A DNA stretch of 64,000 bases, taken from positions 3,186,697-3,250,696 of the forward strand of contig JABAKD010000011.1 in NCBI GenBank assembly GCA_012845835.1, in the 5' to 3' direction. This stretch comes from Undaria pinnatifida. Lineage: Eukaryota; Sar; Phaeophyceae; Laminariales; Alariaceae. The notes beneath the pieces were generated by a model. The model was not told where the DNA came from. It worked only from the letters and a program-made list of their open reading frames with translations, and made no database searches. Position numbers and translations under genes: made by a program. Below, one piece after another: positions 1 to 64,000 of this stretch; positions within the stretch are counted from its first letter, which is position 1; every line of letters starts with the position of its first letter.

Positions 1-805
1 ACATATCGTCGATATATGCGTGTGACGGCCCAGTAAACCAGAGGAACGTATGGTATGGCCCGTGAGAGACTACACATCCTGCTGCGATGAATTTCTTCGC
101 CGTTTCTCCAACCCGCCAAAAACAGCAGGCGGGCATACACACAATGAACGTCACGGGCTTTGGATTCTTGTTATTTTTTCTCGTCGAGATATTTCCGTAG
201 AAGTATCGCTCGGCGTTTGCGCTTTCCCCGTTGACGAGGAATTGTGCTCGGAATCTCGCCCGGGGAGGGGTGTTATCTTTGCGCGTTATACGGTACGGTG
301 AGGTACAAATCACAAGGTTGTAGTGTGGGGGGGGTGAAATTCCGTTCGTACCATTTCAAGACATTAGATATTTTCGGTCTTCAAGGGAGACGGTATCGTA
401 TGCACAGTTATTAACAGCAACCCGTCCTTTGCCCCATGATATGTTCTTTTTAATGATCACTTTTACTTTCGAGCTCAAATTCATCACAGCAGGAGGTAAG
501 TCTAAACCCTCAGCGATCTACCCCCCGGACAAGCCGTGGTCCACAGGTGCCGTCCCCGTCCCCTCCCCGGCACGCGGTACACGGGCCTTTATTTTTAGTC
601 TTCGCAGACGGTTAATTTTAGCATTCACACTGTTCGTCGATGTTTTTCCTTACACCAGCGTTCCCTTTTTTACTCGTCGATGTCCTTCCTGCTTTTTCAG
701 CATTCCCCCTACTGCTGTCCGTCGGTATCTTTTCCCTCTCAGCGTTTCCCACTGCTCTCTATTTTCCTCCTCTAAAGGCAGGTTTTTGTGTGAAGTATAG
801 AACAC

Positions 806-1035
806 TGATTCTACGATAGCCCCCGCGCCAAAACCAGCAATTTTCTTTAACGAACGTTTCATGGCTGCTTCACACGAGGAAGGGAGCTATTAAAAAAAAG
901 GTTTCCACATGTTTTCTTGCTTGCAAACATGGATTATCGAACGATGACGACGTCGGGGTGGCAAGGGGCACCGTATTTCAGGAGACACAGCCGGGAGCTG
1001 GTTTCAAAACCGGCGATTTGTTAAAGGAAAGAGGC
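806..1035 (-). mobile_element. TIR-family copy A (3' end degraded)
   Basis: Opens with GATTCTACGATAGCCCCC, followed by the family body (GGCTGCTTCACACGAGGAAG, CGAACGATGACGACGTCGGG, CGTATTTCAGGAGACAC). The far terminal repeat is not intact. Confidence 0.6.
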
Positions 1036-1073
1036 CTCAGAAAAAAAATGGTGCACACCTATAGTATCAATGA

Positions 1074-1318
1074 GTCGTTCTACGGTAGCCCCCCCAACTT
1101 TTCTGTAACGAAATCGCCGGTTTTGAAACCAGCTCCCAGCCGTATCGCTTGAAATACGGTGCCCCTTGCCGCTCCGACGTCATCGTTCGATACTCCTTTG
1201 CACACAAGAAAGTGTAATGATATACTATTTTCATGGAATCCTTTCTCGTGTCGCGCAGCTATGAAATGTTCGATGAAGGATATCACCGGTTTAGGGGGGG
1301 GGCTATCGTAGAATCAGC
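1074..1318 (+). mobile_element. TIR-family copy B
   Basis: About 245 bp from GTTCTACGGTAGCCCCCCC to GGGGGCTATCGTAGAATCAG. Both ends match as inverted repeats. It lies next to copy A in the opposite orientation. Confidence 0.75.
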
Positions 1319-1428
1319 CTCATGCGTTATTTTCTCCCCCTCCAAAACATGGGTAAAGTCCCGAGAGGGTTATAGACGAATCAACTATTGCTTTTCTTTC
1401 GAATTTCATTTTTTGTTTTTCTGCGCAG

Positions 1429-2454
1429 GCGTCTTCATCGTCGCCTGCTGCAGCTGCCACCGCAAACGCTACCCCTCGAGGGACGGCGGTAAACGCGTCC
1501 GCGGTGGAGGAGCTCCTGGGTGGCAACAGGTTAAACGGCAAGGCTCGGGGGGAAAGCGGAGCCGAGTTGATCCACGAAGAGGTTTTGGCGTCGTGCGCGC
1601 TGATGCTTATCCGTATTTTGTCGCACGCTGCTAAGAACCACCAACACCACCACCAAAGTCCCGACAAAATAATTGCTAAGCCCAACATTAAAAGCGGTCC
1701 CGCTGAAAGCGTTCCCGACGAAAGCGCAGATTTTGGTTCCGACCATAAAAGCGCTGCCGACCTAGAAAGCGTTTCCGACGCTGAAAAAATCAATCGCGAC
1801 GAAAAAAATACCGTTTCCGGAAAAAGCGCTGAGGTCGCCAATAATTTTCCCGGCGAAAAGAGTGCTTCCGACAAAAAAAGCGCTCAGACCAATCGAGGCG
1901 GGGGCTCCACCACCACCGCCGAAGCTTCTTGTCACAACCGCAGTAGGCCTACCGCCGACACCAACAGTAGTAACGGGAGGAGGTCCAGCACTGATGCCAA
2001 TGTCAATGGTAACGGGGTAACTATCCCCGACCAGATCATCGCGGCAGTCGGGTGCTGCTTGTCGTTCGTTGCCCAAGAGATAGACCTCGCCGCAGGACCC
2101 CGCGGCGCCATGGAGTCCGTTCTCTCCCTCCTCCTGCCCCCAGCCGGTTTACGGGTCAGAGAGCAAGCGGCGCTCATACTCGGTGTCATCGCCGGACACG
2201 GGCGTCGGCTATCCTCCGAGTTTGAAGCTGCTTCCTCCGGCTTTCAAGCAAGGTCAGCAACAGTTGTAGCAGCGGCGGGGCGGGGAGGGGGCAACACAAT
2301 ACGTGACAACACAGGCGGTGAGGGTGGCGGTGCTATCGGGGCTTCTGACGGAGTTCGTGGAGAAGGATTCGGGACTATTGGGGGCGGGCAGGGGGAACGG
2401 TTGACGTTATGGAGGCGTTTTTGCGCTGGCATTGTCGGGGGAACGGGTGCCCAG
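1429..2454 (+). CDS. exon 1 in window: N-terminal armadillo/HEAT-like region
   Basis: Phase 0 in and out, 342 codons, from acceptor CAG (1426-1428) to donor CAG|GTGAGC. The start is Ala/Ser/Thr-rich, followed by a helical stretch around LASCALMLIRILSHAA, then a Lys/Ser/Asp-rich repeat built on variations of 'KSA..D' (roughly 1670-1900). A second helical block contains AMESVLSLLLPP and VREQAALILGVIAG, typical of armadillo/HEAT helices. The tail is glycine-rich. No initiator is assigned because the exon opens with an acceptor, so coding sequence probably continues upstream. Confidence 0.7.
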
Positions 2455-5400
2455 GTGAGCTGCGAAACGCTGCAGCGAACACATATGAAACACGCTACAT
2501 CATAGGGACAACCTTTTTGTTTTTTTGTAAGGGTCCTCACTTTTAAAAGAGCTCTGTTTGTTTACCCCACCCCAAAACGTTTTTTTTTTTTCTAATTAAA
2601 ATGGAAGCAAGGCAACCTGATCAGAACAGACTCATGGGGGCCGAGGCATATATTTATGCATATATATATTCCAACTTTCTCGAAAAAAACTCCCAACGAT
2701 CTTGGGTTAAGGAGCCCTGTCTTTTCATTTCAGATTTGTTTTTTGAGCTCCTTAGATGGAGAACGACCGGTTAGTCTAACATTATGTTTCACGTATAGTT
2801 TGTTTTGGGGCCGGAGCATAGAAACCTCGATCGGGTTCGCGCGAACGAACGCCTTCCAAGCCGTGTTTTTGGGTGAGATAAATGGAGCTCCCTCCTCTCT
2901 CATGGCAGGGGAGCTCGGAAACTTCTCTAGAATCTGCTGAACCCCTATCCGCGTAGGGTGACTCCAAACGGTGCTACCTCTGTTATCGATAGCGCGCGCC
3001 GCATGCCACTAGGGAGTATAGGCTGTTCTCTTCAGGACGCGTGCTACGGTAGAAGTGCACTTTCTTTTTCTGAAGCTTAGTCATTTTAGGAGCCTTAAGA
3101 CACGTCCTTCTCAACACTTGAACTGATTTGGACAAAAAAAATAGTTGAAAAAAGGTATACCTCTATTGTAGCACGCGAAAGAAAAGGAGCTCTGCTTGTG
3201 TACCTTGTCGAAACTGACCTCTGAGGGTAACCCGATGACCGATCCGATGGCGGCCTCGGTATACGACGCACGGTGTATTGTAAAAAACACCGATGTTGTT
3301 CCAGCGACACGTTCATACTTTTCTTCAAGTTGAAGAACCCCCCGCTGCCAGCCATAGTTTTGTTTTTACCGAAAAGTACTACGTACAATCTTAGCACGCG
3401 TCAGCGGTGGGGAGGGATCTGTCGATGGGGAAAATCGCAACTTTTTCAGCAGCCGCGTGAGTTTATGCGTTATTGCGCATTAAGATGTGTTGGCTTCGCC
3501 GAAAACAAGGCCAGTCTGCGACCTTCAGCAAGCCGATCTCCTCGCATCATATCCCTACGTTCCTCCCTCCTCTTCCCGCCGTCACCGAACTCGAACAACA
3601 ATTCATCCCGATGATGCTTGATGGAGTCTGCAACGCTGACAGGTATTCGAGCCACCCGATGCTTTGCACGAGCCCATAATATTTAAGCTCTGCCGAAAAC
3701 AAGGCAAGCTTGTGCACTTTGGTACGCCGGTGTCCTTTGAAAATAGCGCTGCATGTCGAGGCTCTGTCTTCATGAGAAAGATCAAAAGTCGAGGCTCATA
3801 ACCTGATAGAAATAAACAAGCCGTAATTCGTAATTCGATATCCTCGCATGGTACCACTACGTTCCTCCCCCCTCCCTTCTCTTCCCGCTGCCGCCTAAAC
3901 CTCGAAGAGCGTCATCCTAGAAAATGCTTGATTGAGCCTCACCTGGCCCTCCGTCAAGAGCTAACATTCTTTTGCGCCAGCAACGTCGCCAACTTTCCTT
4001 TCTCCTTTTCCAACTGCCGCCTAAACCTCGAACAGCGCACGTCATCACATAGAATGATTCGTTTTTTTTGCCCCCCCCCTGGAAGGCATTCCATAAGCAA
4101 GAAATGAGACAAAAGGTGCCGAAGTCCGTCTTACGAGTGGTTCTTGGAAGGATCCAGTTCACCTTTCATGCGACTCGCCGATCACCTCACGGCGCTCCGC
4201 GCTTAGTGCAAGCAATGTCTGTCTGGTTGGTGAAAACCCGACGTGCTCCGTCCCGGCATAGTAGGGATGCGAGGGTCTATGGTCGTACGACAACATGCAC
4301 AAATTGAATACACCCCCCCCCCCCCGCGCCCTGGAAGAAGGAATTCGACCCGCCCAATGTTTCGCATGAAGCAGTATTACGTAGCTCTGTCTGAAACGTT
4401 TGCAAGCTTGTTGCAATTTCAGAAAAGCCGGTGTCCTCTGACAGCATGCTTAACGCGTGTCGTCTCTACGAGAAGATCAAGATTTGAGGAGCTTTCAAAA
4501 ACCTGAAATAAAAAAACCAATAGCTCATCATTTTCGCGTCAAACCGCTGACGTTCCTCCCTCTGTTTCCCACCACCACCGAAACTGAAACAACGTTCGCC
4601 AAACCACAGATAATGATAGACTGCGCCTCCCCTGGCCCCCCATCAGATATCCGAACAGCCCTGCTCATATCAGTTCACCACGCCCCCCCCCCCCTTTTTC
4701 TCCCCGTTGCTACCTAAAACTCAAGCAGCCTCATCATCACAGATGTGCTTGATTGTGCCCTAGATGCCTACCCCGTACCATGTCACTTTATTTGCTCCCC
4801 CCCACCTCTCCTCGAACACCCCCCCCCCCGCCTTCCCTCTCCGGTGTCGCCTAAACTCAAACAACTGCGTAATCACAGATCATAATCTTGATAAGCTCTC
4901 CGGCGCGACCCAACAGTATTTCCCTTAACCATGTCTACGCCCCTCCCCATCCCCCTCCCCCTTCCCTCACCCATTGCTCCGTAAACCTCCAACATCATCA
5001 TCACAGATAATGCTTGATTGCGCCTCACCCGGCCCTCCGTCAAGACCCAACACCCTCCTCCTCCGAGAGCGCGCGGCGCGCGCGTTGTCCTTGGTGTGTC
5101 TTTGCGCCGGCGCTACCCCAGCATCGTCTGTTGTGTTGGCGGGCCTCGTTCTCCTGTTGCAGTGTCGGGACGCGGGAGTGGTCGGAGAAGCGGCCGCGGC
5201 CGCCTTGTGGGCGCTGTGCCACGCGCCCGTCAACAGAAAAGCTTTGTCCAAGATGAGGTACGTTTTTTGGGGTGGCCGAGCACAAGTAAATGAACAAGAG
5301 CTCAACCATAATCATTTGGTGCATGTACATGTCAGTAATTCAATGAGTACACGAACACACATTTTTCACCTTGAAAGGGTTTTATCTTCGAAGGGAGACG

Positions 5401-8400
5401 GTATGTTGCGAGTGCGTCGTTGTTGCCGCCCTGTAAATGCCTGCCATCTTGCATCTAACTCCCTTCTCAAAACCCAACAACTGCCGCGGGGTGCCTGACC
5501 GACGTTTTTTTGGCGGCAGGACTGTACCATCCTTGCTAACGCTGTGTGAATGGAGCCGAGAGCGCGATTATCGTTCGCTGCACGTCTTTTCCCTGACCAC
5601 CCTCTACATACTGTCTCAGGTATGTTGTAGACATGGCGTTCGGTCACGCGTCGGAGTTCGTGTGATCGGCGAAAATTGAAATCTTACGACTAGACAAGAG
5701 TTGAAAAAAAAAAAAAGAATGACACCTCGCCTGTGAAACCGAAAGTTTTTTTTTTTCGTAGAGATTCATCTTTTGCACTCTGTGGTGTTGCATGTGCTAC
5801 GGTGTGCACCAGTTGAAGCAAAAAGAGTCGAAGCCCCCACATATTCAACTATTTTCTTGCACGCGTCTTCAACGGTCAGACCCTACATGAACTATTGCCT
5901 CCTCTCATACGCCGTCCAATACTCCTCTTCCCTAGGCATGTGGGGTTCTTTTACCTCGCGGCTAGTCAATAGTTTGATGGAAGAGTAACATTCCAACCAA
6001 CTGAATCAATATTAATAAGAGCGGAAAGAGCGAGAGCGTGAGTTGCAAAAAAATTGATGAAACACGACGATCATAAAAAAGCTTGAATGGTGGGAATGCT
6101 GAATGAACCCTATGCGCGATAAAAATCAAGGCACGTATCCGCGGGGGAGCGGGGGGGGGGGAAACCCTGTGACCACGGCTTGTCAAGAAGCTCGTTGAGC
6201 GGCAAAAGCTCTTACGGATTGAGTTGACGAGTTAAAGGTTATGGTTGAAAAAACACACACATCAATCTAGCGCGCCAGCCAGGTGCAAAAGTCGTAGAAA
6301 TATATAAAAAATTACCCCACACGACTCACTGTATCACCTACCTGGTAGGTACTTAATTCCTTGCCTACGACTTACGATTAGTATTAAGCATAGTCAGTCA
6401 ACTCATGTTAACACCTTGTCGGCGATTTGCTTTTAGTATTGGAACTCAACTTACAGGAATGCCGTGTCGGCGACGTACTGTTTGTAATAGTAAAATCGAC
6501 TTACAGCGCTACCCAGGCTGGTTAAAGGCTGGCAAGCAACCGGTCAAACGTGTCGGTTGTATAGCACTACGCACTACGCTAATGGAGACACGTAACTGAG
6601 AAGCTCAGCGGGTAGTGCCACACAACCAACAAAACGTACCGCGTGGAGACGAGAGAGCCCCGGAGATCCCCATCACAAAGTCGGCGAGGTTCAAATCAAC
6701 GAACTCGCAAAACGTATGTTATATTTGGTTGTATAGCACTACCCACTGAACTATGGGATCACGTGACCGAGTAGCTCAGTGGGTGGTGCTATGTATACCC
6801 CAAAAAAAACCGATAACAATGTCGACGCAACTCCACAAACAATATTTTTAGGCCTTCCCCGACGCACGTTGCCAGATAACATAGTCGGATTCACCAGATA
6901 GGTCAATTTACATTGTCTCACCCCCCCCCCGTCCAACACCCTCCAACCGTAACCCTTTAGAATTGATCCCATAGATTTGGGAGATAAAATACTTTGAATT
7001 AATGAGGATTTTTTTTACAGCAGTAAACGGGGATACATGGAAGGGTTTTCGTGGGTCAGGTTGAGTCAGGGTAACCCGTCCTGACCCGCGAGGGTATTTC
7101 AACACCTCCTGACCCGACCCGACACGGCCTGACACGGCCCGACCCGACCCGACCCGACCCGTCACGTGAGAAATCGAACACCTCCTGACCGGACCCCACT
7201 CGACCCGCGAGAGTTTGAAAAACCTCCTGACGTGATCGGCGGGTCGGGTCAGGACCCATGAAAACCCATGGTTAAATGGACTGTTTTGGGTTTAACCGTA
7301 CCCGTATCGACTACCATGGTACCCTTCCCCCCCTCCGCTTCCGCCAGGAACCGGAAAACGCCTTGCAGGTATCTGTTCAGCGCGGGAGCATCGCTAAGCT
7401 CGTGTCGTGGGCAACTCCCGCCCAAGCCGGCAGCGGTAGCGGGAAGGGGTCGCAAATGACGGAACAGGATAGCGCCAAGACCACCAGCTGCCTTGGCGTA
7501 ATACGAAGGTATGGTACAGTAGCGGCTTTGATGTTGGAACAAGGCCGTTTCTTGCCTTGTATGGCAAACATATCTTTTTGCTTGCGAGGTGTGCGCAGGC
7601 TTCCATTGTTGTTAATGGGGCATACAGATGGAGGTGGAACGACCGAGGGGCTGTTCTTTTTTTCGCCCTGTGTGAAAAACAAAGCCCCCTCATTGGCGGG
7701 TGCGTGCAGGCCTCCGGTGTTTACTTCGTCTGCTTTTTCCGTTTGCCTGCTGTCTGTTTGCCTTTGCTGCGTGCAGCTGTCTTTCGTGTATTGTGTTTTT
7801 TGCTTCCTTGATTTCGAAAGTTGTCTCGGCGTAATACGGAGGTATTATACAGTAGCAGCTTTTTGCTGCTGTCATAACGTTATTGGAAAATATAGCTTTG
7901 ATATGCGGGGTGCGTACAGGCTTCCATTATTTTAATGAAGCATATAAACAAGAGATCGGAACGACCGAGGGGGCGTTCTTTGTTTCGCCTTGTGTGGAAA
8001 ACAAAGCCCCCTCATCGGCGGGTGCGTGCAGGCCTCCATCGTTCCGTTCGTATGCTTTTTCTGTTTGCCTGGTGCTGTCTGTTTGCCTTTGCGGTGTGCC
8101 GCTGCCTTTCGTGTATTGTGTTTCTTGCATCCTTGATGGTTGCGTGAAGTGTCTTGGCTTAACACGTAGTATTAATAGTTAGGATTTAGGTGTAGAGTAC
8201 TGAAATAATTCTACGACAAGTGTAGTGTTGATAAAACTTGTACGCGAAGTAAATCATTAAAAGGCAGGGCATTCATGATGTGAATATCGTAGCAGGATTA
8301 TAAAAGGTGCAGAAACTACAGCGGCGGTATATCTAACACTTTTGACGACAACCATTGGGATAATTAAAACCACCCCAGCGGTGTGAAGAAGGCATTTCCA

Positions 8401-9457
8401 CAACGACGGAACAGAGAGATGCAAAGGCCACGAGCTGTCTTGGTGGCGTAACACGGAGGTAGGTTTTTTGTTGTACGTATTAATGGTAAACACCACTCTA
8501 GACGGAAATACAAGGACGGATTAGTTCAGTTTTTGTCCCGTGGTTTACTCCGTCATGAGGATGCTTTTCAGGGCGGTCGATGTTTAAGCTCATGCGTCAC
8601 ATGGTCGGATGACAAAAATATTGCCGGGTGTTGATTGACTGCTGCCCAGGTGTCTCCTGATTGATGCCCGAGGGGCATGGGAGGCGATAGCTGTTCCAAT
8701 CTGCCAAAAAAATACCAATTAGTTGCGATGATAGTCATTCCATCTGCGTGAAAAAAACATGAGTGACTGCCGCCCAAGCTATTGCATCTGTTGAGAATCC
8801 CCAACTGACTGCTGCTGCCCAGGTGCCTGCTGATCCCCGAGGGCATGAAAGCAGTCGCTACGGGTTTCGCAAGCTTTTCCTTGCTGGAGTTGGTGTTGGG
8901 CTTGCTGAGGGTTGGGGTTTGGGCGAAGTCGGTCTTCCCTCTTGCACTGAGAGAAGCCCAAGGGATCCTCTTCGCCCTGCAGGTGCCTTCAAGGAATACC
9001 TGGTATACATACAAATATATTTTTCAAATACGTCAGTTGCGAGTTCGACCAACTGAGTGGTTCTGTGCTTAGCTTTTTTTTGCAAGCTGCGTGCTCCGAT
9101 GTCGACCAATTGAGTGGTCCACGCTCAGCTTTGCAAACCTGCGTGATGCCTGCCTTTGAAACAATTATCGGCAAATAATAAAATAAGCGTAATAATCATA
9201 ACAATCATAAATAATGCTCTGTAACTAGCCCCAAGTATTGCGCAGTCTCTTTAACCTCTTTAGAGTTTAGGGCGTAAACCCCCTACGGACGAATGCAACG
9301 GGGAGAGGTGCCAACCTATGCGGGGGGCGTGGTCATGAATGAAAAAAATTCACTCGTGCTACGATAGAGGAAAAGCACCTTTCGTCCATAATATTTTCTC
9401 TGAAACATGACGGGGCTCCTTAACCCAATATCGTCGGAAAATACGCCCCCATTATTG

Positions 9458-9512
<55 letters not shown>

Positions 9513-12500
9513 GGTTGTTGTTGTGGTTGTTGTTGTTGTTGTTGTTGTTGTTGTGTATCTGGCCATGGGGATTTTTTTCAAGATTTTTTTCACATCCGGG
9601 ATCATAGCAGTTCTCCAAATCAGTTTTTTTGGGTTAAGAAGGACGTGTTTTAACCTCCGAAAGTGAGTAACCTCTATCGTAGCGCGCGTCAAGAAAGCAC
9701 TCAAGTTCCTGGCTTGGCTGGCCAATCCAAGGGCCACCTCGTGTCTGCTCACCTTGTCGGCAAGAGCGCCCCCCCCCCAACTCGCTTGCGTTCGTCGGCG
9801 CGCCTTTGCTACAGCCTGCGCGCAAAGAGCTCCACCACGAGACTGATCCCGCGATGGTGGTGCTCGTTTGGGATGTTTTACATTTCCCTCTTATCCAGAT
9901 TCCCAACGCAGACATGCCCCATTCTCTCTGTATTACACAACAAACATCGCTTTGTCCGTCAATTTTGTTTTCGCACGTTTGCAGACAAAACCTACCCTTT
10001 TTAGGCCGTAGATCCTACGGACACATATTCTTCAGTAAGGATGCACCTATGATTTTTTCGAAGGCGTTTTCCTCAGAGGGAGGAACTAATCACTTACTTC
10101 ACCCAAAATAAAACGCCTTGGAAGGCCAAAAAAATGAAAGCGCGAACCACCGATGAGCAACACCATCGGTCTAGGTAAAAAATCGAAATATTACTACCGA
10201 AAAAAATCAAGAAATGGCATTCTTAGGTGACGATTTGGGGTTAAGGAGCCCGGTCAAATTCAGAAAATATTTTAGGCAGGAAACGCTGCCGCAATCGTAG
10301 CGGCACGCGTCCCGTCTACCCTTCGCCCTCTCCTTAGCCCACCTAGATCCCTTCATACCCCAACCTTTAGGAAGAATAAAGAGTCGCCCCCTCCCTCCCC
10401 TTCCCCCCCGTATGTAGTATGGTCGTATTGATTTTTTCTAGCGTTTTTTTGTCTGTGTGTGTTTTCCCTTTTTTGGCGCGTTCGACGATAGAGCCAACGC
10501 CTTTGTCTGGCTGAAGTGTTTTTCGACACGGAGCTCTTTAACCCCAAATCGTCGGTATTCCACTTTTTTTTTTTTTTTTTGGCAGATATAAAATTGGGTT
10601 TTGTACCGAGGCCATGGAGCCTTTCCATCATGCTTTCACTTTCAGCTTGCCTTAAACGTAAAAAAAAAAAAACAGCGTCTTTGTTTAAGAGGGGCATAGT
10701 ACTAATAGCATAGAGCTCCCTCAAGGGGTTAGGAGCCTCAGACAAAAAAACGGTACACCTTAACAGTAGCATCTGTGTGTGTCTCTTTGTATTTCTCCAA
10801 GAGCCGTGCCGAGTACCGTGGCAGCACTGCTGCGGGTGGGTCTGTGGCGGTGGGGCTGTGCCAGCGTGGAAGACGCCCTAACTCCCGTCCCCGCGGTCTC
10901 CAGCACGACACGCTACCCTTAACCCCAACCCTAACCCTAACCCTAAGCGCGTCCTACGGAGCGGGGGGGGGAGTGGGAGAGAGGGGGGGAAGGGGGGGGG
11001 GAGGGGGGGGCAAGAAGTTTCTGACTGTAGAAGAGGCTTCCTCAAAGGGTAGCCAAAATACCGTTGAAAATGCCGTTGGTGCTTTCCGTCATGTATTCGC
11101 TACAAAGTCTTTTCCGCAAGCCACACGAACGAAACGCCCTCCGCGTTCACAAGATAGCGCAGAAGAAGTGCGGCGTGTTTCATACTTGTTCAAGGCAACT
11201 AAGCACTATAGCTTTCACAAAACGTTTGGAAAATCCGTGCCATCTTCGGTCAAAACGCCATCTGCAGGCATTGAAAAACATGCAAGTACCGGTGCCACGC
11301 TCGGTTCCTCGCCCTAACCCTAGCCCTAACCCATTGGATTGGATAAGTGATGGCATTATCTTTTGTTTTTTTCTCAAAATTCAGGTTTCTGGGTGAAGAG
11401 GAGTCCCTGAAAAAAAAAGCAAAAGTTTGCACCTTCACCGCAGCATGCCTGTAGTCCTAGCCCAAACCCTACCCCTCACCTTGTAACCCTAACCCCCAAC
11501 CCTACAAACCATAACCCTATAACTTTAACCCTTAACCATACCCCTAACCCTATAATCCTAACCCCCAACCCTACTAACCATAACCCTACAACCTTAACCC
11601 CTAACCCTAACCCTAGCCCTATAACCTTAACCCCCAACCTCACAAACCATAACCCCATAACCTTAACCCCTAACCCTGACCCTAACCCCCAACCCTACTA
11701 ACCCTAACCCTATAACCCTAACCCCCAACCCTACTAACCCTAACCCTATAACCTTAACCCCTAACCCTAACCCTGACACTAACCCCAGCCCTAGCGATAA
11801 CCCCTAAACTTAATCCGTAACCCTAGCCCTAGCGATAACCCTACCCCTCTCTTGCGTTCGCTGAAAAAAGAGTCGTGCGGAGTACCGTGGCTACTGCGAG
11901 CGAATTTGCGGCGGGGACACTTCCGCCGTCGAGGACACCTTATCCCTTCAGCTGGAGCGAACCGGCCCCCAGTGCGAAGGCCTAGCGGGGGATGCGGTGG
12001 TCGGACTGGCGAGCATTTCGATGACGCTTGTGTCCCGACGTCGCTTAGCTGTCAACGGCACGGTGGAAAGCATCGGTAGGCTGCTGGCACGCGGAATGCG
12101 TGGGGGGGGGAGCGGGGGTGGTGGCGTCGGCGGCGGTAGTGGTGGCGGCGGTGGCGGCGGGAGCAAGGAGTGGAAGGGCGGTCGGGAAGCTATTAGGAGC
12201 TTGGTGAGTGTAATCCGTTGGCGTGGCTTTGGCTAGACCCTTGTCATTTGACGTTAGTTGACGTTTTATGGGGGTGCTCTTTATTGTTCTCTCGAATTTC
12301 GCGTATTTATGGGGTGTTTTCGTTTTGTGTGGGGCGGGCGGGAGGGCGGGGGTGGTGGTGGTGGTGGTGGTGGTGGTGGTGGTGGGAGCAAGAAGCGGAA
12401 GGCGGTCGAGATTCCATCAGGAATTCGGTGAGAGCTCGCACTTGTTTCCGCTGCCTTGGCTGTTTTTCTTTTTTCGTTTGTTTCTTTTTTGGGCGTGTTT

Positions 12501-15500
12501 ATAATGCTTCTCTGTTGTTTGCCGTGTGGAGGTGGTTACGTGTGCAAGTTTTTCCCCTGCTCATATTTCGTTTTTGATTGCTCAACATCGTGCAGATTAA
12601 ACTCGCGAAGAACCTATCGAGCGTACCGGAGTCACACCGGCGTCTCTCCAGCCGGCCTATCTTGTCCCTGATCACCCGGTTGTGGGAGGAGAGCGACGAC
12701 GAGGCAACTTCGAAGACCGCGTGCCATGTATTGGCGAACCTCAGCCGGAGCGACGTGCACGATGTTCGAAACCGTCTTTTTAGGGTAAGTCATCAAGAAG
12801 AATGGTATCGAGGATTCACTAATTGGTTCCTGTTTCGTTCGGGGAGAGGGAGCACTGACTGATTCTTAATACGATAGCCTCCCCCCACCAAAAACAGCGA
12901 TTTTCTTCAACGGACGTTTCATCATCAATCATGGCTGCTCGATTCCAGGAAGGACGCTATGAAAAACAAATATTCTTCGTGTATTTTCTTGTTCTGCGAA
13001 GGGCTGTCGAGCGATGACGTCGGGGTGGCAAGGAGCACCGTTTTTTGAGGAGATACGGCCGGTATCATAGGAGCTGGTTTAAGAAAAAAACCCCGGCGAT
13101 TTCGTAAAATAAAAGTTGCGGGGGGGGCAACCGTAGAACGCCTCCACCAAAGCATTCAGTATTTCGGGGTTCGGGGTTCGGCGAGACGATAGAGCTAAGG
13201 AAGTGGCGGTATTACCGAATACTGTCAGGCGTTTCCCAGTAAGGCGGCGATGTGCCAGAGCAGACACGACCGCCTTATCGGGGAAGCCTCCCTATTAATT
13301 CCAGGTCAGGAGTGCAGTTCCCCGGTCGCGCCAAGCGATTTTGACCGCCTTGCATAGGGATACCGCCTTATAGGGGGATGCCGCCTTAGTGAGGGACCCT
13401 TACTGTAGTAGCAGTAGTAGTAGGAGTAGTAGTGGTAGCAGTAGTAGTAGTAATAGTAGCAGCAGTAGCATTGTTAGTACTAGTAGGAGTAGTAGTACTA
13501 GTAGTAGTAGTAGGAGTAGTAACTGGCCGCTTTCTTCACACGCGCTCACGCGAGAAGCACGCCGTCAGACTTGAGAGGAACAAAGCATTCGCCTCCACCA
13601 ACTGTTTCCCAGCGCTCAAGCGTCGAACTACGTTGTTGAATTTCTATCACGCTACTTCGCTTACAGCAGGGTCTAGACTTCTGTCAAGCTGTCACGCAAA
13701 AGCAGTAGAAGTAGTTGTCAAGTGTAGCTTTACTGGCGGTGGTAGTCGTGTGGGGATGAAACTATTAATCAATCTCCGAGCAAAATTACTATTAACATTG
13801 CAACCGTTTCTTTTTGGGGGGTACTACAGATTCTGGGAGGGTTGAAAAACAGGAGTTCAATGCACAATGGTTTGTTTTGTTTGTTGTTTTAATATACGAC
13901 GAAATAATCCTGGGCCAACGCCCGGCCCCCGATTGACACATTCGCAAACATACGATACAAAAACCCTGTATTCATTTACTTCATACTAATTCAATACATT
14001 CGCTATTCAACCATCGCCGTGAAGCAGACGATATCTTTCGTACCCCGGGAAACCAGGAAACGCTTGAGAGTCTAATGGCGCAAAGCCGTACACGGTCCAG
14101 ACACATAAAAGCCGACCGTCACATTAAAGCCCCAACGAAAGAGAGAACGGCCAAAACACCGTTCGTTTGAAACGGAACGAAACTTGAACGAGTTCTGTAG
14201 CGAGACTCACGGAGGGCAAAACCGGCGCCGCCGCTGACATAGAGAGCATGCATGTATGACGCGCTCACAGCACCATGCCAATGTGAACGAGCCAGCTCAG
14301 TTTTGACCTTTTGGTTGCGAAAGAGCCGCGGTTTTTCTATGTTTCTATTGTGACATATTCGATCTCACAGCTGGGTGAGTTTAGCAGTACATTAATTAGG
14401 GGTGAACGCTTTCAAAGATGAGTTACGACGAAATCTTCGACCTCACAGCTGGAGGAGTGTATTTTGTTTTTTTCGCGGTATAGTGCACCCTGAGGGTGCG
14501 TATAACATATTCGACTGATTTCACGATAGCCCCCCCCCCCTCCCTAAAACCAGCGATTTTCTTTCAACGAATGTCTCATGGCTGCTCGACACGAGGAAGG
14601 GTTCTACAAAAGCACACACCTTTTCTTTGCGTGTGCTGTTCTTGTTTGCAAAAGAAAGGACTATCGAACGATGACGACGTCGCGGTGGCAAGAGGCACCG
14701 TATTTCAGGAGACACGGCCGGTTTTGTTAAAGAAAAAAGGTTGGGGGGGGGGGGGGGGGCTACCATAGAACGACTAATTATACACCCCTATCTAGGTGTC
14801 GCCATATCTTCTCTCAAGCTCCTGGCTTGGTGAGGAGATCTCTACCACACGTCACCCCCCAAATTCAAATTTTTGAGTAATAAAACTGAATGTAAGCCCG
14901 TGCAAAACCGACGAACGAAGGCCGGGGGAGAAAAAACAAAATAAACCGCCAACCATGCATATGATAGAGCAGTAGACTATAGTGGAAACTACAGTAATAA
15001 ATTTATAAAGTAGATGGGTTGTTTGATCCAGCTCAAAATTCCCTACTTAAAGCATAAATAGCAACACCTACCATGACAGTGGACAAAAAATAGGACCCCT
15101 CCCAATAATAAACTCACCCATATAGCATATTACAAGTACCAACAACGCAGCTTGCAAAGATGGGTATTGACCCGAAATTCGTCGAACTCACGGCTGACGT
15201 CCTTGAAATATTTTTTTATAAAATCTAACGAACCTTACAGTTTTTTTTTTTTTTTTGGGAGGGGGGGGGGATTTTTTTTTTTTTTTCCGGTCATTTGTGC
15301 GGGTTAAGAAGACCGCCGCGAACTATTTTTTTTTTTTGACCAGCAAAAAAAGTGGCCACCTCTATCTTGCCCACTGCTGTAGTTCTTTTTTACGGGATAC
15401 TAAGTTCCGTTCTTCTTTTTACGGGGTACTAAGTTTCGTTGGGTAGGTGAAAAAAATCGGCAGAGCCAGTCGGGAAAATTCCCGAGTTTGAAGAAAAAGG

Positions 15501-18500
15501 GTGTCACATTCCAAGATTTTGGTCCCGATTCCTGAGAAACTGCTGTACGACGACGATAGCGACCATTCCCTTTCGTGACGAACAACCCAGCGAGAACAGG
15601 ATAATACTAGACGCGGGGAAAAATACAGGGCAGGAGGAGGCCTTGTCTGAAATCCCCGATACGTGCATTGAATGATCGATGCCGGTGGGAAAAACTCCTC
15701 CTGCAGAATTTTCACCCAGGCAACACCCACGGGAGTCGTATACAAGTAGGGGTCCCTCATTAAGGCGGTTTGAGTAAGGCGGCATCCCGATACAAGGCGG
15801 TCAAAATCACCCGGCGCTGCTGGGGAAATTGCACTCATAACCTGGAATGAAAAAGGCGACTTCCTCTATAAGGCGGTCACATTTGCTCTGGCATGCCACC
15901 GCCTGAATGGGGGACGGACCCCTTGCTGTATCTTCAAGAGAGTATTACAGCTGGAAAAAAAAACGTCCGTATTTGTTCCTGGGGGGTTTCCACAAATGCC
16001 ATGGGGGTGTTTCTGTTGATGATTTTCAATGATTCTTATGACTGTGGGTGCCTTGCCTGGCACTTGTTCTTCTACGAGCTCCCAAAGGACGACAATGCAT
16101 ATGCTATGCATTTCCCTTTCTCTGACGTCTGTTTCAACACCATTACTACATGTTTTCCTACTGAACCAAATTTGGTCTTATCGCACATGGCGAGTGAGTG
16201 TCGTCCCGGTCACGCATCTTCAGCGACAACTAACTCGTCTTTCGCCCCCGCCCGCGCCTCGCTTGATTACCGCTGTAACCTTTACGCAAGTCGCACTTGG
16301 CAGCAGAATCTAAAGGCATAGGTCGAAAAGCCACAATGACCGCAACCTGTGGCGGCGCTGCCTTCGATCCGGCTGCAACCGCTCCGGCAGCAACCACTCC
16401 CGAGCTCGAGCATCCGCGACAACCCCTGGTCTCTTCCTGCGAGGGGGGGGGAGGGGCACTAGGAGGCGCTGCAAGCTTACCTCCTTCTCGCGTTTTCTAC
16501 CGCGATGACAGACAAAAAAACACTCGTTTATCACCTGGTGGCAGAAAAAATGTCACCGGTGGCATTAGTATCACCGGTGGCGCCGGCGGTGGCACTACCA
16601 CCACAGTTAGTGACGATCGAAAAAAAACTACCGGCACCATGTTTTTATTGCTGGAGGACAGAAAAACAGACCCCGCTGATCTACTCGATATGCAGCAACG
16701 CTTGCGGATGACGCCCTCTGCGATGTGGGGAGAGAGAGCGAACCTCGCTGAGCAGAATCAGGCGATGGAGGCGTGCGGGGAGGGCGGGGGCGGCGGGGGG
16801 AGGGGGGGAGGCGCAGCAGTCAGTGTTGTGACAAGTCTACCTGCAGCAGCATTGAAACGCCCTCCTCCCCGGAGAGGTGCCGGTCTGGCAAGCGTAACTA
16901 CAGCCGAAAATCGTTCACCACCTCAGAGAGGCTCGGATGTCGCCGTGGACAGTTTAGAACAGCAGAATAGTAGAGATAGGGCGGGGCGGCCCTTGTCAAG
17001 TTCGGGAAAAGACGGACAGGGTCGGGAGCCATCAGCAGCTTCAGCTGTCGGTGGAACCGATCGGGAGCTATCAGCCACAGGAACAGGAAAAGAAAGCGCT
17101 CGAGCCGTAGTCGCAGTAGCGAACAAGAGGACCATCACAGACGCGCCAGCAGCAGTCGGACTCGCTGAAAAAAAAACTAGGACCAAAGACGCCGCTGCAA
17201 TCGGCGACGCTGGAAAAAAAACTGGCACCGCTGGTTTGGCGTACCCCCCCCTTAGCAAGGACGATGGCGGCGAGAGGGGGTTTCCGTTTACGGAGGGGGC
17301 AACGTTAGGGGATGCCGCGTCCTTGAAGAGAGCTGTCGTCACCTCAAGCGTTCCGCTGAGATGGCAGTCGCGGGTGGTCACATCATCGAGTCTGCAAGAT
17401 CACGGGGGGGGCGTCCGCTCTCGAGCTGGTTTCTCGGCGTCGGGCAAGAGGAGGATCAGGACCAAGCGTCGAAACAACCAGCGCAGTGCCAAAAAGAGGT
17501 ACGATCATGCAGGAGTGAGACTTTTGCCATCATAGGACACCTAGATAAGAAACATAAAGATTGACCCCAGGCCGGATTTCTTGCTTTTGGAGAAAAGGTG
17601 CGCACTTTTTGCACCGGCTTCAGTATGTTGGATCCCGGGAAAAAACAAGAAAATATTTCTCGGACAGGTCACGATCTAGATCATATAGATCACACAGATC
17701 ATATAGAACATATAGATCATATAGATCATATACATCATATAGAGCATATAGATCATATAGATCATATAGATCATATAGATCATATAGATCATCTACTGTA
17801 GATCATATAGATCATATAGATAATCTACTGTAGATCCTATAGATCATCCAGATCATAAAGATCATATAGATCCCATGGATCCTATATCTGCCGCCATGAG
17901 ATGTTGTGCACGGTTGAGAAATAAGAGAGTACATATCAAAACCCTTGAAACACTACTAGCTAGAACATCATGCAGCAGATCTCACGGATCCCACCCGTTA
18001 GCATGATCTAGACCGTACAGATCTTCCCTGAAAAGTCTGGACCGTCAAGTGGGAATAATAGATTATCTGTCTGGCGTGTGGTACCCCTGTTTCTTGCTGG
18101 GTGTCTTGTACTGCTGTATTTTCGTTTTGAGCGTACAGGACCATGGTGGACTTTTTGAGATCCATGCTGTGTAATACCTACAAGGTTTCTGGTTGGTGCT
18201 TGCAGTGACTGCGCACGAGCGGACTTGGTGAAGGAGCCTCAATACGATACGATGCGATTTTTTCACGCTACGCTAAAGGTGCACCATTTTTTTTTCCCCG
18301 AGGCTCGTAACCGCTTTTGAGGAGGGAGCTCTATGCCTCGCCCCCCCTGACGAAAATTTCGAGTAAAAAGCTGAAAAGTGAAACCACGTCGATGAACGAA
18401 CTCATCATGGACTGCTTGAGGAGGGAGCTCCATGCCGCACCTCCCAAAAAAACAAATTTCGAGCAAAAGCTGAAAAGTGAAACCAAGCCGATGAACAAAC

Positions 18501-21500
18501 TTATCTTGGCCTAGGCACCAATATATATAGTCTATATATATTGCCAAAACCAAAGCAAGAACGACCTTCCCGACGATTTTGGGTTAACGCCTTTACAACT
18601 GGATACCCGTTTTTCGGAATTTTACTTAGAATTAGTATAGGGAGGGGTTTTGCCCCCCCCCCTCCCCCCCAGTCATCCAGAACAATATTTTTTGACAAAA
18701 AGTAAAAATAAAACCCACCTCTATCATTGTAGTACGCATCCGTCATTTTTTTCGGAGCGAACGCGGGGGGAGTCCTCCAATTTTGACAGCAGCGGGACCG
18801 AACAAACGAACAAATAAACAAACAAAAAATGTCATTTTTTTCGAGTTGCCTACAAGAAAGCGTCCGTTTGACGCCCATAAACGCACCGCACAAGGTTCAC
18901 GACAGCAGTTGCATAACATACTTCTGCGGGGGAGTTCCTACGAAAATAGCGACAGCTAGCTACGCTACCACACACGGTCTACCCACGAACGCTCTTCTGC
19001 GTGAGTTTCTGGCCACCAAGGCTGCGGTGGGGGGGGGTTCACTTTCGGAGGAGGCTTTTTTGTGGGGTGGGTGAAGATCCTGCTGTGACTGAGCGTTCTA
19101 CGATGGCCCCCCAACTTTTCTTGAACAAAATCGCCGGTTTTAAAACCAGCGCTCCCGGCCGTATCTCCTGAAATACGGTGCCCCTTGCCACTCCGACGAC
19201 GCCATCGTTCGATAGTAGTAGTAGTCCATTGCAAACAAGAAAATAATTGGAGATAGTTTTTTCATAACATATTTCCTCATGTCGAGTAGCCATGAAACGT
19301 TCGTCGAAGAAATCGCCGGTTTTGTTGGGGGGGGGGCTATCGTGGAATCAGTCGACTGTCCTATGTGATGTGTCCACCCACCTTAGCGACGACCAGGCCT
19401 CGTTCAAGGTCCTCTCCTGTGCACGAGGGGCTCACCGTATTGTTAAGGACTTAGTGGGGGTATTAGTCCGTTTTGACAGCTTGCAAAATGTTGATAATTG
19501 ACAGGTCCGCCCGTATATCCGGCCGACCTTCTATCCCGCCGTTTCAGGAGGGAAGAGTGTTATACGGCTTAGGTTGGGTACGCTATTGGTTAATGTTATA
19601 AAGTAGTGGTCAAACAGACTAGTACTCCACTAAGTCTCATAACAGTATGCTTGAGAGTGCAACCCCCAAAGTTCTCTCGTCTCAGAGAAACGAGCGCCTT
19701 GCTGTCTCTCTCGTTTTTTTTTTCCCCTTTTCCTGTAGGCAGCAACCTCTCTTCGGCGGAAGCAAAAGCAAAAATGGCAGCAGCAGCATCAAGGGCACGA
19801 CAACACAATCAACCCCGGCTACACACACAACGGGGGACGACGAAAACAACAACCGACCGCCTGCCACAACGGAGCGGACACACGCGGAGAAAAAATCGGC
19901 ACCCACGGCCTCGACAGCAATTTCCGCCAAGCACACCGCGCGGATAGATGAAAAAAGCAACCAACCACTTGCCTCGCTAGGATGGAATCACCGGGAGAAA
20001 TCTAAGTCGACGGCGATGATAACGCCAGCCGGTAGCGACGGCGGAGCACACGAAAAACACGGGCACAGCATAAGTTCGGCGAGCGCCGCTTCTACCATCG
20101 GTGAAAGGCCTTCCACAGCGCCGATGCATTCAGACGGGAGGGTGGTCATGAGGCCGCTGGGGTTAGCCGATACGAGCGACCTAGGCCCCCCATCGGTGGT
20201 GTTCGAGCCCGGGTTCTCGCGGCTCCGAACGCGACGAGTTATCCTCGACAGGTGAGCTATGGGTAGCAGGCATTCGAGTCATCCCACGGTAAGTAAGGGT
20301 TGCAGTTGTCGGTCTAAACATATGTGACCGGTTGACCTCCTCAAGTGAGTAGCTAGCGGTTGGTCTGATGCTTTACAAGCATAGACTATTTGTTTTAGGA
20401 CTAGGTCGGGTTGCGCGATTGAATGCCTCCGAAGTCGTTCATGCTTCGAGTGAAAATTTCAGCTCCTCGTGAGCAGGAGCTCATAAACTTCCACCGCACC
20501 CCTTCCGCCGGTTTACACGTGTACAGTACAGGTCTACCTAATACTACTACAGTAATAAAACATAAAAATGTTGGCTCAGGCTGGGCATCTCTTACTTGAG
20601 AAAGGGTGTGCGCTGCGCTAGCTTTAGTGATACGAGTCGACGAGGGGAAGAATTAGCTGGAGTCTTCTCGCGATGGATAAAAATACTGCACGCCTGAAAC
20701 CTGTCATCAGCCACGCCAATGCATGTTTTTACCACGCCGATTTTTCACGACGAAGAAAAAACGCACGCTGTGAAAAAATATTACCAACACCGTTACACAG
20801 AGTCTACCGCTTTACGAGCCACGAGGAGAACCTCGTCAACCCCGCGTCCAGCAACAACAACAAGAACAACGACGTGGAAAGGTTGAGCCGAACCGGAAGC
20901 CAAGCCTGCTATTCGTACTCCCCGTCGCTCACAGCCCGGCCAGCGACCAGCCCCGGTGTGTTCCACCTAACGGCGGCAAGCAGGGGTGGAGGAGGGGGAG
21001 GAGGAGGGGGAGGAGGCTCAGGCGACGGCTCGAGTGGATTCAGACACACCTACCCGAACAGCTTGCATCCCTGGAAACCTCCTCTACTCTTCCAGTTCTG
21101 CAAGGTATGCCATTTACAGTAGGATGCCGTTGTGGGGAAAAAAACATCCTAAATACATCATCAACTCCCCGATAACAGATGGTTCTCGACGAGCCATCCG
21201 CCAAACTCCGAGAAAACCGACCCGATTTTGTTACACCCAGTACACCATGGCCCAAAGCTACGGTACGGGAGGTCGCTTTTGGGGCATTCGTTTTTGCAGT
21301 GGCTCTGGGCCACTCGCGCGAGTAGCCCGGGCCCACTGTTCCTTCGCCGTCGTAAAGCTTGGGTGCTGTTTTTGATTTTGAGACATGACTCCGCCGGCGG
21401 AATGGTTACCTAAGCTGCGCTGTGTCAAGCAAATCTCGCCTGTGAGGTACAGAGTCATTCGTGCGAGTGGCCTAAAATCCGTAGAGAAAACGGAGTATGC

Positions 21501-24500
21501 TAACTTTTTTTTGGCCTTGCACTGGGCTATTCGTGCGAATGGCCTAGAAAAACTCCGCAGAAGGAAAGGAGGGCCGCAACTTTTTTGGTCTGTAATCCCG
21601 TGGAGAGCGTTGCGTGCAATCGACGGGATCTCCCCCCGCAACGAGTTTTCTTCCGGCGACCACAGGTTGTGCAGACTAGTACACAGAATACCGTATTATT
21701 TGCTGTCCGCATGCCGTTGGCGAGGATTGCTATTACTGTAGACTGCCGCGCCAGCGGACCGTAGCTCTTCAATGCGCGAGCCGAAGGGAATCATGTTGCC
21801 AAATCATCGAAATAACAAGTCTCGTCGCGTGGCAAAACTTTCCGTACGTTGGACCAAATCAACCCGGTGTAGGGCCATGGAAAGTACGGAAAGAGCCGCA
21901 TGAAGGAAAACGGTAAACCTGAAACCGAGCTATTAATACTAGAGCCAACCTTCCTAATACTAATACTTCGAAGTAATAATACCTGGTAATTAATATCGTG
22001 GTAAAAACATGCCACAGAACAAGTCTCGGCGAGTAGCAGTCCTCCCATACGTTCGAGGACCAATCAACTGCAATATTACAATGAAAACATGCCACAGAAC
22101 AAGTCTCGGCAAGTAGCAGTCCTCCCATATGTTCGAGGACCAATCAACTGCAATATTACAATGAAAACATGCCACAGAACAAGTCTCGTCGAGTGGCAGT
22201 CCTCCCGCTTGTTCGAGGACCAATCAACTGCAATATTACAATGAAAACATGCCACAGAACAAGTCTCGGCGAGTAGCAGTCCTCCCATATGTTCGAGGAC
22301 CAATCAACTGCAATATTACAATGAAAACATGTTACATATCAAGTCTCGAGAGCGAGCAACACGCCTCCCGCTTGTTCGAGGACCAATCAGCTGCAACAAT
22401 ACCTGTGGGGGGCTGGGGTACGCAGATAACATCAATCTCCGATCGCATACATACGCCAGCCATGAAAACGCGTAAAACCATAACGCCGGGTCTATGAAAC
22501 CCGCCATCGAACAATAGATTTTCACAACGGTTGACGTTTTGGAACCCTGAGTAGTATTACAATAGAAAACATGCCACATTTAACACGTCTCGCCGAGTGA
22601 CAAACCCCCCGCATGTTCGACCAATCAACTGCCGTTTTGTTCAACCAATCAACGAGCAGGACCCGGGCAAGACCGGAGAGAGCCGCACAAAGGAGACTAT
22701 AATCCTGGAACCTACCTCCCCTACCACACACTTCGTGTTTTCGCCAACACCCCTCAAAGTCATGGAAAGCCGTGAGGGGAGTGCGGGGAATGCAGCGGCG
22801 GCGGCTGCGGCAGCGGCAGCGGCAGCGGCAGCGGGCGATTTTTCGGAAAGGCGTGGGGCGAGAGACGAGGATAAAATTCGTTTGGACCGCTTCCAGCATA
22901 TCCCAGGGTGCTCGGTTTGCCGCGGAAGCTTTGGGCATGTGAAGGTCGGGCCTGTATATTGGTGCATGAGTCCTTAGATAAGATGTAACCACTGAAGTTG
23001 TGTTGTGTGGTGGGTCCGGGGGGGGGGTGTACTCGACGGGGTGGGGGGTGTACGCCTCTCGGGGGAATGGAAGGGACGGGGGTACACGTAAGGTCGAGTG
23101 TATTGGTGGCTAAGATTTGGCTCTATCGTGTATCGCGTGACGGTGAGGGGTGTAGGCGTGGGGGGCATATCCGCCCGCTTGGTATCTTGCCGTTGTCCAC
23201 TACCATGTCACCTTGGTGCCTAGAGGTCGGACTCTTGCGATAAATGAAAAGCTCGGTTCGTTTTTTTCTAAAGAACTGTTCAGGTTTGTTGTTGTGCCAA
23301 GCTGTCGCGAGAGGGTTTGGGTTGTAGGGGGCGCGGTAGGCGTGCGAGTCCATTCGCCGTTTTTACCTTGAGATGGACACGTGAAGAAAATTCGAGCATG
23401 CTAGCACATCTATAGTCTGAGCTCTGCGAAAAAAACATGGTTTCAGGTCGTAGCACCGTATGAGGGTTTGGATGTGGGGGGAGCATGCTAGGACAGGGAT
23501 ACGTAGCATTTTTTTGGGGGGGGGGGTTATTTTTTTTTCTGAATGACGGTGCGCTCCTCAACTCCTTCAGAGCCCCCAAATCTCTCCCTATACTAATTCC
23601 AAGTAACTTTTGCCCCCAAAAAGGGTTTCCAGTTGAAAATGAATTTACCCAGCATTGTCGGAAATGTTCTCAATTCTTTTTTTTTTTTCAAAAATTGGTT
23701 GTATTTATACCCTAGACCACCGGGGTTGCTTGCACTCTACGTTTTCCTCCAAAATCAGAGTTTTTCTTGTGAGGGTATAGAACTCCTCAAAGTGAGAAGG
23801 AGGCCCAGAAAAACATGGACAGTGCACCTCGACCGTAGCACATGGGCAGGGGTGGGGGCGCGTGTATGTGAGCGCACGTTCCACTGCAGCCAAAGGGAAC
23901 CACCCCGCGGCGGGGTAACCAAACCATACAGGTAAAAACCGCGCCATTTAATACTCGCGTCTTTGCCGATACCCCACCACAGCATGTACGAAGTATCTAG
24001 AGCATGCAAAATTCCGTTAACCCTCCCCAATTTACTTACGCCTCGGCAGGCCTTCTTTATGGGTCAAAAACGCTGTTACACAATAGACCCTCACGATTTT
24101 TTATTGTTTCTTTTTTAGTCGCCCGACAAAATGTGCGCTACTATCCGACCCCTCCCTCCTCTTCCCATGCACGCAGGGAATGGACGGGCGCTACTACCAT
24201 CACTACGCCAGCACCGACCGCATGTGGTATCCGCCCGAGCACCCGGGCCCATACCCCGCCCCTGCCGAGCCAGCCCCGCTGGAAGAATTGGGAATAGCAC
24301 CCCCCGAGCCGGAGCCGCCGGCGGCCCCTGTGTGCGGACAGGTGAACAGCGCTCTGCCGCCACGGTATGCTAGAAGGGAGAGGGTAGCTTTCTGTGCAAG
24401 CGTTTTCGAGGCAATAATGGTGGGTGTGCGCTTTGAGCCATGCACATAGAGTTGTTCACATGGGGGGCTGCATTGGTGGAATTTTTTTTCGTCAGGTGTT

Positions 24501-27500
24501 CAGAGCCTGGTTGGCAACATCGTCCATGTCTGAAGTCATTGGAGCACGAGTTGCAGTTTTTGGGCGAAATTGTTGTTGACCGGGTGAGCTCTCCTGAAAG
24601 TGCATGACAATATCGGTTGGTATTACGTAGTAGGCGTTTTTTGTTCAGCTTCCACGGTTGAAGAAGAATTGACATTGATTGCATCGGTATGGCAGTGTTT
24701 TGGTTGATCGCGTGAGTGGCAGAGGTACCAAGTAGTGGATAGAGCACGGGACGGTGCTGGCAGACCGGTACAATACGCAAAAGACAGCGTGCTGTTGCTA
24801 GCACAGCAGCTGACAAGCAGAACAAACAACACCATTTTTCATTAAAATTCAGCTACCCTTACCCCCCCCCCCCTATTTTTCTTGCGTCACAGGTGCCCCT
24901 TCCCTCTCCTTACGAGCTCCTGGGGATAGAGCCGCCCGTCGCCCCGCCGCTATCCCGCCACTACATGAAAGCTTCAGCGGAGGCGTGCGCGCGGTGCCAT
25001 CAGGGGATGAAATGCCCCGGCCAGGGGCTGTGCCAAATGATGGGGGTGGTGCCCGTCGAGTCGGATGTTTTCTTGGTCGACAAGCCGCGATTTCGGGTGA
25101 GAAAGAGCGGCTTGAGAAACAGAACACCTGTGTGAAAACAAGAAACTGGAAGACGGACCCAGACTGGGTTTCCTATTTTGGGAGAGGGTGCGTGCTACAC
25201 AAAACTTCAGTACCAACATCTCCGGGATTCCTTTTTTCAATTAGTGTAAGTATCAGCCTGCGTTCCTTCTACCTACCGTGTTTCTTGTAAGGTGCCCTGT
25301 GTTTGCTTGATTATACGGGGTGTGCTGTTGTTTGTTGCTTGTTGGTGTCGTTGTTCACACATTAACTCCCGCAATCAAGTCGCGCAATCAAGCCCCTGGT
25401 TCGCAGGACAGGCTCCAGTCACTCTGGAGTGGTGGTACAAATACCGAAGAAGGACAAAAGAAAAAACGAAACAAAAAAACGAAAATTGGTACACGTATAC
25501 TCGTACCTCATATCCGAAGCAAGTGGTACATCCGCCACAAAAAAAAAAGAAGGTAAAAGTCACGGCACGGGCACGACACCTTGTTCAGCTTGAGGCCACT
25601 ACTGTAGATGAGCCGTTTATTATGTCGGACGGATCGGACGCCACTAAATTATTATTATGCTTGCCATCCGACCCTTTGTATGAGTTTCAGTGTTCATCAC
25701 TCGTGAAGTTCCCTAAAGAAGAAAACATCGGTGACAAAATAAAAAAACACGCACAAAAGTCGAACTCCCTTCTGTGCTTACTTCCTTCTTAACCCTCCTT
25801 AAGAGCCCCAAAATCCCTCCCTATACTAAATCCAAGTAATTTTGACCCAAAACGGATTTCCTGTTGCAAAGGTTTACCTGCAGCTACTCCGTTCATTGGT
25901 TGTACCAGCAGCTCGTGGCTGATGTATACGCCCGTAGACTCGATGGCCGCAAGCCAGAGACGCTTTTCGAGACCTTGTCACAAGAAATCGGCTTGTCGTT
26001 CTTGGTGTATCCAGGCGTGATACAACAAAAACCACCGCTCGCAAGACCCTGCACAACAATATAAAAGTCGCTGTATGGTAGCCCCCTCAACTTTCCATTA
26101 ACGAAATCGCCGGTTTCGAAACCAACCCCCGGCCGTGTCTCCTGAAACACGGTGCCCTTTGCCACCCCGACGTCGTCACCGTTCGATCGTCCTTTGCAAA
26201 ACTAGAAAAAAATTGATGATATTTTTTTCACGTCATCCTTCCTCGTGTCGAGCAGCCACGTAACGTTCGTTCAAGGAAATCGCTGTTTTTCGGGGGGGGG
26301 CTAGCGTAGAATCAGCCATAATGACGATGATAAATATAGGACAAAAACATTTTTTTTAGTGTAAAAGACTCTCGCGTCAACCTCACTATTATTTAATCAT
26401 CCGATCCAAACTGGTAGTCACAAATTTGATAAAGTGTAACGCTCTATTTGTGGAACCCACTCCGTAAAGAAAATCTTGGAGGGTCTGCTAATATATCATC
26501 TACAGTAGATCGAGATGTGCCCGATGTCTGTTTTTTGTTTCGAGAAGTGCCTGCCGCCATTAAGACGTCATACATGAAGTGTTTTGCAATTGCCAAATTA
26601 TGCTGGGTTGAAAAAACTAACAAACAAACGTAGAAATAAATAAAACCTGATGATTGGGTGTTGTTGCGTAATTTTCGGTAAAGTTTCGTTGGCTTCATAA
26701 TTGGGTTGGAGTTTACATTAACCCGGCCAACCCTAGCAAATATTTTGGGGGGGGTTGTGGATCAAATACGGCCATCTTTGCCGTTTTAGCGTTTCTTATG
26801 CATTATTTTTCAGGGGTGTTTACGGTTTATGGTCCGGTCCGGCCCGCGGATCAAGCCACGCGGTATAAAAAACTCGCGGGTCGAGTCGGGTCGGGTCGGT
26901 TCAGGTGGTATTCAAAATCTCATGGATCGGGTCGGGTCGGATCGGATCGAGAAGTTTTCAAAAGATCACGGGTCGGGCCGGGTCAAAGTTTTTGTGCATT
27001 GGCATAATAAACCGTAGAAAGTACTTGATACCATACACCGCACGCATGGCATATCACAAGAAAAAAAACACACACACAAAACAAAACAAAACAAAACAAA
27101 ACAAACAAACAAACAAACAAACAAACAAACGAACAAACAAACAAACAAACAAACAAACAAACAAACAAACAAACAAACAAACGAACAAACGAACAAACAA
27201 ACAAACATACAAACAAACAAACAAACAAACAACGGCAACCTGATCCGATCCAAGCCGCGAGGAGTGACCCGACCCACGAAAACCACTGATTGTGTTTGCC
27301 GGACGCCCCCATGCCGAACGAACAACGTCAACGACGGCAGGACGATTTCGACGACTGCGGGGAAGCGGTGGTGCCTGACAGTGGGAAGACTTGGTCGGCG
27401 GAACGCAACTCCGTTTTCTCGCAGAGGAAGCACCAGTGCGAGGGTCGAGCCTTGTTGAACACCGATCAGGTACGGCGCCACCGATACAGGTACAGCAAGC

Positions 27501-30500
27501 CTTTGTTCAACACCGATAAGGTGCAGCACCACAGATAAGGTACACCAACACATTTTTAAGATCAGCGGTAAGATATAGCAAGCCTAATTGAACGCTACAA
27601 AAGTAGAATCAAGCGTTTTGTTTAACACCGATAAGGTACAGCGACAGCGATAGGGTACAGCAAGTCTTGTTGATCGTCGATAAGGTATAGCAAGCCTAAT
27701 TAAACGCTACTAAAGTAAAACAAGTGTTTTGTTGAACACCGATAAGATACAGCGACAACGATAAGGTACAGCAAGTCTTGTTGAACACCGATAAGGTACA
27801 GCAAGTCTCGTTGAACACCGATAAATTGAGAACGTAAAAGAAACTTAGCAACGGTCAAGGCAAAGCACAGTAGCAATAGAAATGGACCACCCGCCATGCA
27901 CCCAACTGAGACTCCGCGACCTGCCGCCCGACGGAGACGATCTATTTTACGACGTAAAACGCTTTTCAATGTGTGTGTGTGTTGTCCTCACATTAAACCG
28001 TTCTTCCTCCTCAACGACTTTTACAGTACACCCAGAGTCGGCGCTGATTCTTCGTCCTAGAGAGATACAAATTACGTGGTCACAGACTGTAAGGCAGAAA
28101 AAAAACACGCAGTTACTCAAGGTAAAGCAAGTGAAATGCTAGCGTACCGGGTACGAGAACACAACAAAACAAGCCAGACCACAAAAGTAAGAAAAGTAAG
28201 AACAAAAAAAAAGGCAAAAAAAAAAAAAAAAGCCGACAGGAGTTCTGAAGAATGTGATGCAAAAAGATCAGAAATGTACCATCAAAATGAAGAAATGCAC
28301 TGTATGTAGTGGGTAGCGCGGAGGATTGTCTGTCATGTGGCCCCGCATCTGAGCTACCAGAGGGGTTTGACTAGAGAAAGAGAGGCATTCATTAATTCCC
28401 ACACCGGCGTGCAGGCTTTTCTCCATGTCCCGCTTTCGTATGAGTTGGCGTTGCGTGGCCAAATGCCGACCCTAAAATTGTCAAACTCACCGCTGACGTA
28501 CTTGGATTTTTTAAAATAAAAATCTCCTTGCTGTCTGCGTTTTGCGATGCATTTTCGCTGCTTCGTGGTTTGTGACCACAGTGGTAGCGCTTGTCTTTTT
28601 CCTGATGATTGAGACATCGGCGCGGATATTGGGCGTGCCGGGTGCCCATGGGTGGAAACAACAGTTTAATATAAACAACGCACACATATATCTGAGGGAG
28701 ACGACAGCCTATAGTCTCTATATATTGCGTATAATACCAAAGGCTTCACTCCTAGGGATAAGCTAACACTTAACGCTCGACACCAACGTTCGTTTCGGCG
28801 GTTCAGCGACATCTTTTTCGTAACACTACGCTGCTATACGTTATCCGATTTCAAGGTTTGTTTTGCGATCACCTCGTGCTGCTACGTTTCGATATCGGCA
28901 GCAGTTGGTTGCCTAACGATATGTTAAAAAGTGTTGCGTTGCGTCAGTGTTGGCAAGCAGTCAGTATGGTTCGCGTTACGGTGTCAGGGGTCGGCACGCC
29001 GACGCGTACTACAATAGAGGCGCAACACTTTTTTTTTTCTAATACTACCCCTCAATTTGGGAGCTTAAGACCTCTCCTCCCAAAAACTTGGGATTTAGAG
29101 AGAAAAATATAACTGCTTATCCATATCGGATGGAAAATTACATGGCCTGGGTAGGCGACGAGACTCATGCAATAAAAAAATGGCCGATATGTCCGACGAT
29201 TTTGCCCAGGTTAAGGAGCCCCGTCATTCAGAACAAAAAATAGCCAAAAAAAGGTATACCTTTGTCGTAGCGCGTGTCAGCCGCGGCCCACCACCGCCTT
29301 ATAGGGAAAAACCCCTACTGTACGTTCTCGTGCTAAGCGGTATCTCCTCCGGTGTCAAGACTATGCTAGGGCGTGGTCAAGCCGCCGGGTTAGGCACCCA
29401 CAACGCAACTAAGCGTTGCTCGAGTGCTACGTTCATTCTCGGTGTGGAAGGCGTACAATGACGCATGCTACGCGTAGGAATCATCTCACGGTAGGGGTTA
29501 CAGTCGTAAATGCTAATGTTAATGTTACGGGTGAGCTCCTCAAGCGTGGAACTATCGGTTCGCATGATACCTTTTACGAGTACACTTTCGTTCGGGCTAC
29601 GAGCGCACAGAAAAATGTCGGTTCGGGTTGCGCGACCGAATGCCTTCCAAAATAATGTTCCGGGTGAGGTATTGAGCTCCTCGTGTTATCACGGAGATGC
29701 GTTGTTGACAGGACGAAATTACACACAGAAAAGGAAGCATCGCCACCTTTCAGGCGAGCTCTCCTACGCTACGGCTCTGTTCGACTGGGGCTCAGCATCC
29801 CTGGCAAGCAAGACCAGCCAGCAAGATGAACTTGAGTCAAGCGCTCTTGAACAAAGACGGGCGCTTTCTTTTGCCTCCTTTTTGTTTTATAACGCATTAT
29901 CTGCCAACAGTGGATCTCCGCGTGATAGGAGCTCAGAAACTTCTGCGGCACCTTCTACTAGCGTGGGATCACCCTACGGTAGAGGCGCGATATTTTGTTT
30001 TTCTTAATACTCCTCCTCACTTTATAAGCAGTAAGTAGCTCTATACCCCTCTGAGGCAAAAAAAATGATTTTGTGCACCATTTTATTTTCCTTCATACCC
30101 CTCCTCACTTTATTAATAGTAGCTCTACACCCCTCTAAGACAAGAACTGGTTTTGTTGCGCACCCGTTTTTTTCGTTCATACTCCTCCTCACTTTATTAG
30201 CAGTAAGTAGCTCTGTACCTCTCTGAGGCAAAAAAAATGATTTTGTGCACCATTTTATTTTCCTTCATACCCCTCCTCACTTTATTAATAGTGGCTCTAC
30301 ACCCCTCTGAGACAAGAACTGGTTTTGTTGCGCACCCGTTTTTTTCGTTCATACTCCTCCTCACTTTATTAGCAGTAAGTAGCTCTGTACCTCTCTGAGG
30401 CAAAATAATGATTTTGCGCACCATTTTGTTTTCTGAATACTCCTCTTCACTTTATTAACAGAAAGTAGCTCTACACCCCTCTGAGGCAAAAAAAGTGATT

Positions 30501-33500
30501 TTGTTGCGCACCATTTTCTTTACTTAACACTCCTCCTCACTTTATTAATAGCAGTAGCTCTATACTCCTCTGAGGCAAAATAATGATATTGCGCACCATT
30601 TTGTTTTCTGAATACTCCTCCTCACTTTATTAATAGTAGCTCTACACCCCTCTGAGGCAAAAATTAAAAAATGTTGCGCACCATTTTCTTTCCTTAATAC
30701 TCCTCCTCGCTTTATTAACAGCAGTAGTAGCTCTATACTCCTCTGAGGCAAATAATGATTTTGCGCACCATTTTATTTTCTGAATACTCCTCCTCACTTT
30801 ATTAATAGCAGTAGCTCTATACTCCTCTGAGGCAAAATAATGATTCTGCGCACCATTTTGTTTTCTGAATACTCCTCCTCACTTTTATTAATAGTAGCTC
30901 TACACCCCTCTGAGGCAACAACTGATTTGGCTGCGCACCACTTTTTTTTTGTCTGAATACTCCTTACTTTATTAATAGTAGCTCTACACCTCTCTGAGGC
31001 AAAATCATGATTTTGGAGATGTCATGTGAGCTTATATCGATTGTTCATTCCATGGCCTGTGTACACAATGAATAAGAGATATAATAGCAAAATCAAGAAA
31101 GGAATTCGGGCGATTTGTTGGGGGTTAAGGTATTGCAAAAACGAGAATGTGGATTAAGGAGCCCCGTTTGTTTTTCCTGAAAATATCTTAGCTATCACGG
31201 AGATTCACTTTAGCAAGATGAAGTATAACGAAAAAAGGGGCACAAAATCACTTGCTTTCGTTTTAATAGCGTTTGACTCAAGCTTATTTTGTTGGCTGGT
31301 GTTACCAGGTAGACAGGACCTTGATCGAACACGGCATGGTCGTAGCGTTGGAGCGGTTGCCTGAAAGGTAGCTATTCTCTCTTTTTTGTGTGTATTTTCA
31401 GCCTGTTAGCAATGGATCTCCGTAAAATAAAAATAAAAGATACCGTTACCGTAGCACGGCGTACTATTGCAGGACGAAAACAAACCACGTTTTGAGCCGC
31501 GTTTCGTTTCATCGGATGCAACATCATCGTGCAGATTAAGCGACAAAGGTTCGACACCTCCTTTGCTCGAGCGTCCAAGCTCCAGCGGTTCTCCCGCTTT
31601 TTGTCGGAGGGCAACCGGGATATCATCATCAAGAGAATCACCATAAAGCAGGTGCGCTGAGGCTTCAGCCCCCCCTGTAGAATGCAGCTCACCCGTCATG
31701 CGACTCGCCGAACACCTCACGGTGGCTCGTGCTTGGTGCAAGAAATGTCTGCCTGGTCAGTGAAAATCCGACATGTTCCGTCCCGGCATAGTAGGAATGC
31801 GAGGGTCTACGGTCATACGACTACGGCCATGCATGAATATCGAGTACACCCCCCCCACGCCCGGTCTTGGATGCCTTACCTGGTAGCTATAAAACTAATA
31901 GGGCAGTGGGTTGCCTGGCTACGCTAATAATAGTAAGTCACCAACTAGTTGTTAGTCGGACTGATGGTTGGTCGATTCCTGGAGGTACCGACTCTCTGAC
32001 TTTTGAGGTTTCCACACTTGAAGGAAATATGGCTTTATGCGGGGTATTTTTTTCCTTTTTGGGGGGCGGCCCGCCCCGGCCGTATCCCGGGGGGGGGGGG
32101 GGGGGGGGGGACTGATTTTGGCTAAAGCGTGCGAATTTTATCGTAGCACGGCTCTTCAACTTATTTTTGTTTTCTTATGTATCCCCCGACGGAAGGGGAA
32201 AGAAAATCTCAAGCTCAGCACCCTCCCACGTATTTTCGTACGTGTCGAGTACCAGTTGAACTGGATTCAACGTTCACGAAAAAAACGATGTCAGCAACCA
32301 GAGGGAAAGAAATTTCGTGCCCGCAGTTTTCTGACTGGTGAACATTTTCAAGGTTGGAATTTTGTGTTGATGGAAAACCCTTGGTCGACTTGTTTGCGTC
32401 GTCGTCCGGGATGTCGTCGTCCGGGATCTTGACGTAACTTCATTGCCCCGACATTGTTTTCTATTCGTTCACCTGCCGTGCTGCTCCCGAACGTTCAGGA
32501 GATACTTCTTGTGAGGGAGACTTTGTGGAGCAACTACACCATGCTGCTAAACGCGTACACCTATTATGCCGCTCTCGACGGGACACACGGCGAGCACGAC
32601 AGCCGTTCCCATCAAATAAGCAGGTATTTGGGGAAGATTATCAGAGTTCGGGAACCAAACCAAGAATATTTTGTCTTTTGCTACGATAAATAATTTCGAG
32701 GCGTTTTGGTTCAGATTGTTACGTGGCTTAAGAATAATTGGCATTGATTGCAGCAGTACGGCAGTGTTTGGTAGATTGCGTTAGTGGTAATACCAAATTG
32801 TGGATAGAGCACGGGACGGTGCTGGAAGACTGGTAGAACACGCGAACGGACAGTGTGCTGTTGCTAGTGCAACAGCTGACCAGCGGCTGCCGGGTCAGGT
32901 ATTCGTGGTAAAAGGTGCGCTTCTAACCGCACGTTGTTGGCAAACGACAACTTTTTGGGGCACAATTGTTTTTCAAAGTCTCGAAATAGCAAAATCCAAT
33001 CATAGCAAAGCAGCTGCAAATCATTTTTTTTCCACAGCTTTACCGAGCGAAAGGACTACGGAAATAACAACGCCCCAAAATTTGATGAACTCATAACCCA
33101 AGACATTCGCTGTTCTCTGTCGTCGAAGTAAACGATGTCCGCGAAAACCTTTGGCCGAAAATGCGCTGTTTTGGCCAATCCAAGTTTCCATAGTCTTGCC
33201 AATTTGTAAAAAAACAAAACCCCAACTATGTGTCGTTAGAAACGGCCCTACAAAACACCGACGCTTGCTCCCCCACGGGGTGCACGTATGGGAGTAGGTT
33301 ACGCCACCTCAGGAACCGCAAGCGGCGTAACCTGCTGTTTTTGTTTTGGCACGAAATATTTTAGGGTTAAAGTGTCACGCAGCTTTGCGAGGATGAGGAT
33401 CGATCACTCAATTGGTCGAACTCACAGCTGACGCACTTGAAACGTTTTAATACAAAATTAGGGTTGTGGTGCCGTGCTCTGGGTAACAGTCCACAACATC

Positions 33501-36500
33501 TGGTGTCTATGTCATAGTTTTTTGGGGGCAACGCGCATATAGGTAGGCCCTCGTCTGTGTGCTGGGGGCCGTACAGAGTAGGCTTTGTTCGACGTTTTTC
33601 CCCCCCCCCCAGAGACCACTCACTCTGATCCCAACCCCCGACACAAACATGCCAAATTACCTATACAATAAACAACGTTTTCCCCGTTACTGTATCTACA
33701 GACACCGTTTTCTGCGTCTATACGGGCATATCTATCATTTTTAATGGTGCGGTCAGTGGGTCGGTCCTTGCGTCGTCGGTATCACATGTGCGACAGTCGC
33801 GCGCGCAGGCTTCAGCTCACTACATTCCAGTAGGACCTTCTCAGGCCACTCATTCTTGATCCCAATCTCCGACACAGACACGCCTAATTGTATATACAAC
33901 TGACAACGGTTTCCCGCTATTTACGGGGGACCCTAGTAAATAGGACCTATGGTGGGCACAAAAACCTATATATTCATATATTTCTTCTAACAATATGTGG
34001 TCCTATTTACTATCGTCCTCCGTAATACTGCATCTACGGACACCGTCACTGCGTCTGTACGGGCAAATCGAACATTTTTAATTGTGCGGTCGGTCGGTCG
34101 GTGCTTGCGTCGTCGGTATCATGGGTGCGACCGTCGTGCGTGCAGGCTTCGGTTCGTTACATTCCTATCCGACATTCTCAGGCCACTCACTCTTACTCCC
34201 GATCCCCGACACAGACACGACTGATTGTCTATACAACAAACAACGGGTGCCCCGCTACTGCATCTACGGACACCGTTTTTCTGCGTCTATACGGGCAAAT
34301 CTTATCATTTTTAACGGTGCGGTCGGTCGGTCGGTCGGTCGGTCGGTCGGTCGGTCGGTACTTGCGTCGTCGGTATCATACGTGCGACCGGCGTGCGTGC
34401 AGGCTTCAGTTCACTGCCTTCGTGTCCGACCTTCTTCTCCCCGAGGAAAAGGAAAACAAGGCTTTAGAGGGCGAGATTCACAACGTTTTCTCGGTGATAA
34501 GCGTAGCAGAGGAAGTGCCTTCTACAGCCGCGGAAGGGCTGACCAGTCCGGATCAGCACCTCTGCGAACAGGTGCGGACGGCTAGTATCTCTGTGCAAGA
34601 TTTTGCCCTACTATCGCTAGCTGACACTAAAATAATCCGTTATATACCGGTACTTCCCCGGGCCGCAAATATAAAATATCGTTCCACGGTAGCCCCCCCC
34701 AACTTTTCTTGAACGAAATCGCTGGTTTTGAAGCCCTCTCTCGGCCGTGTCTCCTGAAATACGGTGCCCCTTGCCGCCCCAAACCTCATCGTTCGTTAGT
34801 CCCTTTGGAACCAAAAAAACGGAGGAAGATATTTCCTCGTGTCGAGCAGCCATGAAACGTTCGTTAACGAAAATCGCCTGTTTTTTTTTGGGGGGGGGAG
34901 GATATCGTAGGATCAGTCTAACTAATGTTCGCTTTCGAGTTGCCCGACGCGCGCGCCACAAGCTGACGGCGGCCACAGATATCTCGCTGCGCGAGTTCCT
35001 TGAGGAAATCGAGTCGTTCCACGGTAGGAGTTGCAGTTGTTAGTGTTAATATTAATGTTACGGTTGAGCCCCTCCAAGTGTGGAACTATCGGTTTGTATG
35101 ATAATTTTTCCTCCTCGTATACCTGGTAATAGTTGTTTTAGAACTAGCCCAGGAAATGTTTAGACGCGTGCTATCGTAGAGGCAGCACTACTTTTTCGTC
35201 CGAAATAGGTTTCTGAATGACGGGGCCCGCTCCTTAACCTGGGCTAAATCGTCGGAAAAAAAATAAATAATAGGACATTTTTTTGCATGTTGATTCTCAT
35301 TGTGTACCTACAAAGGCCATGGGATTTTTCATCCGGAATCATATTAATAGTAGTTTTATTTTTCTCCAAATCAGTTTTTGGGATATGGAGGTCTTGAGCT
35401 CCCAAATCGAGGGGTAGTGTTGAGAAAGAAAGGCGGTGCACCTCCATCGTAGCACGCGTCTTTAGTCGGGTCTGCGCGAAAGATGTTGCCTTCGAAGTCA
35501 TGTTTCGGGGTGAAAAAAAAGAGGCTTTGTTGTTGTCATCTTTAGGAGCACCAGAAACTTCTGCTGCACTCCTGGCGTTGAATGACTCCTCAACTCGACA
35601 AACTTCATGCATTTTTTCGTCGAAAACACGCCAACTCTGAACGTGTCGACTTGAGAGCTAATCGAGTTCGTTTGAACGTAGTTTTTTTGCCTTATGACCT
35701 CCTTCAAACATCAGGTTGGAAATATCCGGTTAGTGCACTCCTGGTGCAACTGTCGTGTGTCATCGATGCTGGGGGACAAAACAGTCCACCACGTATGTAC
35801 CTTCCCGCCGTTCGTACTCCCTTGCTGCCTCTTGCCGCCCCCATGCCTGCTGAAAACATATACGGTCTATACTTCCGCTCACAAAATGCAACACTCGCAT
35901 GCTTGCAATGTCGCCTCCAAAACCGTAAGCCCTGTTTTTGTACAACCCCTGTCCTATTGTAATGACTGTTGTTTGTTTTTTTCAGTTTCACCTTGACCTG
36001 TAACCAGTACCGTAAAAATGCCAGTTTTGTATAACTCCTATCCGCTTGTAACGGCTGTCCTCTTCTCCGATTTTTCAATAGCAATGGATGGAAAGCATGG
36101 TGCGGATCGGGGCGGCCTTATGTGGGGACACCAAAAGCGAGTTTACGGTTCGAACCTGAGCTCACAATGTGCACACGCGCACGCGTTCAATATCGGCGCG
36201 AGCTGTCCCTGCCACCATGATAACGCCTGTTTCGTACGCCTCCTCCTGTCCTGTTGTACGGGGTTATCCTCTTGTCCTCTTCTCCTGTTTCGATAGCAAT
36301 GGATGGAAAGTATAGTGCGGATCGCGGCGGCCATTTACAAAAAGGACACCAGAAGCGGTTCGGTCGCCAAAGCTCTGAATCGATTCATGCTCGAGGTTAG
36401 TCGAACACCCATCCTACCGTGGGGGGTGCTGTTAAATCGGCAAACAGGTGTAGGAGGGGGGTACCCGACCCCGATTTTCTTTTTTTTTTCCCCCCCCCGA

Positions 36501-39500
36501 TTTTGATTTTTTCAAGTCCATTCAAAACGCGGACATTTGTTTTAGTCTGTGGGTGCAGGCAGCGTACCAAAACGTTTTTTTTTCATGACGGCGCCTATCG
36601 CAAGATTCAAGAGCAGAAAAGCAAAAGTTCATTCTTCTCGTCCTGCAGCCACTCTCGCGCGAACAACCCACTCTGGTTCGCTGAGAAGTGCATCACTTTC
36701 TTGAAACTGACCCCTCGCCCCCAACCGCAGCCTTCGTCGCCAGTCTGAGCTGATTGTATTTTTTGCACCCAGCACCCGATCGAGTCAGATTTGCGGCTTC
36801 GTTATTCGGATAGTCCGAAGAAAAATATCCGTAAAAACCGCCGATACGACGAAAAAACGAAATCGGGGTATGTGCCGGTATGTACGTTTCACTACTAAAG
36901 GCGGTGTAACAACTCGAGACAAATGCGGTGGAATCTGAACGAATGAGCTTCAACACGTGGAGATGATCCGTTAAAGCTTAATGTCCGACACCCCGCCCCG
37001 TCCTCCCCCCATCCCCGCAGTTCGAGCACCGCCTCCCAAAGATTGCTCTGCTTGACCCAGACCAGTATCGGAAGGAGAGACTGTACACCGAAGGGCTGGA
37101 GAAGGCCCTCACGCTTAAGATGGGAGGCTTCCGCGCATTGTTTCAGGTTTGAACCAATTTCGCAGTTTTTTTCTTCCATCAAATTTTTGGTTGTCGTACA
37201 TTTACGTGTTGTTTTGGGTCGTTCCTTACGAACTCAAAACAAACACAGAATCTTGACAGAATGTCACCGTTCCTGACATTTTGATATTCTGAAATGCCAG
37301 GTTTTCAGAAAACAAATTCACGTTTTGCTTTGGCCAGGAATCCTGACATCAATTTTTTCATGGAAAAATGTCAAAACGATTCAAAGTCTGGATTCCCGAC
37401 AAAAATATCACGATTCGCAAAAAAGTCACTTTTTTTTTGTCACGATTCCTGACGCTTCTCGTGTAAGCATTTTCATGCCATCCGACAAACGTGCAACACG
37501 ATGAACTTAAAAAAATCGATCGCTTGAAAAAAAAAAACAGCAAAAAGAAGAAAACTAAGAGGGAAAACAAACATAAATCATTGTGGCCTTCCTGTTCTGC
37601 GTCGTCTTCAACGACTTTGCGATGGACACTCACGCTGTACATTGTCGGATGCCCAGCACATATCTACAACAACAACCGCTCGGAACCAAATACATAAAAA
37701 GGCTGCCTTCTTATCGTCTCCGCTCCGTTCGCGCCGCTGTATACGTACAGTACCTCAAATCGAAACTAATTCGTCCATTCATTGCGGTTCCACCTCATAG
37801 GCTTACGCTGGGAACAAGTGGGCTTTACAAGCATCTGGACGCCACCAACAGGTGCGTACGAAGGTGGGTTGCGACAACGGTATTATGACGGCCGCCGTCA
37901 TGATGTACTTTGTGTCGTCCGGCGTTTGACCGCTACATACGACGAGAGGTTTGTCCGTTAGTGCTCCCCGCGAAAACGAGGCATTTTGCAGCAATTTACT
38001 TCAGTTTTTCGTCTTAGGCTCAAACATCTTATCCTCTGCCCCTCTTTTGTGGATGACCTTACGTACCGCAAGCCATAATGCAAGACCGTTTCCCGACCTT
38101 CTATGATACGCTCTTGGTAAAACTCACGCTTTACTGCTATAGAATGACAGCCTCCCGGCCTGATACGCTCGCTGCACATTAACGCTTTACTGGAATAACT
38201 AAGCTTGACGGCCCCGAGAGATCCCTTACGATGCCGTTAAATTTGTGTTTCTTGCTACGAGTTGAAGAGTGTGCAGTTTTCCTTGACAGACTGGGCGTCG
38301 TAATCACACCAAAACACCGTTAAAAGCGCATATACTATTTCCCGGCCTTCCAAGCGCTTTGTGGCCCCGCGCTCCCCCAGCGTTGCCCCTAACGCTCCTA
38401 ACTGTGTTTGCTTTGATAAGGAGGAGACTCTGCGGTTTTCCATGCCGGACTGGGAAGCGCTCTTGGATGACGCGAACATCTTCAGCATGCTCGAAAGGGG
38501 CACGGCTAAGCTGGCGTTTCTCCAGGTACTTGCCAGCTCCTATACCGTCTACTGTTCGTCGATTCTTATTGCGAGCGAACTGCCGGCTTTTACTTTTCGC
38601 CTCTCCCAAAAGTAGAGACCCCCTTTTTTCGAGACGGCTGCAACCTAGTTTTCGTGCTGGTTTCGTGTACGCCGCCGACCGAGATTAATCTATTACGTAT
38701 AAAATATTGTGTAGTACCAGTGCGTAGAATGATTGTGGACCGAACTCGCCCTTGAAAAAATCCAGAGGGATCTTGTTCCGTAAACATACAAAGAGTACAA
38801 ACGCGCGACGCCCCGAGTTGAAAAATCAGAATTCTACAAGCGCACCAGAAAATATCGCGCTTAGTTCCCCCCCCCCCCCCCCGAGGTTAGATGGACTTAA
38901 ATACTACGGTAATGCGTGACACGATTACAACCCTTTCCCCCCCGGTGCTCCACCTCGAAAGGGATGCGTGTTTAGTGGTCAAACTACTAGAGCAAGTAAC
39001 AAATGAGTACGCCTCACTGTCCCTCGCCCCCTCGTGTGCGCTCCGTCGTCTTTCCAATTCTCATGTTTGTGTTGCCCTTAAAAAAACAAGTCACAAATGC
39101 CGGGCGTGGGCTCCCGCCCCCCCCGTCTGCTACCCCCCCCTTCCTTCCAATACCCATCTTCGTGTTACCCTCCAACTCATGTCGAAAATGCCAGTCGCAG
39201 TCTCTCGGCCCTCCCGTCTGTTATGATACAAAGTCTATAGTATTGACTACGGCCAAGCATGGTAATGAATACCCCCCTTCCCCCCCCCTCTGCCCTCCTC
39301 CCTACCCTTCCAATTTCCATGTTCGTGTGGCCTTCCACTAAAGCCGAAGTCGTGAATGCTGGTCGCAGATGAGATGGTTCTGGATCGTGCCGATAATTGC
39401 TGCCCGACTTCTGTAGACTCTTTCCTAGCCTTTCGATATGTTTATCTTCGTGTTTTTCTCCAAACCAAGTCGCAAAGGTCGTCCCTCCCCCCTCCCCGCC

Positions 39501-42500
39501 TTTCGGGTCTGCCCCCCCCCCGCACTCTTTCAATTTTCAATTCCATTTCGTGTTGCCCTACCAAGCAAGTTGCGAGTTTTATCCGCGGATAAGCTGGTTC
39601 TGGATCGTGCCTAGAAGTGCTGCGTGAAACTAGTAGACTCTCTGCCACCCTTCTAATTTCCATGTTCCTGTTGCCGATCAAAACAAAACAAGTCGTAAAG
39701 GGCATGTTTACCCCCCCCCGTCCCTCCCCCATCCCCCGCGCCTGCCCCCTGCGCACTCTTCCCTTTTCCATTTCCATCATCTTGCTGCCCTCTCGTAACG
39801 AAAAAAAAAGTCGCGAATGCTGGTCGCGGATGAGCTTGTTCTGGATCGTGCCGAGAAGTGCTGCTGCCTGACGCCTGTCGATTTCCTGGAAGCTTTGGTG
39901 CGGCTTGCCGATGCTATCCACGGAAAATCGTCCTCATGCCTCCTACCAGAAGAATCACTCGAGGTTTGATGCGCTGCGTTTCGATCCTTTTCGAATGAAA
40001 CCCACGGTTCCTGGTCCTGAACAATCGCTCGGAGTTTGGATATGCGCTAATCCTTTTAGAGCAGCACATATCGTTTACGGGGGGGAAGATCGGGGGGGTT
40101 ATTTGAAGTAGAGTTCCGCGAGTGTGTGGCGTTATCGGTTAGCATGATATGTTTACGAGTTTTTTTTTTTTTCGGACTAGCGCATAGAAAAATTGATCGG
40201 GTTGCGCAAACGGATGTCTTAGAAGGCATGTTTAGGTCGGGTGATGCTGATGTTGATGTTGAGCTCTTCCTCGTGTTAGCAGCTCAGAAATTTCTTAGAA
40301 TATGCTGCGTCCCTAGCGTTGGATGAATCAAATGAGCTGTGGGATACCTGGTACCCAGTTAGTGTCATTATTGGCTACCCGGTGGGTAGTATCATTGTGT
40401 TTTTTTTCATTCGACGACGTGCATGTAGCGTGAGGTTCAACGTTTTGGTTGGACATTAGCTGACCTGCTACGACTTTGTTGCCCGCCTTCCCTGCACTTA
40501 CGGCGCGCTTTGGTACATTTCTATAACGTACCAACACACGTATGACGGTGTTGGATAACTACACCCAGAGGTGTAAAGTAATCGTATTGAAAAAGTTTTG
40601 GCATATCTCGAACGGTGTTAAAAGGATTTCATCATTCAAAAAGTGGTCACGAGTCATCCCACGGTAGGGGTTGCAGTTGTAAGATTGGGCCAAACAGTCC
40701 CTGGGCGATTGAGCTCCTCATGTGAGGAACTGCCGGTTAACGAAGTAATTTCACGATTACACCTTTTTTTAGGACTACGGTAAGGCGTATAAGCTCGGTC
40801 GGGTTGAGGGACCGAATGCCTTCGAAATTATTTTTCAAGTGAGATGTTGAGCTCCTCTTGTGAGGGCCTCAGGGACTCATGCTGTACACCCCTACCGTGG
40901 GATGGCTCTCACATGGACACCTTAACCCCTCGAAAGCGGCACCGACGGTTTTGGGGACAAAATTTCTCGGAATTAGCGCGTAATTTATATCTTTTTTTCA
41001 GTTCGAAAAGGTGTTAATACACCCTTTTTTAAGAACTTTTTTTTTTTCAATTGGCAGGCTTTTTTTTTTTTTTTGCGCTCATTTATAAACGCACCCCAAC
41101 AAAAAAACAAATCAACTTGTTCTGTTTTTTTTTTTTCGTCGTGGCAGGAATTCTGCTCATTTTTCTTCAGCGGCCTGGATGCGCACTGGGGAGGTCGCCT
41201 GCAGGTGGGGGGGTAATGAAGCATGCTAGGGTAGCGACGTGCTCCAACACCGTCCGAAGCTTTTTTTCACCTAGATAGAGTCGTTCAACGGTAGCCCCCC
41301 CAACTTTTTTTTAACGAAATCGCCGGTTTCAAAACCAGTTCCCGGTCGTATTTTCTGAAATACGGTGTCCCTCGACACCCCGACGTTATCGATCGATAGA
41401 CCTTTGCACCCAAGAAAACATATGGGTATTCTTTTTTTCAATAGTGTTCTTCCTTGTGTCGAGCAGCCATGAAACGTTTTGTTAAAAGAAATTAGCTGGG
41501 TTTTTTTGAGGGGGAGGGGGGGCTATCATCGTAGAATCAGTCGATAGCGCTGTTCCTCTTACCCCCAAAAAGCTGCCTTTGAGGAAAAAAAAACGGCGTG
41601 TGACGATAGAGGTCGCACTTTGTGGCTAGAAAAAAATCTGAAATGATAGGACTCCTTAACTCAAAATCTTCAGAACGCCATTCTTCTTGTGCAATATCTG
41701 GTATTTCTTTTCTTTGTCATACCTAGGCCATGGCCTTTTTTTGATCGTTGTTTTTTCCTTCATTTTTCAAGTTTTGCTCAGAAATCAATTTTTTTTTTGA
41801 GCGAGGGATGTAGATACGTAGAGCTGCTCAAGTATGGAGCCGCAGGAAAAAAGACAATAAAAAGATCTCTCTGCCGTAGAGTGCGTCCGATTAGTGGGCA
41901 GCTTCTTAGTTCATTAGTATCATACCGCTCCAGTCAGAAACCTTTGGCCTCAAAGTGCCACCGAAAAGCGCAACCAAAAAGTTGCCACCAAAGTGCAACC
42001 AAAAAGTGCCACCTCTTTCGTACATACCAAATCAGCTAACGATAAGCTGGTTTTCCGTGGGCGAGGCACCGCTAGAACGTCTACCGAGTATTTTCGACGC
42101 TGCTACGATAAAATAGAGCCTTTATTCTGATTCGTTAATTGTTCTTTCGCTTGCCCTCCGGCAATATAGCGTAGATGTCGCTCCGATATAAATCGACTTT
42201 CCTTCCATGTAGCCTGATTCATTGGTGGGGCTGTTATGTCTAATTAGTTAATTCGTGATTTGTTATACTCGGGGGGGGGAGGGAGGGGGGACAAGAGCGG
42301 GGGTGCAATCTAGTCATGCTTGGCCGTAGTCTTTCAAAACGTAGAGCCTCGCATCCTTACAATGCCGAGATGGAGCACGTCGGGTGGTCACCGACCGTAA
42401 TTAACTAATCGTTTTGGTCCAAGGGGGAGACGGGGGGGAGGGGATAGATGGGGTTGGTTAATAAAACCGAATGATTTATTATCGGCATTTTGGGCAGAAT

Positions 42501-43001
42501 ATATCAACCGGAACTATACATTAACACCGCCTGCATGTTTGAATAGCAGGATTTAGCTCAACGTTCACGCGATTCGCCGAGTACCACACACCGCTTCGTG
42601 TTTGGTGCAAGCAATGCCTGCCTGGTCGTAAAAAACCCGACGTGCTCCGTCCCGACATTGTAGGGATGCGAGGGTCTATGGTCATACCACTACGGCAATG
42701 AATGAAATGAGTACACCCCCCCTAGGCAGCTCTGCGCGTCAACATTTACGTCATGCCATCTTACAGTCATCATTTCGTGTTATACTAAAACATGCTCCAT
42801 ACTTGCATAACATGTATACCTGGTATATTTTTGTGACGAAGATGACAAAAATCGGTATTTCGTTCACGGCAGGCGCGGGTAGACGGCGACGACAGGCGGA
42901 CGGTGCTGAACTTCAAGACGTTCATGAAGAACGCCGGAATACGGCCTACCACCCCCGCAGGAAGTGTAAACGACTGCGAAGAAGATGGATGGGGCCCGTG
43001 A
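1429..43001 (+). CDS. long split gene: armadillo-repeat protein with protist C-terminal module (5' partial, 19 exons)
   Basis: Gene-level entry; exons are listed separately. Exons: 1429-2454, 5007-5257, 7389-7508, 11873-12203, 12596-12784, 16291-17498, 19739-20251, 20801-21104, 24177-24364, 24853-25096, 31535-31651, 32499-32623, 34403-34571, 36297-36395, 37021-37146, 38421-38525, 39811-39963, 41148-41204, 42873-43001. With these edges every intron is GT-AG, phases agree, and the sum is 5454 nt (1817 residues plus TGA). Residues 1 to about 600 have armadillo/HEAT features such as VREQAALILGVIAG, EAAAAALWALCHAPVNRKAL and TSKTACHVLANLSR. A low-complexity linker of roughly 650 residues follows. 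The C-terminal 450 residues carry QWMESIVRIA, YRKERLYTEGLEKAL, SMPDWEALLDDA and PVDFLEALVRLADAI, which I recall from uncharacterised proteins of flagellated protists. Armadillo repeats suggest a scaffold. Function is unknown, and a flagellar or cytoskeletal role is inference only. Weakest joins: exon 2 to 3, the entry to exon 10, and exon 10 to 11. Confidence 0.7.
2455..5006. other. intron 1 with degenerate tandem repeats
   Basis: No exon is seen. From about 3540 onward, C-rich units of 100-300 bp repeat the text 'CTCTTCCCGCTGCCGCCTAA ... AATGCTTGATTG ... CTCACC[TC]GGCCCTCCGTCAAGA', which is the acceptor region and first bases of exon 2. Copies lie near 3540-3640, 3840-3980, 4545-4670, 4690-4770 and 4800-4890. 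A dispersed repeat interrupts at 4150-4325. Confidence 0.6.
4150..4325 (+). repeat. dispersed repeat R4, copy 1
   Basis: Shares TCATGCGACTCGCCGA, CGACGTGCTCCGTCCCGGCA and TAGTAGGGATGCGAGGGTCT with copies at 31681 and 42545; ends in a C-run. Confidence 0.65.
5007..5257 (+). CDS. exon 2: armadillo repeats
   Basis: Acceptor ATCATCACAG|ATAATG, donor ATGAG|GTACGT; enters in phase 0 and leaves in phase 2. The translation contains LLLRERAARALSLVCLCAG and EAAAAALWALCHAPVNRKAL, a canonical armadillo pattern (A-L-W-x-L followed by N-R). The intron upstream holds degenerate tandem copies of this acceptor and of the first ~30 nt of the exon. Confidence 0.75.
6731..6798. repeat. inverted repeat resembling a tRNA D-arm/A-box
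   Basis: GTATAGCACTACCCACTGA at 6731-6749 pairs with TCAGTGGGTGGTGCTATGTA starting at 6776, around a loop of ~26 nt. The text TAGCTCAGTGGGTGGTGC fits a tRNA A box. A related but weaker pair lies at 6558-6625, and related direct repeats lie at 43155-43225. Confidence 0.55.
7040..7260. repeat. GGGTC/GACCC-rich low-complexity repeat
   Basis: Dense repeats of CCTGACCCGACCC. The same composition and the neighbouring 'acccatgaaaaccca' theme recur at about 26830-26990 and 27240-27285. Confidence 0.6.
7389..7508 (+). CDS. exon 3: armadillo helix plus Gly/Ser/Thr-rich segment
   Basis: The frame reads SIAKLVSWATPAQAGSG and onward, ending CGAAG|GTATGG in phase 2. The frame is open further upstream, and stronger acceptors exist at 7347, 7368 and 7380, but those are phase 0 and do not match the phase-2 end of exon 2. 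The acceptor GGGAG|C at 7388 restores the frame, so I use it with reservation. With the 7380 acceptor the text RGSIAKLV would match an armadillo consensus even better, so a missed micro-exon is possible. Confidence 0.5.
7509..8470 (+). repeat. tandem duplications of the exon 3 end with its donor
   Basis: The last bases of exon 3 with its splice donor (CTTGGCGTAATACGAAG|GTATGG) recur as TCTCGGCGTAATACGGAG|GTATTA (about 7822-7850), TCTTGGCTTAACACGTAG|TATTAA (about 8150-8175) and GGCGTAACACGGAG|GTAGGT (about 8440-8465). Between them a unit with GAACGACCGAGGG and AACAAAGCCCCCTCAT is repeated twice. Confidence 0.65.
8470..10790. other. part of intron 3, repeats only
   Basis: No exon seen. It contains two copies of a 'GACTGCTGCCCAGGTG ... 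CCCGAGGG' unit (about 8636 and 8810), a (GTT)n tract and several pieces of a dispersed repeat with the text 'TTAAGGAGCCC' and 'TATCGTAGC.CGCGTC' (about 9325-9440, 9600-9690, 10230-10310, 10470-10560). Confidence 0.45.
9454..9553. repeat. (GTT)n microsatellite
   Basis: About 100 bp of near-perfect GTT trinucleotides with a few GTC/GTG interruptions. Poly-Asn/Thr/Leu reading frames across it are artefacts. Confidence 0.9.
10797..10920 (+). pseudogene. partial duplicate of exon 4 start
   Basis: CTCCAAGAGCCGTGCCGAGT followed by ACCGTGG parallels AAAAAAGAGTCGTGCGGAGT plus ACCGTGG at exon 4, and similarity continues as GTGGAAGACGCCCTA versus GTCGAGGACACCTTA. It diverges and runs into telomere-like DNA with an in-frame stop, so it is read as an exon-edge relic. 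Confidence 0.55.
10915..10946. repeat. telomere-like (CCCTAA)n, short
   Basis: Consecutive AACCCTAACCCTAACCCTAA units immediately after the exon 4 relic; interstitial, not a chromosome end. Confidence 0.75.
11455..11850. repeat. telomere-like degenerate array
   Basis: About 400 bp of CCCTAACCC/CCTATAACC/CCCCAACCC variants ending only ~25 bp before the acceptor of exon 4. A short stretch of the same kind lies at 11310-11333. Confidence 0.8.
11873..12203 (+). CDS. exon 4: armadillo repeats and poly-glycine insert
   Basis: The acceptor GAAAAAAGAG|TCG matches the incoming phase 2; the donor TTG|GTGAGT leaves in phase 0. The protein includes AVVGLASISMTLVSRRRLAV and NGTVESIGRLLARG, an armadillo-type helix pair, then a run of glycines (about 12100-12160) before SKEWKGGREAIRSL. 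A partial copy of the beginning of this exon with its acceptor lies about 1.07 kb upstream (around 10797-10920). Confidence 0.7.
12352..12384. repeat. (GGT)n run
   Basis: Eleven consecutive GGT units inside the 392-bp intron 4. Confidence 0.8.
12596..12784 (+). CDS. exon 5: armadillo repeat
   Basis: Phase 0 to 0, 63 codons, acceptor CATCGTGCAG|ATT and strong donor AGG|GTAAGT. SRPILSLITRLWEESDDEA and TSKTACHVLANLSR form a classic armadillo H2-H3 pair. It is the last clear armadillo repeat before the low-complexity linker. Confidence 0.75.
12860..13140 (-). mobile_element. TIR-family copy C
   Basis: Starts GACTGATTCTTAATACGATAG and ends GGGGCAACCGTAGAACG, with the shared body in between. It lies in the intron just after exon 5. 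Confidence 0.7.
13400..13521. repeat. (AGT)n microsatellite
   Basis: About 120 bp of AGT/AGC/AGG trinucleotides. Poly-Ser or poly-Val frames across it are artefacts. Confidence 0.85.
14514..14774 (-). mobile_element. TIR-family copy D
   Basis: GACTGATTTCACGATAGCCC at the left and GGGGCTACCATAGAACG at the right; the body matches the family (GGCTGCTCGACACGAGGAAG). Confidence 0.75.
16291..17498 (+). CDS. exon 6: long low-complexity linker
   Basis: About 402 codons, entered in phase 0 after TTTACGCAAG and left in phase 2 at AAAAAGAG|GTACG. The sequence is rich in Gly, Ala, Thr, Lys and Arg, with repeated 'DRKK' and 'AEKKT'-like patches and a poly-Gly run near 16780-16810. It is almost certainly disordered, with no family recognised. 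It is accepted as coding because the frame stays open for 1.2 kb and its phase-2 end fits exon 7 exactly. Confidence 0.6.
17674..17885. repeat. (ATAGATCAT)n satellite
   Basis: A 9-bp unit repeated about 20 times with variants, preceded by GGACAGGTCACGATCTAGATC. A related single-copy text GGACAGGTCACGATATAGAT occurs at about 44597. Confidence 0.8.
19087..19353 (+). mobile_element. TIR-family copy E
   Basis: GACTGAGCGTTCTACGATGG to ATCGTGGAATCAGTC. The outermost GACTGA/TCAGTC pair is intact here and defines the element ends best. Confidence 0.8.
19441..19644 (+). mobile_element. rearranged TRIM copy (inverted LTR piece + internal tail + LTR)
   Basis: Bases 19558-19644 match the LTRs at 63548 and 63842 (TGTTATACGGCTTAGGTTGG to CATAACA), preceded by the same polypurine tail (GTTTCAGGAGGGAAGAG) and CCGTATATCC text. 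Bases 19441 to about 19490 match the other end of the LTR on the opposite strand (TGTTAAGGACTTAGTGGG). The copy is therefore rearranged and lacks a normal left LTR. Confidence 0.65.
19739..20251 (+). CDS. exon 7: Ser/Thr/Lys-rich linker
   Basis: A strong pyrimidine tract precedes CCTGTAG|GCAGC. The incoming phase 2 fits exon 6, and the exon ends in phase 2 at CGACAG|GTGAGC. The composition is hydrophilic (Thr, Ser, Lys, His, Asn), with a more ordered end containing VVFEPGFSRLRTRRVILD. Two other frames are partly open, but only this one spans the whole exon and keeps phase. Confidence 0.6.
20270..20500. repeat. dispersed repeat R3, copy 1
   Basis: Shares 'GAGTCATCCCACGGTA ... TTGCAGTTGT ... 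CTCCTCAAGTGAG ... GAATGCCT.CGAA ... GAGCTC' with copies near 29485, 35020, 40655 and 58795. Confidence 0.5.
20801..21104 (+). CDS. exon 8: linker with poly-Asn and poly-Gly
   Basis: Acceptor GTTACACAG|AGTC in phase 2, donor TGCAAG|GTATGC in phase 0. The translation begins VYRFTSHEENLVNPASS, contains an Asn/Lys stretch and a GGA/GGG-encoded poly-Gly run (about 20985-21015), and ends YPNSLHPWKPPLLFQFCK. No domain is recognised. An alternative frame with an EEGEEEG run exists but does not keep phase. Confidence 0.55.
21105..24176. other. intron 8
   Basis: No exon seen. It holds the 80-bp array, a GCGGCA-rich run at about 22795-22840, and G-rich text at 23015-23060. Open frames across the array are repeat artefacts. 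Confidence 0.5.
22001..22400. repeat. 80-bp tandem array
   Basis: Units begin ATGAAAACATGCCACAGAAC at 22081, 22161 and 22241 (period exactly 80), with a diverged unit at each side (22001 and 22321). Further degraded relatives lie near 21800 and 22565. Each contains AAGTCTCGGCGAGTAGCAGT and GAGGACCAATCAACTGCAAT. Confidence 0.85.
24177..24364 (+). CDS. exon 9: Tyr/Pro-rich segment
   Basis: Acceptor CATGCACGCAG|GGAATGG, phase 0 in; donor CCACG|GTATGC, phase 2 out. It encodes MDGRYYHHYASTDRMWYPPE followed by a proline-rich region with PLEELGIAPPEPEPP. Exon 10 repeats the theme as YELLGIEPPVAPP, suggesting an old internal duplication. Confidence 0.6.
24650..24830 (+). repeat. dispersed repeat R5, copy 1
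   Basis: Shares TGGATAGAGCACGGGACGGT and GTGCTGTTGCTAG with 32735-32895. Confidence 0.65.
24853..25096 (+). CDS. exon 10: Pro-rich then four-cysteine motif
   Basis: The strongest-looking acceptor (CGTCACAG|GTGCCC, exon at 24893) would be phase 0. The upstream acceptor AAATTCAG|CTACCC (exon at 24853) fits the phase-2 end of exon 9 and stays open through the C-run, so it is preferred. The product holds YELLGIEPPVAPP and the motif CARCHQGMKCPGQGLC (C-x2-C-x5-C-x5-C), a possible metal-binding knuckle. It ends DVFLVDKPRFR at donor CGG|GTGAGA, phase 0. Confidence 0.6.
26066..26316 (+). mobile_element. TIR-family copy F
   Basis: AGTCGCTGTATGGTAGCCCC to GGCTAGCGTAGAATCAGC, with the conserved core 'AACGAAATCGCCGGTTTCG'. 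Confidence 0.75.
27075..27232. repeat. (AAAC)n microsatellite
   Basis: AAAAC then AAAC units over ~155 bp; the long 'VCLF' reading frame on the other strand is an artefact. Confidence 0.9.
27445..27835. repeat. short-unit tandem array
   Basis: Roughly 30-45 bp units containing TTGTTGAACACCGATAAGGT followed by ACAGCAAG, at least eight copies. Confidence 0.75.
29485..29700. repeat. dispersed repeat R3, copy 2
   Basis: TCTCACGGTAGGGGTTACAG, GAGCTCCTCAAGCGTGGAAC and GACCGAATGCCTTCCAAAAT match the family. Confidence 0.55.
30005..31015. repeat. 86-bp tandem array, ~12 units
   Basis: Units begin ACTCCTCCTCACTTTATTAA at about 30008, 30099, 30181, 30269, 30351, 30439, 30529, 30613, 30701, 30785, 30872 and 30957 (spacing 82-91). 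Each also contains CTCTACACCCCTCTGAGGCA and a GCGCACCATTTT block. Long minus-strand frames are artefacts. Confidence 0.85.
31309..31367 (+). CDS. doubtful small exon
   Basis: GTTACCAG|GTAGACAGG to GAAAG|GTAGCT reads VDRTLIEHGMVVALERLPE, plausible protein text (armadillo-like 'IxHGMVxAL'). It enters in phase 0 but leaves in phase 2, while the next exon needs phase 0, and joining exon 10 directly to 31535 keeps phase without it. It may be a skipped, alternative or relic exon. Confidence 0.3.
31535..31651 (+). CDS. exon 11: start of C-terminal module
   Basis: Phase 0 to 0, 39 codons, acceptor ATCGTGCAG|ATT, donor AAGCAG|GTGCGC. It contains SKLQRFSRFLSEGNRDIIIK, which fits the beginning of the protist module (basic/aromatic helix, acidic loop, then a helix). 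Confidence 0.6.
31681..31858 (+). repeat. dispersed repeat R4, copy 2
   Basis: Contains TCATGCGACTCGCCGAACAC and TAGTAGGAATGCGAGGGTCT, and ends before a C-run like the copy at 4150. It lies directly after exon 11. Confidence 0.65.
32499..32623 (+). CDS. exon 12 of C-terminal module
   Basis: Acceptor ACGTTCAG|GAG in phase 0, donor AGCAG|GTATTT in phase 2. The helix LWSNYTMLLNAYTYYAALDG is the characteristic amphipathic segment preceding the next acidic loop in the module. Confidence 0.65.
32735..32895 (+). repeat. dispersed repeat R5, copy 2
   Basis: Matches the copy at 24650 (TGGATAGAGCACGGGACGGT, CAACAGCTGACCAGC). Confidence 0.65.
33605..34402 (+). repeat. tandem units carrying the exon 13 acceptor
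   Basis: Three units of ~230-340 bp, each with 'CCACTCA.TCTGATCCC', 'TACTG.ATCTAC.GACACCG', GGTCGGTCGGT and the acceptor text CGTGCAGGCTTC[AG]GTTC (near 33820 and 34140). The last unit runs into the real exon 13 at 34403. A perfect (GGTC)n run lies at 34318-34360. Confidence 0.75.
33920..34025. mobile_element. 106-bp inverted-repeat insertion at a TA site
   Basis: The arms ...TAGTAAATAGGACC and GGTCCTATTTACTA... are inverted. Neighbouring copies of the host unit read CCCGCTACTGCATCTAC and CCCGTTACTGTATCTAC uninterrupted, while here CCCGCTA and TACTGCATC are separated by the element, so TA is duplicated. This fits a Tc1/mariner-type MITE. Confidence 0.7.
34403..34571 (+). CDS. exon 13 of C-terminal module
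   Basis: The acceptor GTGCGTGCAG|GCTTC takes phase 2 from exon 12; the donor GAACAG|GTGCGG leaves in phase 0. The protein has LQFTAFVSDLLLPEEKENKA and later VFSVISVAEEVPS. The acceptor plus the first ~50 nt of this exon are copied at least twice upstream in the intron (near 33822 and 34140). Confidence 0.7.
34677..34918 (+). mobile_element. TIR-family copy G
   Basis: TATCGTTCCACGGTAGCCCC to GATATCGTAGGATCAGT. Inserted in the intron after exon 13. Confidence 0.75.
35020..35200. repeat. dispersed repeat R3, copy 3
   Basis: CACGGTAGGAGTTGCAGTTG, GTGTGGAACTATCGG and ACTAGCCCAGGAAATGTTTA resemble the family; partial. Confidence 0.45.
36030..36165 (+). pseudogene. copy of exon 14 acceptor and exon start
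   Basis: TTTTTCAATAG followed by CAATGGATGGAAAGCATGGT, GCGGATCGGGGCGGCC and GGACACCAAAAGCG parallels the real exon 14 (CAATGGATGGAAAGTATAGT ... GGACACCAGAAGCG) 215 bp downstream, with indels that break the frame. Confidence 0.7.
36297..36395 (+). CDS. exon 14: QWMESIVRIA motif
   Basis: Phase 0 to 0, 33 codons, acceptor TTTCGATAG|CAATGG, donor CTCGAG|GTTAGT. QWMESIVRIAAAIYKKD matches the conserved '[FW]-[LM]-E-x-[IL]-VR-[IL]-A' core of the module. It joins directly to HLCEQ of exon 13. A degraded copy of the acceptor and exon start lies about 215 bp upstream. Confidence 0.7.
37021..37146 (+). CDS. exon 15: LYTE motif
   Basis: Phase 0 to 0, 42 codons, acceptor CATCCCCGCAG|TTC, donor TTTCAG|GTTTGA. 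DPDQYRKERLYTEGLEKAL carries the most recognisable signature of the family ('R-x-x-x-L-Y-T-E'). Confidence 0.75.
38421..38525 (+). CDS. exon 16 of C-terminal module
   Basis: Phase 0 to 0, 35 codons, acceptor TTTGATAAG|GAG, donor CTCCAG|GTACTT. SMPDWEALLDDANIFS followed by TAKLAFLQ matches the '[LM]-x-x-W-x-x-LL-x-DA ... A-x-L-AF' portion of the module. Confidence 0.7.
38930..39800 (+). repeat. tandem relics of the exon 17 acceptor and start
   Basis: Repeated blocks of 'GTTGCCCT...AAGTCGC.AATGCTGG' with C-rich filler. The two clearest are at about 39330-39428 (GTCGTGAATGCTGGTCGCAG ... GATGAGATGGTTCTGGATCG) and 39550-39655 (GCTGGTTCTGGATCGTGCCT), before the real exon at 39811. Confidence 0.7.
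39811..39963 (+). CDS. exon 17: SRM..DE and DFLEALVRLAD motifs
   Basis: Phase 0 to 0, 51 codons, acceptor AAAAAAAAAG|TCGCG, donor CTCGAG|GTTTGA. SRMLVADELVLD follows LAFLQ of exon 16 exactly as expected, and PVDFLEALVRLADAI is the second '[F]-LEALVR-[IL]-A' repeat. It is too short to be conspicuous as an ORF; it was recognised from the motif and phase. The upstream intron contains several copies of the acceptor and exon start. Confidence 0.7.
40655..40890. repeat. dispersed repeat R3, copy 4
   Basis: GAGTCATCCCACGGTAGGGG, TTGCAGTTGT, GAGCTCCTCATGTGAGGAAC and GACCGAATGCCTTCGAAATT; a related piece lies at 40130-40320. Confidence 0.55.
41148..41204 (+). CDS. exon 18, small
   Basis: Phase 0 to 0, 19 codons (EFCSFFFSGLDAHWGGRLQ), acceptor TTCGTCGTGGCAG|GAATTC after a long T-tract, donor CTGCAG|GTGGGG. 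It is supported by good sites and phase on both sides, not by homology. Confidence 0.5.
41278..41543 (+). mobile_element. TIR-family copy H
   Basis: GAGTCGTTCAACGGTAGCCC to CATCGTAGAATCAGTC, just downstream of exon 18. Confidence 0.75.
42545..42725 (+). repeat. dispersed repeat R4, copy 3
   Basis: Same family (CACGCGATTCGCCGAGTACC, GGGATGCGAGGGTCTATGGT). A partial inverted copy lies around 42310-42400. Confidence 0.6.
42873..43001 (+). CDS. exon 19, terminal
   Basis: Acceptor TTCACGGCAG|GCG in phase 0. It reads TVLNFKTFMKNAGIRPTTP and ends DGWGP then TGA at 42999-43001. If the internal donor GGAA|GTGTAA at 42964 were used, the gene could continue to the candidate exon at 43678, so the stop may belong to an intron-retaining isoform. 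Confidence 0.55.
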   Translation, partial: ARVDGDDRRTVLNFKTFMKNAGIRPTTPAGSVNDCEEDGWGP

Positions 43002-43677
43002 CGGACACTTGGAGGAGGAGAGAGAGAGGCGTGCGCAACATGAAGCAATCTGTATACATATATATCATGTCGCTTTTTACCGTTACCCACTAGATGGCAT
43101 GGCTACTCACTCGATTTCATGGTTAACCACTACATTACATGGTTATGTGGCTCTGTGGCCTAGTGGGTAGTGCTATACCTGGTGCGAGATAGCGGGTAGT
43201 GCTATAACTGGTACGGTCTGGTGGGTAGTGTCATGTAACCAACAGGATCACTACCGAGCTAGGCACGGCCGGGCTGGCACCGTCGTATTGAAGCCACTGC
43301 GAGTAGCATAGAGAACGGGCGAGGTTTCACGACGCCGAAAGCATAGAGGCTATGTCTTGGCCACGGACCCAAGTGTTGCCCACAGCCTGCTCGAACCACG
43401 GTACAGTTGGCGATGAAAACGTGTGGAGGTATACAGTGGGTTATGAAACGCCAGGTAGTGTAACTATTTTTTTTCACCATCGAAGTATCCCCTCACGCAC
43501 ATAGACGCCACTGTTTGTTGGCCTTGGCTGAGATTATTTTATTTTACGTATATCTCGCAAAATACATCACACCTACCAGGTAGGCATTCAATATATTCAA
43601 TATACAGTATACATACCTGGTAAATGGAAGTGGGGGTATTCGGTGTATTTGTTTCGCCGTCTTTCGCGATACGGTAG

Positions 43678-43758
43678 TGCTTGACGGCGTCGTGTTGCAC
43701 CTGCTACGGAAGGCACAGGCGGCGGTGGCACTTCGTCGACGAATGCGTGCTACAAAAG
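43678..43758 (+). CDS. possible extra 3' exon
   Basis: Acceptor GATACGGTAG|TGCTTG, donor AAAGGG|GTACAT. In the frame entered with phase 1 it reads LDGVVLHLLRKAQAAVALRR then RMRATKG, a basic amphipathic helix reminiscent of an IQ-like segment. It would fit in phase if exon 19 ended at 42963. Confidence 0.3.
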
Positions 43759-44698
43759 GGGTACATATTAAGCAGTTTTTGACCAAAACGCTTCTTACTG
43801 ACGGGGCTCTCCCATTAGGGGTTTCCAACATTGTGTTAGGTACGTACCTAGGTTGTGGGATTGTTTGTCGGTTGGCGTTTTGAGGTTGACTCAAAGTCAG
43901 GTTTTGGGTGGTGTATAGAGCTCCTCTTGTGAATGACCTCGGAAAAATTGGGTGCGCACCTACCGCACCATTCGTCTCGACCATTCGGCGGCGAGATCCA
44001 TTGGGGGGGATTGAATAGAGTACCCATGGCAAGAGGAATGGAGCAGTGCGGGAAGGCTTGTGAATGTAGACGTCTCGGTGACCATCCACGTTGTCATCTA
44101 ACGGAGGGGGGGGCGGGCGGAGGGGTAGCAGATCCACAACTATAGTGAATACAAGTGTGAGTTAACTGGCTACAAGTCGCAGACAAGTAATTTGCTGGAT
44201 AGGAGAGGCGAGGGGGAGGGAGGAAGAATCGGGAGGGCTACGGCCACTGGCCTGGGGTGGCAACGTTGATGAGGATTAAGGTAGACTTTGAGGGACTACC
44301 CGAGACCGTTGGGACGCCGTTTGCGTGTTCCAGTGCTTTTCGGTGCAACCATAGGGTTGAGTTTTCACCGAGTTGCAGACTCACTTGATTATTCCTTAGA
44401 GTCATTTTTTCGGGCTAGCTCCTCAAGCGAGGAGCCCCAGATAAAAAGAGGCGTACCCTACCGTATAGCATGCGTCAAATAAAAACGCCAACTGTACCAT
44501 TCTCTATACAGGCTCTTTTGGATACCTAATTCCGGTTTTTGAAACCGACCTATCCCCCCAACTCCCCGTCGCGCTTGTTCCAACTTTCCACACATCGGAC
44601 AGGTCACGATATAGATCCTCTAGATCCTATAGTATCTATGGTTACGACACGTTGTGCGCAACCCGTGTAGTGCAGATCCAACCCAGCAAAATGAGCTG

Positions 44699-44935
44699 TT
44701 ACGGAGATCCATTGCTAACAGGGGTCGTTTAATGCCTATGGGGTCATAACTCTGTCAATTCTTCGTCGATAACGGTAAACGATAGCTTGGATTGTTCGCA
44801 TAGGCCTTACGGTCACGGCGCATATATATATATATGATCTTCTGGCCGAGATATTGTGAAAATTATGAGAAATTTCCGGTTAATTTTTTGGAACATGATA
44901 AGGCTTTTACCCCTGTTAACAATGGATCTCCGTAA
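44699..44935. mobile_element. 237-bp element with 26-bp inverted ends
   Basis: TTACGGAGATCCATTGCTAA (44699) extends as CAGGGG. Its reverse complement with one mismatch ends at 44935 (TTAACAATGGATCTCCGTAA). Related single arms occur near 31402 and 29900. No target duplication is evident. Confidence 0.6.
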
Positions 44936-45172
44936 TAATAGGTCCTCCAGATCATCCCCCTCTCACCCGGCAGCACGATGTATACAGGCCATGCAGACCG
45001 TTTCGACCAGGGATCTATCTGGCTTGCCCTGGAAAACAGATATAATTAACAACACTACAGCTGTAGGGATCTGATATGATCTGTCTGAGGCATGCAGCTT
45101 TTTCTTACGCATTATCACCCGCTCGTCTACCCTCCAACCTTCAAAAAGTAACCTGAATCTAGGCTCCATCCT

Positions 45173-45180
45173 CACGCCAT
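45173..45180. repeat. 8-bp target site duplication, left
   Basis: CACGCCAT immediately before the TAGGG terminus; repeated exactly at 57517-57524. Confidence 0.85.
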
Positions 45181-45360
45181 TAGGGCCTTACCCAATAAGC
45201 TAGCATATCTTTTAGCATATATTGGCTTTTTGAGCTTATGGAAAAGCTTATGCCCGACCGAGCATAGCCACCATGCCAAATAGCTTATGTGGCAGCATAA
45301 CAAGGGAAATCGAGCATAAAAGGTGGTTATGCCCGCCTCCATTCCAGGTGTATATGCTCG
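45181..45360. repeat. left terminal and subterminal region
   Basis: Perfect TIR for 21 bp, then GAGCTTATGG, AAGCTTATGC, GAGCATAGCC, AGCTTATGTG, GAGCATAAAA and GGTTATGCCC words spaced 10-30 bp apart. Confidence 0.7.
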
Positions 45361-45629
45361 AATGGTTGTCTGGGAGCACGGTGGAGACGCCAAATGGGTG
45401 GCCGCACGGTAATAATGCAATTCACGAGGCTTAATTACACACTAGTGGTACTCCCGAAATATGCCAGTTGCCGGCCGGTATGGCGGACAAAAACAAATTG
45501 GTGCTGTATCCTCTGTATTAAGTACTATAAGAACAAAATAATAACAGGGCAGTACGACAATGCCGCCGTACGTTTGGTAGTAAAGGTATCATCCTCTGTA
45601 CGTAAGTTTTGCAAAACAAAAAAGATAAC

Positions 45630-46800
45630 ACGGCAGCAGCAGTAGTACGTACGGTAGTAAAGGACAGAGGAGTGCAGCAGTGGGGACGGTGGTACTCCCA
45701 AGCACCAGTGGGAGGCCGGTATTAAATTGTAGAAACAAAAAAAAGGGTTCATCTCCCACAGGACGCAAAAAGACTCCCACGTACAGAACGGCCCACCCAC
45801 CCACCACGGACGACGCAATGCACCCTCCACCCACCCACCGACCAAACCTTTACTACATACAGCAGAACAGCAGTGCAGCAGTCCGTACATCAGAACACCC
45901 GTGCAGCAGTACGTACAGCAGTATACACCTGGTACGCGGGGCGCAGTTGGTTGGTTGGTTCTTATGAAACAGGAAACGGCAAAAAAAAGACTCCCACGTA
46001 CAGAACGGTCCACCCACTCACCACGGACGACGCAGTGCACCCTCCACCCACCCACCGACCAAACCTTTACTACATACAGCAGAACAGCAGTGCAGCAGTA
46101 CGTACAGCACAGCAGAACAGCAGTGCAGCAGTAGGTACATCAGAACAGCTGTGCAGCCCTCCACCCACCCACCGACCAAACCTTTACTACATACAGCAGA
46201 ACAGCAGTGCAGCAGTCCGTACATCAGAACACCCGTGCAGCAGTACGTACAGCAGTATACACCTGGTACGCGGGGCGCAGTTGGTTGGTTGGTTCTTATG
46301 AAACAGGAAACAGCAAAAAAAAGACTCCCACGTACAGAACGGTCCACCCACTCACCACGGACGACGCAGTGCACCCTCCACCCACCCACCGACCAAACCT
46401 TTACTACATACAGCAGAACAGCAGTGCAGCAGTACGTACAGCACAGCAGAACAGCAGTGCAGCAGTCCGTACATCAGAACAGCTGTGCAGCAGTACATAC
46501 AGCAGTATACACCTGGTACGCGGGGCGCAGTTAGTTGGTTGGTTCTTATGAAACAGGAAACAGCAAAAAAAAGACTCCCACGTACAGAACGGCCCACCCA
46601 CCCACCACGGACGACGCAGTGCACGCTTCATCCATCCACCCACCAAACCTTTACTACATACAGCAGAACAGCAGTGCAGCAGTACGTACATCAGAACAGC
46701 AGTGCAGCGCAGTACGTGCAGCACAGCAGAACACCACCCACCATGCACCCACGAACCTACCCAGTACAGCAGTGCAGCAATGCAGCAGTACCTAGAGCAA
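45630..46800. repeat. variable-length tandem array inside the element
   Basis: Four copies of a 220-330 bp unit starting around AAAGACTCCCACGTACAGAA (about 45769, 45987, 46319, 46569), containing CCACGGACGACGCA, CCGACCAAACCTTTACTACA and stretches of CAGCAGAACAGCAGTGCAGC. Length differences come from the number of internal CAGCAGT words. All open frames here are repeat artefacts. Confidence 0.8.
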
Positions 46801-47540
46801 TACACCTGACAGGCGAGCAGCAGCCGATTGGTTGGTTACAATGCTCTCGGGCTGGTTAGGCCAAGCCAAAAGCTCTCGCTTTGCTAATTCTGCGCACGGC
46901 GAGCGGCGACGGCTGGACGCTGCTGTGTTTGGTCCTGGTGTTGTGTGATTGCTGTTCACGCAGACGCGCTTGTGGTCTCGTGTCCATGGCTGTGTCCATG
47001 GCCCAAGTGAAAATAATTAGCAGGCAGAAGGAAATAACTCGAGTAGCATTTGTTGTTCAACATTTATTTTTAGTCTTCCTCACAATATAGTTGGGAGTTC
47101 GAAAAAAAAAAAAAATTAGCAGGCAGCGACGAAGAAAAAGCGGGGGAGGGCAAGCGAGCCGTCCCCGGGAGGGCGATTTCCACGCTCCCCCCTCGCCGAG
47201 GTGGGGCACCGACGGCCGTTCTTTCGCCGGCATGTCGTAGTGCTGCTGTGCGGATGGGACGTGGCGGCACCGCGAGGCCGCCTGAGGCCGAGTGGAGCTC
47301 GGGAGTCGCCGCTTTTGGGGGGGGAGTGTTTTAAGCAAGATATTTTTCAAAGATCCAAAACGTCACGACCATCCTTAGCGTATTAATTAATAAGGATACA
47401 AGGGTGTCCGGACGTGGGGGGCCTGTCGGCCCCCCCGTCCTCCGGGTTACTGTTTACTGTAAAAGATGTGCGGTGATGCTGGTTGGTTCCACAGCAGGAG
47501 TACGCCTGCATACCAAGGGTGGGAGTGTTGAGTGTGGAAT
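46801..47540. other. spacer inside the element, no supported gene
   Basis: A GC-rich stretch at 47100-47330 beside an A-run; short frames on both strands but nothing recognisable. Confidence 0.4.
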
Positions 47541-48345
47541 GACAGCGGGCCGAGAAGGAGGAAAAGGAAATACTCCGTATGTATGATTTGTTGATGGGGC
47601 GTGATCCCCAGAAGAAACTGAAAATACAGCGGGCCGAAATGGAGGAAAAGGAAATACTACTCGGTATGTATTATTTGTTGATGGGGCGTGATCCCCAGAA
47701 CAAACTGAAAATAAGGACGCAGTGGAATATGGAATATGTCCAAAAATAAAGACACCCTCTTTCAGACGATATGGCTATGAAGAGGTTGGCGCAAACTGGG
47801 CACTGAAAAACTAAGACTTGGTACTGCAATCATGAAGACTCTGTGACCAAATGCGACGTGGCCACTAATACCGGCAATCATGTACAGTATGGCAGCGAAA
47901 AACGGATGTGACTACTTACAAAATGGGGACAGGGTAGCCAGATGCATTGCAACTCGAACTCTTCACCCACTCAAAGACGTTCGCATAACAGACATGGCTA
48001 TGAAGAGGTTGGCGCAAACTCGGCACCGCAAAAATGAAGACTCCCTACTTACAATTTGATGCTACGAAAGCTGAGACTACATACTTGGCTGACACCGGGA
48101 AAAAACAGACAGTATGCCGGGGTAGCCAGATGCATTGCAACTCGAACTCTTCACCCACTCAAAGACGTTCGCATAACAGACATGGCTATGAAGAGGTTGG
48201 CGCAAACTCGGCACCGCAAAAATGAAGACTCCCTACTTACAATTTGATGCTACGAAAGCTGAGACTACATACTTGGCTGACAACGGGAAAAAACAGACAG
48301 TATGCCGGCGCGGCGCACGCGCAAACTCGGCACTGAAAAAATGAA
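47541..48345. repeat. two tandem duplications near the Helitron 3' side
   Basis: An ~85-bp unit (ACAGCGGGCCGA, GATTTGTTGATGGGGCGTGA) is present twice at 47541-47712. A ~187-bp unit (GGTAGCCAGATGCATTGCAA, CATGGCTATGAAGAGGTTGG, ACTACATACTTGGCTGACA) is present twice at about 47932-48118 and 48119-48305. Confidence 0.75.
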
Positions 48346-48554
48346 GACTCACTATTTAGGGTTAGACAAAATGCCACGGTGGCCGCTAATATGTACTCGC
48401 CGGCTACCATGTACAGAATGGCTGAAAAAATGAAGACTTACTACTGACAATGCCGCGGGAAATAATTAGCACGAGACTGAGCGTGTCCGCGGCTACTGAC
48501 ATATATACACGAAATATACACCTGGCCCCACGAGTAACTTGGGGTCGACAGTTA

Positions 48555-48794
48555 TCATGGACGGCTACATTGGCACATTTTGATGTGCCACTGGAAGGAC
48601 GTTGAGTAGTAGTCTTGAAGTTCCGCTTCGAAGTTGGCATCATCTTCGACTTGCTGCCGGGTGTCGCCGGTGGCCTCTTGCTCTGCGTCCGCAATGAGGG
48701 AGCGCTCGAAGTGTGGGTCGAAGAAGTGGTGAAGGTCGTCAGGGACGATCATAGAGGCGAACCACCGGCGCTGGCGCGTTGGCGGCGCGGTCAT
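48555..48794 (-). CDS. small acidic ORF overlapping the Helitron stop
   Basis: 79 residues. Its ATG overlaps the Helitron TGA as ATGA (48791-48794), a coupling typical of termination-reinitiation. The text DDLHHFFDPHFERSLIADAE and later QVEDDANFEAELQDYYSTSF looks like genuine acidic helical protein rather than noise. No family is recognised. It could be an accessory protein of the element, or the frameshifted tail of a formerly longer Helitron protein. Confidence 0.45.
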   Translation of the reverse strand: MTAPPTRQRRWFASMIVPDDLHHFFDPHFERSLIADAEQEATGDTRQQVEDDANFEAELQDYYSTSFQWHIKMCQCSRP

Positions 48795-51700
48795 GCTGCG
48801 ACAGGCGGATGGTCGGTGGAAGGGTTATTTAGGATTAGGGAAGAGTAATGACGTGATTGTGGTTGATAGTGCAGGTGTATGGTAGAAGGGTCGGCGTTTT
48901 GAGGATTTGGTCGGGGGTTGTTTCCGATAGTAACGTTTATGGGTATGTTGTATCGTTGCATGCATGCGTAAATTTCTGGCTCACCAAGGTAAGCTCGCGG
49001 GTGAGACATGATGGAGAGGTAGTTGTCATATGATGTATACTGTTGTGGCGGTTCACCAAGGGCTTGGAGTAGTTCATGGTTCATGCCAGCGGAAATGGCG
49101 TTTAGCAAGTTAGGGTCGTTGCGGTTTTCGTTCATGTATTGGAGTATTTCCGAGCGTACTTGGTAGTGTCTGTTTGGGTCGTTGTATATTCGTCGTGCTA
49201 TGCCGCGAAATCCGCATGCTCCATCCCCAATTTCGTCGACGACTGTCCATGTTGGAGGTGGAGTTTGGCTGTCACTTGACGGTTGAGAGGAGGCATTGGA
49301 GGGCGCAGGAGGCGAGGTGTTTGGAGGTTGATACGGTGGAGGTGTTACAGCTTGGCCTGTGGCGGCAGCGGTGAAAGGAGGGTATACAATGTTCTCCGTG
49401 TGTGGAATGCCGTCAACAATATGTTCTTGTGGTAAAAGGCACATAATTGACTGGCGATTTTGCGCACGGCTGAGCGCGACGTAAAGTTGACCATGCCCAA
49501 ACGCAGGTGATCTCAAGTCCAAGCCAATTTTTGTAAGTGTCTGTCCCTGTGAACGATTCACCGTGACGGAATATGAAGTTCGGATGGGAAACTGTGTTCG
49601 CATGAACGTGATGCCATTTCTTCCAACTGTCGCACGAAAGCCTATACGTGGAATCAAAACAATTGGATGGGGCGATGTTTCGGTGAGAAGTTCGACTTGA
49701 AGGACTCGGCTGTTTGGGGAAACTGCGAGGACAACGCATTTTTGACCGTTGATGAGTCCCTCCGAAAAGTTGAGATTTCGCACGATCATCGCAAGTCCGT
49801 CTGACTTGAGGCAAAGCTCATGGGGAGGGACACCTTGCACGTTTAATTGGTGGAGGTGTTCAGGAGAAGCAAAGGCTGTGTGAGGCGTGGTCTCATCACT
49901 TATTAGTGTATCTGAGCTGAGGTATGTACAGTACTCTCCGGGCCGCAAGTCCGATATGGCTTCATTAGAACGGTCAATTGCGTTGTTGGTGGTCGCCAAT
50001 ATGGCGCGTTTGTCCCAGTTGCGCGATTGTTCATTGACATTGGGATACACAAAGTTCATGAGCTCATCGAAATTTGTTGTATATTTGAGCTGGAAGTGGT
50101 CATTGGCATCGAGGTTGTGGTTATTCAAGGCAATCATGTCCGTGCCGTCGATTGATTGTGTAGGGTGGGTACCCTCGCCTATCGCCCGCACAAAAGCAGC
50201 ATACTGAGGATCATCTTTGTCTCGTTGCGATTTGGTTAGTCTCATGCGTTTAACGTGTTTCCATAGGGGGCTAGAAATAAAGGCTGCGTCGACGGTATCG
50301 GTGGCGGTGCCGTTCTTAACTATTGGCCCTGTTTGGCGCCAATCTCCACTGAACAAAATAGTTTTTCCACCAAAAAGCTTATTGTTTTTCATCAGATCTT
50401 GAAGTGTTCTGTCGAGGGCCTCAATGCAATATCTGTGGGTCATAGGTAACTCGTCCCAAATGATGAGGTCCGCTTTGCGGATTAGCTCTGCTCTTTGAGT
50501 GTTGGTGTTTATGTTGCATACGCAGGTTGGCGACATTGCTTCGTCCATAGGTAATTTGAACATGGAGTGCGCGGTCCAGCCTCCAGGGAGCTGTAAGGCG
50601 GCGATGCCGGTGGAAGCAACGATGAGCACTGTCTTTCTTTCACCTCTCAACCTTGCGGAAATACATTTTTCTGTGTATGTCTTGCCAGTTCCGGCGGGCG
50701 CATCAATCATAAATGGACACCCATTATCGGCTCGAACTGAGTCTAAGACTGTTTTGTAAATGTGGCTCTGCTCACTGGTCAGTCGCGGTTCATGCAGCTC
50801 TGCGTATTCTGCACATGTTTGTGGGTCGAAGGCATCACGCATCCTTTCAAATTCAGTTCGCGGATGCATAGGCTTTGGAAGGTTGACTTGTTCGTTACAT
50901 TTACCATGCTGGTTTAGCTTGAGGTCTATTTCACACAAGGCAGCTTGTATGGCATCGTCTGTGGATAACCTAAGAAGGAAATCTTCGATGAGGTTGTCCT
51001 TAAAGTCACGCCATAGCTTCGGTGCTGGCGCACCATCTAAAATGAGCGTAACGAAAAGAGCACGGAGCTGGGACGCAACTTGAAACACTGAAGCTTCTTC
51101 CATACATAGTGAATACTCTTCGTCTCCCGTGATGAGACCTCTTGCTCTGGCGGCATCATGAAAAGTAGGGTGAACAACGGGATCGCCTGTGTCTGTTTGC
51201 ACTGTTCGTAATTCTGCGAACGACCTGGCTGGAATCGTGTGTAGTAACAACCTCAAGTAGTAGAGATCTCCCACCGCTGGACTCTGAAACGAAATTCGGC
51301 AAACGTGATCGTCGTTTTTTCGTTTGGAAACGATGTTTTTGTATCCATCGAGGTATTTGCCAAGCGGAGCAAACTCAAGCGGAGGGTCATCTTTTTTGGG
51401 CGAGGTGATAGTGTATTGCTCGTAATAGTCTAGAATGGTCAAGTCCGAAAAGCAGGGATTTTCCGGTCGCATGTAGTACCTGAGCACGTGTGTCTGTGAC
51501 TGCGCGGCTATCTCAAGTCTATCATCGTGGGTGGCATTTTTGGGATAAGTGATTTGTTGCTCTCCTTCAAGATGGGCGTGAATCTTAGTTACCGCAGGGT
51601 ATCTGTCCACCATATGGTAACCTAATAGTCTCCACGTCGCCTCTGCGGCTGAAATATACCTCGTTTTTCTATATTGTTCAACTTCTGAGGTAATGCCCTG

Positions 51701-53926
51701 TATCCTTGCTCGAATAAACGCGTCCCCTTTGTGACAATATTTGAACACGTATTTAACGCATGATGTTGCGGTGACGACATCAACACAAATGTGGCAGTCA
51801 AACATCATGAGCAACATGGGGTTGTACGGCACCACCCACTCGTTTCCTATCCTAACACTTTTCCATTGGTTGTTTACTCTCATTCTTATGGTCGGGTTGT
51901 CACCGTTCTTCCTCCGAGTATATTCTGCCCGTCCAGTTTTGTCGTTGACGGTTGCAATGCTTCTGAATGGTTGCGGAAAGTACTTGTTACAACACTTTTT
52001 GTTCGTGTGACGGTTTACTTGCATGCATGGAGCACTCATGTTTCCAACTGCCCCACACGGCTTGTGTATCATGTATTTGAGTACCTTTTCACGTAGTTTT
52101 CCTCCTGCTATGTTTTCGTCAGGCAGCTGAGCCCACACCCATTTGTCCATTTCGTTTAGGGCATCAGGGCCTGCATTTTTGAAGGTCATGAGAATGTGAG
52201 CGTGAGGGTACCCCCTCTTTTGGAATTCCGTCACCGCTAAATGGCTGTCGTAAGCGCCAAAAATTTTGCCAGACTTTAAAACCTTCATAATTTCTTTCAT
52301 CTTCAATTTGAAAACACGACAACATAGATCAGGACGATCATAAGCACTTTGTCCTGGCAGCAAATTTTCTTGCACCTCTTTCCAATCCGCATTGAAAGTT
52401 ACGGTGATGAACAAATGCGGTCTTCCTCGCCTGTTCACGATGCATAGAGCGTCTTCTGTATCACTTTTACGCTTGGCAGGTGAGCCAGGGTGAGAAGCAG
52501 GAAGCAATTTACCGGGTTGTTCATGAGGTTGGGCGTCTTGAATGGACCGGTTGGAAGCAAGCCTATGCTGCATGTCACTATTTTCGACGAAATTCAAACG
52601 CTCTTCTTCCATTCTGCTCAAAGAATCACAGACCCATTCCTGAGCGATTCGGCAGTTAATCTTAAATATCGGCTCCGAAAGAATACGCTGCCTACAGTAG
52701 AAGGGAAACGTTACGGCTTCGGTGTTTGACCGGTTCATTGTTTTAGATTTGAACGGCGGGTTCTCTTTGTAGTTACCCTTACTCCAACCTGCTTCTCCAT
52801 GCAAAAACAGCAGGGGGAACTGTAGCGTTTCATATGCAGAGCTCCAAAGCGGCAGGAAGCGTGGTTTGTTATCTGGGCTGTTCCTTGGATAGGTGATAAC
52901 TGCTCGCGGCGCATCATTTTGATTCCCTGAGGTAAACACTAAAGCTGCTATTTCATTTGCACTCGGATTCTCGCCCAACACTGGTCCATCATTAACTCTG
53001 CTAACTTCACTGAACTCTATAAAAGGCGCACTGGACTCTGACGCTGATGTGTTTAATATTGTGTCTACGGCAGACCTGTATTCTCGAGCCCACCTAATCT
53101 CGCTGTTCACGTGGGATCTTAGAGTGCCTGCAATCCGTGAATCTAAATGTTGTGAGGAGGTTGTCTGTGCGAATTCGGAATCGAATATGTAAAACCTGGC
53201 ACTGTTGTTAACATTTTGGTTTTGATACTTCTCCTGTAAGTCGAAAATTCTATGGTATGCTTTACCATGGAGAGTAAGCATTGTCGGTGGTTTTCCTTGA
53301 GTCCACGATCGGTTTTCTATGCCTCCTGCTCCCAAAGCTGTGAAACTAAATAACCCGTTATATGCCCTTTGTGATTCGCGAAAACGTGCGGTTTGGAAGA
53401 GCGATAACAATGTTTGTGGAATAGGTTTAAGCCGGTGAATGGCAGATCTCCCACGGTTACAACAGTTATAGGACCCAGACCGTTCCTCTTTCCATAGCAC
53501 AGACCCACAGTGTTGGCACGTATAGTTACTTTCATGTAGCAAGCACGGGTATTTTAGTTCGTACGCCTCAAGTGGATACTCAAAGTTGGTGGAATTAAAG
53601 GCTTGCACACCAAGTCTTTCTTCTGAACCTTCCATGGAATTGGCAGCGGCAACGTCTCTAGGGTCGGGTCTTCGAGGGATGCGGTTTCTCATTCGATTAA
53701 AATGTTGAACAACGACGTCAGTCTCTGATTCAGAATCGCTGTCCAGGTTGTTACTGCGGAGATCACGTTCCATGTTATTAGTGTTCTGCGTTCGAGTTTC
53801 GTTTTGAAGGGTACGTCGTGAGCGCCGCCCCGCTAAAATGCACGCGCGCCTACGCCTGCGCTCGCGGGCAATTTCAGCACGACGGGTATTTCGTTGCGAG
53901 CGAGTACATCGCTGATCGGTTGACAT
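48791..53926 (-). CDS. Helitron-like Rep/helicase with C-terminal OTU protease domain
   Basis: Intact 1711-residue ORF, the rolling-circle transposase of Helitron-type DNA transposons. The basic N-terminus is followed by a Cys cluster (C137, C140, C155, C156; YTCQHCG), a presumed zinc knuckle. The HUH Rep domain shows HLFITVTF (about 504-511), GYPHAHILM with the two catalytic histidines (about 575 and 577) and VKYVFKYCHK with paired tyrosines Y726 and Y730. A PIF1-like SF1B helicase follows: Walker A APAGTGKT (1076-1083), Walker B IIWDE (D1158/E1159), GDWRQTGP (1195-1201) and VNRSQGQTLTK ... LYVALSRAQN (1457-1490). The C-terminus (about 1560-1700) is OTU-like, with DGACGF (D1568, C1571) and a candidate catalytic His in SRHYSSL (H1693). 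OTU domains are known mainly from the Helentron/Helitron2 branch. The absence of stops or frameshifts suggests recent activity. The first ATG is used; a later start is not needed. Confidence 0.93.
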   Translation of the reverse strand: MSTDQRCTRSQRNTRRAEIARERRRRRACILAGRRSRRTLQNETRTQNTNNMERDLRSNNLDSDSESETDVVVQHFNRMRNRIPRRPDPRDVAAANSMEGSEERLGVQAFNSTNFEYPLEAYELKYPCLLHESNYTCQHCGSVLWKEERSGSYNCCNRGRSAIHRLKPIPQTLLSLFQTARFRESQRAYNGLFSFTALGAGGIENRSWTQGKPPTMLTLHGKAYHRIFDLQEKYQNQNVNNSARFYIFDSEFAQTTSSQHLDSRIAGTLRSHVNSEIRWAREYRSAVDTILNTSASESSAPFIEFSEVSRVNDGPVLGENPSANEIAALVFTSGNQNDAPRAVITYPRNSPDNKPRFLPLWSSAYETLQFPLLFLHGEAGWSKGNYKENPPFKSKTMNRSNTEAVTFPFYCRQRILSEPIFKINCRIAQEWVCDSLSRMEEERLNFVENSDMQHRLASNRSIQDAQPHEQPGKLLPASHPGSPAKRKSDTEDALCIVNRRGRPHLFITVTFNADWKEVQENLLPGQSAYDRPDLCCRVFKLKMKEIMKVLKSGKIFGAYDSHLAVTEFQKRGYPHAHILMTFKNAGPDALNEMDKWVWAQLPDENIAGGKLREKVLKYMIHKPCGAVGNMSAPCMQVNRHTNKKCCNKYFPQPFRSIATVNDKTGRAEYTRRKNGDNPTIRMRVNNQWKSVRIGNEWVVPYNPMLLMMFDCHICVDVVTATSCVKYVFKYCHKGDAFIRARIQGITSEVEQYRKTRYISAAEATWRLLGYHMVDRYPAVTKIHAHLEGEQQITYPKNATHDDRLEIAAQSQTHVLRYYMRPENPCFSDLTILDYYEQYTITSPKKDDPPLEFAPLGKYLDGYKNIVSKRKNDDHVCRISFQSPAVGDLYYLRLLLHTIPARSFAELRTVQTDTGDPVVHPTFHDAARARGLITGDEEYSLCMEEASVFQVASQLRALFVTLILDGAPAPKLWRDFKDNLIEDFLLRLSTDDAIQAALCEIDLKLNQHGKCNEQVNLPKPMHPRTEFERMRDAFDPQTCAEYAELHEPRLTSEQSHIYKTVLDSVRADNGCPFMIDAPAGTGKTYTEKCISARLRGERKTVLIVASTGIAALQLPGGWTAHSMFKLPMDEAMSPTCVCNINTNTQRAELIRKADLIIWDELPMTHRYCIEALDRTLQDLMKNNKLFGGKTILFSGDWRQTGPIVKNGTATDTVDAAFISSPLWKHVKRMRLTKSQRDKDDPQYAAFVRAIGEGTHPTQSIDGTDMIALNNHNLDANDHFQLKYTTNFDELMNFVYPNVNEQSRNWDKRAILATTNNAIDRSNEAISDLRPGEYCTYLSSDTLISDETTPHTAFASPEHLHQLNVQGVPPHELCLKSDGLAMIVRNLNFSEGLINGQKCVVLAVSPNSRVLQVELLTETSPHPIVLIPRIGFRATVGRNGITFMRTQFPIRTSYSVTVNRSQGQTLTKIGLDLRSPAFGHGQLYVALSRAQNRQSIMCLLPQEHIVDGIPHTENIVYPPFTAAATGQAVTPPPYQPPNTSPPAPSNASSQPSSDSQTPPPTWTVVDEIGDGACGFRGIARRIYNDPNRHYQVRSEILQYMNENRNDPNLLNAISAGMNHELLQALGEPPQQYTSYDNYLSIMSHPRAYLGEPEIYACMQRYNIPINVTIGNNPRPNPQNADPSTIHLHYQPQSRHYSSLILNNPSTDHPPVAA

Positions 53927-54003
53927 GGAAGGTTAAAGTTTCAAGTTCGCGTTCAGATAAAAGGTTTAGGGGAGCGCTTTGCCCGGTTGATCTTGAGCTC
54001 ACC

Positions 54004-55993
<1,990 letters not shown>

Positions 55994-57290
55994 GTCTACT
56001 GCGAGGGGAGCGGCTGCTGTGTTGAATTGTGTGCGTGTGCGCGTGTTCGCGTCGGGCGGGTGTGCTGAGGCGACTAAAACGAAGTTTGGTCGAAGTTTTG
56101 GTAAAGATCCAGAACCCACAGCAGCAGCAGCTACACCCCAGCTTCGTTGAGCGGCATCGTTGAGGTTGCGCTTGCTCTCGTTACCCGCGATCGACCTACT
56201 ACGTGAAAGCTGCGCGTGCAACAAACCTCACCAGAGGTGAAATAGACGGTATACGTTCGGCTTTGGAGGGTGTGCGTGCCCATCCCCTCTCTGTGCTGAC
56301 AACACACAACCTCAACGCCAATACTCCGCAAAACGGGACTGTCACTTTTTTGCGATCGGAAGCAAATGAAAGTGCAGGTTTGCTGCCGAAAGACGAAAGA
56401 CGTCGGTTCTGCGGGGTTCGGCGCGCTTTTCACGACGCTGATTCCAACCCAGCAGGGACAATCGAGACCGCACGCAACGAGCCATTCTGTTCGCTAGGCC
56501 ACCAGGTGCCGCATTGCGAAGGCGCGAGCCTGGCCGTGCGTCTGGGAGCGCGCTATGAGGGCGCGAAGTTAACGTACTGTTTTCAGAGGGGGTCGAATTT
56601 CCCCGCTGCGCTGTGAGCGACCCAGTCCTGAAGATCCCGATTCCCGTAATATTAGTTACCTCTATTGTCGGCTCTGTTTATCGCGATATTGGACGGTTCT
56701 ACATATTATGTAGAACACTTAAACACGCACACACACGCGCGCGCGCCCACGCGCCCACGCGAGCACAAAAAAGCGGAGAGCGCACGGGACGCTGCCGATC
56801 TTCCGATCTTCCGATCTTGCAGTGATGGCAACCGCTCTTCTCAAGTACAAGAGGGGGCGGGGAAGGTAGCATTGCGTCGTGCGGGGTGCGGGGGTACTGG
56901 GTAGTCGGCTGTGTTTGGCTAGCTCGCTAGCTCTGTTTTTTTTTGCTGTCGAGTTTCGAGTAGAGAGTTCAAGCAAGTTTTCCAATTGACATGGTGGGCA
57001 GGTCATGGTGGGCGGTGGTATGGAAAAGACAGCAAGGCACTGACTGCTGTGCGCACTGTGCTGTATATGGACACAACACAATAACACACGACAACATCAA
57101 TCAGTAGTAGTAGTATGATATACGTAAACATACGAGTATACACTTTCGAAGTATATAGGAACATAGATTATTATGTATAGACTATACGAATCGTATAGTC
57201 TATATTTTTACTTTTTCAGCACTGACACACCTGCACCTGCCATGTGGCTTGTAGAAAAAGAAACAAATAGCCTTAGAACCCACGTTTCAC
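55994..57290. other. element DNA upstream of the Cys-rich gene
   Basis: Should contain the promoter of the Cys-rich gene (minus strand). A 137-codon plus-strand frame at 56203-56616 has no recognisable features. A CACACGCGCGCGC run lies near 56730 and an A/T-rich palindrome at 57176. Confidence 0.4.
57176..57204. repeat. 29-bp perfect palindrome
   Basis: TATAGACTATACGA and its exact reverse complement separated by a single A; it could form a 14-bp hairpin. Located ~310 bp inside the right end of the 12-kb element. Confidence 0.8.
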
Positions 57291-57516
57291 GAGCATATCG
57301 ACGACAAGCAGGGATGCCCAACGAGTGTTAGACGAGCAAACACGCTTTTATCGAACAAAAATCAAGCTAGAGATGCAACAAAGAGCGAGCATAGGTCGAG
57401 CTTATCCGTGCAAAACTGGCATAAATCGCGAGCTTATTTCCAGTTTTTAAGCTTATGCCCGCTAAAAACAAAAAGCATATATTCCGAAAAAAAAAAGCTT
57501 ATTGGGTAAGGCCCTA
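57290..57516. repeat. right terminal and subterminal region
   Basis: Words GAGCATAGG, GAGCTTATCC, GGCATAAATC, GAGCTTATTT, AAGCTTATGC and AAGCATATAT mirror the left side, ending in the inverted terminal repeat. Confidence 0.7.
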
Positions 57517-57524
57517 CACGCCAT
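57517..57524. repeat. 8-bp target site duplication, right
   Basis: CACGCCAT directly after the right terminus. Confidence 0.85.
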
Positions 57525-57990
57525 GGGTGTGCGCCAGCCCAATCCCCCCCATGACCCGTTGTTGACCTGGTTCTCTTCGAGTCTTCACCGTGTCGGGGGC
57601 GCCATTTTCGGCGAGAAACCAGAATATGTGGGCAAGCGCCAGCCACCGAGTTGTAGCCACTACCAGCGCAAGCCGGTGTCACTACCTGCCAACGGTTTAC
57701 CAACACACCACGAACCCCCGGTCCTTTTAGCCCCTTGGCGATCCCGCGGTTGGGGTTTGAGTTAAAGACACACGCTCCGCGAAATGGCGATGATGTCCAT
57801 CGACTGCGAGAGTTTCTTAATTTACGTCGCGCCTTAAACACACTACGAAGTATTAACTAGTGACCCTTTCGAAATCCCTGAAGCCTGGAATATTCATCCA
57901 CCGCCGCCGACCGAAAAGAACGCACGCAACAAGTCGACGACGGGTGCAAAACGTCCCGCTGCGCAAACTCCTACTATCACGTAGCCACAA

Positions 57991-58236
57991 ACTGATTCTA
58001 CGGCAGCCCCCTCCCCAAAACCAGAGATTTTCTTTAACGAACGTTTCATGGCTGCTCGACACGAGAAAGGGTGCTATGAAAAAACGTCTTTAAACATGTT
58101 CTTGTTTGCAATGGATTATCGAACGATGACGTTGGTGTGGCACGGGGCGCCGTCTTTCTGGAGATACGGCCGGGAGCTGGTTTCAAATCCAGCGATTTCG
58201 TTGCCGAAAAGTTGGGGGGGATACAGTAGAAAGACT
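57991..58236 (-). mobile_element. TIR-family copy I
   Basis: ACTGATTCTACGGCAGCCCC to GGATACAGTAGAAAGACT, with body text GGCTGCTCGACACGAGAAAG. Confidence 0.75.
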
Positions 58237-58377
58237 GGGCAGCTATTAAGGATATGTACCTGGTATTCTTTACCTTTTCGCGTTCAGAATGCATTGTGAA
58301 CTGCACATTGTCGAAACGAAAATTAAATGAAAGTAATGCACCGGCATGTGCTTTACCTTGTTGACTCAAGCTACGAT

Positions 58378-58452
58378 AGTCGCCCGGTGGTCTAGTGGTT
58401 ACCCTCGACTACTACTAGCGTTGGTCCTTGAATGCGATTCCCACCGTGGTGA
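58378..58452 (+). other. degenerate tRNA-like (SINE-like) segment
   Basis: GCCCGGTGGTCTAGTGGTTA matches a tRNA 5' half with A box; 40 bp later GCGATTCCCACC is a weak B box. It does not fold into a full cloverleaf by eye, so it is not called as a tRNA gene. Confidence 0.35.
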
Positions 58453-58794
58453 TATTTTGGCTTTATTTGCAAAATGCAAAAAACAATATCAACTGCTTAG
58501 AGCGCCTAGCAGCGTGGGTAGGGTCAATTCGACTCGAGTCGACGAGTGAAGAAAACGCCGAAGTCTTCTCGATAAAAAAGGCACGTACCGTAGTGGGGAG
58601 GGGGGAGGAGGGGAGGCTATGTGATCCCAGATCTGAGCTACTACTGGGAGGGAGGGCGAGAGTAGTGCGAGGATGAAATATGGGATGAAGAATTAAAAAA
58701 ATATATTAAAACAAAGTAAAGTAGTGTTATTGATTTTTTTTTTTACTTTTGCTTTTTGGGTCAAACTATTTATGCCTGACGGGGTTTATTTCAA

Positions 58795-59045
58795 CCCAAG
58801 CGTCATCCCACGGTCTAGGGCTTGCACTTTTTGGAACAAACGTTTTCTGAGCGCGTGAGCTCCTCGAGTCAGGTAGTCTGATCATTTTACGAGCATATCT
58901 ACATCAGGACCAGCGCGCATAAAAGGGTTGACCCGATTGCGCGAAACATTATGTTCGAAGCCTTGTTGCGAAATGAGATATTGAGCTGCGTCATGTTAAG
59001 AGATCTGCAATTTCTGCTGTACCCCTCGCGTGGGATTCCTTCTCA
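58795..59045. repeat. dispersed repeat R3, copy 5
   Basis: GCGTCATCCCACGGTCTAGG, GAGCTCCTCGAGTCAGGTAG and AAATGAGATATTGAGCTGCG match the family. Confidence 0.5.
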
Positions 59046-59778
59046 AAGTAGGCTTATAAACTACACGCTACGGTGTTTGCGAGATGTACCAACTTTGGTT
59101 GGGTAGGGTTTGGGTAGAAAGACATATAATACTATTGATAGCATTGAAACCGTCGAACGTCACAATCCAAGGCCAACCCAACCCACGGAAATCAGCATGT
59201 AAAATAGGTTAAGTAAATGCTTTCCTACCATTTTTTGAAGTTTCTGACCTAATTTTGTCGTGAGTCAATTGGCTGGCCTTGTGGATTCTGATATTCGTCG
59301 GTTTCAAGCCTATTTTCAAATGTTGTCCCACTTTAGCACACATTAGAAATTCGCAAACACCCTACCATTGGTGTACTACCGTCGCGGTCAACAGCATTAT
59401 TCGATATTGGATACCCTGACCATGATATTTTTTTGCTTTGGTTGTATCGAGAAGTCAGTGTTTTGATTAGAGAGCTCTCCACAAGCGAAGAGCACAAGAA
59501 AAAACCTGTGAATAGGCACTATTAATACGACCCCTTCCTATCGTAACACCCACCTGTTCGTCGTAGTTGCAGCGTGTTTGGCGTCCGACAACGTGCAGCA
59601 TAAATAGACTCGCTTCAACTTTGATCACTCATACACAGACGACGCCCGCTGCGGTAAATCAGCGACACACATTATTTGACATGTCTAACCATTTTACCCC
59701 AGTGACGTATGTCATCAGGGGGCACTTCGACCGGTATTTCGTACGGGACCCAGACTACGGTAAGGGGGGTCCCTTGAG

Positions 59779-60022
59779 TCTTACTAAAGCAGCCCCCCCA
59801 ACTTTTCTTTAACGAAATCGCCGGTTTCAAGACCAGCTCCCGGTCGTATCTCCTGAGACACGGTGTCCCTCGACACCCCGACGTCATCGATCAATAGACC
59901 TTTGCACACAAGAACATACGTGGATACTTTTCTTTCAATAGTATCCTTCCTTGTGTCGCGCAGCCATGAAACGTTCGTCAAATAAGATCGCTTGTTTTGG
60001 GGGGGGCTATCGTAGAATCAGT
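59779..60022 (+). mobile_element. TIR-family copy J
   Basis: TCTTACTAAAGCAGCCCCCC to GGCTATCGTAGAATCAGTC; the left terminus is diverged. The body closely matches copy H, including CGGTGTCCCTCGACACCCCG. Confidence 0.7.
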
Positions 60023-60235
60023 CTCTTCTGGGATTTTTTTTATTTTGCACTGCGGGGTCACTCGCGCGAGTAACCTCCCTGTTGAAAAGTTCTTGCTGTT
60101 TTAAATTGGCGATTTTCAATCAGCAATGGACTGGTCAGTTACGCTGCGCTACACAAACAGCCGAAATATTTTTTGTCCGTGAGGTTCTGAGTTGCCCGCG
60201 CGAGTGGTGAAAACCCGGACCGTAGTCTTGGCCAT

Positions 60236-60266
60236 GGGTTGGGGTTAGGGTTAGGGCTAGGGTTAA
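60236..60266. repeat. interstitial telomere-like (TTAGGG)n
   Basis: GGGTTGGGGTTAGGGTTAGG followed by GCTAGGGTTA; opposite strand sense to the 10.9-11.8 kb arrays. Confidence 0.75.
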
Positions 60267-62689
60267 ATAGCATGGTTGAAAACGGACAATGACGTCAGGC
60301 ACCCCGGAAAAGGTGCGCCATCTTGTCTCTTAGGGGCTCCTCAATTTAATAACTCTACGCCTGCTCACCCCAAAAAACAGAACTATGAGTAAACTTATTA
60401 AAGCGCAATCTGATTACCACACAAATGTTAAGTTTCTAGGGCGAGGACCAGCGTGTCCCGTGCACTTCTGCCTAATTAAGCAAAACTTCGGTGATTACTC
60501 ACTTTCTTAGCCTCTTGAGATGTAGTAGAGAAGCAGCTTTCATTAGTTCCGCCAGAGCCCGGAACGCATCTGAGAACCGGGGCGCAATGTCTCGATTTCA
60601 TTTCCTGACTATTCCGAATATAAAACGCCAACCTATCATACGAAAACGGCCAATTACCTATCGAATCAGGTACTTACAGGCCTTTCAAGGCCGTACCTTA
60701 ACACAAATCCTTGGCCTAGGTAAACTACAAAAATCATACTGAAAAAACAAGAATGCCATTCCGACTAATCCGGGCTATGAAGCCACAGTCATTCACAAAA
60801 AAAAATCAGCCAAAAGTGCCGTCTGTATTGTCGTAGATGGCACACTTCAGCACTCCGCAAAAGTGGCAGTAAACTGAGGGAAATCTACGTAAAAAAGAGT
60901 CCTGAGCACAACTAATCCTTCTACGTATTGCCGCTGTTTATGAGCGATCGGCGTTTTGTCGTGTGTAACTTCGTGTGCCGCAGTCGGGGGTGCACTTCAG
61001 TTTGTTGTAGATTTTACGTCGATGGCTGGTGCTACACGTTTCGGATTACACGTTATTGTAGATTTCACGCCGATGGCAGGAGGTGCTATGCGATTCGGTC
61101 TCGGTTTTTTATTGTTACGACGTGGCGTCTGTCTGTGTCACTTGACAAGATGCGCAGCATGCGCACATATTATGACGTCGATCACACCCATACAATACTG
61201 TTATATTGGCCATTCGATAATGCGCGGCATGAAACGACCTTGAGTCAACATCGATCACTGGAGTCATACCGTCAGGCCGCGAGTGGAAGGGAGGAACACG
61301 CCTGAGGTCTGCGGCCAATAACGTGTGGATGGAAAATCGATGAGGTATAATAATAATGGGGAACAGGATAGACTATACGGGCATAATAGGTACAAAAAGT
61401 GATAACATGAGGAGAAGGAAAACTGGAAAATGGTTGGCAGGGGGTCATAGGAGTGATACTACTGTTTTTACGGAAGGATATTCGATTTATGTCGAAACGG
61501 CATCTACGCTATGTTGCTTAAATGACTCTACTGTTCAACAGTGACAAATAAAAACCGACCGACTTGCCATCTTCTCTGTTGTTGCAGATGCTACAGGCAC
61601 TGCTCATTTTTTTTTTTCCGCCGATGATGCTGTACCCCCATCTTACGTGTGTTTAGTGTGTTTTCTTCGCATTAAATCGGTTATTTCTACCCAACGTCAT
61701 CATCATCATCAGCAGAACACCCAGGGTTCATCCCGAATCTTCATCCTAGAGAGATTCAAATTCTGCTGTGGTCACAGATTGCAAAACAGAGAAACCAAAA
61801 ACAAATTTTTACGAGCGTCCCTAAAATTAGCGGTCTAGCGATCGGTCCCTGAAAATAGGCATTGCCGTGCACACTGTCAACAGCGGTGCCCAGCTTGCAC
61901 ACATGAGTATCGACTATTCAACTGGTCGAGCTCATAGCTGATGTATTTGAAACAGTTTTACAAAACACTATATCATACCGGTATAAAATGCATTCATTGC
62001 TGGATTTTTTGTCATAAGAGGTGTAAATCTTGCGTATCGACCATTCAACTGGTCGAACTCACTGCTGACGTATGTGAAATAGGCTTGCAAAACATCCACT
62101 CCTGCATATGATAACAAGTACAAAATGCATGCACTCCTGGTCTTCTGTGGTCTTTTTGTGGTCTTTTTTTTTTTTTTTTTTTTTTCCACCCTCCGGCGGA
62201 TGGGGAAAAATAAAGCTTTAGCTCACCACACTTCCACGTATTTTCATACGCGTCGTGTGTCGATTTAACTCAGTTGCTTTCGCAGCCCAACGCTAGCTGG
62301 CACACCCTTCGGGTCCCATTGTAGATCCTGGCCTTTTTTTCATAGGAAGGAGTGTAACGCTTTGCTTCGCCCCGATCTACGAGTATCACCTACACGTCAA
62401 AGGTATATTTTGTTAAGCATGTCTGTAATTACGATCGTGTTAATATTAACTGCCAAAAAACTTGGACGGAGCCGCGGCTATCGATAGATGGTGGCCAGTG
62501 CTAAACGAAAATGGGATACGATAAGCAAAAACAAATATTGTCATCTAAGGTATGGAAAAAACGAAATGGCTGCTCAACCAAGCGGTGGTGGAGGTGTCTT
62601 TATAAGAAGTATAAACGGTGTTCTCCGCCTCGAAAAAGGGGGCGCGTGATCGATGGCCAAAAGAGCAAAGCAAGAGCAATGAATGAATA

Positions 62690-63200
62690 CCCCCCCTACC
62701 CCCCCGCCCCGCCCCCCCCCCGCCCCCCCCCCCGCCCCCCCCCCCAAAAGAACCAATAGGGGGGGCAGTGTGGAAAAGAAAGGGCATAAAGCTGTGGCTT
62801 GACTGATTAACCCAGATCGACCATCTTTTCACGTCCTCTTCCCTCCCCCCTTTCGAAAATACAAAAAGTGACGGGGCGAGTGGAAAAGAAAAGTCACTAC
62901 CTTCTTACTTGCTTGCTTGGCCAACCCAGTATATGCTCACATTCTCCTCCGCCCCCCCGCCCCCCCCTCCCCGCCCCGTCCCCTTCGAATGTAATACATT
63001 GGGTGTCGCGTGTGGAAAAGAAAAGAGTATAGTACGAACTTCTTGCTTGGTTGATTAATCCAGCGCCTACCTTACGGCTGCTCACCACGTTCTCCCCCCC
63101 CCCCCTCCGCTTCGAAATATCCAGACGGGGGTGGCGAGTGGGAAATGAAGTCCTCCAACGTCCAGCTTGGTTGATCCAGCCCAGCGGCTGCCTCAAGTCC
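62690..63200. repeat. C-rich ~120-150 bp tandem units
   Basis: Three to four degenerate units with GTGGAAAAGAAA, CTTGCTTGGTTGATTAATCC-like text, a poly-C block and CTTCGAA. The first ends in an extreme C-run (62690-62752). Confidence 0.65.
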
Positions 63201-63547
63201 GCTTGCGATCGCTCCCCGCCAGGGCATAAAAATAGGCGTCTGGCTCGTGGTGCGATCCAGCGCGCCATGAGCCGTAGGCGAGGTGCCGCCCGAGCGGGGG
63301 GGCAGCGGGCCTTAGGAAGGCCCCTGGAGGGCGTTTATTTTCATATGTGCGTCAATATACTCAAATTGTGCTTTTTTATACTTGTTTTATCCTCTTCTTA
63401 CTTGTATACGTGCTGCCGGCTGTCTTAGGGTGGTACCAAATAGTACGCATTTTGCAAAGAAATACAATCAAGGGGAACATGTTGATCAATTATAAGCATC
63501 AGACATATTGTCAGATGCTTGCATAGGGGCCACAGCATTGTCCCCGG

Positions 63548-63925
63548 TGTTATAAGGCTTAGTTTGGGTAAGCTATTGGTTACCCTTTTGCAAGTGGTCA
63601 AACGGACTAATACCCCACTAATACCTTAACAAATAAATGGCGTCGTCGGCAAGACCATGGGTTTTTTGGGTCGTGGGTTCGATCCCCACCATCCACAATA
63701 ATAAAGTTTTCAGATTTTCCCCATGTCGAACTTGAAAAATACTCTCCCTGGTATCCCCAGGAAATGAAACGGCTTGGATATTGACAGAGGTCCGCCGTAT
63801 ATCCGACCGACCTGCTATCCCGCCGTTTCAGGGGGGGAGAGTGTTATAAGGCTTAGTTTGGGTAAGCTATTGGTTAACCTTTTGCAAGTGGTCAAACGGA
63901 CTAATACCCCACTAATGACTTAACA
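63548..63925 (+). mobile_element. TRIM (miniature LTR element) with tRNA-like boxes
   Basis: Two 84-bp direct repeats (63548-63631 and 63842-63925) start TGTTATAAGGCTTAG and end TTAACA, so they have TG...CA ends. They flank 210 bp that finishes in a polypurine tract (AGGGGGGGAGAG) right before the second repeat. The 4-bp CCGG at 63544-63547 is repeated at 63926-63929. The internal part has an A box TGGCGTCGTCGG (63638-63649) and B box GGTTCGATCCC (63676-63686) within a perfect T-arm (GTGGG/CCCAC). No protein is encoded. Confidence 0.8.
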
Positions 63926-64000
63926 CCGGCCTGATTTGCCTATTGAACAAGTCCGTCCTCGTTGCCACCATATATATATATAAACTGCGTGAAGCAATGA

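Follow-up and report, generated by a model that had tools for sequence, protein, structure and literature searches.

Features of the locus

The window discussed here is the whole stretch of 64,000 nucleotides that was analysed from the genome of Undaria pinnatifida (C13:3186697-3250696). Within it, two terminal inverted repeats (TIRs, TAGGGCCTTACCCAATAAGCT) that match at 21 of 21 positions enclose 12,336 bp, and the octamer CACGCCAT is perfectly duplicated directly outside both (Table 1). By rough arithmetic, chance does not account for an inverted repeat of 21 bp that is bordered, within 64 kb of sequence, by an 8-bp duplication. When exact inverted pairs of 12-mers were sought that lie less than 25 kb apart and are flanked by a duplication of at least 5 bp, three were found in the window; one of these, the outer pair, has a duplication of 8 bp.

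An earlier note on this DNA had drawn attention to the termini and the duplication around 12.3 kb, and to a Rep/helicase as the only transposition protein inside them. Both observations hold, the Rep/helicase being the sole such protein that Pfam recognises in the three open reading frames scanned. The note had also described subterminal words as mirrored at the two ends. Here, a correction is needed. The word AGCTTAT is direct, on the plus strand, at both ends (45233, 45245 and 45282; 57399, 57431 and 57450), and the sole inverted copy is the one within the TIR.

Table 1. Positions of the elements and genes in the window
Feature	Position	Strand	Remarks
Left target duplication	45173..45180	.	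8 bp, CACGCCAT
Left arm of TIR element	45181..45440	+	260 bp; non-autonomous, hAT-like; TIR 45181-45201
Small Helitron	45442..47396	-	1,955 bp; non-autonomous, canonical ends; minus strand 5'-TCCTTATTAATT...CCACTAG-3', between A and T
Coding Helitron	about 47397..56664	-	5' end A|TAGAGGTAAC; 3' end GC hairpin, then CCCTTGTA
Rep/PIF1 helicase/OTU protein	48791..53926	-	1,711 aa, uninterrupted
Cys-rich gene	54004..55993	-	apparently spliced; exon 1 55646-55993 (116 codons), last exon ends 54004
Right arm of TIR element	56666..57516	+	851 bp; TIR 57496-57516
Right target duplication	57517..57524	.	8 bp, CACGCCAT

The larger protein joins, in one chain, a Rep domain (HUH, two-tyrosine) and a PIF1-like helicase, the combination that defines a Helitron. 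Pfam gives Helitron_like_N at 3.7e-38 and PIF1 at 9.2e-61, and Helraiser (7lcc) aligns with residues 124-1491 (E 4.9e-166). The Rep part contains, by eye, what we take to be the HUH and YRKTRY motifs. The C-terminus is OTU-like, with a weak match (2.2e-4, 1.1 bits below the Pfam cut-off); the AP endonuclease that marks a Helentron has no Pfam match there. A search of PHROGs returned helicases only, and viral contigs gave no relative of the protein.

Upstream of Rep, on the same strand and in the same Helitron, lies a Cys-rich gene, whose exon limits were judged by eye. For its protein, the PDB yielded nothing up to E 1, and Pfam nothing better than chance (E 0.12 for the open reading frame of the last exon). 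Between its first and last exons stands a pure AC repeat of 307 bp (54595-54901), which, in several further copies of the Helitron, varies or interrupts the alignment.

The outer element and its family

A search of the genome (511,146,479 bases in 68 contigs) found the 13-bp terminus at 197 places (92 + 105), against four (2 + 2) for a reversed control. Pairing drew on 173 of the 197 places and gave 53 opposed pairs, whose termini carry TAGGGCCTTACCC. Of these, 44 span 0.9-1.5 kb, with a median of about 1.12 kb; six exceed 2 kb, and the pair in the window is the largest. Twenty other pairs were fetched, and 8-bp duplications were perfect in 12, matched at 7 of 8 positions in four, and were worse in the remaining four. 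A short non-autonomous TIR family, present at high copy number, exists in the host genome.

The arms in the window belong with this short form. The left arm is 99.6% identical to the corresponding arm of one short copy (L010) and 100% identical to that of another (L020); for the right arm, the values are 98.2% and 96.8%. Joined, the two arms make 1,111 bp, which differ from L010 by eight mismatches in 1,107 aligned positions and nine gap columns, and from L020 by ten mismatches in 1,108 aligned positions and 18 gap columns. Judged by these alignments, the outer element of the window is the 1,111-bp short form, split by 11.2 kb.

To which superfamily does it belong? An 8-bp duplication is what a hAT element would leave, and the window and most of the fetched pairs have it. 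A hAT-dimerisation domain was looked for inside the 53 pairs; among the 150 of 371 candidate matches that were scored, none lies there, and the closest is 15.7 kb from any TIR place seen. The outer element is therefore hAT-like by its duplication, but its assignment to the hAT superfamily is unproven, since the TIRs were seen to enclose no hAT transposase. Both hAT and KDZ elements are present in Ectocarpus according to the available text of a survey (PMC12477816), so that the outer element is no more than a putative hAT.

Other long copies of the TIR element also contain inserts. One 7.2-kb copy (L019, 1-7378), with the perfect duplication CCCCCAAA, holds a different insert of 6 kb. In this, one open reading frame resembles the Cys-rich exon weakly, at 32% over 82 residues (E 0.001), open reading frames recur every 930 bp, and a hairpin followed by CCCTTGTA stands at the end. 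Two more copies, L079 (428-3056) and L080 (425-3056), which were surveyed at the level of open reading frames, have in common an insert of 2.6 kb that lies in opposite orientation in the two and is 97.7% identical between them. It includes an OTU-like fragment (in L079, 38% over 125 residues, E 1.2e-19) and ends with CCTTGTA. Going by resemblance, these inserts seem to be related to the coding Helitron, and the other long copies look like nests as well.

The common insert of L079 and L080 sits at a nearly identical point of the TIR element, beside an AT-rich palindrome (57176-57204 in the window); this might be an insertion hot spot.

Two Helitrons between the arms

The likeness of the window to its closest short copies stops at 45440-45443 and resumes from 56652; the junctions were placed exactly by means of the ends that belong to the insert itself. 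The short forms that were fetched run continuously through the insertion point. Their target reads ACACCCATTG; the window reads ACAC-A...T-TG, and the flanking TIR-element sequence thus rejoins to the short form except for two C's. These may have been lacking in the copy that served as target, or may have been lost at insertion.

A single Helitron running from 45441 to 56665 was considered and rejected. Its ACTAGTGG end is absent at that spacing in eight of eight other coding copies. This missing end led to the reading in which the insert consists of two elements, meeting at the boundary 47396/47397.

At the 5' end of the coding Helitron, ACCTCTAT (56658-56665) recurs, with unrelated flanks, at all 19 other loci fetched; with the window, these are the best 20 of 49 matches. 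The base before the 5' end is A in 20 of 20. At its 3' end, the last 74 nucleotides are predicted to fold at -33.2 kcal/mol, the hairpin being followed by CCCTTGTA as the last bases. Among the 39 other 3'-end matches listed, 28 begin at 47396/47397 and 33 within 47392-47397. Six reach further, and the four of these that were fetched each have different flanks. The 3' end was read directly at the expected spacing in six of 12 coding copies, and in four of four in a set fetched later.

At one locus (L067), the 5' end of the coding Helitron has a related Helitron end just two bases away. Further, 17 of the 40 3'-end matches stop at query position 281. These seem to represent a second subtype of the coding Helitron with a different 3' part, about 1 kb longer in the three that were measured.

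The ends of the coding Helitron, TAGAGG and CTTGTA, are not the 5'-TC and 3'-CTRR of Helitron1. Nor do its terminal 300-bp stretches have in common an exact inverted 9-mer of the kind that would suggest the inverted repeats of Helitron2 or Helentrons, a comparison in which shorter or imperfect repeats would pass unseen.

The Rep protein has at least 27 full-length matches in the genome. All 27 that were scored are without stops and all are listed at 100% identity; the number is a lower bound, further frames of 1,713 codons being listed. Since at least 27 copies encode an uninterrupted and near-identical protein, the family is, to judge by these copies, very young, and the product of a very recent burst. 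This, with its clear ends, makes the family a good candidate for following Helitron activity in the host.

The second element is smaller. On the minus strand it runs A|TCCTTATT...CCACTAG|T, and it thus has the TC...CTRR ends between A and T that the Helitron1 rule prescribes. Its left end ACTAGTGGTACTCC (45441/45442) occurs at 29 other loci with unrelated flanks, and is exact in 27 of them (the loci fetched, window included, are the top 30 among 99 matches); its right end, AAGGA|T, is also seen beside different flanks. The predicted hairpin is weak, a stem of five pairs that stops some 21 nt short of the 3' end, where about 11 nt would be expected for Helitron1. By its ends, then, the element would be classed as a Helitron1, the hairpin being the weak point. 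Tandem repeats occupy 45819-46690.

Might the coding and small Helitrons transpose jointly? This was considered and rejected. None of 24 stretches downstream of other coding copies (15 copies, with the coding 3' end within the stretch in ten) contains the small Helitron, which must therefore be a separate insertion. At L036, L045 and L049, three loci among the 30 fetched for the left end, the flank resembles the 5' end of a second small Helitron, in an apparent head-to-tail joint. Insertion that abuts an earlier element is thus not unusual for this Helitron. Tandem Helitron insertions are mentioned in the available text of PMC5148889, which also reports joined Helitron ends in Fusarium.

The Cys-rich gene

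Exon 1 of the Cys-rich gene recurs in the genome. Among 127 matches listed, it is 100% identical over 116 residues in 42, of which the window is one (150 of 498 candidates were scored). In the 20 fetched 5'-end loci, the exon is identical in 16, has one change in one, and is not whole in three.

Divergent relatives were also placed against Rep genes. Here, 49 matches of the gene's own family and one fragment of 22 residues (C25:5937329) were omitted, which left 77; the Rep set comprised 109 of 154 Helitron_like_N matches, the near-identical family and unlisted matches being left out. Eleven of the 77 lie within 9 kb of a Helitron_like_N match, and ten of these eleven share its strand and have Rep downstream of them. 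Two of these ten, on C19 and C29, have equal spacing and are probably one family. Random placement of Rep put a mean of 0.8 Cys-rich matches near any Rep, with a maximum of four in 500 trials, under a crude model of uniform positions up to the highest coordinate seen. The other 66 of the 77 have no listed Rep nearby.

In one region (C35:7916576-8046282), eight Cys-rich relatives follow one another on a single strand. The gap between neighbours is about 20 kb in six cases of seven, which gives the region the appearance of a tandem array of 20-kb units.

These data suggest that the gene is probably a conserved passenger or helper of the coding-Helitron lineage, with relatives that also occur where no Rep is recognised. 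In plant Helitrons, RPA is the gene supposed to have a helper role. A bolder proposal, which we put forward tentatively and at less than even odds, is that the coding Helitron represents a lineage that combines a non-canonical terminus (a strong hairpin and CTTGTA) with a conserved, possibly zinc-binding, Cys-rich protein encoded upstream of Rep, and that this protein takes part in transposition as a helper.

Origin of the composite

The simplest history of the locus requires no joint movement of its parts. It makes the locus a nest of three layers, with two independent Helitrons inside a short TIR element, and not one hybrid transposon; we give this reading a probability of about 0.96. Here, a short non-autonomous TIR element of about 1.1 kb, moved by a putative cut-and-paste transposase, would have landed first and created the CACGCCAT duplication. 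The coding Helitron would then have entered the left third of this element, at an A/T site, by rolling-circle transfer without a target duplication. The small Helitron would have entered at A|T, exactly where the 3' end of the coding Helitron meets the TIR element. The order proposed is that of the nesting, and the chemistry is that of the families; the identity of the three elements, their ends and independent copies of each are there to be seen in the genome.

Some observations run against this history. The base after CTTGTA varies from copy to copy, unlike a strict A|T target. In the six of 12 coding copies whose 3' end was not read at the expected spacing, three (on C28, C57 and C26) have that end about 1 kb further out by match coordinates, and in three it was not located. 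A search of the whole genome that allowed one mismatch did not find the sequence predicted for the site before insertion, which lacks the two C's. Finally, the earlier note had asked for an empty site with a single CACGCCAT. The assembly has none, the joined outer flanks matching only the two flanks of the window itself.

The earlier note had offered two accounts of its own. In one, a Helitron landed inside a non-autonomous hAT that later moved as a unit. Half of this survives, since a TIR element does hold a Helitron (two, in fact); movement as a unit gained no support. For such movement, the Helitron would have inserted into the TIR element at some other locus, from which the TIR element's transposase would have brought the 12.3-kb composite here. 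The perfect outer TIRs and 8-bp duplication are indeed ends that a transposase could use. However, a short element that inserts first accounts equally for an identical duplication. The note's request for other copies with these termini was answered by many short ones, including, as it had foreseen, the short form without a Helitron, but none of the 53 pairs (from 173 of the 197 terminus places) repeats the composite. Nor does the TIR element stand beside other Helitron ends that were fetched. When 50 loci with such ends were compared with the short element, each with about 1.5 kb of sequence to either side, it matched only the two in the window and none of the 48 others. The TIR place seen nearest to any other Rep frame is 24.9 kb away (22 of 26 measured; four are on contigs without a seen TIR place). 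We therefore regard movement of the whole as very improbable.

The note's other account, in which a TIR transposon gained the enzyme of a Helitron along with cargo and moves by both chemistries, has in its favour that the Rep/helicase is the sole transposition protein recognised inside. The Rep element, however, occurs in at least 27 coding copies, both of its ends recur with unrelated flanks, and the TIR flanks rejoin to the short form but for the two C's. Because the Helitron thus has independent ends, the account is refuted, and we would give it next to no weight. The same independent ends dispose of a rather different proposal, equally implausible to us, that the 12.3-kb form is an ancestral autonomous element from which the 1.1-kb forms derive by internal deletion. 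Ds is, of course, just such a derivative of Ac, and the likeness of the junctions, TTAATTAC and TTAGTTAC, could be deletion microhomology. Yet both junctions lie within a base of the ends of elements found elsewhere, other long copies hold different inserts at different positions, and no TIR-type transposase is recognised inside the 12.3-kb form. The claim of a transposon with two chemistries is thereby removed, for nesting explains the composite, and every layer is found separately in the genome. What keeps its value is the very young family of coding Helitrons, together with the Helitron-linked Cys-rich gene, which has relatives upstream of Rep in some divergent Helitrons.

Comparison with known elements

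The outer element resembles non-autonomous hAT elements in its 8-bp duplications, its short TIRs, its subterminal repeats and the existence of a short form without a known protein. It differs from them in that, among the matches scored, no hAT transposase was recognised between the TIRs of this family.

The coding Helitron resembles the canonical Helitron Helraiser in the Rep and PIF1-type helicase over the aligned residues, in the 3' hairpin, and in the A before the 5' end. It differs in that its 5' end has TA and not TC, in that its 3' end is CTTGTA and not CTRR, and in having a weak C-terminal OTU match and a second, Cys-rich gene. In the Rep motif GYPHAH, Y stands between G and P, where the available source text gives S for Helentrons and L for Helitrons.

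The proto-Helentron of Phytophthora infestans, as far as the available text of PMC4067079 describes it, is another relevant case. Like the coding Helitron, it has an intron-free Rep/helicase, comparable in size (there 1,783 aa), without a C-terminal endonuclease, and additional open reading frames. In contrast, its ends are 5'-TT and CTAG-3', and it has a SET-domain open reading frame and the Helentron Rep signature. Thus, the coding element is a Helitron by its protein, with ends that fit neither TC...CTRR nor Helitron2/Helentron as these are described in the text available from PMC4067079 and PMC5148889.

Nested elements are commonplace in repeat-rich genomes. The locus as a whole is like them in having elements within elements, each with its own ends, and it differs from them in nothing essential; in the window, the second insertion abuts the 3' end of the first element inserted into the TIR element.
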